This document shows, piece after piece, positions 1 to 64,000 of a stretch of 64,000 nt of DNA (within the stretch, counting starts at the first letter, position 1; each line of letters opens with the position of its first letter). The notes beneath the pieces were generated by a model. That model was not told where the DNA came from and did no database searches. It saw only the letters and a list, made by a program, of their open reading frames with translations. Source of the stretch: Siphonodentalium dalli (lineage: Eukaryota; Mollusca; Scaphopoda; Gadilida; Siphonodentaliidae); assembly GCA_032622095.1 (NCBI GenBank), contig CP136064.1:263541863-263605862 (forward strand), read 5' to 3'. The translations under genes were made by a program, and so were the position numbers.

Positions 1-296
1 ACATTGTCCGCACCTGGCTGTCTTGAAGGATGTTTTAAACTTGTGTGACGGCTGAGTGATTGTGACCATTTCGTTTTTTAAAATACATTTCGTACACCGA
101 GAGATCCGCGTCGCCTTAAGTTACTTGCCTTTTTGGCATAGACGAGGGCTGCTCCACACCGGTGACATCAGGGTATGGAGCCGTCGACTGCCGATAACAC
201 TGTGTCCATGGCTGAAAGAGAATATTGTATTACAGAATAATTATACTTATTTATCATAAAATAATAACACGAAGTAACGCGAGTAAATAATCACGG
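1..296. other. no gene seen
   Basis: No open frame with coding character, splice-bounded exon or repeat was recognised in this stretch. Confidence 0.5.
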
Positions 297-552
297 GGGA
301 GGGGCGACCGATCCGGATGAACACTTAATGATATGGGTACATATTCACGACTGTTTGTTTCTGTTCAGAGTCATATACGGGGCCACACTGGTACATAATA
401 TACGGATGCATGCTGGTATCAAATTTAGTCATGTTAAATAAGTTACCAGCATGCATCCATATCCTACACCAGAGTGCACCCGTATATGACTCTGAACACA
501 AAACAACAAGCCACGAATCCGCACCAGTGTACATCGGATCGGTCCTCCTCCC
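297..552. repeat. imperfect palindromic (foldback/MITE-like) repeat
   Basis: The two halves are inverted copies. The outer part reads GACCGATCCGGATG near 306 and CATCGGATCGGTC near 531-543. The inner part pairs CAGAGTCATATACGGG (366) with CCCGTATATGACTCTG (479), and ATGCATGCTGG with CCAGCATGCAT. No target duplication was identified. The ORFs drawn across it come from the palindrome and are not genes. Confidence 0.6.
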
Positions 553-589
553 ACACATGATAATTCACAAAGTTTATTTTTAAGCACTG

Positions 590-3500
590 ATAGTCCGAGA
601 GCCAATAAGGTTTTATTGTCGTCACTCTGACCAAAAGACCCACTCTGCTCATTTTGTGGCAAATTATATGTATTTTACGGAAACCAATTTCTTGCGAGTG
701 GGGAACGCGGCGTTTGGGATATATTTAACATAGAATGATGCCTGGTGAGAGCGAAAAATGTTACTTAAGTGTTGGGGGGAGGGTTAGTAATTTCGACTGT
801 ATGAAACATGTGTAATGTCAGCTAACACGTTATATATACCGTTTTGTCGGAAATAAGTCATTCTATCTAGTGAATAAAAACAGAATTCGAATTTCAGCCA
901 CTGACCTCGAGTACGAGAGGTCAAAGGTCAAATATATTTTGAAACGCCATTTTTTTTTAAATGTCAAATTGGAAAGTTAGCTTAAGAAATTTTATAATCA
1001 TCTGTTGGAATCCGTTCGAGTATAATTTTGAACTTTACTGTATACCAGATTCGGATAAGTGGAAAGAAAATTAACACATCCGTAATTGCAACCATTCAAG
1101 ATGTCAGCCAAAATGTGTGCCGAAATAGCCAAAAACAGTAAAAATTCATAAGGTCTCTCTGATCGCCGTTATAGTAAAGATGATGTCACATGCGGTCATG
1201 TTGTCCGTTCGATACGTTATGGTAATATACAACCCTTACAAATTAGCCAAAAATCCGACACAAAAATCCAATATGGCGGCCAAGATGGCCGCCGAAATGT
1301 GATATTTTGCTATTTTTCGGATATTTCACCACCTTTCGTTTGTCTCTGTTGGAAAATATTGGCTCCTTGACGCGATTTTATACATTTGACATATAGAAGA
1401 ATTGTTGGCGAACACATGGGGATAATAATATACATTCCTTGCATTTTCCCGAATGCCGGTATAATTCGGTCAAAGCCAAAACGACGCTAATAACGCAATG
1501 ACTGTTTCGAATCATCAATGAATGTTATTGCTATCACAACAAAACCCACGCGTATATATGTGCAGGAGATACTCGAGATAGGATTCCTCTTATACCTGAG
1601 TTGAGAAATATTCACCTAAATCCAAGATTGCGGCCAAAATGGCCACCAGAAATAGAAAAATTGCCGAAAATCGCTGATCAGTGACAGTTATTATCACGAC
1701 AACTCCACACATATTGTGGCGCCCACAATGGTGAACAGATTTAGAAAATCACCGAAAATATCTCATATTCACTTCATTGGGCATTATTGTCAAGACAACT
1801 CTACCCATGCCTACAGCTGAGTTGGAAATACTGTGATGAAGTAATTACCTTACATTCCATGCAAGAAATAGTTTTCCAAATCTAAGATGGTGGCCAAAAT
1901 GGCGACCGATATTTGAAAACTCGCCAATATTCCTTACTTTCTTACGATGGGCGTTATTGTTTCGCGAATTCTACCCACATGATATGGAAAATTGATATGG
2001 AGTATTGATTCGAGTTTGGCTATTGGTGTTGGTACTCAAGGTTAAGATGGCAGCTAAACTGGAGCCAGAGATTGAAAAGAAATCATAATATCAATATGTA
2101 TGGACGAAACTATACACAAACCACTTATTAGTTCAACTTAAAACGTATCAAAATGCATAAAATGCTCGCATCCTTCTGGAAGTACGAAAACCAGCTATTA
2201 AAATCGCGATGTGGCATTTCGAAATCCATTCGACACTCCGAGCCGATAATGGCCGTAACCGTAGGTGCGCCGAATAGCCATATTAGAACAATTACCTGAT
2301 AGGAGATTATGATATGCCACGTTCTTAATGATCTGGACCAGTTTCCATTTCTTTGCCGGATCAATCTAGGTCGCTCACACCGGCAAAGTATCTGGGAGTA
2401 GGGTCCCTCTTATCATAACGTTTCAAGCAATTAATTTTCCGGTGTAAAGCTAAAGATTTTAAATACCTGCGAAATATGGGATTTGGTCGTCATCTTGAAC
2501 TAGAAAGGCATATGGTCTATAAGTATACAAGCTTACAGGTCATCTCCATGTATGTCTTTCTCATATCCCATGTGGATAACCACATGTACACCTGGCGAAC
2601 TTCCCAGCTAACTAGTCATTTCTCAATAGATGGTTCAACTCACAAACTTAGCGAACGTATTGGCATACGTGGACAACTTGGGCAGTGTTTCAAAGGTAGC
2701 TAGCTGTCTCATCCCTTGGACACATGCATATCTGCTACAGAGAAGACCATAATGTACCGACTACCCACACTTCTTGATCATGACCCTAAGCAACATTGTA
2801 ACGTCCCGCATTCGTCTCGTTAGCAGAGAAGAACAATACTCGCGGTGCTAGTTTGTAGACAAGTGCCATGACAGTGGGAATTAAATGGGCCACGACATAC
2901 ACCCCCACATCAGGTGCATGTTTCAGATATAGAATGTCATGTGTTGGTGCTTTTGGTGTGGTAATATTTGTGTTTCCACATCCGTTTCAAGGCCGTTCTT
3001 AATCAACTTGACCAGACATGTAATTTTGTCTGGATAATACTATCCTATGACTATGACTATGACTATGATTATTTATTCATAACTCAATATAACATATATT
3101 TTTACACAATTAATTTATACAGACAATGAGTTATTGGGGATGGCATAACCTGTAAAGGCTGTCTTCCTGCCGTCCCCAATAAGAGTCGGATGGACTAAAT
3201 GATGTCTTTATGGAATGAAGGTATGCGTTGTTGTTATCCTCTCTCAAGACTAGTGTCAGTATATTGGCGGTATTTTCCAAGGAACTGTGATGCATTTGTG
3301 AGAACAATTTATAGATCGATTGGAATGGATGATGACATTGGTGAACTTGACCGTTATGGTCATATAGCTTTATAGTATATAACTTTAGAATATAGTAGTT
3401 AATATGTCTCATGCAGGACAATGGCTTTGAATGGCGATGTTACCAATAAATAAATTGGTGTATCCAACGTAGGTTAAACTTAATGCAAGGTCTCAACAAT

Positions 3501-6403
3501 CCCCTAGATGTTTTTCGAGTACAAACTTTCACCCTTGTGGTGATGGCATTGTACTTTCTCGAACCACTCCGACCATCACCCATCGTGAGTATGACATCAA
3601 CTATCAAATGCATCGTCCTCAAGACTACATTCCATTCTGGGTGGGGCTTATATAGTAGTAGCCAATGGTACAAGCCTGGTCTAATTGAATAAGAACGGCC
3701 TCCAGACGGATTGGAAGATACAATCTTAGCATATAAGGAAAGCAAAGCTACATGAGATCATGTCTAAATCTAAAACATACCCAAAGAAGGGCAGTGCAGT
3801 CATGGTTCAATTTCATTTCCACTATCATGACACTTGCCCACAAACTAGCAACGTGTGTATTGTTATTATCTGCTTGGATATGTACGGTGAGACGATTGCT
3901 GGACGCCACCATGACTGTGTATTGTTATTATCTGCTTGGATCTGTACGGTGAGACGATTGTTGGAAGCCACACGGATTGTTCTTATGATCACGGTCAAGA
4001 AGTGAAAGTATATTATGCATTATGGTCTTCTACGCCTTAGCAGAAAGGCACCCGTCAAATGTTAGGCTTTCAGAAATTCGAAGCCATATACAGAATATAT
4101 CCGACTACGCCAGTATGTGAATATGTGAATTGCTGAACCATATATTGAGAAGTGGCTGGATGGGTAGATCACCATTTTGTTATCCACATTAAGTTACCAA
4201 ATCTGAAAAATACGCAGATAGAGACGTCCTTCTGAAAGCTATTGTACGCATCGACCGCATAACTTTCTAGTTTATCACACAATATGACGATCAGATCCCA
4301 TATGTAGTGTCTGAATTATACCATAAGCTACCACGAATTAAGCTCGTCAAGAATAAGGATAAGAATTCCCATATTTCGAGACAAACGCGTGAGCTTGACA
4401 CCGGCATATGTGTTGTTTGAAACATTTCGATTAGTGGGACCCTTCTGCCAAGAATTGTAGAAAACTGTGTTGGTGTCAACGAGATAGATTAATGTGATAA
4501 AGAAACGAATGCTGGCCCATATAATGCTGAACATGGCAAATCAGAATAAGCTCAGGTACTGTTGTTTTGATTCTTGGAAGTCATAATATGACTATTCGGT
4601 GCACCCATATACGATTACGGTCAGTATGGGCGCTTAGTGGAGAATGGATTTCGAAATGCCACATCACGATTATTGTGGGTTTTCATCCTTCCAGAAGGCG
4701 ACGACCTATGTTGGAACTAATAGTTGGCTTATGTACCGTTTCGTTCAATCCATACATATTTATATTATGACGAAAAGTTGAAATTAGTGTGTGATAATTT
4801 CGACTTCTTTTCAATTTCTGGCCACCAGTTTGGCAGCAATCTTGATTGTGAGAGTTGACCAAACTCAAATAGATACTTCATATCAATTTTCCATATGAAT
4901 ATTTAAGTGTGTGTAGAATTCTCACAACAATGACGCACATAGTATGAAAGTAAAGGAATGTAAGCTTGTTTTCAAATCTCGGACGCCATTTTGGCCGCCA
5001 TCTTCGATTTGGAAAAAAAAGTCCTTCATCAAATCCAAGATAATTACTATATCACAGTATTTCCAACTCGGCTGTAAGCATGGGTAGAGTTGTCTCGTCA
5101 ATAATGCCCAACGATGTGAATATGAGAGATTTTCTGTGATTTTCTAAATATGTCCATCATTGTGGGCGCCATTTTGAATTTGGGCAACTTTTATTTGGAT
5201 AAAATATAAGCACAGTTCTTCGACTCAGTGTACCCAACTCACAATAGTAAGCAGGTGTTGAGTTGTCGTGACAATAACTGTCACTGATGTTAAAATCAGC
5301 GATATTCGGCAATATATCTATTTCTGGTGGCCATTTTAGCCGCCATCTTGGATTTGGGTGAATATTTCTCAACTCAGGTATAAGAGGAATCATAGCTCGA
5401 GTATCTCCTGCACATATATACGCGTGGGTTTTGTTGTGATAGCAATAACATTCATTGATTCTAAACAGCCATTGCGTTATTAGCGTCGTTTTGGCTTTAA
5501 CCGGATTATACCGGCATTTGAGAAAACGTGATATCGGACAACAATTTTCCAGCAAAGAATGTATATTATTATTCCCATGTGTTCACCAATGATTCTTCTA
5601 TACGACAAATTTATAAAATCGCGTCAAGGAGTCAATATTTTCCAACAGAGACAAACGAAAGGTGGTGAAATGTCCGAAAAATAGCAAAATTTCACATTTC
5701 GGCGGCCATCTTGGCCGCCATATTGGATTTTTGTGTCGGATTTTTGGCTAATTTGTAAGGGTTGTATATTATCATAACGTATCGAACGGACAACATGACC
5801 GCATGTGACATCATCTTTACTATAACGGCGATCAAAGAGACCTTATGAATTTTTACTGTTTTTGGCTATTTCGGCACACATTTTGGCTGACATCTTGAAT
5901 GGTTGCAATTACGGCTGTGTTAATTTTCTTTCCACATATCCGAATCTGGTATACAGTAAAGTTCAAAATTATACTCGAACGGATTCAAACAGATGATTAC
6001 AAAATTTCTTAAGCTAACTTTCCAATTTGACATTTAAAAGAAAATGGCGTTTCAAAATATATTTGACCTTTGACCTCTCGTACTCGAGGTCAGTGGCTGA
6101 AATTCTAATTCAGTGTTTATTCACTAGATAGAATGACTTATTGCCGACAAAATGGTATATATAATGTGTTACCTGACATCACATATGATGCATACATTCG
6201 AAATTAATAACCCTCCCCCAACACTTAAGTAACATTTTTCGCTCTCACCAGGCATCATTCTATGTTAAATATTTCCCAAACGCCGCGTTTCCCACTCGCA
6301 AGAACTTGGTTTCCGTAAACTACATATAATTTGCCACAAAATGAGCAGAGTGGGTCTTTTGGTCAGAGTGACGACAATAAAACCTTATGGGCTCTCGGAC
6401 TAT
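590..6403. repeat. ~5.8-kb imperfect palindrome (giant inverted duplication)
   Basis: The left arm (590 to about 3030) and right arm (about 3650 to 6403) are inverted copies. The outer ~900 bp are nearly identical; for example, the CTCGAGTACGAGAGGTCAAA block at 907 recurs inverted at 6070. Similarity falls towards the centre but stays traceable: ATTATGGTCTTCT recurs near 4020 and inverted near 2740, and TAAGAACGGCCT near 3689 and inverted near 2990. Each arm holds several diverged copies of a motif built on AAGATGGCGGCCAAAATGGCC, spaced about 150-350 bp. No conserved protein was recognised. It could be a foldback transposon or an inverted segmental duplication. Confidence 0.8.
3035..3460 (-). 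repeat. palindrome centre with (TATGAC)n tract, possible retroelement 3' end
   Basis: A TATGAC hexamer run at 3043-3070 is followed by A/T-rich sequence with no partner in the opposite arm. On the minus strand a 96-codon frame (3131-3421) runs into this hexamer tail, a layout seen at the 3' ends of some non-LTR retrotransposons. The protein was not recognised, so the call is tentative. Confidence 0.25.
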
Positions 6404-6409
6404 GACTTC

Positions 6410-6645
6410 TTAACCCTTTGAGTGCCAGGGGCCAATCTCATCGGCCCTAAAACTACAAAATAAGTCTGTTAAAGAATATAAGAATAAATTATTAAAATTG
6501 TAAAAAAAAAAAAAAAAAAATGTTAGGCCAATGCATTCTCTTATATATGCGAGGCGACCTATGGTCGACTCGCATATATAAGAGAATGCATTGGCACAGG
6601 GTATATGGGTTGATACAAAAATCGACCTGGCACTCAAAGGGTTAA
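6410..6645. mobile_element. TTAA-flanked palindromic MITE (piggyBac-like), copy 1
   Basis: TTAA occurs at both ends (6410-6413 and 6642-6645). Terminal inverted repeats are TTAACCCTTTGAGTGCCA at the left and its complement at the right. Inside is a near-perfect 75-bp hairpin (about 6522-6596) that starts GGCCAATGCATTCTCTTAT. TTAA targets with CCC-starting termini are characteristic of piggyBac-type non-autonomous elements. It lies directly against the outer end of the giant palindrome. Confidence 0.75.
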
Positions 6646-8056
6646 TATCACTACCACGACACGGTTTGATTGATCAACGCCGAAATTTCGCGTCGTTGAT
6701 TGGCTTGCGTATTTCTGTCCGACGGCATTACGTCGTCGCGAGAATAAACATATAATAATATATTTCTTTAACAATTTCTTTTTTTATATAGCTCTTTTAA
6801 GCAAAACAGCTATTAAAAAAGTGATAAACATATAATAGGGAACTCCTGTTTCTATGTCATCTATTATTATAATTATTATAGTTTATTTAATTTAATGCAA
6901 ACACATTTACATACATACGTTTGATAATGATGTGTCGTAATGTTGTACTGTTATAGATTATTTATAAAGATAAGCATACATTTCTTACATTATTCCGATA
7001 AAGTAACCCAAACTGGAATCATCTGGATAAATCATGATGACTGTTCATTATTAATTTATTATGTAAGATTTATTTAGGTTTGTTTTAACCTGAATTATAA
7101 TTTATCCGATTAGATTGTTTCACTGAAATATGGTTTTGTGAATAAAGGTTTTGCGGTGGAGCTTCTGATATGCGCTGATATTTTAATGTTCATGAAAATC
7201 CTTCAAAAAGTTCATTAAAGATACGTTGCGGCATTCCCGGTGGGTACGGCTGTTAAAATAACAATGCATTTTAGTAATCTTCCGAGTCTCTGGAGTAGCC
7301 TTATACTTAGAAGGCTGCGCTCCGCCAGGCCGAAATAGGCCCTCCTCAACCCACCGACACCTTATAATCACCCCTGGCCACCACAGGGGCGGTCCGGGTT
7401 GTGCGGGTGGTGTTTAATCATAATCAAACCCGGTTTCATTTTATGCATTTGTAAGCATGCCACTTCTTTCTTCACATCATTATCAACTGCATGGTGTAAG
7501 AATATACGATACATAATTGTATTATTAGTGTGTGATAAATGAGACGCCTGCGCATGCACACACATATTATTTGTTTGATTCATTTGTTCCGGTAGATACA
7601 TATACACAACACGTGTGCATGCTTTCACATCACAATATACATATATTATGTACACATCTATAATTCATTACGCCGGGATATAAGAACAATCATTATGCTT
7701 TGTCGGACGATACATATTTCAAGGTCATTATATTCAACCGATGTACACGAATCCTGGTTCACACTGTAAGCCAGTTAATGGCCAAACATATATAACTAAA
7801 TCCATCACCCTGTGATTTATCCTATTACAGTATGTTTAATAATTAAACCATCTCTACTTTCCTTCATAATTTGTCCCTGCCAACGTGTATAGTCCTTACA
7901 TTATAAGCCATGTGATATGATATGATATTTATTAGCACAAAAACACTCATGTGAGCCGTATGCATTACATAATAAGAAGACATATAATTTACATATACAT
8001 ATATAGTTCATATAGTAAACTTTCAACATATTCAAACTACATGTATACACTGTCAC
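6646..8056. other. intergenic, no gene seen
   Basis: Largely AT-rich sequence. A GC-richer patch occurs at about 7310-7405 and a short TGATATGATATGATATT run near 7915. Short frames on both strands show no recognisable domain. Confidence 0.45.
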
Positions 8057-8540
8057 TTAGGTGACGTTTACACATAGCCGGTGAAGCCGTTACCCGGCGA
8101 ACCCATTAGCCGGCGAAGGTTGGGCAGAGTGTTTACACATCGCCGGCGAAGATAAGCATATATTCATGTGTCTCCTTTACTTGTTAATAGTTTTCGTTTC
8201 AGTTCTCACTGAACTGCAATATGATATTGCTGTACACCTGTAAACATCTAGCCGCTTCCTGTTAGAGATATGGTTGGGCAGTATAGTGAAATGAAACTTT
8301 TTAGAAATGGAAATGCCGAAATTATTAATATCCAACTCAAACTTTCAGGTATTGCTATTGGTAATTTTATAGATATTTAAACAACATTGTTAATGGTTTG
8401 TTTGTGTTCATAGACAGCCTGTGAAGTGAGTGTCGCACCAAAAGCATAGTCATTGTCAGTTTTGATATCTTTTCGTCGCATACATCTACAAATTGGTGTC
8501 TAATCATTCGGATTGGATTTTATATATAAGTTTCAACAAT

Positions 8541-8561
8541 GTAAGTAAGTAAGTAATGCTT
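8541..8561. repeat. short GTAA tetranucleotide tract
   Basis: The sequence AGTAAGTAAGTAAT lies inside the Harbinger-like element. It is a simple microsatellite. Confidence 0.5.
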
Positions 8562-9064
8562 TATTCCCAGCCAATTGGTAATTTGGTACATGAGAAAACA
8601 TATAATACACTATGTACAAATGAGAACACTCCGGTCCAAATATTTGAAAATACACATGCAAACAGTAAATACTGAAAAACAATCATCACACCCAATATAT
8701 AACAACAATTATGCATACATACACACATACAATTATATATATGCGTGAAACTATCTGTACTTCCTTAAATAATTACAACATAAAAAAGGACTGTTAAATG
8801 TATAGCAGAACTTTCGCTTATAAGAATATGAGACTATTAAATGCATTTTAATAGAAATTTGAAAGCAAATTATTCAACATTTATAAAAATGCAATTAGGT
8901 TTCGTTCTATTAAATTTTGTTGTATATATTAATATCTGCGAATCAAATGTGACACATTTTCCGTTTGCACATTGTACAATAAAATATGTTTTTCATTTTA
9001 CTCGGGCGTTCACCATGACCATGTATATAGTGCCGTGGCGATGGGGGTGTCTCATCCCAACTTT

Positions 9065-9380
9065 AATCTAAATATTCAAAAGCTGGAAATTTCATACCTG
9101 ACACGGCAATAGTTGGAAATTTGACATTAGCAATATGTTGAAATTGTTCTCGTAGTTTTATTTTCAACAATTTGTTATTGGTGAGTTCATTAGGCAACAT
9201 TTGCTTAATTTTTGGCCAAATTGTTGGAGTGAAATGGCCATCAGTTGGAAATGATCCAACCTTAGAGGTGCGTCAAGTTTGGAAAATGTCCAACAATTGG
9301 AAATCTTAAGGCTGGATGCTAGAATTTAGCAATTTTCAGGGTTCAGATTAAAAACAATTCTCGCACCTGGCCATAACCAT
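9065..9380. repeat. dispersed TTGGAAAT-rich repeat, copy 1
   Basis: Recurring TTGGAAATTT, CATACCTGACAC and CCATCAGTTGGAAAT blocks match two longer copies at about 47285-47900 and 49255-49870 in the same orientation. All three continue into a GATTTTGCGATTTTC/ACCATGGTCGG-like region. It is non-coding. Confidence 0.6.
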
Positions 9381-10099
9381 GGTCGGTCGATAAATTCCAA
9401 AGATGAACAGTCCCACACCTCCAAATCAGGCCCTCTAGACCCGTCCCTGTGTACATATGTCCACGGCGCACTCAGATTTAGATTATTGAACTAATTGTCC
9501 ATTAAGTTTGAATCCATAGAAACGTGCCATCCCATTTCTTCCACATATATATGGACATACATGTACATGAATTAATTACCTCGAATGCGCAACAAATGTA
9601 CCATGCACATGCAGAGTACGTGTACCATCACCAGTTAGTATTTATAATAATAGCTTATAACCAAGGTGCGTGACCACCGACGGACAGCTGATTAGAGACA
9701 ATCAAACTGGCACACTGACCAATATATACACAGGTGAAAAGCGGGCTGGTCTATCAGCGATTGCACAATAATATTGTTCGAGTTAATTGTTGAAAGGTAA
9801 TCACCCATGACGGCATGACCCCAGATAAACATCTAACTTGACAGCAGAGCGAATTAGAATCCATACGACAATCAGGTGCTTGTACTAAATCATTTTATCC
9901 AAAAGTTGAAAACCGTATAGCTGAGTATCCGGATAGCCGTAATTCTTATCCGGCGAAGTATAAACACTCTATTGTTATCGCTGCCGGCTAAAGCGAATGC
10001 GATCTTCGCCGGGTAATGTATAAACACCCCCTTAGTAGAAACTCAATAATATAAGCGTGCAAATAAACTGTATGCAGGCCTATGATATCGTGTGGAATA

Positions 10100-10547
10100 G
10101 AAAGTAATTATTAATTCATTTCTCAATTGCGGGCTTCTTCTCTCGTTTCAAATAATTCTTTGATATCTCGACTGATCACATTACTTGTATTTGGTTGGTC
10201 GTTTCGCATTATGTATTGAAATTTTTAGATATTACTGGCCATTAGAAATGCGCTGTTTTTATAATTTAATTCTTCGAATAGACTTTTTCTCAACTTGTCG
10301 TATTTGGTACAGTGGAGAACAAAACACTTCTCGTCTTCCACTGAGTTAGTGTTGCACATTTTGTATATCCGCTCATCGGCTGGCGTCGGTGGGCGTTTGT
10401 GTCGGCCTTTTTTCTATTTCTAATGAATGACAACTGATTCGAAGTCTACAGAATTGTTCACGGTCTTTGATCGAAGTTGTATGTAGTAGATATGGTTCGA
10501 GCCGAAAAATAGTTTTGAATTGTTTGTATGTCCTTAGTTACTGTGTG
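10100..10547 (-). pseudogene. LINE ORF2 C-terminal fragment, split from its RT half
   Basis: Minus-strand codons read through a typical C-terminal LINE zinc-knuckle region between about 10400 and 10230: MCNTNSVEDEKCFVLHC, followed by TKYDKLRKSLFEEL. The spacing C...VEDEKCFVLHC matches the cysteine/histidine motif found after the reverse transcriptase in many animal non-LTR retrotransposons. A frame change lies between this block and the insertion point. It abuts the left target duplication of the Polinton-like element, and the matching RT domain continues at 18304 on the same strand. The insertion therefore cut this LINE in two. Confidence 0.75.
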
Positions 10548-10553
10548 GATCGT
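10548..10553. repeat. 6-bp target site duplication, left (GATCGT)
   Basis: GATCGT here and at 18304-18309 immediately bracket the long inverted-repeat element. Six-base duplications are the reported hallmark of Polinton/Maverick integration. Confidence 0.85.
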
Positions 10554-10679
10554 AGAAGATAGTGCGTCTCCTTGACCCCAATCGTAAAATTGGGCGTAAG
10601 TGTATTTTGAGTATGTTAGTACTATAGTACTCTATATTTGAGAATTGTTGATAAAAAATGGGCGTAAGTATATTTTCGA

Positions 10680-11165
10680 TATGGGCGTCATATTTGAGCG
10701 TCCTGTTGGTGTGTGTATATTGTTGACTAACAAGTTGGTTCATCGTGTATAAGTGTGAAGTTGTTTTTTTTGTGAACTTTGTAATTTCGGCCGACTATTG
10801 CGTGTCTGACACATCAACTAAATAATCTCAGCTTAAGATGGCTTAACCAAATTATTCATAGAGCAGGTCGTCATATTTGAGCATCATGTGGGTGTGTGTA
10901 TATTTTTGACTAACAAGTCATCGTGTGAAGTTGCTTTGTAATCTCGGCCGACTATTAAATGTCTGACACATCAACGAAACAATCTCAGCTTAAGACAGCT
11001 TAACCAATTTATTTGCGTAAAGATTCAGACAGGCATACATCTTACTGAAAATAATCTCGGCCGACTATTAAATGTCTGACACATCAACCGAATAATCTCA
11101 GCTTAAGACGGTTTAACCGAATTATTTGCGTAAAGATTCAGACACACATACTTCTTACTGTATTT
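10680..11165 (+). repeat. tandem repeats in left TIR
   Basis: Three copies of a unit carrying CGGCCGACTATT, GTCTGACACATCAAC and AATCTCAGCTTAAGA start at about 10788, 10943 and 11055. Two copies of a GTCATATTTGAGC...GGTGTGTGTATATT unit start at about 10685 and 10869. The array is mirrored in the right TIR (about 17690-18180). Subterminal tandem repeats are common in transposon ends and may bind a transposase or act in replication; that role is inferred. Confidence 0.75.
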
Positions 11166-11297
11166 TGAGCAACAGTTGAATATTCCTACCTACTGGATAG
11201 TTCGTATTCATCCGAAGAAATGTCTGATTCTGTCAACTGGGATTAAAACAATGAACACTTTAAATATTGTATATCCTACCATATGTGAACTTGAATT

Positions 11298-11561
11298 ATG
11301 TCATCACCAATAAATACATGTAAAATCGATTATCTTTTCAATAATAATAATATCTCTGGGTTCTATCGTGGTAAAAATCTTTTGTTTGACAATAGATTTT
11401 CCACTCAATGTTTGTCACAGACCTACGTCATAATACTCCCCTCCCCTCCCCCTACCCCAACCACCTTCACATCTCAACTCACTTACCCACACCTATTCAT
11501 GCGCGTATATATTGTACAATGTGTACGTGTCGGAGCACAAGACATTCCAAATATGGAGTAG
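11298..11561 (+). CDS. 87-codon ORF inside left TIR, unknown
   Basis: An ATG-started frame of 87 codons lies in the left TIR, with an 88-codon copy in the right TIR (17291-17557, minus). The two copies differ by whole-codon changes; the right copy has one extra proline in a Pro-rich run near residue 51, so the indel keeps the frame. No domain, signal peptide or membrane segment was recognised. The shared frame is expected from the TIR duplication itself. Only the frame-preserving indel hints at coding, so it may well be non-coding. Confidence 0.2.
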   Translation: MSSPINTCKIDYLFNNNNISGFYRGKNLLFDNRFSTQCLSQTYVIILPSPPPTPTTFTSQLTYPHLFMRVYIVQCVRVGAQDIPNME

Positions 11562-12552
11562 AGTTTAGTATTAGCTCATAGTAAAGCAACGCTCTTTATT
11601 CATCTTTCAGCATAAATGGCATCCGTGCATTATCGTGAATTATTGGAAGAGCGTACGTTTATGGAGTTATTGTTCTTAGAATGAGAATCGTTAGTCCTGT
11701 AACGGCACTGAATCTGGCGAGGTTTGCTGAATGCTATGCACCCGTGTCAGCTAAATCCACATTAAGCATTTAATTTTGAATAAGGTTGATTTGTTTTTCA
11801 AATTTAATAGTGTTGCCTCAGGCTGATCGAAGAAGAAAAATAAATTCGTTTTATTAATTTGTCAATTCTATTCCAACATGGCGGCCACCACTGGGGGCCC
11901 ATAGGTCTGAATCGCCCGGATGTAAAAACAATTTTGTTCATGTTGACGGAGTATAGAAATTAGTGACGTCACAACTATACTTGCGTCGCTTACGCGTGGA
12001 ATAAAATAGTCACGGGCTATTGAGAAGTATGGCCTGTACGTAAATAATAAAGCGCGTTATCGAATCTATGTTACACCATAACCGCGGGTTATTGTAATTT
12101 AATGAAGATTTTCCACTGAGTTTTGCCACAGAACTACGTGATAATACCCAAATCAAATCAGTTATCCGTAAAGAAAAACCAACCAAGATGACTTGTCCGT
12201 AACTAAATGCAAAAGACCTCAAACGTTGAAAAAGAATTTCGTACCGAATATAAGTAATCTCCCAAACTTCTCAAAACACGGCCATAACATCAAATTAGTT
12301 TCATGGATTGTATGTATGATCACCCGTGCACGTCAGCAGCTTATCGCGTTAATACTTCACCTGTACATATAAACGGCTTATTGAGTTATGCATACACATA
12401 TAGTACGTCACCTGGACATTTTATCAGTTTATCACGTGATCACTAAATGTGGCAATCGGGTGTCCGCAGATGCCTGCAATGTATTATTTATAATAATTGG
12501 ACTCATTGATCTCACGTAAATAATACTCTTAGTTGTTCCAATAAAATAGTTA

Positions 12553-12918
12553 TCAAATTCGATCACCATTGCGCAGCTGCAGATACGCTAATATTGTCCT
12601 AGCATAACCATTAATAAATTGCTTCATATCTTTACTTTTAAGGTCCTTGTCAGCTTGTACTTTTACTTCTGTTGAGCCATTTTCCTTATACGTTTCCACT
12701 TTATCACTCCATTCTTCTTGTGCTTTATCTCTACTCTCATCACACAAACTTTTGAAGTATTCATCTTCATTCATTTTAATTTTCTTATTCTGACTATCAT
12801 CCGTGTCCTCAGTTAATTTTCGTTTTAACTTATTTTCTTGACACCATTTTTTTACGTGTCTCTGAACATCATAATGATCTTCGAACAAAAGCCCGCAGTC
12901 ATTACAAGGGCACGACAT
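12553..12918 (-). CDS. small zinc-finger protein of the Polinton-like element (121 aa)
   Basis: The ATG-started frame opens with a single zinc-finger-like motif, CPCNDCGLLFEDHYDVQRHV then KKWC, giving C-x2-C-x12-H-x4-C (C2HC, residues about 5-26). A Lys/Glu-rich charged middle follows and then a C-terminal ILAYLQLRNGD segment. It has no membrane segment. The stop codon lies within the inner edge of the left TIR, so the gene ends exactly where the unique core ends. It lies downstream of the ATPase gene on the same strand. The finger resembles the N-terminal finger remnant of the ATPase ORF. A nucleic-acid-binding role is inferred; no named family was recognised. Confidence 0.5.
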   Translation of the reverse strand: MSCPCNDCGLLFEDHYDVQRHVKKWCQENKLKRKLTEDTDDSQNKKIKMNEDEYFKSLCDESRDKAQEEWSDKVETYKENGSTEVKVQADKDLKSKDMKQFINGYARTILAYLQLRNGDRI

Positions 12919-12970
12919 GCCTTCTCGAATGTCTATGTTTTGACGGTTCTTCTTATTAATTTAATCGAGC

Positions 12971-14037
12971 TCACCAGGTGCCCTTAGTATAGCCATTATG
13001 TTGACCCTGGGGCACAATATAATTATATGCTATACCTTGACCAGGAAGTTCTCTGTCATCGTATTTCATCTTATTAGGTTGACCCTGAATATTGTTGGTA
13101 TAATATTTCATCCCATTATGTTCATCTGGGTGTTCTCTGTCATCGTATTTCATGCCATTCCATTCACCCATATGTTGGTTTGTGTCCTCTTTTAGTACAT
13201 TCTGTCGCAGACGTAATGTGTCCGGTGTTGCGGCTTTTAAATCCACCAGTAGGTAACCGTACGGTTCACTCGTCGCTTCCGAAAACTCTCGCACCATTCA
13301 GGATACATCTGTCTTGATAATGTTGAAATTAATCCCTTATCGATTGGGTTATTGAACAATACCAAATATTGACAATTTCGTCGTTGCGTTGGATCTTTGT
13401 TGTAGTAGAAATTCGGTTTCAAACTTATCAAAGATAAGTTCAAATGGTGACTTCCTTCGGAATGCAAATCATTAACTCTCTGGTCTTTTGATGAAGTTTG
13501 CATCAAGTCATCGAGTATAACTAGATTTTTATACCGGGGGTTGATAAGAAAATCCAAGTTTGCTGGTATATCTCGTATAAAGTTGACCTGAGGGGTGACG
13601 GTATACTTTATTTCGTCATATAGGGGCTGCCAATATTTATAAAACCATATTATTCTGTCAGGTGCGGGTGATATTTTTGAGGCAGACTTTTGTAGCAAGG
13701 TTTTCACGAAGTACGTCTTCCCACTAGATGTCGGTCCACTTACACATGCCGTGAATGGATGCTTGGAAATAAAATCTTCTTGGACGTTGGCCATTGGATC
13801 ATCAAAGCAGGATGTTATGTCGCTTTGTTGCTGTTTCCCCTGCTGGTGTTGTAGTATCTGGTGTTGCTGTAATGGCTGTTGTTGTGGCTGATGATGCTGC
13901 TGCCTGTTGCTGCTGTTGCTGTTTGTTGCTGCTGCTTGGTGCTGCTGCTGTGGGTGTCGGTTAACAAACTCAGTGTGCTTAGATTGTACATGTCTTATCA
14001 AATCATGGTTCCGCACATACTCACTAGAGCAAATTGA
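12971..14037 (-). pseudogene. packaging-type P-loop ATPase (A32/FtsK-HerA-like), frameshifted
   Basis: Reading from 14037, the frame has a partial C2H2 finger (C...YVRNHDLIRHVQSKH), a Gln/His-rich linker (about residues 22-64 counted from 14016), a Walker A motif GPTSSGKT (about 94-101) and a Walker B LVILDD (about 165-170). A conserved C-terminal ATPase region follows. The layout matches A32-like genome-packaging ATPases of Polintons and related large-DNA-virus lineages. At about 13285-13298 the frame breaks by one frameshift. The C-terminal part resumes in another frame (12971-13297) and ends in three copies of an N-G/K-MKYDDRE-type repeat. No in-frame ATG precedes the finger; TAG at 14038-14040 sits where the first zinc cysteine is expected. 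That means a decayed start, an intron, or a sequence error. Confidence 0.7.
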
Positions 14038-14040
14038 CTA

Positions 14041-14403
14041 AAATGTCTCGGTATATGGTTTTCCTTTATACAAATGTTCCTTATAACCTAAATCTGTCCT
14101 GTCCGTATGTTTGATAACTTTATGTAGATGAAATAGTCCGTGTAGAAGCACTGTGTAGACGGGGAATCAACAGGTCTTGTCGGTAAGAGAGTCAGACGAG
14201 AAGTGAAGTCTCGGCTATTAAAACATAGTAATGCGATAGCGAACATCAAACGAGTCTGGGAACGCATATCTGTCAAAAGATACAATAGCCGTCATTGGTC
14301 AATATATCCACGGTCTCACTTTTCGATCTATAAAATCAATTTCACCGAGAGGTTCCCTCGTCATTGGTAGTGACGTAATTGTGGCGTTTTGCGGTATTTT
14401 ACT
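14041..14403. other. upstream region of the ATPase gene, no gene seen
   Basis: A 65-codon minus-strand frame is present but has no recognisable domain and no ATG-context support. The region may hold an upstream exon or promoter for the ATPase gene; neither could be fixed. Confidence 0.35.
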
Positions 14404-14473
14404 GCGGCGGCGGCGGTAACGGCGGCGGCAACGGCGGCGGCAACGGCGGCGGCGGCAACGGCGGTGTCATGTT
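14403..14473. repeat. GGC/AACGGC trinucleotide-type tract
   Basis: A run of (GGC)n interrupted by AAC makes a strongly GC-rich patch inside an AT-rich element. It lies about 25 bp before the small plus-strand ORF at 14496. Confidence 0.85.
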
Positions 14474-14495
14474 ATTTTGCCCCCCCAAAAAATAG

Positions 14496-14678
14496 ATGTT
14501 GTTGTGGTCGTCATCATCGTCGTTGTTGTTCCTCTTTCTCAAAAGTTACGAACGATTACTAGAATACCAGCATCGAATGAAAACATCACCCATACATAAC
14601 ATGATCATGAAGAAAATGGTCAAACTGACCAAACACGGATATAATAATGAATGGGTTGTAGATTCAGACAACGATTAA
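14496..14678 (+). CDS. possible 60-aa ORF in Polinton-like core
   Basis: The frame starts with ATG and encodes a hydrophobic N-terminus (Ser run then LLFLFL, residues about 5-15) followed by a basic Met/Lys/His-rich segment and an acidic DSDND end. AATAAA-like CAATAAAC follows about 7 bp after the stop. This is divergent from the ATPase gene, with the GGC tract between. No homologous family was recognised. The signal-like N-terminus partly arises from simple TCA/TCG repeats, so coding status is doubtful. Confidence 0.25.
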   Translation: MLLWSSSSSLLFLFLKSYERLLEYQHRMKTSPIHNMIMKKMVKLTKHGYNNEWVVDSDND

Positions 14679-14864
14679 ATTTCAATAAACTTCATCAACA
14701 TGATATTCTCGTTTTCGTTATATATCTATAAGCGGGGAGAGAGTGAGTGAATTATTGGGAATTGTAGAGTGAGAAACGATACGTAATGATAAAAGGCGCA
14801 TTAAGAGCCCGAAAATTTGAACTTTAAATATTGTTCTGTGTCATTTTAACTTTCAACCACTGCG

Positions 14865-15180
14865 CTTGTATTGTTAACATTCATTCATAATGAGTGTCTT
14901 GTGTCCCTTTAGAGTGCCTTGTGTTCCTTTAATATTCAAACACCAGTGCGTTTATTGTGTTTCTTTAACATTCATTCAGAATGAGTGCCTTGTGTTCATT
15001 TAGAGTGCATTGTGTTCCTTTAATATTCAAACACCAGTGCGTTTATTGTGTTTCTTTAACATTCATTCATAATGAGTGCCTTGTGTTCCTTTAGAGTGCA
15101 TTGTGTTCCTTTAATATTCACACACCAATATTGCATCACGTCCCTTGTCTCGTGTTTCTTTAACATTCAACACCTTGCGT
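14865..15180. repeat. tandem repeat, ~90-bp unit
   Basis: Three to four units share TAATGAGTGCCTTGTGTTCCTTTA, AATATTCAAACACCAGTGCG and TTTATTGTGTTTCTTTAACATT segments, beginning near 14888, 14980 and 15070. It is in the unique core of the Polinton-like element and non-coding. Confidence 0.8.
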
Positions 15181-15602
15181 TTATTGCCCCCTTTAATGAT
15201 GTCATAGCGTGTGTACATACAAGACAGTATAACACTATGATTATGTCTGTATCTGTTGTTGGGAAGATGTGAAATATAAATTTCAAGGTTGAGTTCAGTG
15301 TGTAGTAATTTCGTATACGTTAAACGCTCTTCATTCATGTGTTACAAACGGGAAGTTGTACTATTTTTGAAAGCAATCACGATACCTCCGTGTAAAATTT
15401 TCATTAAATTACAATAACCCAATGCTGTGGTGTAACAGGCTTGTAGTCAACTAACCCAGAGTGACTTAATTCACAATGAAGTAGACTGCTGCAGATGCGA
15501 TATGTATTGTTTATCCAGAGCTTAAGTGTGTAAACATCACATTTTGCTCGTCACGCTATGACCATATATATACATGTACACATAATACAATCATACCTCA
15601 GC
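15181..15602. other. core of Polinton-like element, no gene seen
   Basis: No convincing frame. A CATTAAATTACAATAACCC...GGTGTAACA stretch near 15402-15435 resembles sequence in the TIR near 16748-16785, so part of this region is a diverged internal copy of TIR sequence. Confidence 0.4.
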
Positions 15603-16105
15603 TTAAAGGCACGTGCGGCCTTAATTGTCGAAAATATTCATATTTGTTCCAAACACAGTAAACAGAAAAACATTAAAACGCATACAGTTCCGTTCATATA
15701 TACCATGACCATCGCGTATATCAGCATGTTATCATAAAGACCTACTATATTTTACCTAAGCAAGAGCCTGGTTGTGTTACAGAAGACAGCACAATGCTAC
15801 TGGCTAATCACACACAAATGACATAAACGCTCTTTATTATTTCCATATCAGGTATTCACCAACAAAGAACGCTCTTTATGTTTATCATCATAATATAAAC
15901 AAACACCAGAAAAGTTACTTTTTATGCTTTTGTTTACATAACAATGGTCAAACATATGACCATAACATACTGTTTATGCGATATTTCTTATTTGTATACG
16001 GACAAAGTCTATCTACATTTTGATGTTCTTTCTGTTTTTGGCGGTTTTTGACGGGTGGAGATATTTTCACAGCATACCCACCACCAAGGCCAACCGTGTC
16101 TTTAA
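15603..16105. mobile_element. TTAA-flanked MITE nested in Polinton-like element
   Basis: TTAA bounds both ends (15603-15606 and 16102-16105), with terminal repeats AGGCACGTGCGGCC and (inverted) AGACACGGTTGGCC. A second copy, with similar interior and same orientation, lies in an RGS intron at 57757-58292. The interior repeats an AACGCTCTTTAT motif. No transposase is encoded. The TTAA target suggests a piggyBac-type mobiliser. Confidence 0.65.
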
Positions 16106-16285
16106 GTATGTAAACATCGGATTTGCTCATCAGACGATAAGCTGACAATATTTACGCATGGTCAAATTAGATTCATGCATAAAGGTAAGGTAATTTTTGT
16201 TATGGTCATGTTTTTTGTTAAGACCATGTTCTAACATAGATCGATAAATAAGTTAAAGGTCGTTATATTCCACAGTCAAATCTAT

Positions 16286-18303
16286 TGGTGATCGAATTTG
16301 ATAACTATTTTATTGGAACAACTAAGAGTATTATTTACGTGAGATCAATGAGTCCAATTATTATAAATAATACATTGCAGGCATCTGCGGACACCCGATT
16401 GCCACATTTAGTGATCACGTGATAAACAGATAAAATGTCCAGGTGACCTACTATATGTATGCATAACTCAATAAGCCGTTTATATGTACAGGTGAAGTAT
16501 TAACGCGATAAGCTGCTGACGTGCACGGGTGATCATACATACAACCCGTGAAACTAATTTGATGTTATGGCCGTGTTTTGAGAAGTTTGGGAGATTACTT
16601 ATATTCGGTACGAAATTCTTTTTCAACGTTTGAGGTCTTTTGCATTTAGTTACGGACAAGTCATCTTGGTTGGTTTTTCTTTACGGATAACTGATTTTAT
16701 TTGGGTATTATCACGTAGTTCTGTGGTAAAACTCAGTGGAAAATCTTCATTAAATTACAATAACCCGCGGTTATGGTGTAACATAGATTCGATAACGCGC
16801 TTTATTATTTACGTACAGGCCATACTTCTCAATAGCCCGTGACTATTTTATTCCACGCGTAAGCGACGCAAGTATAGTTGTGACGTCACTAATTTCTATA
16901 CTCCGTCAACATGAACAAAATTGTTTTTACATCCGGGCGATTCAGACCTATGGGCCCCCAGTGGTGGCCGCCATGTTGGAATAGAATTGACATTTTAATA
17001 AAACGAATTTAATTTTCTTCTTCGATCAGCCTGAGGCGACACTATTAAATTTGAAAAACAAATCAACCTTATTCAAAATTAAATGCTTAATGTGGATTTA
17101 GCTGACACGGGTGCATAGCATTCGGCAAACCTCGCCAGATTCAGTGTCGTTACAGGACTAACGATTCTCATTCTAAGAACAATAACTCCATAAACGTATG
17201 CTCTTCCAATAATTCGCGATAATGCACGGATGCCATTTATGCTGAAAGATGAATAAAGAGCGTTGCTTTACTATGAGCTAATACTAAACTCTACTCCATA
17301 TTTGGGATGTCTTGTGCTCCGACACGTACACATTGTACAATATATACGCGCATGAATAGGTGTGGGTAAGTGAGTTGAGATGTGAAGGTGGTTGGGGTAG
17401 GGGGAGGAGGAGAGGGGAGTATTATGACGTAGGTCTGTGACAAACATTGAGTGGAAAATCTATTGTCAAACAAAAGATTTTTACCACGATAGAACCCAGA
17501 GATATTATTATTATTGAAAAGATAATCGATTTTACATGTATTTATTGGTGATGACATAATTCAAGTTCACATATGGTAGGATATACAATATTTAAAGTGT
17601 TCATTTTTTCAATCCCAGTTGACAGAATCAGACATTTCTTCGGATGAATACGAACTATCCAGTAGGTAGGAATATTCATCTGTTGCTCAAAATACAGTAA
17701 GATGTATGTGTGTCTGAATCTTTACGCAAATAATTCGGTTAAACCGTCTTAAGCTGAGATTATTCGGTTGATGTGTCAGACATTTAATAGTCGACAGAGA
17801 TTATTTTCAGTAAGATGTATGCCTGTCTGAATCTTTACGCAAATAATTTGGTTAAGCCGCCTTAAGCTGAGATTATTTAGTTGATGTGTCAGACATTTAA
17901 TAGTCGGCCGAGATTACAAAGCAACTTCACACGATGACTTGGTAGTCAAAAATATACACACACCCACATGATGCTCAAATATGACGACCTGCTCTATGAA
18001 TAATTTGGTTAAGCCATCTTAAGCTGAGATTATTTAGTTGATGTGTCAGACACGCAATAGTCGGCCGAAATTACAAAGTTCACAAAAAAAAAACAACTTC
18101 ACACTTATACGCGATGAACCAACTTTTTAGTCAACAATATACACACACCAACAGGACGCTCAAATATGACGCCCATATCGAAAATATACTTACGCCCATT
18201 TTTTATCAACAATTCTCAAATATATAGTACTATAGTACTAACATACTCAAAATACACTTACGCCCAATTTTACGATTGGGGTCAAGGAGACGCACTATCT
18301 TCT
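16286..18303 (-). repeat. right terminal inverted repeat of Polinton-like element
   Basis: Reverse complement of 10554-12568. It ends CGCACTATCTTCT directly before the GATCGT duplication at 18304. Differences from the left copy are few, implying recent duplication, gene conversion or replication-coupled homogenisation. Confidence 0.88.
17291..17557 (-). CDS. 88-codon ORF inside right TIR, unknown
   Basis: The TIR partner of the 11298-11561 frame, with one extra codon in the Pro-rich run. Unrecognised product. Coding status is as uncertain as for the left copy. Confidence 0.2.
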   Translation of the reverse strand: MSSPINTCKIDYLFNNNNISGFYRGKNLLFDNRFSTQCLSQTYVIILPSPPPPTPTTFTSQLTYPHLFMRVYIVQCVRVGAQDIPNME

Positions 18304-18309
18304 GATCGT
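18304..18309. repeat. 6-bp target site duplication, right (GATCGT)
   Basis: Matches 10548-10553 exactly and abuts the terminal AGAAGATAG (read on minus) of the element. Confidence 0.85.
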
Positions 18310-19325
18310 CTGCACTAAGAATATACTTATTTATGTATTCATCCTTCAATCTTTCTGTGGCGTTATTAATATAGTTATCCGAAATGTGCAAACTATTTCC
18401 ATTTGCCATGTTCAATGATGCTACAAACTTCTCTTTCATTGTTCTAAGTGAGGGTTTGATTGTATTTGATTTGCTTGATCTATGTGCTTCGCGCAAGATT
18501 TGGTTCGGGTGTTCATTAATTCGCTTCAAAAATTTAAACGCCTGTGTTATGCAATCGACATAAATAGGATATACGCCGAGTTCTACATTTTGCAGAAGCT
18601 CAAGTGTATCTTCTCAGATTGCGAGCTATCATTACGCGATACCTCTGGTGTTTCGCTTCCATAAAGCAACATTGGTTTTACTAGTGTATTAAAAAGTTTT
18701 AGTGCCAGTGGTATAGATATGTGGTAGCGATTTATCATTTCACGTCGCAATTTGTGCATTACTTTAAGTGCTTTTGTACTCATTGACTCTTGGGCGAGTT
18801 TATATTTTTCACTCTTCGTAAAAATTAGTCCAAGGTATGAGAACTGATCGCAAATTTTCAACTCATTACCCAAAACTTTGAATATTGGAACTGCAGTAGA
18901 GTTTTGATTAACCACCATTACTTCAGTTTTGTTGATGTTAATGGATAATACGTTGTCTTGAGAGTAGATGACAACTTTATCAAGTGATCTTTGTAAGCCA
19001 GTTTGGCTTTCCGAAACTAGAAGTAGGTCATCGGCAAAAAGTAAGTGTTTTTTTTTTAGATTGTTGTAGAGTGCACGAACCGCAAGATTCATCAAAACAT
19101 AATTTTTTGTCATCAATAAATATCTTCAACAGGGTAGGGGAAAGCGAACACCCTTGCCTCACCCCTATAGTTGAGGCAAAGGGCTGCGATAGTCCTTGTG
19201 ATGTTTTGATAATATAGTCGCTTGAACTGTATATTGAGCGCAAAATGTCTAGAATATTTCCCCCTATTTGAATATTCATCATTTTCTCGAATAGCAACTC
19301 CCTGTTTATTGAATCAAATGCTTAA
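18304..19325 (-). pseudogene. LINE reverse transcriptase fragment, 5' truncated and frameshifted
   Basis: Minus-strand frames show ordered non-LTR RT motifs: AFDSINRELL near 19320-19290, GVRQGCSLSPTLLKIF near 19170-19125, LLFADDLLLVSES near 19040-19005, then FSYLGLIFTKSEKYK and LALKLFNTLVKPMLLYGSE. The FADD box carries the catalytic aspartates. At least two frame breaks occur, one near 19050-19120 and one near 18590. The 5' end stops near 19325, so endonuclease and N-terminal RT are missing. The 3' half is separated by the Polinton-like insertion and continues at 10547. The clade is not assignable by eye. Confidence 0.8.
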
Positions 19326-19740
19326 CAAAAAAATTCAGAAAATATATGGTTAATGACACACATTTCTCACCACTGAAGCGCCAGTCTTAAGAACATGAGT
19401 TTGTGACGAATGCGCATGCATATATATATATATATATACCGGATTATTTGTTGAATTCATCTGTTCTTGGAGATGCACGAATACACCACCGGTTACGCTT
19501 GTGGTCCTGCTAATTTGCGATGATGCTGGAGAGGCTAAATGATGCAGTTACGAAAACGTATCGTTATAATGTTCTTATGTCATTTTCGTGGTGTTTGGCT
19601 AACCCGAGCGATTTGAGACAAAGCCATGTGCATGTATGGATCCTTCAAGAACATCTATATTTGAAATAATTTAAGAACGGCTGCCCTGGTGATTACAAAA
19701 CGACAGTAAAAGCCATCTTGATTTTGGCCGATATACTAAC
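19326..19740. other. intergenic, no gene seen
   Basis: It includes a short (AT)n tract at about 19421-19438. No exon or repeat partner was recognised otherwise. Confidence 0.4.
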
Positions 19741-19743
19741 TAA

Positions 19744-20500
19744 GGGTCGATCCACACCGGACGCGAGCGCGCGATTATAACGGCCGTTTTCTGTCGTCCG
19801 TAGCAGTTCAAAGCGCGCGATTTGCATATTCACACTGTAAGCGACAGAATCGCTGATTACGACGCGATCACAGCAGTGATTTTATGCTTCATCGATTTCT
19901 CGCTTTGTGACAAACCAGCGGGATAATTGGGTCGCTGTCAAGTAGGATATTTTACGTGCGATTCCTACTATTTTAAGGCGACTCATGAATTCGTCGTCGC
20001 GATAACAAATGTGGTGGGGGACTTTAGCGACATGCTGATAACTAAAGTGCAAGGATAAATGAGAAGAGAAAATGGCTGGCAAGAGCTCGACGTAATAACA
20101 GGATCGTCTGGTTAATTTTTGGTTCCAATCTATTCCAAGCTTGTGAAGTCACTTCGCGCACAATTTGCCCCGATAAAAAAAACTCACAAATTTTAAACCG
20201 GAATTATATAATTAAATTCAATTAAACGTAATTGCTATGAAATTTAGGAAGCCCGTTCACCATTCCACTTGACATATGTTTCGCAAATTCTGATTAATAT
20301 GTCCATATACATGTACACAGTATTTGTGAACTGCCTGTAATTGATGCACTCAAACGATTAACTACCCATTAAACCATCGCGCGCGACGAAGCGATCCAGT
20401 CGCTTTCGGTGTGAATATAATAATCGTGCGCTTTGAACCGCTACAGACAACAGAAAACGGCCGTAAAAGTCGCGCGCTCGCGCCCGGTGTGGATTGACCC
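19744..20500. mobile_element. Harbinger-like MITE with ~115-bp TIRs
   Basis: Terminal inverted repeats start GGGTCGATCCACACCGG at the left and GGGTCAATCCACACCGG (complement of the right end). They stay similar for roughly 115 bp through CGGCCGTTTTCTGT and GGTTCAAAGCGC-type blocks. TAA lies outside both ends (19741-19743 and 20501-20503). The 3-bp target and GGG start fit PIF/Harbinger MITEs. Internal minus-strand frames are chance. Confidence 0.72.
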
Positions 20501-20744
20501 TAACACAGCTACTATTAAAAAAATTACAATATATATTTTTGGAATGTCTTATACACATAATGGCTTTTCCTCGATTCGTTCAGATGGCCGAGAAAATGAA
20601 AACTTCAGAAAATATAACGAACGTTTTCTTAACAGCATCAGATTGTACGACCAGCATCATGATAATTCTGCAGGACCCACCAACATAGCATATTAACAGG
20701 ACCATTAACTAGGGTGGAATATATGCACACCCGGATTATGTCTG

Positions 20745-20851
20745 AATGTAAGAACCTACACAATATATATATATATATATATATATACTGAATGTAAGAA
20801 CCTACACAATATATATATATATATATATATATACTGAATGTAAGAACCTAC

Positions 20852-20890
<39 letters not shown>

Positions 20891-20920
20891 TGAATGTAAG
20901 AACCTACACAATATATATAT
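20745..20920. repeat. minisatellite, CTGAATGTAAGAACCTACACA + (AT)n
   Basis: Four copies of TGAATGTAAGAACCTACACA, each followed by an (AT)n run of differing length, form units of about 45-65 bp. Confidence 0.9.
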
Positions 20921-21624
20921 ATTCTGATCGATGCTGCATGTAAACTGCGATGTCATTGCGTTGATTTGACTTGCGCAATATGTTCTACGTTACTACGTCA
21001 TTGATAATATCACGATTCCACATTTCAGATCGAATTGTAATATAATGTAAATATGATCGTTTTCTGTCCATCGATTGCCTCAAGTTACAGAAGAACGCAT
21101 TCATATCACCCAAACTACGAATCCGGTTTCACAGCCAGTCAATCGGCCGACCAATATATACCAAACTATAATCATGCGGCGTTGTGTGATTTATGGAATT
21201 CCCGCTACAGTATGATCAGTGATTAAACGTGGCTTGTCTTCCTCCATAAAACATTACTGCCAATTTCTGATCATACAATTATCAATGTTATTTCCGGAAA
21301 TAGAGGGCCACATATCCCTCCACAGTAGCGTCAATTTTTCACCGCTTCATCCGTGTTACTGTTAAGACACTTGAATCCGGACTTGTTGCGTTAGCCATCA
21401 TCGTTATGCGCGGAAAGCGGACATTAGTCAACTTCCTACCATGTTTCGACGGAATTCTTGATATTCACCACTTGGGCGATGTTTGTCAAACGACTGGCTA
21501 TATCTGTACCGGTTAGGGCGTGTTTATATGTACTTCTGAGTTGAGCTGTTTGTGTAGTGTTCGGTTAGCTTTATAAGTTGTGTTATCCTGTCAAACGACG
21601 TTAGTCACAACAAAGCCGTCGACG
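20921..21624 (+). promoter_or_regulatory. upstream region of the GPCR gene
   Basis: No ORF of interest. A TTATAAG sequence occurs at about 21571, some 50 bp before the start codon. No TATA/initiator pair could be assigned with confidence. An intron within the 5' UTR cannot be excluded. Confidence 0.25.
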
Positions 21625-22794
21625 ATGGACTATTATGATGTTGACTATGATGTAAATAGTTCCTACGACAACGAAACGTACTTCGACAATGGGACATACA
21701 ATCATTCTGGACCTAGTGATGGAATTCTGAGATTCAAGGACGCGTATGGGAAAGTTCATGGCTACTTAAGCATGATTGTATGTATTTTCGGGATTGTTGC
21801 CAACATCCTTAACGTCATTGTTCTTACCCGCAAGAACATGTCTTCTCCTACTAATACCATTCTAACTGCTCTGGGAATATCTGACATGATTTCGTTGTTC
21901 GCATACCTGATGTTTGTCTTCTACGCTTACATATTTCTGAACTCAAAGCCCTATACCCACAACCCGGAGAAAAGCTTGATCGATTACGCAATTGTCTGGC
22001 CACACGTGAGCTTTACCTTCGAAGTTTTCAGTATGTGGCTGACAATCACGCTTGTTATATTCCAATATATATCTATATGTCACATGAACCTCGGACCTCG
22101 TGTGTGTACCATCAACAATTCTAGGCGGACCATATTCGGTGTGGGTTTACTGTCAATTTTAATGTGCCTTCCTGTGTACATGCTTTACGAAAGCAGAGAG
22201 GCTCCGAAACAAATGGGCGGTGGCTGGATGCTGTCAGAAAGTTACATTGTAGACAACGGTCCTGGACTGAAAACCTTCTTCCTCATTTTCTATGGAATTG
22301 GATTGAAATTAACGGCAAGTGTTATACTTATAGTAATGAGTGTGCTGTTGGTGAGGGCTTTGAACAAAGCTGCGTCAAACAGAAAGAAGTTGTTGCGCCA
22401 AACATCAGAAGATAAGAGGAAAGATGCGCGTTCACGCTCGAGTAGGCGGGTCACAACTATGCTGGTTTCAATTGCAATTTTGTTCGTTCTTATTGAACTC
22501 CCAAATGGACTTTTGGCGATGGCTGGTGGGATTGACAATGATTTCTACCACAATGTATTCGTGTATCTGGCGGAGCTATTTGCATTGATGGCACTTATTA
22601 ATAGCGCGGTAAAATTCATTATGTATTGCGCAATGAGTCAAATGTTCAGGACGACATTCAAGAAGGTCATTCTGCGCAGATTGCTGATTGTTCCAGTCTA
22701 TCTTGGGATCATGAAGAAGAAAGAATCTCAGACGACCGCTTCCTCAACTGCTACGCCATCGTCAACAGCAAACACGGACGTTACTCACGTTTGA
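21625..22794 (+). CDS. peptide GPCR, DMSR/sex-peptide-receptor-like (389 aa)
   Basis: An intronless class A receptor frame. An open frame exists from 21580, but the first ATG is at 21625 in good context (GACGATGG). The N-terminus is Asp/Tyr-rich with four N-glycosylation sites (N11, N16, N22, N26). Seven hydrophobic segments fall at about 45-68, 77-103, 125-152, 169-188, 216-246, 276-300 and 311-336, followed by a Ser/Thr-rich tail. Features typical of invertebrate myosuppressin/FLP (DMSR) receptors are YGKVHGYLSMIVCIFGIVAN in TM1, SPTNTILTALGISDM in TM2, a WLTITLVIFQYI TM3 in place of DRY, and NSAVKFIMYC instead of NPxxY in TM7. No cysteine occurs at the top of TM3 or in ECL2, so the canonical disulfide is absent. 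It is probably a plasma-membrane neuropeptide receptor; the ligand is unknown. Termination is followed by AATAAA at 22996. Confidence 0.9.
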   Translation: MDYYDVDYDVNSSYDNETYFDNGTYNHSGPSDGILRFKDAYGKVHGYLSMIVCIFGIVANILNVIVLTRKNMSSPTNTILTALGISDMISLFAYLMFVFYAYIFLNSKPYTHNPEKSLIDYAIVWPHVSFTFEVFSMWLTITLVIFQYISICHMNLGPRVCTINNSRRTIFGVGLLSILMCLPVYMLYESREAPKQMGGGWMLSESYIVDNGPGLKTFFLIFYGIGLKLTASVILIVMSVLLVRALNKAASNRKKLLRQTSEDKRKDARSRSSRRVTTMLVSIAILFVLIELPNGLLAMAGGIDNDFYHNVFVYLAELFALMALINSAVKFIMYCAMSQMFRTTFKKVILRRLLIVPVYLGIMKKKESQTTASSTATPSSTANTDVTHV

Positions 22795-22995
22795 GACTTG
22801 ATAAATTGTTTTGATCATGTATGCGTTCTGTGTGTAATAACCTTTCGGTTACAATATACAAGGGCTATTCATGCAATCAACGTCCAGTTGGGACACACAT
22901 GTTTCGCGATGTCATGTATATAAAAATTAACAAAACGCTCGTTATCATATATATTTTATGGTTATTACATGCATGATCCTTTCCTTATTCCATTC

Positions 22996-23001
22996 AATAA
23001 A
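22996..23001 (+). terminator. putative polyadenylation signal for the GPCR gene
   Basis: AATAAA lies 202 bp after the GPCR stop codon. It is the first canonical signal downstream on that strand. Confidence 0.45.
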
Positions 23002-23249
23002 CCCATTCTTTAAATTGTTCGTTGCATAACAGGAAATAGTGCCACGCTAAGTCTAAACATCTCTATTGCTTCCAATATTTTTCCAACAAACTCTAAGGAA
23101 TGAAGAGTTAGAAAAGATATTTAATTAAATATTCGCCAATAAATACGTCAAAAAGTTTTCATTTATATGGGACTATTTCTTTACGCGGGCAAACAATGCA
23201 TAGTTACATGAAACCTCATCGCAGCTAGGCCTTTTATGTTAGTTTCACA

Positions 23250-23470
23250 TACCATTTGTTGATTTAAGTATGTTTTATCGAGGTCTTAAATCATGTAACA
23301 ACAGAGGATATACAACGAGTCCCCAGTTTATAGCAAAATATATAAAACGAGTCCAGTAAATTACTGGACGAGTTTTGTAAAATTCACTATAAACTGGTGA
23401 CTCGTTGTATAGATCCTAATTATTATTTGATCCAAAACATCCATAAAACATACTTAAATCGACAAATGGC
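23250..23470. repeat. foldback (palindromic) repeat
   Basis: Outer arms are CCATTTGTTGATTTAAGTAT and its near complement ATACTTAAATCGACAAATGG. Inner arms are ACAACGAGTCCCCAGTTTAT and ATAAACTGGTGACTCGTTGT around a central AGTAAATTACT. Partial relatives lie at about 23885-23960 and 30940-31020. Confidence 0.75.
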
Positions 23471-23811
23471 TTCTGTAAGGCATGTGGTGAGCTTTCACGC
23501 AACTATGCGCTGTTTGACAGCGTAAATAATTAGTCCCTAGATCAACAAGACTCTTTAACGTATTTTATGGCGTAAATTTAATGAAACTAATTTTAAGACT
23601 TACCAATATCAGTTACAGACAACGATTCTTCTTCATTCCTCGCCCCCTGATTCCGAATCACGATTGCGCAACAATAATACATTTGGTTGTACCTGCCACT
23701 ACATTGTGTATTTCCTGTTATTCAACGAGCGTTGTATATCATTATTATAGAATGAGTTTAATGAATGGAATAAGGGTCGTATCATGTAATAAATAAAATC
23801 CACAACTCGAC

Positions 23812-23868
23812 CCTACACTCTTATGACTAATGTGTAATCGTTTCTACACATTAGTTATAAGAGTGTAT
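23812..23868. repeat. hairpin
   Basis: ACTCTTATGACTAATGTGTA is followed by a short loop and TACACATTAGTTATAAGAGT. It may be part of a MITE. Confidence 0.7.
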
Positions 23869-24099
23869 AGTCTATAGCTGAAAATACAATACTCGCCCAG
23901 TAAACTAATTTATTGGACTCGTTTTGTAAATTCCGCTATAAACTCGGGACTTGTAGATCCTCTGTATAACTGATGTTTAGGGCCCGACCAACTTTTAAAA
24001 ACTGTTCAAACTACCTTTTTTTTTCAATTGAAAACACTGCCATTAATGGCACACATGCATGACGAAGACATACATACACGGGTCGGATCCCATATAAAA

Positions 24100-24585
24100 A
24101 TAGCACAGGGTATGTACCATGGTACATGTATAAGTACCAGCATACATGTACACCACCGGATATTGGCCAAATTCCAGCTTACAATTTACGCCGATATATA
24201 TATATATATATATATCAGGGTACTTGTACCAAGGTATATCATGGTACTTGTTCCGTGATATACCGGGGTGGAAGTACCCCGGGATACCGGCCTAAATTGT
24301 ACCTGGGATTTGGCCAATACCAGCTGGCATACATATACCCTGGTATATCATGGTACTTGTATATATACCCTGATATATCTGGGTGCGAAAGTACCCCGGT
24401 ATACCGACCTCAATGGTACCATGGGATTTGGCCAATACCAGCTGGTATACATATACCCTGGTATATCATGGTACTTGTATATATACCCTGATATACCTGG
24501 GTGCAAAAGTACCCCGGTATACCGACCTAAATGGTACCATGGGATTTGGCCAATATCCGCTGGTACATGTATGGTTTAGCTTAAA
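24100..24585. repeat. minisatellite, ~120-bp unit (GGTAC-rich)
   Basis: About four units are marked by TTTGGCCAATACCAGCTGG (near 24310, 24428, 24548; degenerate first copy near 24165), CCCTGGTATATCATGGTACTTG and GTACCCCGGTATACCGACCT. Because the unit is close to 120 bp (divisible by 3), frames stay open through it and mimic genes. Confidence 0.9.
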
Positions 24586-24589
24586 TGTA

Positions 24590-25300
24590 TTCTAGTAATG
24601 ACAATTTCACAATGTCTCTTAGGATCGGATAATATTTTAGTGCACACAATACAATATGTTATACATGACAATATTTATTGTTATGTATTCATGCATTGTG
24701 TGGAGCGGAGTGGCTAATGGTGGTCGTCTACCCGGCACTCCTAAATGTTGACAATTTTCATCAATAATGGCAGAATTCCATCAATAATCTTTTTGCCAAA
24801 TAACATTGATCTGGTAATGGGAAATTTTCTCCAAAAATAATATATTGTTATTATAACAGTGTTGACACTATGATTGGACACATGGTAATACTGGTACATG
24901 TAGATACTAGTAGGCCATCGCATTAATCAAGTCTGGCTCTGTCTGAATTCAACTATTATAGTTTAATCGGGACTATAATCTAACGGTATATGTAAACTTC
25001 GGATTCGCTCTGTTTTGCTACTTCATAGAATCATCTCACCTTTTTATATATAAGCATAATGAAATGTGTATAACACGTTAACAGAGCAAATTAGTAAAAC
25101 AGTTAAATTCTTAACTTTTTAGATGCATGTATAAACAGTACCGTACTAGTATCCCGATCATCTGCGCCACACACACACATCATCATTTGTTATATTTCAG
25201 GTATGTTATTTCACGCATATATGCATTGAATTTTCAACAGCTAACTTTTCTGGAATCAAATTCCATTCCCCGGTGGCATGTTGTAACATCCAACACGGCA
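24590..25300. other. intergenic, no gene seen
   Basis: AT-rich, with no recognised exon or repeat. Confidence 0.4.
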
Positions 25301-25309
25301 AAACCTAAA

Positions 25310-25690
25310 CTAATATAGTAATTTACATGTAAATTTAGTCATCCAACCTTCATTATGTATCTCAATATACAAGATTGCCGAGATTTCCGAAATGAAAGGG
25401 AAAAACTCCGAACGATATTGGTTAACTATATCGCAGAATATCAGCTCATTGTCGGTACGTCGTGTTCCGTCAGCGGTTGGAACAGCAATGAGGTTGTTGT
25501 GAACTCGGCCATGTTTTAAGTCAGATAATAGCCTTAAACTGTACATTATTTCAGCGAATGGATCGATATCGGCTTCCGGCCTCGACTGATATATTTGGTG
25601 GAATAATGTGCAGTTTGAAGCCAGTGTCCTATACATGAATGACCTCGTGGAATTGTGGCCACCTACATAGCAAATTGATATCAATGTCAC
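25310..25690 (-). CDS. unrecognised 126-codon ORF next to LINE target site
   Basis: This minus-strand frame, whose first codon as listed is not a strong ATG context, contains CYVGGHNSTRSFMYRTLASN and GRVHNNLIAVPTADGTRRTD segments. Upstream in frame are ILVLDFG-like residues (IIGLDFGISF at about 25725-25696), reminiscent of the start of an actin/HSP70-fold ATPase, but the following residues do not support that. No transmembrane segment or known domain was identified. It may be one exon of a gene interrupted by the adjacent LINE, whose 92-bp target duplication starts 56 bp upstream, or a decayed mobile-element ORF. Confidence 0.25.
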   Translation of the reverse strand: MTLISICYVGGHNSTRSFMYRTLASNCTLFHQIYQSRPEADIDPFAEIMYSLRLLSDLKHGRVHNNLIAVPTADGTRRTDNELIFCDIVNQYRSEFFPFISEISAILYIEIHNEGWMTKFTCKLLY

Positions 25691-25745
25691 ACTGTCAAAG
25701 CTTATCCCGAAGTCCAGTCCGATAATTAAAACAATTTCATTTCAG

Positions 25746-25837
25746 TAGAAATATCTCGGAGCCGTCTGTCTGTCTTGAAACGATTCATCTCAAGTTTTGA
25801 AAGATAATATTAAACATGAAGGCATCGACGCCAAATT
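25746..25837. repeat. 92-bp target site duplication, 3' side of LINE
   Basis: Identical over 92 bp to 28748-28839, same orientation, starting TAGAAATATCTCGGAGCCG and ending ATCGACGCCAAATT. Confidence 0.9.
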
Positions 25838-28747
25838 TACTTTACTTTAAACATATTTTATTGTAAATTCATTACAACGGGATTGGGGTACAAGTTTTAA
25901 CAACTTACAATGTCCCTGCTCCCAGATACAATATATATATATGAATTTAACAAGATGACAGAGAAAATATACATGATAAGGTTGCAAATTTGGTCTACAA
26001 AAGAGAAGAAAACTTGTGTAAAGAGTGTGTGATAATCCGGTTCTGTGTTTGTATAATACTAGCGTTCTGCCCGCCCTCTCTCTCTCTCTCCATGGAAATA
26101 GAAACTGAGAAATAGTGGCCTTTGTTTTGAAGGGTATTATGTGCTATATGTTTGCATTTGTTTGGTCCGTAGCTTTAATGTAGTCAGACAATTATTTATT
26201 CAGTATCAGTATCAGTATTATCCGGTTCAAAACGCTTTGTTGCAGCTATATATGCATGAACAATGCGGAACATCTTTTCATTCCTTGATGGAGTTTCACT
26301 TGAGTTTCCCCAAAGTAATTGCTTGTAATTGTTAATTTTAAAGTTGAGGTCGTCCAGTTTACGGTATAGTTCTAACCTTTGTACATTATATAGGGGGCAA
26401 TTTAGGAAAAAGTGCATATCACTTTCATATTCGTATCCACATTTACAGTTTGGGGTATCTGCTATATAATTTTCGAACATATCTAAGCGGAGATCACTGC
26501 AGGAGTTTCTTATCCTACAGTGGAAAATACTATATTTTCGGTTTCCTGATTCAAAATATTTAGGCGGCTTTCGGGTGGGCTCTATCATATTTAGGTTATC
26601 CTTAAAATCTAGAAGATTTTCAGCATCCGTTATATATGTGGGTAGTTTGTTCCATGAAGTTGCAACGAAGGGGAAGAATGATTGCTTAAAATGTTCAGTT
26701 CTACTATAATATGAATGGAATCTGCCCGGATTTCGCATGTTATAGCTGGAGACTTGTACCGAGCGTGGTGGGAGTAAGCAAGATAAATAATATGGAGTTT
26801 CGTTATTTATAATTTTGAACATAGTTTGTAATTGGTGCTTCTCTCTGCGAATGTTCAGAGAAGGCCAGCCAGCTTCGCATAGGACCGCATTATTGGGAAC
26901 TGAGCGCGTGAGCCCTGTAACTATTCTAGCGGCATCAACGTGAATCCGGTCAAGTTTATTTAGTAAATATGTCGGCGCGTTTTCCCAAATTACGTCCGCA
27001 TAATCTAGGAGAGGCAAGATATAGGCCTTGTATATCTTATCGAGTGTTCTTCGATCTAGGTTGTACTTGTATCTTCTGAGTATCGATAGTCGCGGGACAA
27101 CTTTTTTGACTATAGATTCAATTTGGATATTCCAATTTAAATTGCTTTGTATTTCGAGACCAAGGTGTTTATGCGACTCAATTATGTCAATTCTTTTATT
27201 TTGGAAGGTTAAATCTAGAGGGACCTCTCGAGGGGTCAGGGAGAACAATATTGCCTTAGTTTTGGTTGGATTAAAGTTTACAAGCCATTTGTTGGCCCAA
27301 TCTGATATTTTATTAAGGTCTTGGTTTACACTTCTTTCTAGCAGCTTTATGTCATAGTGTTTGGACGTGAGACATGTGTCATCTGCGTACATTCTTGTTT
27401 CGGAATTTAAATTATCTGGGAGATCATTTATATATACCAGGAAAAGGAAAGGTCCGAGTATTTATCCTTGGGGAACTCCGGCTGGAATGGGTTGGAAGTT
27501 GGAATATGAATTGTTTATTAAGACTCGTTGTTTTCGATTACTGAGGTAATCTTCCAGCCATTTCAATAACGGACCGGATATATGCCGTATTGTTCTAGCT
27601 TATATATCAGTCCCCTATGCCAGACTCTTTCAAATGCCTTTGATATATCGCAAAAAACTGAACATGTGTATAAGTCATTATCGAGAGTCTGACAGAGGTT
27701 ATGATATAGATCTGTTAATTGGAAGGTCGTGCTATGTCCGGGAATAAAACCAGATTGATGTTGGTACATTAGTTTGTTATCTTGGAAAAATGACATAAGA
27801 TGTTGGGTAATTATTTTTTCAAACACTTTGCCGAGGCTCGGAAGGAGGGAAATAGGACGGTAATTTATACAATCGGCAGGATCATCTTTTTTAAATATGG
27901 GGATAACATTTGCTTTTTTCCAGTCTGATGGGAATTGGCCGAGCTCTACTGACTTTTTAAAAATAATTTCTAATGGAACAACAATCGATTCAGCAGTAGC
28001 GTGAATCATTTTTGGGCTTATGCCATCAAATCCATGGGCTTTGTTAACTTTGAGTGATTTAATTGCAGTAATGATCTTATCTCGGGTGAAAATAATATTG
28101 GATAGCGATTTGGAGCATCTACGGAGAAGGATTGGAATTTCGTGACCTCGATCATCGATATTTGAATTTAAAATGAAGGCCTCGTTTAAACACTTCGCTT
28201 TCTTGCGATCATCTGTCACATAGGTTTTTCCATCAATAGTGACATCTCCGTGTTGACTATATAATGGTGGGATGCATGTGGATTTCTTTTTGTTCAGCAA
28301 ATAATTTATTGTTTGCCAAAAGTCGCGAGGGGATGGGGATTCATTTACTCGTTCTTCAAGTTTAGAGTGAAATTGTGCTTTCGCGTATTTCTTCATGTTG
28401 TTTACTTTATTTCTGATATCTTTATAATTTCTCCATGAGACATCTGAATTTCGTTTTATGGCTATTTTTCTCAATCCATCTCTGCGTCTGATCTCCCTTC
28501 TTATATCTGAGTTGAACCAAAACTTGTCATTTGTTCGTATCGTGACTGTTGATTTGGGGACTGTCTCTTCCATTACTGAGATGAATAAATTACAGAATCG
28601 GGAGACAGCATGGTCTAAATCTTCAACTGTATTTAATTCTTCTTGCCAGTTAATAGCATCTAACATACTGTTAGCCCTGGTATAATCTCCGTGTTTATAT
28701 TTCCATATAGTTCTCTTAAATGATGTAGTTTCATATTTTTTGAATTT
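25838..28747 (-). mobile_element. 5'-truncated non-LTR retrotransposon (LINE)
   Basis: The whole segment between the two perfect 92-bp direct repeats is one LINE insertion read on minus. Its coding frame begins exactly at the right duplication (KFKKYETTSFKRTIW...), meaning 5' truncation that removed the endonuclease. Its 3' end lies at 25838 with AATAAA at 25857-25862 and an AAAGTAAAGTA-like tail. Such boundaries are diagnostic of target-primed reverse transcription. Confidence 0.9.
26196..28747 (-). pseudogene. LINE ORF2: reverse transcriptase and C-terminal domain, two lesions
   Basis: From 28747 down: a linker after the lost endonuclease, then the RT with LKVNKAHGFDGISPKMI, NYRPISLLPSLGKVFEKII, HQSGFIPGHSTTFQL, CDISKAFERVWH, then (other frame) AGVPQG, YINDLP and MYADDTCL (catalytic YADD), HLGLEIQ and the C-terminal LNCPLYNVQRLELYRKL zinc-knuckle region (CKCGYEYESDMHFFLNC). 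There is a frameshift at about 27565-27585, and an in-frame TAA at 27462-27464 in the otherwise conserved QG-I-LGP box. The pattern fits the Jockey/CR1 superfamily. It is dead, but the perfect flanking duplication implies it is young. Confidence 0.88.
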
Positions 28748-28839
28748 TAGAAATATCTCGGAGCCGTCTGTCTGTCTTGAAACGATTCATCTCAAGTTTT
28801 GAAAGATAATATTAAACATGAAGGCATCGACGCCAAATT
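28748..28839. repeat. 92-bp target site duplication, 5' side of LINE
   Basis: Exact copy of 25746-25837. Unusually long for LINE duplications, which are mostly under 20 bp. Confidence 0.9.
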
Positions 28840-30084
28840 ATATGGTCTACGGGGAATTAGGACGCTTCCCGATAAGTAAACATGTCAAAATAAGAATGGT
28901 GGGTTATTGGTGTAAACTTTTATCACCAGAGGGCTGCCTTCTGACTAAAATCATATATAACCAAAATATGGAATTAGCTGATAATGATAATATGTTCACA
29001 AAAAGTTTATGTGGCTGAATGGGGTTCGATGTGTGATACAGGGTTAGAAGGAACTAAATAAGTAGAATTACGTCCCTTTCGTTTTTACAGGGTATCTCGA
29101 ATACGAGTTAAAAGAAATTCTGGCGCGCGATTGGCGTATAATATGTCAAATAATTTTACAAATTCAAGAAATATAATATCCATAGCATGTAAAAACGTGG
29201 GCGTTTCCTAGTATGAAATGCGTTCGTGTCCAAACAATGGCGGGATATTGAGGCTGTGTATTGGCTTTCGCCAGACTGTCAAATTCTGTGCAAAAAGTGG
29301 GGTAGTGTGGAAAACATATGCTGGTTTTTTAAAAAGGCGTGGCTCGAAAGGTACTGCTATGTGCGAACAGATTCCGAAAGGGTTGGTCTTTCTTTACGAA
29401 CGCATGCATCGTGCACTTCGGAACTCGAAAATTTAGCGTGGGCGTGGTCAAACGTTAACACTGTGGCCTATGGAAAACATTTAGTTCATTCTAACCACAG
29501 GGGTGTGGTATACCTCCATTGTGGGATCGCCAACTATCATTGTCACCATCAGAACGAAAATATTCTTTCAACAATGGATTTTAGTATCTCGGGGTCCAGC
29601 AGAGGAACATTTTTATAATGCCTTTCTTATCCAAGTTTCAGTAAATATCTAATCCGCAGAGGGGGGGGGGGGGGGGGGCGAACAAAAAATTTCCGGCACG
29701 TATGCCGGGGTGGGTGGGTTGTCAAAGCCACCATCAAGCAATTTATTCCGCAACTAAAAAAGAAATTTCCTGCTTGTTTTTTTGTGTTTTGGCCATGAGT
29801 TGGGCTTTAAAACAACTTTGAATGAGAGAAATAATGTAATTCTAACTGGTAAACTGACTGCAGGCAGTTATCGTGTTGTATGTTGTTGCAAATTTTGAAA
29901 TCCAAGATTTTTTTGTCCGAATGACCTCAAAATGACTCATTCCTATTTACATATCCATGTTAACATCCATGATAAATAGTATGCACAGAAAATCATATTA
30001 TAATATATATACCCCCCCCCCTGATTCGTATACCATTTTATTTGTCAGAACATTTGTCAAAACTCCGAACATCTAATCATAGGT
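28840..30084. other. intergenic, no gene seen
   Basis: Contains a homopolymeric G run of about 18 near 29661 and a C run near 30012. A 130-codon plus-strand frame (29226-29618) begins with GTG and resembles nothing known. Confidence 0.4.
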
Positions 30085-30625
30085 TACCAAACTAAATGTG
30101 CAGATGGAAATCTAACAAAAGTTAAAACAATTGCAAAATATGTGGTGTTTTAGGGAATGAATTTCAGTTTGTTTTAGAATGTGACGTAATTAAAGACATC
30201 AGAGAGAAATACATCCCACAATATTATTGGAAATATCCCGTTAGAGAGAATTTTCACGATTTACTCACTATATGTAACGTGACAATACTGAAACGACTTA
30301 GCATATTTCTAAAACTTGCATTCAAACTGATAAAATAGTAATCTCACACGAAGAGAGCAGTGAAGCTGGAGGTACAGCACATAATGGAAAGGGCTAGTAT
30401 TTCCGTTATGTTGTGTAAATCCTGTTTCATTGTTAAAAATGAAAATACTACTGTACTGAAATTATTCATAAAAGTTTATACCCGGTGCCACTTAGCCAGT
30501 TCAGTAAATTCATCTTTGTATATATGTAAATATAATATTGACTAATGTATATTATATTCATATTATGTACTATGTCATATACCACGTGTTATTGGTGGAA
30601 CAATAAATAAATAAATAAATCAGCA
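30085..30625 (+). pseudogene. LINE 3' end: C-terminal zinc-knuckle fragment and (AAAT)n tail
   Basis: A plus-strand frame at about 30130-30340 reads CKICGVLGNEFQFVLECDVI, then YIPQYYWKYP and a final KLAFKLIK stop. This matches the ORF2 C-terminus of common animal LINEs. It is followed by ~280 bp of 3' UTR ending TGTTATTGGTGGAACAATA and then (AAAT)n at about 30602-30620. All upstream RT is missing (severe 5' truncation). A reverse-oriented relative of the tail (TTATTGGTGGAACGG) occurs near 40560. Confidence 0.7.
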
Positions 30626-31129
30626 ATTTTCGTTGCGAACGTTGGCGTATAGCCCGGTTGATGTTCTGGAACGCTGTGCGACTTCGTCAGACTTGTTCTG
30701 TCTCCCTTAAGTTAGAGACACGCCCCCAGATGAGGGTCACGTCACACGAAAGTGTAGACATGTTTACGCTATCTCCAATTATCCTTGCCCCATGGGGGTT
30801 CCAAAACACTGAGGTATCCAGGGCGGAGCAGGTGGAAAATACATTTTTGTTTTTACCTTTTTAGAGTTTTTGACCTTCAAACTTCGGTATAATCAGGAAA
30901 GTCAATAAATTAAGACAAATGTCGAATATAATATATAGAGGATCTGCAACTCGTTATGTTGGGATATAAAATTTTATGAAACGAGTTTGATAAATTTGAT
31001 TCACAACGAGTCGTAATTCTACAGAAAACAACTGAATGCACATAAGCTCATTGGTGGTGACAGAAGAAATTTGTAAGTAACAAGGAGGAAGCTGGCACAA
31101 AATTAATTTTGCATTGCATACATGTCCAA

Positions 31130-31680
31130 TAGAGTTATTTCCTGACAAGAAAATTGTTCTGAGATCACCATTGGCAGATGTACATATACTGGTGATAATG
31201 TTAAGTGTGCTGGGGATGGTGGATCAGGTTTGCCTTGATTATCGGAGCGGGTTACATCGCAAGGGTATCAAGCTGGGTCATATATATTTTGAGCAAAGAT
31301 AAAATGAAAGCTTTGATTGGATGTCATGCATTTATCGGAAATTACTATACATCCCGTCGTTCTGTCGTAAAGGTTAAAGTGTATGTTGGAAGACATTGGA
31401 GGAATGTGACAAGTTTATTGGGAGATTTATTACGTTGGGCTATTCCATGACTCTTGTAAGGTTGCAGAAGAGCATGGGGAATACGTATGTGTCGCCACAA
31501 AATGGTCGAAAGCATCTATTTGACAGAATGTTTTTGTGCCAAAACAAAGCTATTGACATTTCATTGTTACCACAATGTAATGCATCATTGAAGTTACAGT
31601 ATCCGTGCAAACATTTTTGCAAGAATATGGCGGTTAGCAGGCACGAAGTAAGTGGAAATCCCCCCTTTGTACAATAATGG
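31130..31680 (+). pseudogene. decayed transposon-associated PIN/FEN1-like ORF
   Basis: Pieces in several plus-strand frames follow the order of a protein family repeated in aquatic invertebrate genomes: VLRSPLADVHILVIMLSVL (counterpart of an SPSGDTDI-type acidic motif), GLHRKGIKLGHIYF, KMKALIGCHAFIGNYYTS, FCAKTK, DISLLPQCNASLKLQ and RANIFARIWR. Family members look like XPG/FEN1-type PIN nucleases carried by transposons; that assignment rests on recalled motif order. At least three frame changes separate the blocks and key acidic residues are changed, so it is a relic. Confidence 0.5.
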
Positions 31681-33160
31681 CTGGGCGGAATATTTCCAAA
31701 TTGAATAGTATTTTAATTACGTTCGTTGTTTCTGGCAGAGCAGCATGCACTTATCCCATTCGTTGTATCGTGTCAATATAAGTAAAATGTCGAGGAGATA
31801 GGAAGTGGATACCTTCCTGTTTATTCAGGACTTGGTTATGTGTCATAATGACTGCAGATGCACCACCCAATTAACAAAATATAAATTATGGTAAGCAATG
31901 GTATATTTGATCAATTTTGATATCAATTTCGGCTGCACAATTTTAATTTGTAGGCATTTATGATAGGAAAACACCCTAAAATGGGCGATTTAAAAAAACA
32001 TATAAGGCATATATATTCCTAAATTTTGTGCGTTGTGTATACACTTTATATATATACTTACGAAGACGATTGGTAAAATCATACATATTTGTCTAATATG
32101 TCACCAACAAAAATAGTTTTTATGTCATTTTTTGAAAAATCTAGAAAAATCGGTAATTGTGGGGTAGGGGAAACATTACGAAATCTCCCACTACTCGAAT
32201 TGGAATTTCACATTGACTCTTAGTACAACGTATAGCATAGTCATTGTGTCAGTTTTTGAATGCACATTCAGTGCACTCGCCTATTTCGCTTAGCAGCTAT
32301 CACATGTTATGTGCGGCCAAAATTTAGAAATTTGCAGTATTTTTCATGAAAAAATAATACGTTTTATATAGCAAAAAAATATTTTGCCTGAAATAAAACT
32401 ATCCGTTCTTTCTTAAACTTATAGACAAGAGTTTTGCAATATAAAAACGCTTGGAATTTATTTCCAAACCCAATTTGTGAATTTATATTTATTTTATAAT
32501 GAATTAAAATATTTTAGGCAAATTTTGAGAGAGAAAAATGGTAAACAGGCTGTGGTATCTCTTTGCCCCAGCAAATCGCTGATCATTTCCAATGTCATAA
32601 TGCTCCTGTGGAATACCTATCAGTAAATAGCAGTCGCAATTTCTGCGCTCTCCGGTGGCACCTACCTATACGCCATAGCCTGGTCTACAGTATATGGGGT
32701 GGGATACAAACAATGCTTTTGAAAGTCAGTGTAACTAAATACGCTGCACCTTGGAAATGACTATAGATAATGGGGGTGACACTTTTCTGAAATAATGGTG
32801 CTTCTTACAGAACCGCTAGTCCTGACTTGGACAGCAAGATTTGAGAACCCCAAACCACAATATTTCACCCATCGTATCATAGAGACCCCTGTATATATGA
32901 TTTTGTTGTAAAAAAAAATATGCTATCTATTTTGGTGCTCTTCTTCCCTTATCGCTACGCGAGACCCGATTGGAGGGATTTCGGATAAAAATAAACTACC
33001 CCATTAGGTATTAATTATAATATAAATGTCAATGAATAGGCTTGGGTTAGTCAAGCAACAACTCCATTAAAGTCACTAACTTTTCACTGGAGTTGAAGAC
33101 GGGGACCTTGTAGAACAAATATTTATAAAATATACCTGAAATATATATACATAATGGGAT
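31681..33160. other. intergenic, no gene seen
   Basis: AT-rich, with no domain-bearing frame or clear repeat. Confidence 0.4.
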
Positions 33161-33725
33161 AACATTATGCGGTACCGAAAATCGCGGTACAAGCCGGTAC
33201 CCTTGAATTTCTGACTTACTGCAACGAGTATGGTCGAGTGAACTGTAGTGTCGCGTATATGTCTTCCGAAAGTGATAGAAACCCTTCTTACCCTTTCCAA
33301 AAGCAGCGGAATGTCGATATAAAACATTCGTATACTTGGAAATGATAGAATTGCTTCGCGGCGAACCATCGGCATGACCTCGTATCGCCATTTCTCATTG
33401 GTCGATAATTATGGAAAGTTAATAATATTTGGAAATTCACCAAACTGATAGATTATATAACAGACACAGCCGTGTTGCTCTCGATTATTAGCGAATCTAT
33501 AGGTGATGCCGATTGTTCGCCGCGAAGCATTTATATTGCTTCAAAGTATAACAACATTTTATATCGACATTCCACTGCATTAGACAGGGTAAGGAGGTTA
33601 TTTATCACTTTTGAAAGAAGAAATACATATGACAATGCCGTTTAACCGCTCATAATCGCTGCAGTAAGTCAGAAATTAACGATTTTACGTAATTGGATAC
33701 CACCAGGTGGCATCCCTTGTATATG
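33160..33725. repeat. imperfect foldback repeat (~200-bp arms)
   Basis: GATGCCGATTGTTCGCCGCG (33506) matches the complement of 33352-33372. TTTATATCGACATTCC (33557) and GCAGTAAGTCAGAAATT (33660) likewise have inverted partners at about 33313 and 33215. Overlapping minus-strand frames here are artefacts of the repeat. Confidence 0.7.
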
Positions 33726-33976
33726 AACCTTTAATTTATGTTAGAGCACAATCCCATTGTTGCAATCGTTCCCTGATTTTTGGTAAAGCACACCGATTCC
33801 CAAGGCTGGCGAATGAATAGTTCAATGATTACCCCATTGTTAGGCACACGCAACTCACAACAGACAAATCGCACGGGCGCTTCGAAGTAGCGCCAGAGGC
33901 CACAGGGGCACGAACAGCGCTCTGCTTCCCCCAAACACACTGCCATTATACGTGTTACTATTTATGCACCTCTAAT

Positions 33977-34417
33977 GGTTACACTGGTGTAAATATTTCC
34001 CATAGGCTTCAATGTTAACGTTTGTTGATCTGCATCAGAGGTCAAATGGAAACTGTTCAAACTGCCTTCGGATTGTGTGAGCTCGACATCTGTGGAAACT
34101 TTCCCAATAAAAAAAATCAACACCGTCTAGCAGGGAATCCACTTCAAATTTTCGTTTTTTCATAACTAGGGTCAGTTCCGCACTAAAAAAATATTGTCAT
34201 TTTTTCAATCACACTTAAACTTTCTAAACAGCCACAACAGACTTCACCTTTAATGAATGGGCCACTTGGCAAATGAAGTTTGTGGGAGAATGATTCCTTG
34301 AATTTTTGTCAACAGTTTACATTTAATTCATGCAACCAATCACAGCCCAGAGTGTTTTAACTGTGAAACTGTATACCGCAGGGGGGAGCTGCCTATAGTA
34401 TTTACACCAGTGTAACC
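33977..34417. mobile_element. TIR repeat (MITE), left copy flanking Mutator-like genes
   Basis: It begins GGTTACACTGGTGTAAATAT and ends TATTTACACCAGTGTAACC, perfect terminal inverted repeats. It is about 95% identical over nearly its whole length to 38404-38824 in the same orientation; the right copy lacks ~20 bp near its end. Confidence 0.8.
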
Positions 34418-35268
34418 TAAAGGGCCATGTGGCCTTTCTTCATATTTTTTGTGCATAACCCATTGTGAACCTTGATATATACCTATAATTATTAAACTGA
34501 TGTTGTTTTTAAATAATGTGTTTTTAATGCCATGTGTCCCTTTAATTGGAACCCACGCAATAATACACTAATTCAGAATAAAAAGCCAAAATGCAGGTTG
34601 GATTTGAGTTTAATTTAATAATATGAGGCATCTAATAAAGCATGAGAAGTTATACCACATTCATTTGATCAGGTTTTCACTTGGCTTTCATCTGTTGTGC
34701 CCCATGAATTTAATTTCTCCACAGGACCAGATATGCACAGGTTTCATTTAACCCTATGCAAATCAGCTGCAGATTCACACAAAAAATGCCTTTACTTTGA
34801 AAAATAAATAGTGTGGAGGGTTCATTAGTCAGTAAACTTGGCATAATTTTGAAGAACAATTACTACTTCTCCCAAAATCAGAAAAATTAAGTGGAAAATT
34901 ATTTAAACAATGAGCTCAGACAAGGGTGTTTTAACCCTGGGTCAGGTGAATTTTCCTGATTGAAAATGGTGCTAAAGTTTGTAATGTCTGCTACAATCCC
35001 AATTAGAAGGAATCCTTAATATATTGTCTCACCGTATCAAATGTCGTTAACTAACATTGGACAGGGGGTGCCAATGATGATGAGGTAATGACCACATGTT
35101 CCTTCAGCTGATAAAGTAGTAATATATCAACAGATAAGATGGCAGACATTTTCAAGCATCATTAATTTCTCGAGACAAATATCATTTCTCATTGTAAAAA
35201 GTCTGGAAGTTGTATATTCGCGAGAAGAATTTTCAAAATTAATGCTGTTAATGTGACAGAGTTGTTGA
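34418..35268. other. stretch between MITE and transposase, no gene seen
   Basis: AT-rich with no supported ORF. It might include the promoter and 5' UTR of the transposase gene. Confidence 0.35.
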
Positions 35269-35301
35269 GTGGATTTTGGAATTTGTGAGGACTGTGAGAC
35301 A

Positions 35302-35553
35302 ATGAAGTTTACATTTGATAATCCCCTTAGATTCAAACCAGGACACAAACAGTTGTATAAAGCCAAGCGACAACCATATGTGGATAACAGAGTAGTGAAA
35401 CATTTACGCAAAAGAACGATCATTACATCACTGGACATTCTCGAAAAGCCAAACTCTGTGAGAGCACATCAAACTCGGTCTGCTGCAAACAGTCTTAATC
35501 CAAGAGGGAAGGGTCAATCTGACAACAAAGAGCCTGAAAGAAAAAAATGAAAG
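35302..35553 (+). CDS. candidate first coding exon of Mutator-like transposase gene
   Basis: The ATG at 35302 opens a basic frame (MKFTFDNPLRFKPGHKQLYK...) rich in Lys/Arg. An AAAG|GTAAAC donor lies at about 35553, and the matching acceptor (ATTTTCAG) is at 36120. The frame hits TGA six bases before the donor, next to a seven-A run, so either a one-base slip has occurred or the exon is not joined this way. A DNA-binding N-terminus would be plausible, but no named domain was seen. Confidence 0.35.
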
Positions 35554-36120
35554 GTAAACATCTCTCACAATATTCCATGCGACAAACAATGTTATATGCA
35601 TGTTCTTTTCATCATATAGATAAGAAATGGGGGGGGGGTATGAAATTCAGCATTATAATATCAATAAACTAAACATATATTTGATCTTCTGCAATCAAGT
35701 GTATGACTTTAAAATCTTTTTTCAAAATCTTGTCTGTGTCCTCCTGCATGACAAAAAAACAGTTAATTTGACATGCCCCATACCTCTGTGTGCAGGAAAT
35801 GATTTGAAAACTGTACCCTGAGTCAAAACACAGGTTTTCAGCCTAATAATTTGCAGATAGAGTTACTCCCCTTATTCTGTTCATATGAATTGGGTCACTA
35901 ATTGCAAACAGCACAGGTATAACATTGCTTTGCATGCAGATATATATAAATTAAATTGCAGCACTGTGAGTGCTTTAGTTAACTATTCATTCAAAGGACT
36001 GTTTGGAGCAGGCAGTGTTTTTAAAGAAAAAAAAATATCTCACAGTTAGACCGATATGTATGTACCTTTAATATATATGGTTCAAAGAGTAAAATTTAGG
36101 ATTTTCCTTTTTAATTTTCA

Positions 36121-37903
36121 GAAATGATAGCCCAGACAAGAGATGTGTCAGTGGTTGGCAACACGAATGCGGATCGAACAGGGTGGTCAATATACGCCGA
36201 AATGCGATGATGTGGAACTCTTCCTTCGAAAAACATAAGGCATATAAACCCACGTGTACAGGATTCCTATACTGGGACATGAACGCTGAGGAAATTCGTG
36301 GAATTGGATGTAGAGAGAAAATGATTTGCACGTGTTGTGATTTTAGATCTGAAATTTTCAACCTGTATGATGAAATTATAACAGGGAACCGTGGCAGGAG
36401 ACCAGCAAAACCAAATGTTGGACTTTCAGTCGGATTATCTAAAACACCCATTGCAGCAGGAGGATTCAGACGCATATGTGCAAGTGCTAATATTCCCCCG
36501 CCAGCCGAAAAGTCAATTCAGAGCACAGCGAATAAAAGTTTACCAAAAATTGAGGAAATAAATAAAAAGGATCTCCGAGAAAGACGTTCGAAACTCATAC
36601 ATAAACAACAAACTGACGGAAAGAAGAGTCCACATATCATCGACGCACAGGCAGATGGACTTTATAACAATCCGATTTATTCTGGGAGTGGCAGAAACCC
36701 ATTTCAACCAAGCACTCAAGTTATATACGGTGTTGTTGAAAATCTAACGCCGTCACATGACATTATTGGACTTGTGGTGCCCAACAAGCTTTGTTCGAAA
36801 CTCAAACACCTGAATAAATGTGATAATCACACATGTGGGAAAGACTGTTTCGCAACGATTCCATTTGATAAGAGCATCGGCGATGAGAGAACATGGGCGA
36901 AAGAAGCATTTGGTGAAATGAAAACCAATAGCAATATCGAGATTGGTCACCTTGTTACTGATCCCGATGCAGCGGGCTTCAAAGGCTGTGAGGATCTCTA
37001 TGACGAAGGAGCAACAGCGACCAGACCAACTCATCAACAGGACTCAGCTCATGTCTCGAGAAACCATCGGAAATTCATCAAAAACCATAAGACGCTGCCA
37101 ACTCTCATCGCTGGACCTAACCTAAAAAGCAAATCAAAACTGATAAATAAACTCGCAATGAACATTTCTGATCGATGTCAGGGTGAATTGACATCTGCGG
37201 GAAAGTATTTCAAAGCCAACGCTGAAGGAATGAAGAAACATTTACTGAATGTGAAAGAAGCAATAGTGAAGTGTTTCCAAAACTCACATGTTATGTGTAA
37301 AAAATACTCATATCTGTGCAAGGGACCGAAAAATCCAACTGGATCGTTAAAAATGAAACTGTACTAGGACCCAAATTTACGATCAATAAAACTTCGGACT
37401 GTTCGGATATTCTCACGGAGTGTGTTGACTACAGACTGTGTCCACAAATGATTGACAAGACTTTTCTTGGCATGAACACGCAAAAAGCCGAAGCATTCAA
37501 CAGAGCAATTCGGGTTTCTCTGCCCAAAAATGTGACATTTACCCGAAATGTTAGTGGGCGTGCACATTCAGCTTGCCATTCCACAAATGTAGGCTGTGGG
37601 AATTCCATATCTGTGTTGTGTAAAGAACTTGGTTGTGAGATTCACCCAAGATCAAAAGTGTCCAAAAGACTTGCAGCAGTGCAGAAGGCTGGAAATGACT
37701 TGAGATCATATAAAATGACAAAAAAGTCCAAACGGGCAAGAGTGGACAGGAGGGCAAATTTATATGCTCTCTACGACAAACATAGTGAGGAACTTTCCTA
37801 TCAGAAAGATATCATGATTCCACCTGAAGCATGTCCCAAACAGTTAAAGGAACACACATACACTAAGTCATCCAAGTGGAAAAGGGTTAAACCAAGGAGG
37901 TGA
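36121..37903 (+). pseudogene. Mutator-like transposase (lophotrochozoan MULE-related), one frameshift
   Basis: The frame opens after an ATTTTCAG acceptor at 36120 and runs to 37367, then resumes in another frame at about 37320 and runs to 37903. Recognisable family blocks in order are: a Cys pair CREKMICTCCDF, then LYDEIITGNRGRRPAKPNVG with LQVGL-like SVGLSKTPIA, IPPPAEKSIQSTANKSL, INIQAD-like HIIDAQADGLYNNPIYSG, FQPSTQVIYGVVEN, and C-terminally GMNTQKAEAFNRAIRVSLPK and a SGRAHSACHSTN block. These match the Mutator-like transposase domain proteins multiplied in mollusc and brachiopod genomes. The frameshift lies at about 37318-37340. It converges with the HNH-like ORF 20 bp downstream. Confidence 0.75.
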
Positions 37904-37923
37904 AATGTACCTTTCTCTTTAAC

Positions 37924-38322
37924 TCAAATCAGACAAAAGGGTCTATGTGCCCTAGTGCAACATTTCTGTCCCTCGCAATGGCGTCGTTCGACATTTTTTT
38001 CATGGCTTTCCATAACAATGTGGTCGGGATTTACACATGTCTTCCTATGGCATATGTGACTAAGTTCGAGGCTGCCAGGGTAATAGGTTGGTGGAGACAT
38101 CGCGAGTCTGTGTTTTATGACGAATGCTATTCGGTGGACACCCCAATCCTTCCTCGGCTCACCGGACTCAGAATTATTACTCGACGGGAACTTGACATAT
38201 AAATATCCATAACCGTCCTTTCTTGTCCGACCTGTCCAAACGCGACAGCCGAACAACCCCTCAGATCTAGATTTTTCGGATAATTTCGCATTGTAAAAAT
38301 CATAAAATTGACTCTCCTCCAT
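37924..38322 (-). CDS. zinc-binding-loop (His-Me/HNH homing-endonuclease-like) protein, 132 aa
   Basis: An ATG-started intact frame. The N-terminal half has GCRVWTGRTRKDGYGYLYVK, and the C-terminal half has LSHICHRKTCVNPDHIVME then SHEKNVERRHC, with Cys and His spaced as in the zinc-binding loop of His-Me finger homing endonucleases (PF05551-type, from memory). It may be a DNA nickase or binding protein acting with the Mutator-like transposase. It is convergent with that gene, 20 bp apart, and both sit between the paired TIR repeats, so they probably form one mobile unit. It has no frame break, unlike its neighbour. Confidence 0.7.
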   Translation of the reverse strand: MEESQFYDFYNAKLSEKSRSEGLFGCRVWTGRTRKDGYGYLYVKFPSSNNSESGEPRKDWGVHRIAFVIKHRLAMSPPTYYPGSLELSHICHRKTCVNPDHIVMESHEKNVERRHCEGQKCCTRAHRPFCLI

Positions 38323-38403
38323 TTTTATTCACTTGTATGACTTAAATGTGTGTTTAAAAATTGGATTTGGGACATGCTATCAGGAACTGGATAAATACCT
38401 TTA

Positions 38404-38824
38404 GGTTACACTGGTGTAAATATTTCCCATAGACTTCAATGTTAACGTTTGTTGATCTGCATCAGAGGTCAAATGGAAACTGTTCAAACTGCCTTCGGAT
38501 TGTGTGAGCTCGACATCTGTGGAAACTTTCCCAATAAAAAAATCAACACCGTCTAGCAGGGAATCCACTTCAAATTTTCGTTTTTTCATAACTAGGGTCA
38601 GTTCCGCACTAAAAAAATATTGTCATTTTTTCAATCACACTTAAAATTTCTAAACAGCCACAACAGACTTCACCTTTAATGAATGGGCCTCTTGGCAAAT
38701 GAAGTTTGTGGGAGAATGATTCCTTGAATTTTTGTCAACAGTTTACATTTAATTCATGCAACCAATCACAGCCCAGAGTGTTTTAACTGTGAAACTGTAT
38801 ATTCCTCCCGCAACCAGTGTAACC
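38404..38824. mobile_element. TIR repeat (MITE), right copy flanking Mutator-like genes
   Basis: Begins GGTTACACTGGTGTAAATAT and ends CCAGTGTAACC. It is a direct repeat of 33977-34417. Its outer bases TTA/TAA extend the terminal repeat. Confidence 0.8.
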
Positions 38825-39296
38825 TAATATACTAATATGGCAATAGCAACACATGCATTGGTTGAATTATTTATTAACTAGTAGCATAATTACATTTATT
38901 ATAATTATTCCACAAAACTAATCCAGTTCCGAAAATATTCTCAGGACCACTAATCCAACGATGAAACTAAACGAATTAACATTTACATTTAGAACCACTA
39001 AATATAGCGATAGATCCAATGATCCAACAGAATCACCGCTTCACAATATAGCGCTCCACATATCCGATATAACTAACAACAGAACTTGTATCTGGAGGAA
39101 CCAATGGACTATTATGGTAGTAATTTCGAAACAGTTTCTTGAAAAGGAGACACGTTTATCACATAATAATGATGTGCAGCATTACTAGTACCTTTGGCAA
39201 AAGTAGTTGGTTGTTGGTTACAGGTCAAATTCCATGTCATCATTCTGGCAGACAGACTTCTTCGGAATTCATGATCCACTTATACAATGTATATAA
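38825..39296. other. intergenic, no gene seen
   Basis: Short gap between the Mutator-like unit and the Ngaro-type element. No exon or repeat was recognised. Confidence 0.4.
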
Positions 39297-39493
39297 TTAT
39301 ATTTTCCCGCATTTCGCCAAGTATAGCGGGAAAATTATATCTTGTACCGTTGCACGAAATAAACAACTCAGGAGTATTGACCAATGGGGAGTCCCATATA
39401 TTGGTCACGTGATGTTTTAGTGAACGATCAAGAATATTCTGTGTAGAGTCAGTTTTCAAGCGAAGCGCGTGACGATAGCACACAATTTTACAA
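39297..39493 (+). repeat. split direct repeat A1
   Basis: Starts TTATATTTTCCCGC and ends TTTTACAA. It is nearly identical to A2, with about ten differences over 197 bp. The putative gag ATG overlaps its last bases. Confidence 0.88.
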
Positions 39494-40356
39494 TGGACGC
39501 CGCACATTTGAATGCTGTTATCGATGGTCGTTTAAAAGCCTCAATGACTACTTGCCAAAAGGAAATGTTATCCAGCGTGGAAACTATGATGAAGGCACAG
39601 CTTCACACGTTTAAAGGTGATTTGGATCACACACAAAAGCTGAACAATGACTTACAAATCGCCAAAATTCAGGAAACGTGCGCAGATCAGTACGTGTTCA
39701 AGCGGAAAGGTTGTGAGGACCAATTTAAGTTTAACACTTCCATTGCAAACAAGATAAAGGAGGCTGATGCGTTATTGGACAATAATTCGATTCAACCCGC
39801 ACAAGAAAAGTTAGCAGAAGGTATTGCAGATTTAGTATTCCGCCAAAAACTTATCAAAATTGCCGACAGTTCGGAGCACGGGTGGGCTACCGTAGGGGAG
39901 TATCTCGCTAATCCTATAGCGGACAATTAGGATGATGAAAGACGCTTATCCAAGTCGATCGTTAAAGCTGGCCAAAAGATTAAGCTGCGAAAGAAGAAAA
40001 CGCCGAGTCGCAATCACCCCTATGATTCGACAACACCTCGTCAATTAGCACAACCGACTCAGTCTATTCAGCCAATCTATCGTAATCAAGCAGGATTCAG
40101 TGGAGCGTGTTGGGGCTGTGGAAAACACGGACACAGAGTTGCCTTTTGTGCACAGAACAGGCAGAGCCAGTTGGCTGATAAGTTAAGTATAAATAATACT
40201 TGCCCAAAGGAATGTGAGAATTCCACAACTAGCAATGCTCTACAATTTGGGGTTGGGTGTACTTTAACTCAAAATATTAATTCTCCAGTTGGAAGATTAA
40301 AGTCTCATTTAGATAAATGGGAACATATCGGAGCAAGTCCGTATATATTGAGTACT
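39493..40356 (+). pseudogene. Ngaro gag-like protein, internal stop and cut by insertion
   Basis: From ATG 39493 a frame runs to TAG at 39928-39930, then continues in the same frame to the insertion at 40357. It encodes a helical, Gln/Lys-rich N-terminal region and then a CCHC zinc knuckle CWGCGKHGHRVAFC (about 40110-40150). A SPVGRLKSHLDKWEHIGASP segment follows, the conserved lead-in to the RT domain of DIRS/Ngaro polyproteins. The protein would package element RNA. The TAG replaces a residue in an acidic stretch and looks like a point mutation. Confidence 0.75.
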
Positions 40357-42393
40357 AGCAGGGTTACCCGGCGTTGCCCAGGTTAATGCGATGTGAAACC
40401 ATCTGTATGCTGTGGATATTTGTTGGTAATAGAAAATGCTCTTGCTTAAAGTGTTATACGTTTTCTCATAAATTGTATATTCAAATAGCATGATCATTAC
40501 AGTCATGGAATATAAGTAGTGGCGCACCTTGTCAATTGTCATTCTGTTTATCGTGATTAATCCGTTCCACCAATAATGAAGTATTTATTTATTTACAACT
40601 GCGTATACATTAGACGTTATAATATGATACATGAACATAATAAACACATTAGTTCGATAAAACATGATAATTGGGTTTTACATATTGAGATGTATCAATC
40701 AATCTAGTGGGTTGGACTAAGATCTCGAGGACACCTGGCTAACATATTTCCATGAAGATACAGATGTTTCAAAGAAATTTCCAGGTGCTCCTCTGTTCAT
40801 GGTGCTATATACTGGCTAAATATTCTCAGTTTAAACGAAATGTTGCTGCGCACATATATCAGCTACATGTGCCAGGCACAGAGCGAGATTTTGAGTTGTT
40901 TATGTCAGTCGATGAGTCTGTTCTAAAACCCTTGTCAGATGTCAGTATTGGGGGATCCTGAACAGGCTTGTGCTACTAACTGCATTTACTTGTATATCAG
41001 AAGAAACTATATTTGACTGCACACTGACTACTATTTTTGAACAGGCCTTCCATATCTCTTGACAAATTGTAACTTTTTTGTGGAAACTGTATTGAATGGA
41101 ACAGACTCACTTTTGTAATAATATATATGCAATCCTCTGACGGTTCGATGTCTCTCAGTTTGCACGAATATATGTATCTCTTCAATAGAATGATAAATAT
41201 ACGTTTAATGCTTCTTATATGTATCTCTTTTTGCTAGCTCATTGTGTGAATGCTCTGATTGCCATCCCCATATAAATGAAAGTTAAGAAGATATAATTGT
41301 TCAAGTGACTTAAGTAGGTCACCATATGTCGGGATTGTGAATTGTGAACGCCCAAAACTACCTATAAGAGATATGGAGATGGCCTGGGTGACTGTATATA
41401 ACTTATACAAGATTGCACTCCTGATATCATGGAGATGATTGTTTATAAGTTTGGTTATAATCGGCGACTAAACAATTTTTTTTTTATACAATTTGGTACC
41501 AATCCGTCCCCTCCCCATCTCTCACCCAAACAACACCACTATGGCGTCTTTAAATCACACGATTAGATTCCTCGTATCATGGACAAGAACGTGTATCAAT
41601 TTGGTGGAAATTGGCGGTAAAATAATTGTGCATCAATTTTGGTGCCCCTGTCCCATTCAATGCAAATCTGACTCGAATGATGCCACATTTGACAGATATA
41701 AGCCACACCATTAGACTCCTCATACCATAGGGATGATTTTGTATAAGTGTGGTGGCCATCGGCGACTAAACCGATTATTATCAAATTTAGTGCCCACCCC
41801 CTCCCAATCTCTCATCCAAAAGACAACAATTTGGCGTTGTTAAATCGCACAATTAGATTCCTTGTATCACGAAGAAGAATATATATCAATTTGGTGGAAA
41901 TCGGCGCTAAAATTAGTTTTATCAATTTTGGTGCCCCTCTCCCCTTCCGTGCATCCCTGACTCGAACGACGCCAATTTTGACATATTTAAATCGCACCAT
42001 TTGATTCTTCATATCATGGGGATGATTATATGTAAGTTTAGTGGCAATCGGCGACAGAAAAAAATTCTGCCCCTCCCCCTTCCGGGCACCCCTGACGCGA
42101 ACAGCGCGACTTTTGCCATATTTAAACCACACCATTAGATTCCTCATATTATGGGGATGATTATATATAAGTTTGGTGGCAATCGGCGACAAATTTTGTT
42201 TCTGCCCCTCCCCCTTTTCTGCCCCTGACAACAACGGCGTCACTTTAGAAAATTCTAACCCCGACCATTATCTTTCTCGTAAAAAGCTACTCCTAGTAGA
42301 CCCCTTTGGCATAATCTAGATGGTCCCCTGTGAATTTCTATAGAACACAGACAGACAGACAGACAGACATTCGCAAATATAGATATAGATACT
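40357..42393. mobile_element. nested ~2-kb insertion within the Ngaro element
   Basis: It separates the GASPYIL block (ending 40356) from the EGYRIPF block (starting about 42396) that are normally adjacent. TACT occurs at both junctions (40353-40356 and 42390-42393), possibly a target duplication. The insert begins AGCAGGGTTACCCGGCGTTG and ends with a (GACA)n tract and ATTCGCAAATATAGATATAG. That pairing of a GC-rich 5' motif and an AGAT-like tail is common in dispersed animal repeats, but I could not name the family. It contains no intact protein gene. Confidence 0.75.
41495..42285. repeat. tandem repeat, ~138-bp unit, about 6 copies
   Basis: Units are marked by CCCCTCCC-type starts followed by an ACCATTAGATTCCTCATATCATGG-like block and TTTGGTGGAAATCGGCG. 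Starts fall near 41507, 41643, 41795, 41933, 42071 and 42205. It lies in the nested insertion. Confidence 0.85.
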
Positions 42394-42395
42394 TA

Positions 42396-44494
42396 AAGAA
42401 GGATACCGAATTCCATTCATTGATTCACCAGATGCAATTTTTCTACTAAATAATCGATCGGCAAGGGAAAATGCGGTTTTTGTAGAGGGTGAAATAGAAA
42501 AATTACTTAAAATGGGATGTATTGAATTAATACAAAATCAGTCAAAGGTTAACCCATTGACGGTAGCTTTTGGAAAACGGGGCAAGATGCGATTGGTTTT
42601 GGATTGCCGACACATTAATCCTTTTCTTGCAGATTTTGCTTGTAAATACGAAGATGGCAAAGTTGCTTTGGACATGTTTTCCACTGGTGATTGGTGTTTT
42701 ACGTTTGATTTGAAATCTGCTTATCACCATTTGGTTATTCATCCAGAGTATAGAGACTATTTAGGTTTCTCTTGGTCTTACGTAGACGGTGGTGTTATTT
42801 TCTACAGATTTGCTGTTTTACCATTTGGAATTGGGTCGGCCAGTATTATTTTCTCAAAACTAATGAGGGAAGTTGTTAAATACTGGAGGGCCTCTGGATA
42901 TCGCATAATAATGTTTTTAGACGACGGAATTGGGGCAGACATTGGCGAAATAGAGTCCAATGCATTGGCTTTAAAAGTTAGATCGGATCTTTTGGAATGC
43001 GGTTTTTTGATAGCAGAGGAGAAGTCTTGTTGGGTGGCTAAACAATCGGTTCCTTGGATTGGTTTTATCTGGGATACTAGGATTGGTGTTGTGAAGGTTT
43101 CGGAAGAAAGAATTAATAAACTGGTTATGTGTATTAATTCAGCTTTGGCTCAGTTGTTAAAAAGTTATTTTTCAATTTTACCGGTCAGGTTTCTAGCTGG
43201 TATAGTAGGACAGATAAGTTCATTAAAATTAGTATTTGGGGATTTAGTCCAAAGAAATACAAGGGCGTTATATAGATGCATTGTTTCCATGATGGGCTGG
43301 AATTCTTTGGTATTTGTGTCTGTGGAGGCGAGAGATGAGCTAACATATTGGAGAGATAATGTTTTCAGTTTAAACGCGTCGCCTATGGATTTCAAAGACA
43401 CAGTAGTATTTGATTGTTCATTATATTTTGATGCTTCAGGATTGGGTTACGGTGGTTTTGTCGATAATCATGAGATTAAAGGTCAGTTGACCGATGGTTT
43501 AACAGAACGTCAGTTGACAATTGGTGGAGTTGTCGGTCAGTTGATCAGTATGACAACAAATAGTCATTTGACTAATTTAGCTCAATGTCATATGACAGAG
43601 ACGGCAGTGGATACCGAGACGCAAGTATATTCGTCTTCTAGTAATTTGACTACAACTAAACGCAGTCGCGACGAAAACATGGCTTGCATATATAACGAAA
43701 GAACGAATTTTGAGCTAGATATAAATCCCGCTGATGTTTTAAATGTTACAGGCTGTTGGAATGAATCCGAAGCCGACAAGAGTTCAACGTGGCGTGAAAT
43801 TGAGGCTCTTCATAGAGTATTAAAGAGTTCTGTACCAATATTACAAAATTCAAATGTAAAGATTTTTACGGACAATAAAAATGTGGTCAAAATTCTTAAA
43901 ATTGGAAGTAGAAAGAAAGAGTTGCACGGTATAGCATCTGAAATTCAAGACACATGTTCTAAGAATAACGTGTTTTTCCGTCCAATTTGGATACCGAGAT
44001 CGGACAATTGTAAAGCAGACTTGCTCAGTAGAGTTGGAGACTCTGATGATTGGGGAATTTCTCCTCCAATGTTCAATTTTTTGGACGACCCATGGGGTCC
44101 TCACACGGTAGATCGATTTGCATCTGTTTACAATGCGAAATGTAATCGGTTTAATAGCCGATGGTGGTGTCCGGGAACCGAGGGTATCGATGCTTTCCAG
44201 CAAAATTGGGAAGGCGAAAATAATTGGCTGGTGCCTCCACCAAGATCGGTGATTAAAGTATTTAAGAAAATGTACGCTGAACGAGCGAATGGTACATTGA
44301 TAATCCCTGAGTGGGTATCGGCTCCTTATTGGCCAATCATTTACGATGCGAAGGCTAATCATTTCGATGAAGCTATCAAACTGTTCATGTTTTTACCGGT
44401 GTGTAAGATTGAAACGGGAAGAGGAAATAACGGTATTTTTCAGAAGAAATCTACAAGTTTTCAGTTAATTGCACTGAAAGTAAGATTTGATTAA
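42396..44494 (+). CDS. Ngaro reverse transcriptase-RNase H polyprotein
   Basis: An open frame from the insertion junction to a TAA at 44494. RT: KRGKMRLVLDCRHIN, FTFDLKSAYHHLVIH (first catalytic Asp), FAVLPFGIGSAS and IIMFLDDGIGAD (FLDD in place of YxDD, usual in DIRS-like elements). RNase H: FDASGLGYGGF, REIEALHRVLKS and VKIFTDNKNVV, then IPRSDNCKADLLSR. Downstream is the DIRS/Ngaro-specific FNFLDDPWGPHTVDRFASV and WWCPGTEGIDAF region. The protein copies element RNA to DNA. A low-complexity ~45-residue stretch (about 43475-43600) splits the RNase H domain. All motifs are intact. Confidence 0.88.
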
Positions 44495-44560
44495 TCATAC
44501 TGTGACATATCTACTGTGTTTGCTTAATTCGTGTGTATTGATTAATTTTCAGAGCTGAAC

Positions 44561-45559
44561 ATGGGGCCTACGATTCGAGAGAAGTTGGCGGCTGCTGGGG
44601 TGTGCGATGACGGCGGGAAATATGAGAAACGTCTAATACATCATCTAATCGGGACCAGAAGTGACGGTACCAATAAAACATACTTTAGTTCTTTCATGAA
44701 ATGGAAAAGATACTGTGCGTCCAAAAACTTTGGCTGTTTGCCAGCAGAACCAATTCATGTCACCATGTTCATATCGGACGCTATGGACTCCGGCTCTTCG
44801 TCGAGTTCTGTGAATGCTTTGTTTTATGCGATTAAGTGGGCGCACACCATAAACGGTTTAACAGACCCCACCGGCAACGGCTTGGTGAAAATGATGTTGG
44901 AATCAGCAAAGCGCAACTCTTCTAAAGTGGTTAATAAGAAACAGCCAGTTACAGCAGACATGCTAAAGGAACTTTGTTCTCAGTATACTGACAATAATGA
45001 TTTGGCAGTAATTCGCGATTTATGTATGATTTTGATCAGTTTTGCAGGTTTTTTGAGATACGATGAGCTAAGTAATTTAATGTGTAGTGACATAAAAATT
45101 TGTGATGAATATTTAGCAGTTACAATTAAGAAAAGTAAGACAGACCAATATCGAGATGGAAAAGAGGTGTTGATTTCAAAGGGGGATAGTTGTGCTTGTC
45201 CCCATAAAATGTTTTTAAAATATTCAAATATAGCCGGTTTGGATTTTTCATCAAATATGTTTGTGTTCCGACCTATAAATAGGTCAGGAAGCAAATGTTC
45301 ACTCATTTCTAAAAACAAAATATTGAGTTACACTAGGACAAGGGAATGTATTTTACAAAGACTTAAGATGGTTACTGGAAATCTCAATATCGGTCTGCAT
45401 TCTTTACGATCAGGAGGGGCTTCGGAAGCCGCAAGCAAAAACGTCACAGAAAGATGTTTAAAACGCCATGGGCGTTGGAGGTCTGATGTGTGTAAGGATG
45501 GCTATGTTAAAGATACTCTGGAAAATCGTCTCAGTGTGACGAGAGCTCTGAATCTTTGA
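44561..45559 (+). CDS. Ngaro tyrosine recombinase (332 aa)
   Basis: The ATG at 44561 opens an intact frame. The N-terminal SAM-like domain is about residues 20-110. The catalytic core has the first Arg in GFLRYDELSNL (about 163-173), a Lys in the ITIKKSKTD beta-hairpin (about 190), HSLRSGGASEA supplying H-x-x-R (about 280), HGRW (about 303) and the Tyr in DGYVKDTL (about 315). The enzyme would integrate the circular DNA copy, generating no target duplication and explaining the split repeats. The frame is 66 bp after the RT-RNase H stop. An intact YR beside a broken gag suggests recent decay. Confidence 0.9.
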   Translation: MGPTIREKLAAAGVCDDGGKYEKRLIHHLIGTRSDGTNKTYFSSFMKWKRYCASKNFGCLPAEPIHVTMFISDAMDSGSSSSSVNALFYAIKWAHTINGLTDPTGNGLVKMMLESAKRNSSKVVNKKQPVTADMLKELCSQYTDNNDLAVIRDLCMILISFAGFLRYDELSNLMCSDIKICDEYLAVTIKKSKTDQYRDGKEVLISKGDSCACPHKMFLKYSNIAGLDFSSNMFVFRPINRSGSKCSLISKNKILSYTRTRECILQRLKMVTGNLNIGLHSLRSGGASEAASKNVTERCLKRHGRWRSDVCKDGYVKDTLENRLSVTRALNL

Positions 45560-45670
45560 ATGTGTAATTACTATTGTTGTCCATGCTCATTGCAATGTAT
45601 ATATTTAAAGTCATGTCTAACACGTTCGTTACATATGTAAATGTTTACATGCCGCTCTTTGTTCTTTTTC

Positions 45671-45733
45671 AATGCGCACATCGCTTCGTGGCAGAAGAGT
45701 GTTATTGTTGTTTATTTGGGGTTAGGGAAGACT
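45671..45733 (+). repeat. split direct repeat B1
   Basis: AATGCGCACATCGCTTCGTG ... GGGAAGACT, 63 bp identical to B2 (46375-46437). It ends where A2 begins. Confidence 0.88.
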
Positions 45734-45929
45734 TATATTTTCCCGCGTTTCGCCAAGTATAGCGGGAAATTTATGCCTTATACCGTTGCACGAAATAAAC
45801 AACTCAGGAGTATTGACCAATGGGGAGTCCCATATATTGGTCACGTGATGTTTTAGTGAACGATCGAGAATATTCTGTGTAGAGTCAGTTTTCAAGCGAA
45901 GCGCGTGACGATAGCACACAATTTTACAA
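45733..45929 (+). repeat. split direct repeat A2
   Basis: Copy of A1 directly following B1, and followed by ~445 bp before B2. Confidence 0.88.
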
Positions 45930-46374
45930 ACTAAACGAATGTAATTCGGTTTCCCAAAGAGATATATAGAAAATAATTTTGCACTTTATATACAGTGCGC
46001 TTATTTTTTATGTTTACAAAAGTACTTTTATTGAGTTTTTTATATTTATTTGTGTGAACTCCGGACACCAATTTTGTTGCGTAGCAGTACATGGCACTTG
46101 TACAGTTTTCCGGAGACAGGTTTCCATAGGTTTTTTCCCAAAAACGGTTTTATCTATGGTTTTTCCTGAACGGCTACGGAACATTAGACTAGGTAAATAG
46201 AGCAGGGAGAAATAATTTAGTGTTTCGTGTGATTATTATTTTGAATGCGTGAATATATAGTTATAATTTGATATTGTTTTCACAGTGCTTCACATTACAA
46301 ACAATGTGAGTGAAATATGAATTGCCGTGATTGTGCACACCCTGGATGTAATTATATATATGGCGTCCTCAATA

Positions 46375-46437
46375 AATGCGCACATCGCTTCGTGGCAGAA
46401 GAGTGTTATTGTTGTTTATTTGGGGTTAGGGAAGACT
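46375..46437 (+). repeat. split direct repeat B2 (3' end of Ngaro element)
   Basis: Identical 63-bp copy of B1; marks the right end of the element. Confidence 0.88.
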
Positions 46438-47194
46438 AATAGTAAGACACAATCATGCGACTTCCACATTTGACTTTCCAAACACATCTGCGAGTGACTT
46501 GGTTTGTGAAAACGGGTCACACATTAATCCGTGTCGTTTCGGACATATTTATTCACATTCAACGGCGATCACTGCATGGGTAATCACGATGATTGGTGTG
46601 GCTAGCGGGTCATTGTGTTCATCTCGGCAAGCGCACGGATTGTACGTCGTGTTCAACGCATGATCAATTGCGTATTTCGAGATAATCGCATTATGTGCGG
46701 TCAATTGTGCTCTAAGTCGGTCAGAGCACGCGAATAGTTCTTTACCAGAATAAATCTCGTCTCCGACTCGATTTATTCTGGTAAAGAACTATTCTTGTGC
46801 TCTAACCATTACTTAACACTGTTTTCACAAAGATCCCTGTGCAGATGCGCTGGGCCCTTCTGTGATTCACTACAACTAACAATTAAACAACGGAAAATGC
46901 CTACGTGATTCCCACTTGACGTTCAATAAAATATAGTTAATTATTCACGCATGATCTCAAACTGACACTCGACAATAAGTTTAGCATATTTCATAAATAT
47001 AAATAAAGCAGTCGCCATGTTGACGGAAGTTAATACGGATTCATGCTACTCACATGCGGTACACATTGTGTTGTTGTTTTATAATCGGATCACACACGAC
47101 TGGTCATAGACATGCGTGTACTCCCTACGTTATACGGCCTACTAATGATTTCCCGCATCTATGACGTATGATGGGCCATAAGTACCACGGCAAA
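46438..47194. other. intergenic with a perfect hairpin
   Basis: At 46729-46796, AATAGTTCTTTACCAGAATA is followed by a loop CTCGTCTCCGACTCG and a perfect inverted copy. A GTGCTCTAA motif flanks both sides. No gene is recognised. Confidence 0.6.
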
Positions 47195-47284
47195 CAAATT
47201 TTCACTCACGGCAAAACAAATTTCTGATCCACGGCAAAACAAATTTCTGATCCACGGCAAAATAAATTTCTGACTCACGGTAAA
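47195..47284. repeat. minisatellite, ~27-bp unit
   Basis: Four copies of a unit reading CACGGCAAAACAAATTTCTG(A)TC. Confidence 0.85.
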
Positions 47285-47900
47285 CAGAGACGTGGCGACA
47301 GGGGGGGGGGGGGGGGTGGGGTTGTTTCACCCCCCCCCCCAACTTTTGTCAAAATTTTCAACAGTTGGATATTTCATACCTGACACAGCATTAGTTGGAA
47401 ATTTCACAGCAACAATAGGTTGAAAATGTGCTTGCAGTTTGACTTTCAAACAATTTATTGTGGGGAATTTATTGTTTTTGGACCAATATTTGCATATTTT
47501 CCTTCTTTTGGTAAAATGTTTGGACTGAACTGGCCATCAGTTAGAAATTTTCCAACCTTAGCGGGTGTCAGGTTGGAAATTTCCAACACTTGGAAAGCTT
47601 GTGTCCTGATCCCTCCCCCCTTGGCCAGTCAAAAACTTCTAGTTAATAATTTAAGAGAACAATATTGTCCTACATTTGGTCAAAATTGTCACTGGAATTG
47701 TCATCAGTTGTAAATTTTCCAACCTGAGTCGGCTGTCAGGTTTGAAATTTCCAACTCTATGAATGCTTGAGGCTAGTCCAGATGCTAGGATTTTGCGATT
47801 TTCTTATTCAGATTTCAAAATGTTCACACACGGGGCCGAACCATGGTCGGCCCGGTGTGTCCTGGTCCCTCCCCGTGGCCAAAAACAAAACTGATAATGA
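47285..47900 (+). repeat. dispersed TTGGAAAT-rich repeat, copy 2
   Basis: Starts ACAGAGACGTGGCGACAGGG with G and C homopolymer runs. It aligns along its length with 49255-49870 (direct), both ending beyond ACCATGGTCGGCCCGGTGTG. It is a non-coding mobile or segmental repeat; class unknown. Confidence 0.75.
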
Positions 47901-48480
47901 GTTTAAGAAAACAATATATTATTTGTGTTTATATTCTGTAGATTGCACTTTCTTATAACGGATCCCAATCGACTTTCCCTTTGAAACTATATCGCAATTT
48001 ACTTCTCCAAATTGTTATATCAGAGAACAATCACATCGTATCATAGCTATTCATTTTGTTATAATATACTCGAAGTTGGTTGAGACTAGACCAGACGATG
48101 TGATTGTTCTGGGGTCTAACATTTTGTAGATGTAAATTATATTAGGTAGTACTATAGTTGTGCAAACCAGCCCCACATGGACTGGATGACGGACAAAATT
48201 ATCGCAAAATGCATCAAAACCGAGGTGGACGTTCGACTCTTTATACCTTTCGAATGATAATGCTTTTTTCATCTCCAAAACAACACCATATATTATATAG
48301 TATAGGGACATATAGTGTCAGTTATATTAAATTTGCTAAGCTTTCGAGAATTTATCAGTTTTTAATGTACGATGATTTTGCTACACAAACACTGTCGCCA
48401 ACCTTCAAAGTGTAAATATATACTACATCGGACATTCACAAGAGTTTTGCATCATTGTTTTTTTTTGCAATCATGTGGTC
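47901..48480. other. intergenic, no gene seen
   Basis: No domain-bearing frame and no repeat partner noticed. Confidence 0.4.
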
Positions 48481-48879
48481 TTAACCCTTTACCCAACAAA
48501 CCGGCCAAAACCGGCCAAATAAAGCTTCAACAGCCTAAAATATCTTCGGTCTGTCTCAATAAAACCATACACATATGGATAGCATTGGAACCGGCTCCTT
48601 GACCACATTGTGATATTTACAGTTAGCCCTGTGCCAATGCATTCTCTTATATATGCGAGTCGACCATAGGTCGCCTCGCATATATAAGAGAATGCATTGG
48701 CCTAAAAAAAATCTTTTTTTAACACTTTTTACCATTTTTTCTTACATTCTTTAACAATTTTATAATTTTTAATGTGTTAAGCCAATGCATTCTCTTATAT
48801 ATGCGAGGCGACCTATGGTCGACTCGCATATATAAGAGAATGCATTGGCACAGGGCCGTTCTGTTGGGTAAAGGGTTAA
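48481..48879. mobile_element. TTAA-flanked palindromic MITE (piggyBac-like), copy 2
   Basis: TTAA at both ends. TIR is TTAACCCTTTACCCAACA and its complement. Inside are two 75-bp hairpins (about 48630-48703 and 48780-48850), each beginning CCAATGCATTCTCTTATATA and each the reverse complement of the other, separated by an A/T-rich spacer. The whole element is therefore a palindrome of palindromes. Confidence 0.78.
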
Positions 48880-48892
48880 TAACTTGTAAAGA

Positions 48893-49190
48893 AGGAGCTG
48901 CGTTGTCCAGTGGTTAGCGGGTCCGACTTGCATTCATTGTCTACACATCAAGACGAGTTCGCAGCACGTCACTGGTCAAATGCGAGATTCTCATAGCAGT
49001 GGCTTGTCCGAATTTATCAGCGTGCCTTTTCTGAGAGCGTACGCTGTTCGAATTACGTGCCAAGTTGTGATCCTTGAGCAAGGTCGCTCGTACTGTGCAT
49101 TAAAAAAGGTATCTGATTATGTTATGAGCAGTGAAATATCTTGTCAATATGCTAATCACATTGTGGCTACACCTCACCCTTCCCCGGTGA
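48893..49190 (+). repeat. tRNA-derived SINE-like sequence
   Basis: GCTGCGTTGTCCAGTGGTTAG resembles a tRNA-type A box, and ACGAGTTCGCAGCACG about 45 bp later a degraded B box. A GATCCTTGAGCAAGGTCGCT segment resembles the conserved central domain of some marine-invertebrate SINEs. There is no cloverleaf, so it is not a tRNA gene. Confidence 0.45.
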
Positions 49191-49254
49191 GCAGTAGATA
49201 TTACTGATTGTTCAGGCTCATCCTGGCTCATCGGTGGTAATAATTGTCCCACAC

Positions 49255-49870
49255 ACAGAGACGTGGCGACAGGGGGGTTTGGGTATGTCTCGCCCCCCCA
49301 ACTTTGGTCAAATTTTTCAACAGTTGGAAATTTCATACCTGCCAAAACATTAGTTGGAAATTTCACACCAACAATAGGTTGAAAATGTTCTTGTAGTTTG
49401 ATTTTCAAACAATTTGTTAGGGGGAATTAATTGTTTTTGGACCAATATTTGCATATTTTCCTATTTGTTGTCAAAATTTCGGAGTGAAATGGTCATCAGT
49501 TGGAAATTTTCCAACCTCAGGGGGGGGGGGGGGGGGTGACAGGTTGGAAATTTCAAAAACTTGGAAAGCTTGTGGTCTGGCCCGCCCCCGTGGCCAGTCA
49601 AAAACTGTTGGTTAATTTAAGAAAACAATATTGTCATACATTTGGTCAACATTGTCATTGGAATTGTCATCAGTTGTAAATTTTCCAACCTAAGTGGGTT
49701 GTCAGGTTTGAAATTTACAACTCTAGGAATGATTGAGGCTAGTCTAGATGCCAGGATTTTGCGATTTTCTTGTTCAGATTACAAAATTTTCGCACCCCGG
49801 GCCGAACCATGGTCGGCCCGGTGTGTCATTGTCTCTCCCCCTGTGTCCAATAGAAAAATGCTAATAAGTT
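49255..49870 (+). repeat. dispersed TTGGAAAT-rich repeat, copy 3
   Basis: Direct repeat of 47285-47900. A third, shorter reiteration of the same internal blocks continues to about 50100, so this copy is partly tandem. Confidence 0.75.
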
Positions 49871-50350
49871 TAACAATATTTTACTACATTTGGACAAACT
49901 TGTGGACTGAAATGGTCATCAGTTGGAGAATTTTCCAACCTGAGCGGAAGTATGTGGTTTGAAATTTCCAACACTATAGGAAAGCTTCATTTGAGGCCAG
50001 TCTAGATGCGTAGTATTTGCGATTTTCTTGTTCAAATTTCAAAAATTTCTCACACCCGGCCGAACAACCATGGTCAGCCGGTGTGTCGTGGTCTCTTGCC
50101 CGTAGTCGTGTGCATTTGTATGGAGTTAGACCACTAGATGTTAGGATTTATGCAATGTTTCAGGTTAAAATATCTGAATGTTCTCATACCGGGAATATAG
50201 AACCATGGTTTATGAAGATATACGATATATTAGGCCTAAACACTGAGGTGCAAGGGGGGGGGGGTGCAAATGAATTTATGCAAACTGGAATTTCACAAGG
50301 TGGACACCCCCCAACGGAAACCCTCTAGCCACATCCCTGCCCACACATTG

Positions 50351-50893
50351 AGTGAATATTTACATTGTTGTAGATCTGTATACAGATCTGTGTGAAGTCA
50401 CGTGTCGCAGATTACTGTGATCACAACATGATTACTGATAGTGAACGAGCGCTCATCAGTACTTCGGTAATTGACAATTCACTATGAGTCGTGTCAGTTT
50501 AGGCCTGACAAAAAATAATGAATCAACTATCAGCAGACCAAAGCGATTTGATCTGTGCCGCGTCAGCATCACTCGAGTCTAAGAGAAGCAGGAGATGGTG
50601 GACCGGCCGTGGGCTACTGCCACAGAAATATAGCGCACCGGATTTTCTGACAATTGTCTCGATGCTCGTTGTATTCCATATGAAATACATGGGTTGAAAT
50701 GACAAAGAAAGATTACGCACATTCGCCAAGCCCGGGTAACAATTAATCAAATCAGATTTGCCTGTCGCAATGCCTCGGTGTTGACCGTGAATTATACGAA
50801 CGAATACCATTTTCTTTCTGTGTGCATTTCTATATCAACCCGTTTACACTAGTATGCAGATAGAACTGTATACAGATCTATAGCAATGTAAAT
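50351..50893. mobile_element. TIR-bounded MITE-like element
   Basis: TATTTACATTGTTGTAGATC...GTATACAG at the left pairs with CTGTATACAGATCTATAGCA...TGTAAATA at the right. The interior is GC-richer (50540-50640) and encodes a 95-codon minus frame with no recognised domain. Confidence 0.55.
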
Positions 50894-51639
50894 ACACCCT
50901 GGAACTAATTCGCTGTCGCATGCATGTAATTAAAGAGAGTATATATTGCTGTGTTCTTATTAGTTAAAATGTATGGTTCAAAGTTTAATGTTCCGATTAA
51001 AATTAGTTAAAATAAATTGTTCAGAGTTTTACTGCTTGCCTTTCTGAAATCAATAACCTACCCAATTAGTCATAATGTTCAGACGGAAATTTCCTTCTCA
51101 CTGGTACACAACAACGCAGTAAACTGGACCCGACACGCCTGGTATTAATAAAAGAGACGTGCGTACTAAAGGGCAATATCTCAGTCTGGTGAACTACATG
51201 TAAATGGGGGGGGGGGGGGGGGGGGCACTGTTCACAAGTCCATGCACAGTGACTAGCTGTGCTGAGCCATGGTCGTTAATCGATTATTTTTCACCCAAAA
51301 ATTACTACATATAATCAAGCCAATGAGAATATAAACGCTCTTTATATTATAGACGAACGCTCTTTATATTATTATAACTTTTTAAAGAGGGTTTAAATCT
51401 GGCCAAGTAAACATACAGAGGTAAAGCGTATGTGTCAAATCGCATGGGTGTCTCCAAAGATGAATTAATTTTGTCTATGTATATCCAACATATGCTATGT
51501 ATAAATTCACCCCCCTCATCTTTTTCAAAATATATTTTACAGGCATGGCTCATTTGAACATTGAATAGTATATAATGGGTTTATGTAATATCTGGGTACT
51601 ATCACCTTTACAACATAAAATTTTAATTTAACACTTGTA
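50894..51639. other. intergenic with G run and two AACGCTCTTTAT motifs
   Basis: A G homopolymer of ~18 near 51207. AACGCTCTTTAT occurs at about 51332 and 51355, a motif also found in the TTAA MITEs. No gene seen. Confidence 0.4.
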
Positions 51640-52262
51640 ACGCTTTGTAACATATCTCTACACTGAGACGGTAGGAAAAACATATGCTGCGGTTTTCTAC
51701 TGGGGATTTTATATCATTTGTAACATTTGTAACACTTGTAACACCCGTCTACGAGCGGTCTCTCTGGTATCTCAGAACTAATGTAACACTTGCAACGCTT
51801 TGTAACATGTCGCTGCACTGAGACGATAGGAACAAAATATATAGTTTTCTACTGGGTACGTTATATCAGCTGTAACATTTGTAACACTTGTAACACTAGT
51901 CTATACGAGCGGTCTCTCTTGTATCTCATAAATCATTTGTAACATTTGTAACACTTGTAACACCAGTCTACGAGCGGTCTCTCAGAAATAATGTAAAACT
52001 TGTAATGCTTTGTAACATGTCGCTACACTGAGACGGCACGAAAAAAATATGCTGCGCTTTTCTGCCGGGGGTTTGATATCAATTGTAACATTTGTAACAC
52101 CAGTCTACGAGCGGTCTCTCTGGTATCTCAGAAATAATGTAAAACTTATAATGCTTTTTAACATGTCGCTACACTGAGACGGTAGGAAAAAATATGCTGC
52201 GGTTTTCTACTGGGGACTTTATATCATTTGTAACATGTGTAACACTTGTAACACCAGTCAAA
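51640..52262. repeat. tandem repeat, ~150-bp unit with TTGTAACA sub-repeats
   Basis: About four irregular units share CACTGAGACGGTAGGAAAAA, TTTTCTACTGGGGA, ACATTTGTAACACTTGTAAC and GTCTACGAGCGGTCTCTCTG. The 9-bp TTTGTAACA/CTTGTAACA motif is itself reiterated within each unit. Confidence 0.88.
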
Positions 52263-52628
52263 TGGGCAATGGGATGGACAGACGCAATTTGTTTCACAAC
52301 TTGTCTAAAACACAGCCCGTAAACATATTTTGATGAAACCCTTGGCTTATGTTCCAATAATATACACTTTAGTGAAAATACTCGGATAAAAACCAGATTG
52401 TTTGACCCCATGTTTCCTGATAAAATGATGGCTATTTAACAATCATTCAGTTTAATAATATATCATACAATTAAGAGACATATATTTATAATTCAATAAA
52501 ACATTCTGGATAAAACTTTTAAATCTTTCTTCAAAAATAGAGGTAATAAAGATCTCAACAAATGTATATAACAACAAACATATTTCAAAATGCACTATTT
52601 ATCACAACCATGAACCAGGACATTGTGT

Positions 52629-52854
52629 TTAACCCTTCTATGACTGGAGATTCGTGAATTTTTTTGAAAACCCAGTGCCAATGCATTCTCTTATATATGA
52701 GAGTCTCCCATAGGGAGCCTCGCATATTTAAGAGAATACATTGGCCTAACAATATTTGGCTTGACCTTGTAGGCCAGTGCATTCTCTTATATAGGGGAGA
52801 CTCCCTGTCGGAGACTCGCATATATAAAAGAATGCACTGGCACATGATCTTTAA
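52629..52854. mobile_element. palindromic hairpin MITE, copy 3 (degraded ends)
   Basis: TTAACCCTTCTATGACTGG at the left. Two hairpins (about 52674-52744 and 52772-52842) share the CCAATGCATTCTCTTATATA-type stem with copies 1 and 2. A TTAA is at 52851, but the right terminal repeat does not match the left, so the end is uncertain. It would lie in an RGS intron if the exon at 52881-53008 is real. Confidence 0.6.
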
Positions 52855-52880
52855 TGCTGCATCAGCGCGATTGGTCACAC

Positions 52881-53008
52881 CATGAACACCTAACGATCCA
52901 TCGGCAGTGAGTTCCATTGACCTCGGCCGCGTCTCGTGATCGGCAGTCTTCTGGAGGAACTCTGGGAACTCAAATGGAATAACTGAACTAAATTCTCTGA
53001 ATTGATGC
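52881..53008 (-). CDS. possible additional downstream exon of the RGS-domain gene
   Basis: After a CCTGTAG acceptor at 53009-53015, an open 128-bp stretch encodes HQFREFSSVIPFEFPEFLQK and TADHETRPRSMELTADGSLG. Its phase (one base to complete a codon) matches the phase-2 end of the exon at 54836-54978. A GTGTGA donor follows. Higher GC than its surroundings suggests coding. The similarity to RGS12/14 C-termini is too weak to assign, and the downstream RBD-type domain was not found. Confidence 0.4.
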
Positions 53009-53183
53009 CTACAGGCTATTTCAGTGGTGTTTACCAGCCAGATTGACACCAGTTGATCACGAAAATGCAAGAAAAATCATAGGTCATGTGTTTACTTTTT
53101 TAAATAACTCCCCAAGTGTACGACAGGGCTATCCCACAGCCAAATTTGGTCTGGAAATACCCACAACTATACAGCAGCTAGTG

Positions 53184-54020
53184 AAAGGTACTCAATCCGA
53201 TCAGAGGGTCCTATATTACTATTTCTTTGGCTTTGGGGGTAAAATATATTTGATTCGAGTCGAGGAACCCACCCATCAAAGCTCAGAGTGATTAGATATC
53301 GATTTTTGAAATCTATTAATTTTCGGAGATCTGTCCCAATAGTTAGAAGAAACACGTGATCAAAACAGACAAATTGCGGTGTAAGATGGATAACTCTAAA
53401 ATCAAGTGGTTATTATTATACTCTGATCGGATTGAGTACCTTTAAATCAATTTCCCACTCACAAAAATCCATTCCCCCATTAATTCACCAGTTTAAATTA
53501 TTTAGATATGATGTACAAATCAAATAAACACGATGCCATCCTTTAATAACGCGTCACATGTATCAGGTGGAGGTCATTCTTCGGTTACCTTCACCTACGG
53601 TGTACTCGCTCCCAGACTCTGGAACACATTTAGCTCCCTGATTCCAAATGCATTCGTGGACAGACCACGTGATCGTCCATTCGCTGACAGCTTCTCATCT
53701 ATAAATAGAAACATGTGAGATTATTAGTCAATAACCAATAGTATTACCACTTTACAGGGCATTCCCTATAGCTGTTAGTTATTAACAATAATAACCACTT
53801 GATTTTAGAGTTATCCTCTTACACCCGCAATTTGTCTGTTTGACCACGAGGCAGACTAAATTACTGGCCCAAATCTCGAGAAATTAACGAACTTCAAAAA
53901 TCGGTATCTGATCACTCTGAGCTTTTATGTGTGGGTTACTCGACTCGAATCAAATATTTTTTACCCCCAGAGCCAAAGAAATAGTAATTTAGGGGTGCTT
54001 AATAGGATTGAGTACCTTTA
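53184..54020. mobile_element. TIR element(s) with GGTACTCAATCC ends
   Basis: AAAGGTACTCAATCCGATCAG (53184) is repeated inverted at about 53424-53446 and again at about 53998-54020. Arms of ~235 bp at 53184-53420 and 53790-54020 pair through CAAATTTGTCTGTTT-, ACTCGACTCGAATCAAATAT- and CCAAAGAAATAGTAAT-type blocks. A short LINE-like frame TYGVLAPRLWNTF (about 53596) is captured inside. Confidence 0.65.
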
Positions 54021-54027
54021 ACAGAGT

Positions 54028-54457
54028 TTTAAAGGCCCACTTAATTTTTGAACCCCCAGATCACATTGTATACAACATATTCCATGTTATATACCATTTG
54101 AAAGAGACAGCTCCAAAACATTGTATTATTAACTGATCCGGTCGAATAAACTGGGAACATTTTGTTTTTGTCGAGGTACCAAGGTGTGTCCTGTATTTAA
54201 TTTTGATCCGGACTTTACTATAAAGTCTATTATACTCAATGGAAGGGGTTATAACTCTATATCTTAGTTTGAATTATGATGCATTCTGGGTTGACTAGGG
54301 GGGAGTCTTGGAATGAATCTCTATCACTTGGTGGACAGTCCTAGGCCACAGCTGCTTCGTATTCTGGTGGAATATATATTTTTGTGTTCCTCTTCCAAAT
54401 GGTATATAATATGGAATAATGTTATCGGGGCATTCAAAAATTAAGTGGGCCTTTAAA
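54028..54457. mobile_element. MITE with TIR TTTAAAGGCCCACTTAATTT
   Basis: TTTAAAGGCCCACTTAATTT starts the element and its complement AATTAAGTGGGCCTTTAAA ends it. CAAATGGTATATAATATGGA is repeated inverted near the left end. A partial relative lies at about 56330-56412. Confidence 0.7.
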
Positions 54458-54589
54458 AACAATTTATTTATATGATGAGAAACAGATGTCTGAGTTCTGT
54501 AATAAATAAGGCTATTCCTTCACTGTATGTTGGATTCAAGCAATCAGAAATATTGATGCTCACTGAGAAAACTAGGGAAATAAATGGAC

Positions 54590-54800
54590 CCTTTAATCCT
54601 TTCATATCGGGAGCTGTGCTGGTGCAGCATTAAAGATCCTGTGCCAGTGCATTCTCTTATATATATATGCGAGCCTCATATAGGGAATCCCAGGTTAATA
54701 TTGTTAGGCCAATGTATTCTCTTATATATGCGAGGCTCCTTATGGGAAACTCGCATTTATAAGCGAATGCACTGGCACAGGGTTTTTGCAAAATTTCAGT
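54590..54800. mobile_element. palindromic hairpin MITE, copy 4 (fragment)
   Basis: CCAGTGCATTCTCTTATATA and CCAATGTATTCTCTTATATA hairpin starts near 54645 and 54708. The lead-in GCAGCATTAAAGATC is the inverted counterpart of GATCTTTAATGCTGC at 52846. It is in the 3' region of the RGS gene. Confidence 0.55.
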
Positions 54801-54835
54801 AAGCAAAGAGGAATAGGTTTCATAGACGTACTTAC

Positions 54836-54978
54836 TTTGAATTGGGGTCAGACTGACGACGTTCTTCAATGTTAAACGTCACTTTCTTTTTTGGTTTGGC
54901 CAGATTTCCCAACCATTCTCTTCTCGGTAGACAGAATAAATTTGACAATCGATGTTCATAGCTTACTTTTTTGCAAGA
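54836..54978 (-). CDS. RGS gene exon: basic VTFNIEERR segment
   Basis: 143 bp, phase 0 in and phase 2 out, between CTTTGCAG and GTAAGTA. Encodes a basic segment with KPKKKVTFNIEERRQ. No domain recognised; splice sites are strong. Confidence 0.55.
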
Positions 54979-57900
54979 CTGCAAAGAAATAAAAGAAGAC
55001 ATATAGTTTCACATGTAAATGCGATGAATAAATGTCACTTATAGCTATACATGGAAATTACATTATATTAAGGCCAGAGAAATTAAATGTTTGGTTGGGT
55101 TACATTAAGTCAGTGAAAATTAGGGTCGGTAGGTAAGCTTAAAACTATTTATTAGCCCCTAAACCCAGCCTCATATATTTTAGTATGACACACGTGTATT
55201 ATCGGCACGTGTAGTGACGTGAGAGCTTAGCGCAATGATATCGATGTCAATGTCAGAACTTTATCATTGTGTTAATTAGAATAAAATTATGATATTCAAT
55301 TTGTGGTGGGCTATTTGGTGTTGATTGCATGTGATAAAACATGGGTGATAAAGGTGGTTGAACAATTTTGTTAACATGAAAAGACACATTTTACGTGGAA
55401 CTATATTTTTTCTTGAAGGTGTCCTTACTTCCTCTTTGGTTGTGATAAGGAAATAACTATTTATTTTTTGTTAACCCCAGCCTTTTCAAGATTGTTTTTC
55501 TTTGCTAAAATGTGATTATGTGATAAAATGGATCTCAAATTCGTCGCAATTCTATAACAAAATTTATTAATCTCCTCCACTAAATTTGATTCCAGCCTCG
55601 CTAAAGCTCGGCTCGAATCAAATTTAGTGCACTCGGTTAATAAATATCGTATACAATTACGACTCATTAGAGATCCTCTGTATATCTTCTTTTTTTCAAT
55701 TAATTTTTTTATTTTGAAATATTCTTATGGATTTTCGTGTCTTATATTTTATCTGAAAGATTTGGCTAAGATTAATTTTATTTGTCTTTGTGTAAGCTGT
55801 AATCAATAAATGCTTTGACTGAAATTTCAAATCATTATGAGACATTGAAAAGTGCTTTTTAAGAAAAATTTTACAAAATGAAAACATGAAAATACTAGGA
55901 TTTGTAACAAAACCCCCAACCATATATATGTATTTCTTTGACCTTATCATAAACAAGTGGTCAGTCAACTATTAACATTCCCATCTAATTACTGAATTTT
56001 TTTTTTATAGTGACTTGATATACGATTTAATAACAATCTATGCCATAAACTATGATTAAAATGCTATAATTCACCACTATTTGAAACATCTGTCTCAGAA
56101 GATGCCCACAGATAAATAGAAGACTTCCCCCTCTGTCACCCAGAATGCAACAGAATTCACAAACTTTTTCAATGGAAGGGGAAGAACTCTATATTTAATA
56201 TACAGAGTTATCCCCCCTGCATTGAAAATAATACTGATTTTACTTCATTCTTGATGATAAAACGCGTTGGCAACTCAACAAAAACAACATGACTTACACC
56301 GGATAAGTTGATAATACAATCTTTTTGAGCTTCCTCTTTCAAATGGTATATAATATGCCATATATTTTATATAATGTAATCTGGGGGTTCGAAAATTAAA
56401 TGGGCCTTTAAAATTTGCTAATAAAATCACCACTTATTACACGTATCAACGTTTAATTTTGTTTAATGTAATTAAATAATCACAAAAGTAATCAATAATT
56501 AAATTATAGATAATTTCCTCTGTGGTACTATATACTGGTGGTACTGCTATATTTATTGAAAGATGCATCTTCCTGGGATCATATACTTAAATCAGAATTT
56601 TTGTTTGCCATAGACAATAAATATGCCATCAATATTAATATTCAAAAATGTCATTCATTGCAATGTAAAATATATTTAAAAATTTCAGCTCCATTTTCAA
56701 GATAGACTGAAGAAACTCAAAATACACATTATAAACTCAAAATACGCCAGCAGATGAATTCTAACAATATATTTAACTTTCTTGACTTCAGCAAGAAATA
56801 TATCACTTTGAAATCTGACTAAGCCGACCTATTCTGAGATGAAAATGAATGACATTTTTGTTCAACTGTTGATTGCCAAGGCATCAAAGTGGCTTCTATT
56901 GATTATGTTGTCATTGAGCGGAGCCGAAGCTTGTCAATGTTTTAAGATTTTTTCCTCCAATCCCTGTCTCTGTACCACCTTATGCTGATATCAGATCAAT
57001 CTTGTCACTGAGTTTTGGGACACACATTGAGATGTCAACTCATTTAATGATACACCTTTTTTCTTACACTCTGGGAGATATATTGAAATGACAACTCACT
57101 TCATACACTTCTTTTCTCATTATACCGAGCACGCTGCCCGACCCCGCTGCACGTTTCTTCTGAGTGGCCGCCACTTTCTGTTCATTCTCTGTGACAACAG
57201 CTGATTTCAAGTTGTTCTTGTTGCTTTCTACAAATAGACGATTACAGACTTATTATGGACTAATTCGGGTGCGATAAACTGATAAGTTAGTACTCAGGCG
57301 CTATGCCAACTGTGTGAATGTAGCATTCCACTAGCATCACCGAAAATCTCAAAGAAATCGACCATACCACTCCATAGATACCAACGTCTAAACTACGCTT
57401 AATTGTAAATATTTACATCTCGATTCGGGACGCGGCAATCAAGTATAAACTAACGCAAATTATTTCGCCATCGAGAATCATTCCATTTAATTAATATATA
57501 ATAATGACCGTGTGTAAATGAGGATTAATATTCGTAAAAATAACTACTTTGAACAAGTTTATTCACCATTTCTATTTGATCACCCAACCTGATTGTTTCA
57601 CATCACTTTAAACTTAGAAATGATTACCAATCTTCTAAAGATGGTCTATCTCTTCCAGACACCACTTTCAACAACAGCAAAATTTATAGGAAACCCGCTT
57701 TCAAGTCACCTTTGCACTGCTGTTCACCCCAAAACACACATGAGAAATATCTGGTGTTAAAGGCACGGGCGGCGTTCGTTGCAGAAATATTTATATATGT
57801 TCGAATATCCATCAACAAAAGGAACACCAAAATATATACAGTTCCGCTCATATGGCAAACATAATCAGCGCGTAAACAGTATATTGTCGTCAAGACGTAC

Positions 57901-59117
57901 GATGGTGTACGTAAACAAGAGCCTGCTCGTGTTACAGAATTTGTGCTTCTGTTTACATAACACAGCCCAATTCTATTGGGTAATCACACAAAAATGATAT
58001 AAACGCTCTTTATTATTTCCATATCAGGAAAACAGTAACAAACAACGCTCTGTATGTTTACCATATCCGGATCTAAACAATAGCCAGGTAACTTAACGTT
58101 TTTTGCCTTTGTTTACATAACAAAGGGGGAAAATTTACAATAACATACTGTTTATGCCATATTTCTGATTGGCATACGAACAAAGTATGTCTTGTATCTT
58201 ACTATTCCTTCTGTTTATGGCGGTTTTTGACGGAGGTGAATATTTTAACAGGATACCCACCGCCAACGCCAACGCCGCCCGACTCAGATTAAATTTCTAA
58301 ATGCTGAATATTGTGTTGTTCACCCATTGGGAACCTCGATTATGCAATGTTTCGTCTGCAAAATTTGGGGATATAGAGAAACTAAACTAAAAAAAGAAAT
58401 AGAATCTATGTGAAGAAGTTTCTATAGAAACTTTGCAGAGAAGATCAGGCCTAAGTAGAATGAGGTCCACAGAGGGTGAATTTAGTTATGCTAGCCCGCT
58501 ATGCAGGATATCGTCATTAAATTCACCCCTGGGGACCTTATTCTGCAAATGACAGGCACACTAAATTCAGGCTTGGAAGTGATACACCATCTTTGTTTCC
58601 ATTGTAACAAATAAATTGGAATTTCAAGTGATATATAATTCAAAAGCTGAACAGAACAGATGCACATTAATATACTATAAGTTTTTATTAATATTTTACT
58701 GAGTTTTTAATAATATTTTACTAAGTTTATTTCCTCTGATAAATGCAATATGAAGCAAATTAGCTATGTACATCAATCAGATACCGGTACTTTGTCATAA
58801 AATGAATAGATACAGTCTGGTTCACTCTTGCTGCTAACACAATGTCACAATACTATTTTTGCAACGTGGCACATTCAAGTCTTGTCTCTTAAGCTTATCG
58901 GCCTTATCCGCACCATAAAAACAAAACCGTGGCCTCAGATAGAAAAACTTACTCTTCCACGGCATTAGGGACTTTCTTCTCTTTTCATCATTCTCCTTGC
59001 CTTTTTGAGACTGAAAGATTTAAAATATAAAGTTAAGTCTCACATTGGATGTACTATTTGTATAACAGCATTGTATTTACTGTTTAATAATGATGAATTC
59101 GGGAAAGGGATAGATAA

Positions 59118-59168
<51 letters not shown>

Positions 59169-62100
59169 CAGACAGACAGACAGACAGACAGACATAAACA
59201 CAGACATAACGAGAGTTATGTAAATTACAAATTGAAGAATATAGAAGAGTAATAGAATTTTGGTGAACTTCATTTTTTGAACTGTTATTTATGCTCTTTT
59301 TAAAAAATAGAATCTAAATATACATTACAAACATTTATATTTCTGTTGCGACAAAGTTAGCATCAATTTATCAAAGGTGTGTGAAGTTAGTTAGGCGTTC
59401 GGCGTTCGACATTCGTGTGAAGTTAGTTAAGCGTTCGGCGTTCGACGTTCGACATTCGACTTAGATCATTAAAAATCCAATTTCGGGTTTTGGCGGGAGA
59501 GGTACTCTATTTGGTCCAATTCGTGCTCCCCCGCTCGAATTTTCTGAAGTTTCCTCGGTTTTCCCATTTTCCAAATGATCGCTGGACTTGGGATATTGCA
59601 TATAGGCCGCGTTATTGACCGATCGACCTGAAATTTGGCAAGGGAGTGTCTTCCCACCAGCAATGGCCATAACCAAATGCACGAATCTGGTCAAAATTCC
59701 ATCGTGTCCCCCAATTTCCAGATCCCGCTGGACTTGGGGAAAATTTCGCTTTGATGAATTTATATATACCGCTATAGAGGGCACAGGTCATGCCTATTGA
59801 CCGATCGACTTCAAATTTGGTGAGGGAGTGTCTCCTCACTAGTAATGATCATATCCAAATGCAAGGATCGCAGACTGTTACCGATTTCACAATTTTAAAG
59901 GAAAATGAAATATTTCCGCGTGAAGTTGGTAAGGCGTTCGGCGTTCAACTTAGAAAATTTCGACCAAAAAATTACACGAATGTCAAACGAATGTCGTACG
60001 CCGAACGCCTAACTAACTTCACACACCTATTTATCAATGATTTAAAATGTTTTCCAACAACAATGTATAATATCGTGTGTATATAAATACAACGGATCAG
60101 ACATTTAAATTGGACCTGCCCTTTAAGACAGATTGTATAATATTAATACACACACCTTCTTTTTATCAGCCTTCTTGGTCTCCTCTCTACTCTTTGGCAT
60201 TCCGAAGTCTATTGGCTTTCCTTCCATTTCTTTCATCACGAAAGATTTGTACATCTCGGATTTCAGGAAACGTGAATAGCTGTCTGTCTTCATCAACTGA
60301 TATATCTATCCAAATAAATAAAGAACACGACATCAACAAAGAACTAGGACATGGCAAAATACGCCTGTGGTAATTTCAACAAAGGGCCATCAAACTATAT
60401 AGTACTGCCCCCTCACTGAGAGCTTTCCGATGAATGGCAACAAGCCATATGTCCAACCAAATCCTGAAAAAGTTACCCATGCATAAATCTGCTGTGGTTA
60501 AGGAGTCGATTATTTAGAGCATTACTGTACTTTTATCTTGGGCTAGAAAACTCGCATACCAAATTTCATTTTATTCAGTTCAGACTTACTCAAGTTATCA
60601 TCTGGAAACGCAAAGCGAATGACCAATGACTGGACAGACGGGCGTATAAAATGTTAGATAGGTAAATATTCGAAAATGAATTTTGTATGAACATCTGATA
60701 TCATGAATAAAAAGGGCAGGTTCTTTTAATTGATAGGTATATTTCACATAAAACAAAACATTATTTCACAATCAACACCTGTATATAAAAATTAGCTTTT
60801 GCATCTTTATTCATTTCCAATATCCAAGCAGAAATAAAACAGACACTCTCTAAGGCTATGCGTTCATACGCTGGCAAGTTTGCACGGTATGTTTTTGTGG
60901 GCATTTCGTCATAGAAAACCACATGGTGCCAGAATATGAACGGAACCGTGCACATAACATGCATCTCTATCAAAGCGAAATACATGAGAAGTAGCATAAT
61001 TCCACTTGTCTTGTACCAGTGCTATTGGAATTTGCCTTCAAATACCTGTATATGATTTATTCTTGCGAGATAATTGCATGATATTTACAGGCAAATGCCG
61101 GTAGCATCGCTACAGGTGGAGCTACAGAGTTTTTACTTCGCACGTAGTTAGCTGTGGTACAGATGCACTTTATGTGCTTTTTTCCGTTCATATTATGGCA
61201 CCATACCATTTCTACGACAAAATGCCTGCAAACCATACCGTGCAAACTTTCCAGTGTACGAACGTACCCTAAGGGAAGAAGTGACAAGAAACGAACATGG
61301 CATTTGGAACTTATTCCCTATTCCTTATTACTTATTTTCGTCGATTTGACGGCATGGTGGGTTGCCCGCCCCAAATACCCCCTAGAAACACCCGACCCCC
61401 AACCCATCACTCCGGGGGTACCACCCGGAGGGGGTTAAAATGGGGTATGGAGCAATTTCGAGAACAGTAAGGGTTTCGGCTGGTTTGACGGCATGAGTGG
61501 GTGGCCCGTCCCAAATACCCCCTAGAAACACCCCGACCCCTCCACCCATCACCCCCGGGGGTACCACCCCGAGGGGTGAACATGGGGTATGGGACAATTT
61601 CGAGAACGGTAAGGATTTCGGCAGATTTGACGGCATGGGCGGGTAGCCCGCCGTAAATACCCCATATAAATACCCAGACCCCCACCCATAACCCCCGGGG
61701 TGCCACCCCGAGGGGGTGAAAATGGGGTATGGACCATTTTCGAGAACGGTAAGGATTTCGACAGATTTGACGGCATGGGTGGGTGGCCCGCCCCAAATAC
61801 AAAGATTGAAGAAAATGACTTTATCATTCAATGTTTGAGAATTCATAGGTTACATTCAATAGACTTGTTTCATATTGAATAGTTTCTTTTTCATTTGGAA
61901 TATTTTTAATTTAACATGGGGTGGGGGTTAGTGTACATGTACCTGTTGTTGAGCCATATTGAACATGTCGGATGTTGGATGTTCCAGCTTGCTCTCTGTC
62001 TGATTTCTCGTGGTACTGTCGATGTTAACTGGCTCAGATGCTTCGATGGACAAATGTTTGTTGTAAATCTCTCTAGCTCGAGATATTTTCTGGAAAAGAA

Positions 62101-63900
62101 AATAACGAAACCATCAACAAACAGTACAAGATTTTATATATTATATTATATACTATATTAGTATAAGAAAAGGTTAATTTTGGTTAGCAGTAATCTGTAA
62201 TGTTACTTTTCTGACTAAGTTTCCTTCTTCTTTCAGGCGTCTATTGATTGTGAACTAATGTTTTGTTTTGTCCCAGAATACGATGTTCTCCTCACTAAAC
62301 TCTTTCTTAAGTAACTCATGAAAGAAGAAGGAAACTTAGTCATTAATAGTATTAATAATATATTGATATGCATGCAGGTGTTGATTGTGAAATAATGTTT
62401 TGTTTTATGTGAAATATACCTACATTTAATAGTTTGATTTTGGTGGGTGATAATGTGGACTGATGGTGCTCCTGCTCGGTGCTGACTGGATTACACATAA
62501 ACTAGTTCGATTTCAAGGGGTGATAACCTTTTCTTATACTAAATTTATACGCTGCACTATAAAAAGTTATAAAATATTTCTCGAAATGTTCTGAATATTA
62601 GAAATTAGCCTGTTGAGGTTTGGAAATTTACTTTGTAACTAAATCCATCTTATTCTGTTTTTAGTTTTTATACCTTTATAACTGAATGGGAGAAACCATT
62701 TAGTATAAGAAAAGTTTTAAATTGTTGAACACGCTGCATGATAAGAAACACTCACAAGATCTGGGTCGATGATGTTTTTGTATTTTTCACACACATCCCA
62801 GAATACGATGTTCTCCTCACTAAACTCTTTCTTGAGGAACTCCTGAAAGAAGAAGGAAGCTTAGTCAGAAAAGTAACATTACTGCTAACCAAAAGAGTGC
62901 CTCGTGTGTGTTATTGGGTGATGGTGCTCCTGTCCGGTGCTGCCCGGTTCACCCTTAACATAGTTTGATTTTGAGGGGTGATAATGTGGAGTGGTGGTGC
63001 TCCTGCTCGGTGCTGCCTGGATTACACATAAAATAGTTCGATTTCAAGGGGTGATAATCTCAATCTGAGCATAGGCTCACATTTTGAAGGTTAAGTTTTT
63101 AAAATGCGTTACAAGGTATTTTCTTCAAATTTTAAAATTTACTGGAAATATAAACTGGAACTATACACTATCATTGTGCTAATTTGGTTGGCCATTGGTT
63201 CTTAATTTTCGAATGAATTCCAAAGTTCATTGCTGGCCTTATTCAAAAGCATCGTTAATGATGTAAATGTTTAAAAGAGAGACAAACAAAGACTTCTAAA
63301 ATTAAAGTGCTGTGAAACACTCCGGCATGGTTATCAAATAGAAGTGGAGAATAATCTTGCTCAAAGTAGTTATTTTTATGAATATTAAACCAAAGTTAGA
63401 ACACACACCGTCAGTCTTATATATTTATTAAATGCTATGAGTATCGATGCGAAATCAGTTGCGTTAGTTTATCGCAGATTGTTGCGTCCCGAATCGAGGT
63501 GTAAATATTTACAATTGAGCATAGTTCAGACGGTGTTTTCTATGGAGTTTAGTGCGATTTCTTTGAGAATTTGGGCGATGTTAGTAGAATGCTACATTCC
63601 CCCCAGTTGGCATAGCGCCTGCGTACTAATTTATCAGTTTCACGCACCCGAACAAGTCCATAAGATGTCTTTAAATTAAAATGAAAACTTGCTCAATATT
63701 GAATATGTATTACTTACTGTGAACACAAATACACCAGCGGTATCTTGTAGAAGTTTCTCGAAATTGCATTCCCACCCGGCAACCCTCTGTACTTCACGTT
63801 TCTCTTCAACCTTCTTTGCGATGTGGTGAACGATGCTGTTGATACTGTTGGCAAATGACAGTTTATGTAGTGGCACATCCGGTTGTATGGCATTCGAGGA
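54836..63900 (-). CDS. RGS-domain protein gene (RGS12/14-like), 3' portion, seven supported exons
   Basis: Exons in transcription order, all phase 0 unless noted: 63718-63900, 62756-62842, 61943-62089, 60156-60296, 58953-59010 (ends phase 1), 57100-57227, 54836-54978 (ends phase 2). All have AG acceptors and GT donors. The RGS domain spans the first four exons: GWECNFEKLLQDTAGVFVFT, EFLKKEFSEENIVFWDVCEK, IYNKHLSIEASEPVNID, DMFNMAQQQ and LMKTDSYSRFLKSEMY, with conserved E-N and N-D contacts for Galpha. The following KRRKSLMPWK and a basic tail resemble the RGS10/12/14 group. It acts as a GTPase-accelerating protein for heterotrimeric G proteins. The start and N-terminal domains are beyond the right edge. 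A Ras-binding domain was not found, and the C-terminal exons are by-eye calls. Confidence 0.82.
54979..57099. other. RGS gene intron
   Basis: AT-rich. Contains a partial MITE end (about 56330-56412, related to 54028-54457). No other gene seen. Confidence 0.5.
57100..57227 (-). CDS. RGS gene exon: Lys-rich linker
   Basis: 128 bp, phase 1 in and phase 0 out, between TTTGTAG and GTGAGTT. Encodes SNKNNLKSAVVTENEQKVAA and TQKKRAAGSGSVLGIMRKEV. No domain; supported by phase and splice sites. Confidence 0.62.
57250..57475 (+). repeat. intronic repeat, inverted partner at 63440-63670
   Basis: AATTGTAAATATTTACATCTCGATTCGGGACG and CAGGCGCTATGCCAACTG blocks recur inverted near 63490 and 63610. They lie next to two different exon junctions of the same gene. 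Confidence 0.75.
57757..58292. mobile_element. TTAA-flanked MITE, intronic copy
   Basis: TTAAAGGCACGGGCGGCG at the left and CGCCGCCCGACTCAGATTAA at the right. The interior aligns with 15603-16105 in the same orientation (for example, the AAACGCTCTTTATTATTTCC block at about 58001 and 15830). Confidence 0.65.
58953..59010 (-). CDS. RGS gene exon: basic KRRKSLMPWK segment
   Basis: 58 bp, phase 0 in and phase 1 out, with a CTTTCAG acceptor and GTAAGTT donor. Encodes SQKGKENDEKRRKSLMPWK. Short, but both splice sites and phase fit the flanking exons. Confidence 0.7.
59119..59200. repeat. (GA)n and (GACA)n microsatellite
   Basis: A (GA)n run followed by GACA repeats; any frame stays open through it. 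Confidence 0.95.
59375..60028. mobile_element. Mutator-type MITE with 9-bp target duplication
   Basis: TIR AGGTGTGTGAAGTTAGTTAG at the left and its complement at the right, extended by CGTTCGGCGTTCGACATTCG-type sub-repeats. ATTTATCAA occurs directly outside both ends (59366-59374 and 60029-60037). Nine-base duplications fit Mutator-like elements. It sits in an RGS intron and encodes no transposase. Confidence 0.78.
60156..60296 (-). CDS. RGS gene exon: final RGS helix and tail
   Basis: 47 codons in phase 0 between TATATCAG and GTGTGTG. Begins LMKTDSYSRFLKSEMYKSFV, the last RGS helix with its conserved DSY-RFLKS motif, then a Lys-rich end. Confidence 0.87.
60297..61344. other. RGS gene intron
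   Basis: No gene or clear repeat. A pair of related blocks near 60850-60970 and 61180-61260 (GTGCAAACTT..., CATATTATGGCACCA) are inverted partners. This suggests a small foldback. Confidence 0.45.
61345..61806. repeat. GC-rich minisatellite, ~140-bp unit
   Basis: Units begin TTTGACGGCATG at 61345, 61484, 61626 and 61766 and contain GGGTGGCCCGCC, CCCCCGGGGGTACCACCCCG-type and GAGAACGGTAAGGATTT segments. It is strikingly GC-rich compared with its intron. Confidence 0.92.
61943..62089 (-). CDS. RGS gene exon: central helices
   Basis: 49 codons in phase 0 between TTTTCCAG and GTACATG. Contains IYNKHLSIEASEPVNID followed by a Glu/Asp/His-rich loop and DMFNMAQQQ. Confidence 0.87.
62158..62542. 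other. 385-bp segment with 19-bp inverted ends carrying rearranged RGS exon copy
   Basis: Perfect 19-bp inverted ends (TTAGTATAAGAAAAGGTTA and complement). Inside, 62177-62237 is an inverted copy of the intron sequence upstream of exon 62756-62842, and 62271-62345 is a direct partial copy of that exon and its acceptor region. The acceptor AG is now AT and several codons differ, so the copy cannot splice normally. Confidence 0.7.
62455..63062. repeat. ~75-bp repeat, three copies around the RGS exon
   Basis: TGGTGCTCCTGCTCGGTGCTG ... TTTCAAGGGGTGATAA-type units occur at about 62464, 62919 and 62996. Confidence 0.75.
62756..62842 (-). CDS. RGS gene exon: EFLKKEFSEEN core
   Basis: 29 codons in phase 0 between TTCTTTCAG and GTGAGTG. 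It encodes EFLKKEFSEENIVFWDVCEK, the most diagnostic RGS segment, with the Glu-Asn pair that contacts Galpha switch regions. A damaged partial copy lies at 62271-62317. Confidence 0.9.
63440..63670 (-). repeat. inverted partner of 57250-57475
   Basis: Inverted copy with ~85% similarity by eye. A plus-strand 80-codon frame across it is a consequence of the repeat. Confidence 0.75.
63718..63900 (-). CDS. RGS gene exon: lead-in and first RGS helix
   Basis: 61 codons in phase 0 between a TTTGTTTCAG acceptor and GTAAGTA donor. The end GWECNFEKLLQDTAGVFVFT is the start of the RGS fold. The upstream part is a Lys/Glu-rich linker with no domain. Confidence 0.85.
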
Positions 63901-64000
63901 CTGAAACAAACAAAATTTTCTATAGTAATTCTAAAGTATATGTAATTCTCTCAAGGAAGAATCGAGAGAGATTTTTGTACACATGTTCTGCACTTGAGGA

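What the first reader, a model, noticed from the sequence alone, without database searches (positions are those of the whole stretch)
10554..18303. A 7.75-kb Polinton-like element with giant TIRs and only a packaging ATPase
The sequence shows 2.0-kb near-identical inverted repeats, AG ends, an exact 6-bp GATCGT duplication, and a core with an A32/FtsK-type ATPase plus a zinc-finger ORF. Polintons normally carry polymerase, integrase, protease and capsid genes in 15-25 kb. More than half of this element is TIR and no integration or replication enzyme is visible. This is either a trans-mobilised satellite of a Polinton or a small lineage of its own.
Basis: partly seen in the sequence, partly recalled or inferred. 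Interest (0 to 1): 0.88.

Follow-up and report, generated by a model that had tools for sequence, protein, structure and literature searches.

The report
Polinton satellite carrying a packaging ATPase
This is a degraded copy of a mobile element that most likely multiplied in an animal genome by borrowing the replication and integration enzymes of virus-like Polintons, whose ends it shares, while carrying a DNA-packaging motor gene of a different lineage from theirs.

Summary
In detail: a 7,750-bp element (10554-18303) with 2.0-kb inverted repeats (98%), AG ends, an exact GATCGT duplication and, with the flanks joined, an uninterrupted repeat at 40 of 40 scored genome places. It is one worn member of a large family. 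Five relatives read end to end in the same end lineage are 9.8-10.8 kb with longer arms; many younger ones are near-palindromes of 8-9 kb with an intact ~566-aa packaging-ATPase frame in both arms. The window's 'ATPase' and 'zinc-finger' frames are pieces of that one gene, broken and truncated. The genome also holds many Polintons with polymerase and integrase genes. Small elements and Polintons share termini and 6-bp duplications in two end lineages. The ATPase is not the helper's: 31% identical, another clade; 13 of 14 Polintons sampled show their own type, and none the small type in the stretches read. Best reading: a Polinton satellite mobilised in trans. That its ATPase diverts packaging of helper particles is plausible but unproven; evidence of selection on the gene is weak. 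It is not itself a Polinton (no polymerase, integrase or capsid match). Satellite status is well supported; the packaging-pirate reading is the bold version.

The parts
10548..10553 (.). target-site duplication, left copy (GATCGT)
   Evidence: empty site
10554..12568 (+). left inverted repeat arm
   Evidence: genome copies
10554..10604 (+). terminus AGAAGATAGTGCG...CAATCGTAAAATTGGGC, of the end lineage shared with PolB-bearing Polintons of the genome
10782..11160 (+). three ~109-nt repeats inside the arm (mirrored at 17695-18073)
11205..11246 (+). remnant of the arm-encoded acidic frame (last codons YSSEEMSDSVNWD and stop); the frame is longer in relatives and in Polinton C9:147.5M. In this copy read by eye only
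12553..12918 (-). C-terminal, second-zinc-finger part of the ATPase polypeptide, cut short where the left arm was joined
12971..13297 (-). continuation of the ATPase in another frame (frame is broken here)
13237..14016 (-). A32/FtsK-HerA-type packaging ATPase domain
   Evidence: fold of a homologue
14320..16285 (.). inner-arm sequence present once here; in relatives it lies in both arms
14867..15139 (+). three 91-bp tandem copies
16286..18303 (-). right inverted repeat arm
18304..18309 (.). target-site duplication, right copy (GATCGT)

Best explanation
The element is a dead copy of a Polinton-dependent satellite. Shown: it has Polinton-type ends and 6-bp duplications, shares its end lineage with co-resident Polintons that carry polymerase and integrase genes, has no match to these itself, and belongs to a family whose one long gene is a packaging ATPase of a different lineage from the helper's. 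Inferred: helper polymerase copies it from the terminal repeats, helper integrase inserts it with a 6-bp duplication, and it may be packed in helper particles. The long arms and near-palindromic young copies are what template switching between the two ends of a displaced single strand (panhandle) would leave. The satellite-encoded ATPase, brought in from another Polinton lineage and held in many copies, most likely favours packaging of satellite over helper DNA; this last step is inference.
For: Shared ends: two end lineages, each with PolB-bearing and small members; the outer arm of the C2 small element is 94-97% identical to those of two PolB-bearing elements on C3 over up to 1,973 columns; small elements versus Polinton C5:75M: C1:276M 91% over 330 columns (all that was fetched), C8:47M 88% over 586, C3:170M 87% over 673, C4:220M 83% over 108. 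Exact 6-bp duplications: small 9 of 11, Polintons 2 of 2. Terminus 26-mer: 1,068 genome matches, 0 for the backwards control; in the first 100 listed, 40 facing pairs, 25 at 7-12 kb and 8 at 15-17.5 kb; the five that overlap scored genes hold PolB at 15.6 and 16.0 kb and small-type ATPase at 8.4, 9.0 and 13.2 kb. Foreign ATPase: 31% identity, separate clade, own type seen in 13 of 14 sampled Polintons and small type in none of the stretches read. Packaging-ATPase fold: best solved structures STIV/STIV2 B204; viral matches include A32-like ATPases and adenovirus IVa2. Panhandle marks: near-identical end insertions on both ends of C7 and the same doubled end on both sides of C8:47M; doubled ends on both sides in 5 of 6 doubled elements in the listing; 32 of 32 gene pairs divergent.
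Against: Mobilisation was not observed. Evidence of selection on the ATPase is weak: dN/dS young versus seven older copies 0.50-1.08, with the bootstrap interval below 1 only for the window copy. Intact frames may only reflect youth: 104 of 121 scored copies lack stops, but they are the best-scoring of 4,127 first-look candidates. One small element (C1:276M) has no clean duplication and one differs at 1 of 6. A Polinton carrying the small-type ATPase, most of all at lower identity, could have been missed, because genome searches score only the best candidates and most Polintons were not read.
Confidence: 0.82

Rival explanations
1. Passive non-autonomous Polintons: palindromic, defective-interfering-like genomes that amplify because they are short and keep the origins; the ATPase is a passenger left from a different Polinton ancestor. 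(A version of the satellite reading in which the gene has no role; not exclusive with trans-mobilisation.)
For: dN/dS near neutral in several comparisons; ~8-10 kb palindromes would need no gene to be copied from their ends (inference); the window copy itself has a broken gene; 57 of 121 scored ATPase copies had no scored partner within 4 kb.
Against: The same ATPase lineage is kept in elements with two different end lineages while no other Polinton gene was matched in those read, apart from the arm-encoded acidic frame; the young copy C4:220M holds a 566-aa frame in both arms that differ by 1 of 1,701 bases while the arms as a whole are 96.9% identical.
Confidence: 0.4
2. A small autonomous lineage of its own that merely converged on AG ends and 6-bp duplications.
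For: Large copy number; distinct gene; terminal 26 bp vary among copies.
Against: Similarity to Polinton arms extends well beyond the ends, for example 94% over 1,973 columns and 91% over 330; the one young element read has no match to the resident integrase and no other frame over 141 aa than the ATPase (its short frames were not scanned against Pfam).
Confidence: 0.05
3. Assembly artefact: the long inverted repeats were created by mis-assembly.
For: Raw reads could not be inspected; long palindromes are hard to assemble.
Against: Small elements with exact and all different 6-bp duplications on 5 of 9 contigs (7 with the two Polintons) and an uninterrupted target repeat; arms of single elements differ by about 2-7% as old insertions should.
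Confidence: 0.03

Closest known systems
Polinton/Maverick elements
   Same: AG-type ends ((AG)3 or (AGT)2 in vertebrates), 6-bp duplications, inverted terminal repeats, an ATPase among the core genes; PMC8097293 passages
   Different: No polymerase, integrase or capsid match; 7.8-10.8 kb (copies read end to end) instead of 12.7-24.6 kb; arms of 2-4 kb instead of 46-1,447 bp (vertebrate values from the same passages); ATPase from another clade than that of the resident Polinton
Defective genomes of protein-primed linear DNA viruses such as adenovirus (recalled)
   Same: Short, keep the ends, long inverted duplications by panhandle copying
   Different: Here integrated in many copies and keeping one foreign gene
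Phage satellites such as PICI and P4 (recalled)
   Same: Depend on a helper for structural genes and carry functions that redirect helper particles
   Different: Bacterial, unrelated genes; redirection has not been tested here
Virophages and Polinton-like viruses (recalled, with abstracts in listings)
   Same: Small DNA elements with an A32-like ATPase that exploit another virus
   Different: They encode capsid proteins and the helper is a giant virus; here the helper would be a Polinton in an animal genome
Foldback and Galileo transposons
   Same: Long, internally repetitive inverted repeats
   Different: Galileo has a P-element-type transposase (PMC3573991, abstract start in the listing) and no Polinton ends

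Membership tests
Polinton/Maverick | 6-bp target-site duplication | tested here: met
   window exact; family 9 of 11 exact
Polinton/Maverick | terminal inverted repeats with AG-type ends shared with elements that encode PolB | tested here: met
[quoted passage not shown]
   no tblastn match in the window element or the small copies read; present in C9:147.5M
Polinton/Maverick | retroviral-type integrase | tested here: not met
Polinton/Maverick | capsid genes | tested here: not met
   the resident Polinton's candidate capsid frames (identity by recall and position; no Pfam hit) have no match in the small elements read
Polinton/Maverick | A32-like packaging ATPase | tested here: met
   Pox_A32 2.9e-6; fold of homologue P0011; but another clade than the helper's
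Virus/element satellite | shares cis-acting ends with a co-resident helper and lacks its enzymes | tested here: met
   that the ends act in cis is inferred
Virus/element satellite | replication or transposition depends on the helper | not testable with these tools
   inferred only
Virus/element satellite | satellite-encoded function that redirects helper packaging | not testable with these tools
   ATPase fold is suggestive; selection test weak
Virophage / Polinton-like virus | own major capsid protein | tested here: inconclusive
   only the resident Polinton's capsid-like frames were used as queries; the young element read has no other frame over 141 aa than the ATPase

The most novel reading that the evidence does not exclude
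An animal-genome counterpart of phage satellites: a high-copy, near-palindromic element that lives on Polintons, swaps its ends to follow whichever Polinton is active, and carries its own packaging motor from another Polinton lineage so that helper particles are filled with satellite DNA.
Probability: 0.35. Interest if true: 0.92.

Novelty: new variant of a known kind. Interest (0 to 1): 0.78.

Why it matters
If the satellite reading holds, animal Polintons have their own parasites, which implies that Polintons replicate, and perhaps form particles, in animal cells; particles have not been observed (abstract of PMC8097293 as listed). A gene kept for packaging, in an element with no other recognised viral gene, would be indirect evidence that packaging happens and is worth hijacking. 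The genome holds helper and satellite side by side in many copies that look young, so it can be tested directly.

Tried and rejected
Viral contig scans with the single ATPase, the ATPase alignment A1 and PolB gave no relatives. The zinc-finger frame alone found no homologue. PHROGs gave nothing under E 0.04. I first took the window's 3.7-kb middle as a stable core; copies showed its right half to be arm sequence. I considered that the window arm is a recombinant of two Polinton arm types (split p about 1e-16, maximised over split points), but the other small elements show much the same outer block, so Polinton C9:147.5M may be the odd one; I rely only on the C2 element, whose outer arm matches the C3 Polintons while its core is like those of other small elements. 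The C3:294.66-294.69M Polinton cluster proved too rearranged to read its ATPase type. The six literature searches that were answered showed 20 of 62, 13 of 13, 15 of 34, 15 of 16, 10 of 10 and 15 of 200 papers; by titles and starts of abstracts none is about a Polinton satellite or a Polinton derivative with only an ATPase. Three more failed (126, 137, 139), so absence from print is not established. A count of the old end type did not complete.
Full report
Observation. The window holds an insertion at 10554-18303. Arms 10554-12568 and 16286-18303 are inverted repeats in four collinear blocks at 98-99%; both ends begin AGAAGATAGTGCG and GATCGT flanks the element on both sides. A 320-base query made of the two flanks without the element and one GATCGT matched 40 scored genome places (of 216 candidates); by the row coordinates all 40 run across the join, 33 of 40 over at least 13-320 of the query at 82-95% identity and 7 over shorter parts. 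The target is a dispersed repeat and the insertion is exact.

Gene. That the host is an animal, perhaps a mollusc, is inferred from this and from the 2.23-Gb genome. The fuller homologues read zinc finger, Q-rich linker, ATPase, second zinc finger, acidic tail; many are partial (second finger in 25 of 30 proteins of 350 aa or more). A young relative in the genome has all this in one open 566-aa frame. The window's three frames 14016-13237, 13297-12971 and 12918-12553 are pieces of this one gene, in different frames and cut off at the left arm. A model of homologue P0011 (mean pLDDT 81) matches the packaging ATPase B204 of STIV and STIV2 best among solved structures (E 3e-5; TM normalised by target 0.59-0.62); A32-like ATPases and adenovirus IVa2 are among the top viral models.

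Family. A 601-base terminal query found 44 matches in the 2.23-Gb, 9-contig genome (40 of 489 candidates scored). Five copies read end to end are 9.8-10.8 kb, and their arms take in sequence that is single-copy in the window. The window copy is therefore a shortened form. The ATPase protein query gave 121 scored matches, at 94-100% identity, out of 4,127 first-look candidates; 104 of 121 had no stop (these are the best-scoring, so biased). Of these, 32 pairs lie within 4 kb and all 32 point away from each other; 57 had no scored partner. One example, C4:220,496,083-220,504,623 (8.5 kb), is a near-palindrome: arms 96.9% identical over 4,302 columns, with the 566-aa frame in both arms differing at 1 of 1,701 bases. 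An old copy, C9:161.92M, also has the gene in both arms.

Helpers. The locus C9:147,536,103-147,554,322 (18.2 kb, duplication GACAGG) has frames matching integrase core and chromodomain and DNA_pol_B_2 (1e-32), a frame with weak P-loop hits below cut-off that aligns to the small ATPase, and frames in capsid position (the capsid names are recalled, Pfam gave none). A PolB query scored 59 of 2,427 candidates, most with open frames of about 950 aa, so Polintons are numerous and many look young. One, C1:95,377,025-95,392,671 (15.6 kb), has duplication TTTGTG and arms 99.8% identical over at least 1,171 bp.

Shared ends. First-100-bp alignments fall in two end lineages. The old one (...CAATCGTAAAATTGGGC) has the Polinton C9:147.5M, two PolB-bearing elements on C3 and the small elements including the window. 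The young one (...TCACATCTAAAAATAGA) has Polintons C5:75M and C1:95M and small elements C4:220M, C1:276M, C8:47M and C3:170M; C7:29M has a close variant. The same ATPase gene (94-100% to the C2 copy) is in small elements of both lineages, so ends follow the Polintons while the gene stays. The C2 small element has a gene region 92% identical to the window's, as other small ones have 87-92%, but an outer arm 94-97% identical to those of two PolB-bearing elements on C3. Against Polinton C5:75M the young small elements reach 91% over 330 columns, 88% over 586, 87% over 673, and 83% over 108 for C4:220M. Duplications: exact in 9 of 11 small elements with both ends read, 5 of 6 bases in C9:161.9M, none clean in C1:276M; exact in 2 of 2 Polintons.

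Census. The 26-mer TCACATCTAAAAATAGAATCTTTGGG has 539 + 529 exact matches; read backwards it has none. The tool listed the first 100; these give 89 distinct ends and 40 facing pairs under 30 kb, of 4.7-7 kb (3), 7-12 kb (25), 12-15 kb (3), 15-17.5 kb (8) and 26 kb (1). Where they overlap scored genes, the 15.6- and 16.0-kb pairs hold PolB and the 8.4-, 9.0- and 13.2-kb pairs the small-type ATPase. The small size class thus outnumbers the Polinton-size class about three to one in this sample of 100 of 1,068 places; most of these pairs were not opened, so their content is inferred from size.

The ATPase is not the helper's. The two are 31% identical (62 of 198) and in the tree the Polinton's lies outside the clade of the small-element ATPase, with a long branch and unsettled bootstrap. 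None of 59 PolB places lies within 30 kb of any of the 121 small-type ATPase places (0.19 pairs expected by chance alone, so this shows only that the two scored sets are not neighbours). In 2.5-kb stretches at 12 sampled PolB loci, 11 have the Polinton's own ATPase, one stretch fell short of it, and none has the small type; with C9:147.5M and C5:75M this is 13 of 14 with their own type and 0 of 14 with the small type in what was read. One homologue, P0074, ends in a chromodomain (PF00385) like that of Polinton integrases, which hints that this ATPase lineage came from another Polinton.

Selection. dN/dS of the young frame against seven older copies is 0.50 (window; bootstrap 0.30-0.88), 0.59, 0.66, 0.68, 0.78, 0.91 and 1.08; only the first interval excludes 1. 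Among old copies in the ATPase part, 28 pairs give 0.36-1.21: 19 at 0.61-0.95, 7 at 0.36-0.49 (all with the most diverged copy) and 2 above 1; the second-finger part is noisier, 0.35-1.52. Old copies also carry neutral decay since insertion. This is compatible with past purifying selection but does not prove it.

Mechanism. Shown: Polinton ends and duplications, no match to the helper's enzymes, co-resident helpers of the same end lineages. Inferred: helper polymerase and integrase act in trans. Marks of panhandle copying are seen: the C7 element has nearly the same extra end sequence on both ends, C8:47M has the same doubled end on both sides, and in the listing five of six elements with a doubled end have it on both sides. 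Long arms and palindromes fit the same process. The role of the ATPase in diverting packaging is inference from its fold and from its being the only recognised viral gene kept.

Literature. PMC8097293 (passages by term search) gives vertebrate Mavericks of 12.7-24.6 kb, repeats of 46-1,447 bp, (AG)3 or (AGT)2 ends and 6-bp duplications. PMC6431247 was seen as passages. Other papers were seen as search listings only. Non-autonomous Polintons are known to me by recall; I saw no description of a satellite with its own ATPase in what the six answered searches listed.

Noticed in passing
window 18230-19297: The right flank holds minus-strand frames that look like a non-LTR reverse transcriptase (my reading, no family search); the element sits in a dispersed repeat with at least 40 relatives.
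   Followed up: partly
G000 C1:159746542-159783957: Six same-strand young-type ends at 5.3-5.4-kb spacing and one opposite end: looks like a head-to-tail array of a Polinton-ended element.
   Followed up: no
L032/L033 (C4:220.50M): The two 566-aa frames differ at 1 of 1,701 bases while the arms as a whole are 96.9% identical: the gene part seems more homogenised than the outer arm.
   Followed up: no
L015 980-1516, L017 992-1600: Arms of a Polinton and of a small element encode a related acidic protein (43-44% identical), found in both arms of each; function unknown.
   Followed up: partly
G000 C5:75033209-75057479: A 24-kb pair of young ends that contains a second PolB C-terminal part, perhaps a partly duplicated Polinton.
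   Followed up: no
L013 (C9:161.92M): An old element already has the ATPase in both arms, so the palindromic form is not limited to young copies.
   Followed up: partly
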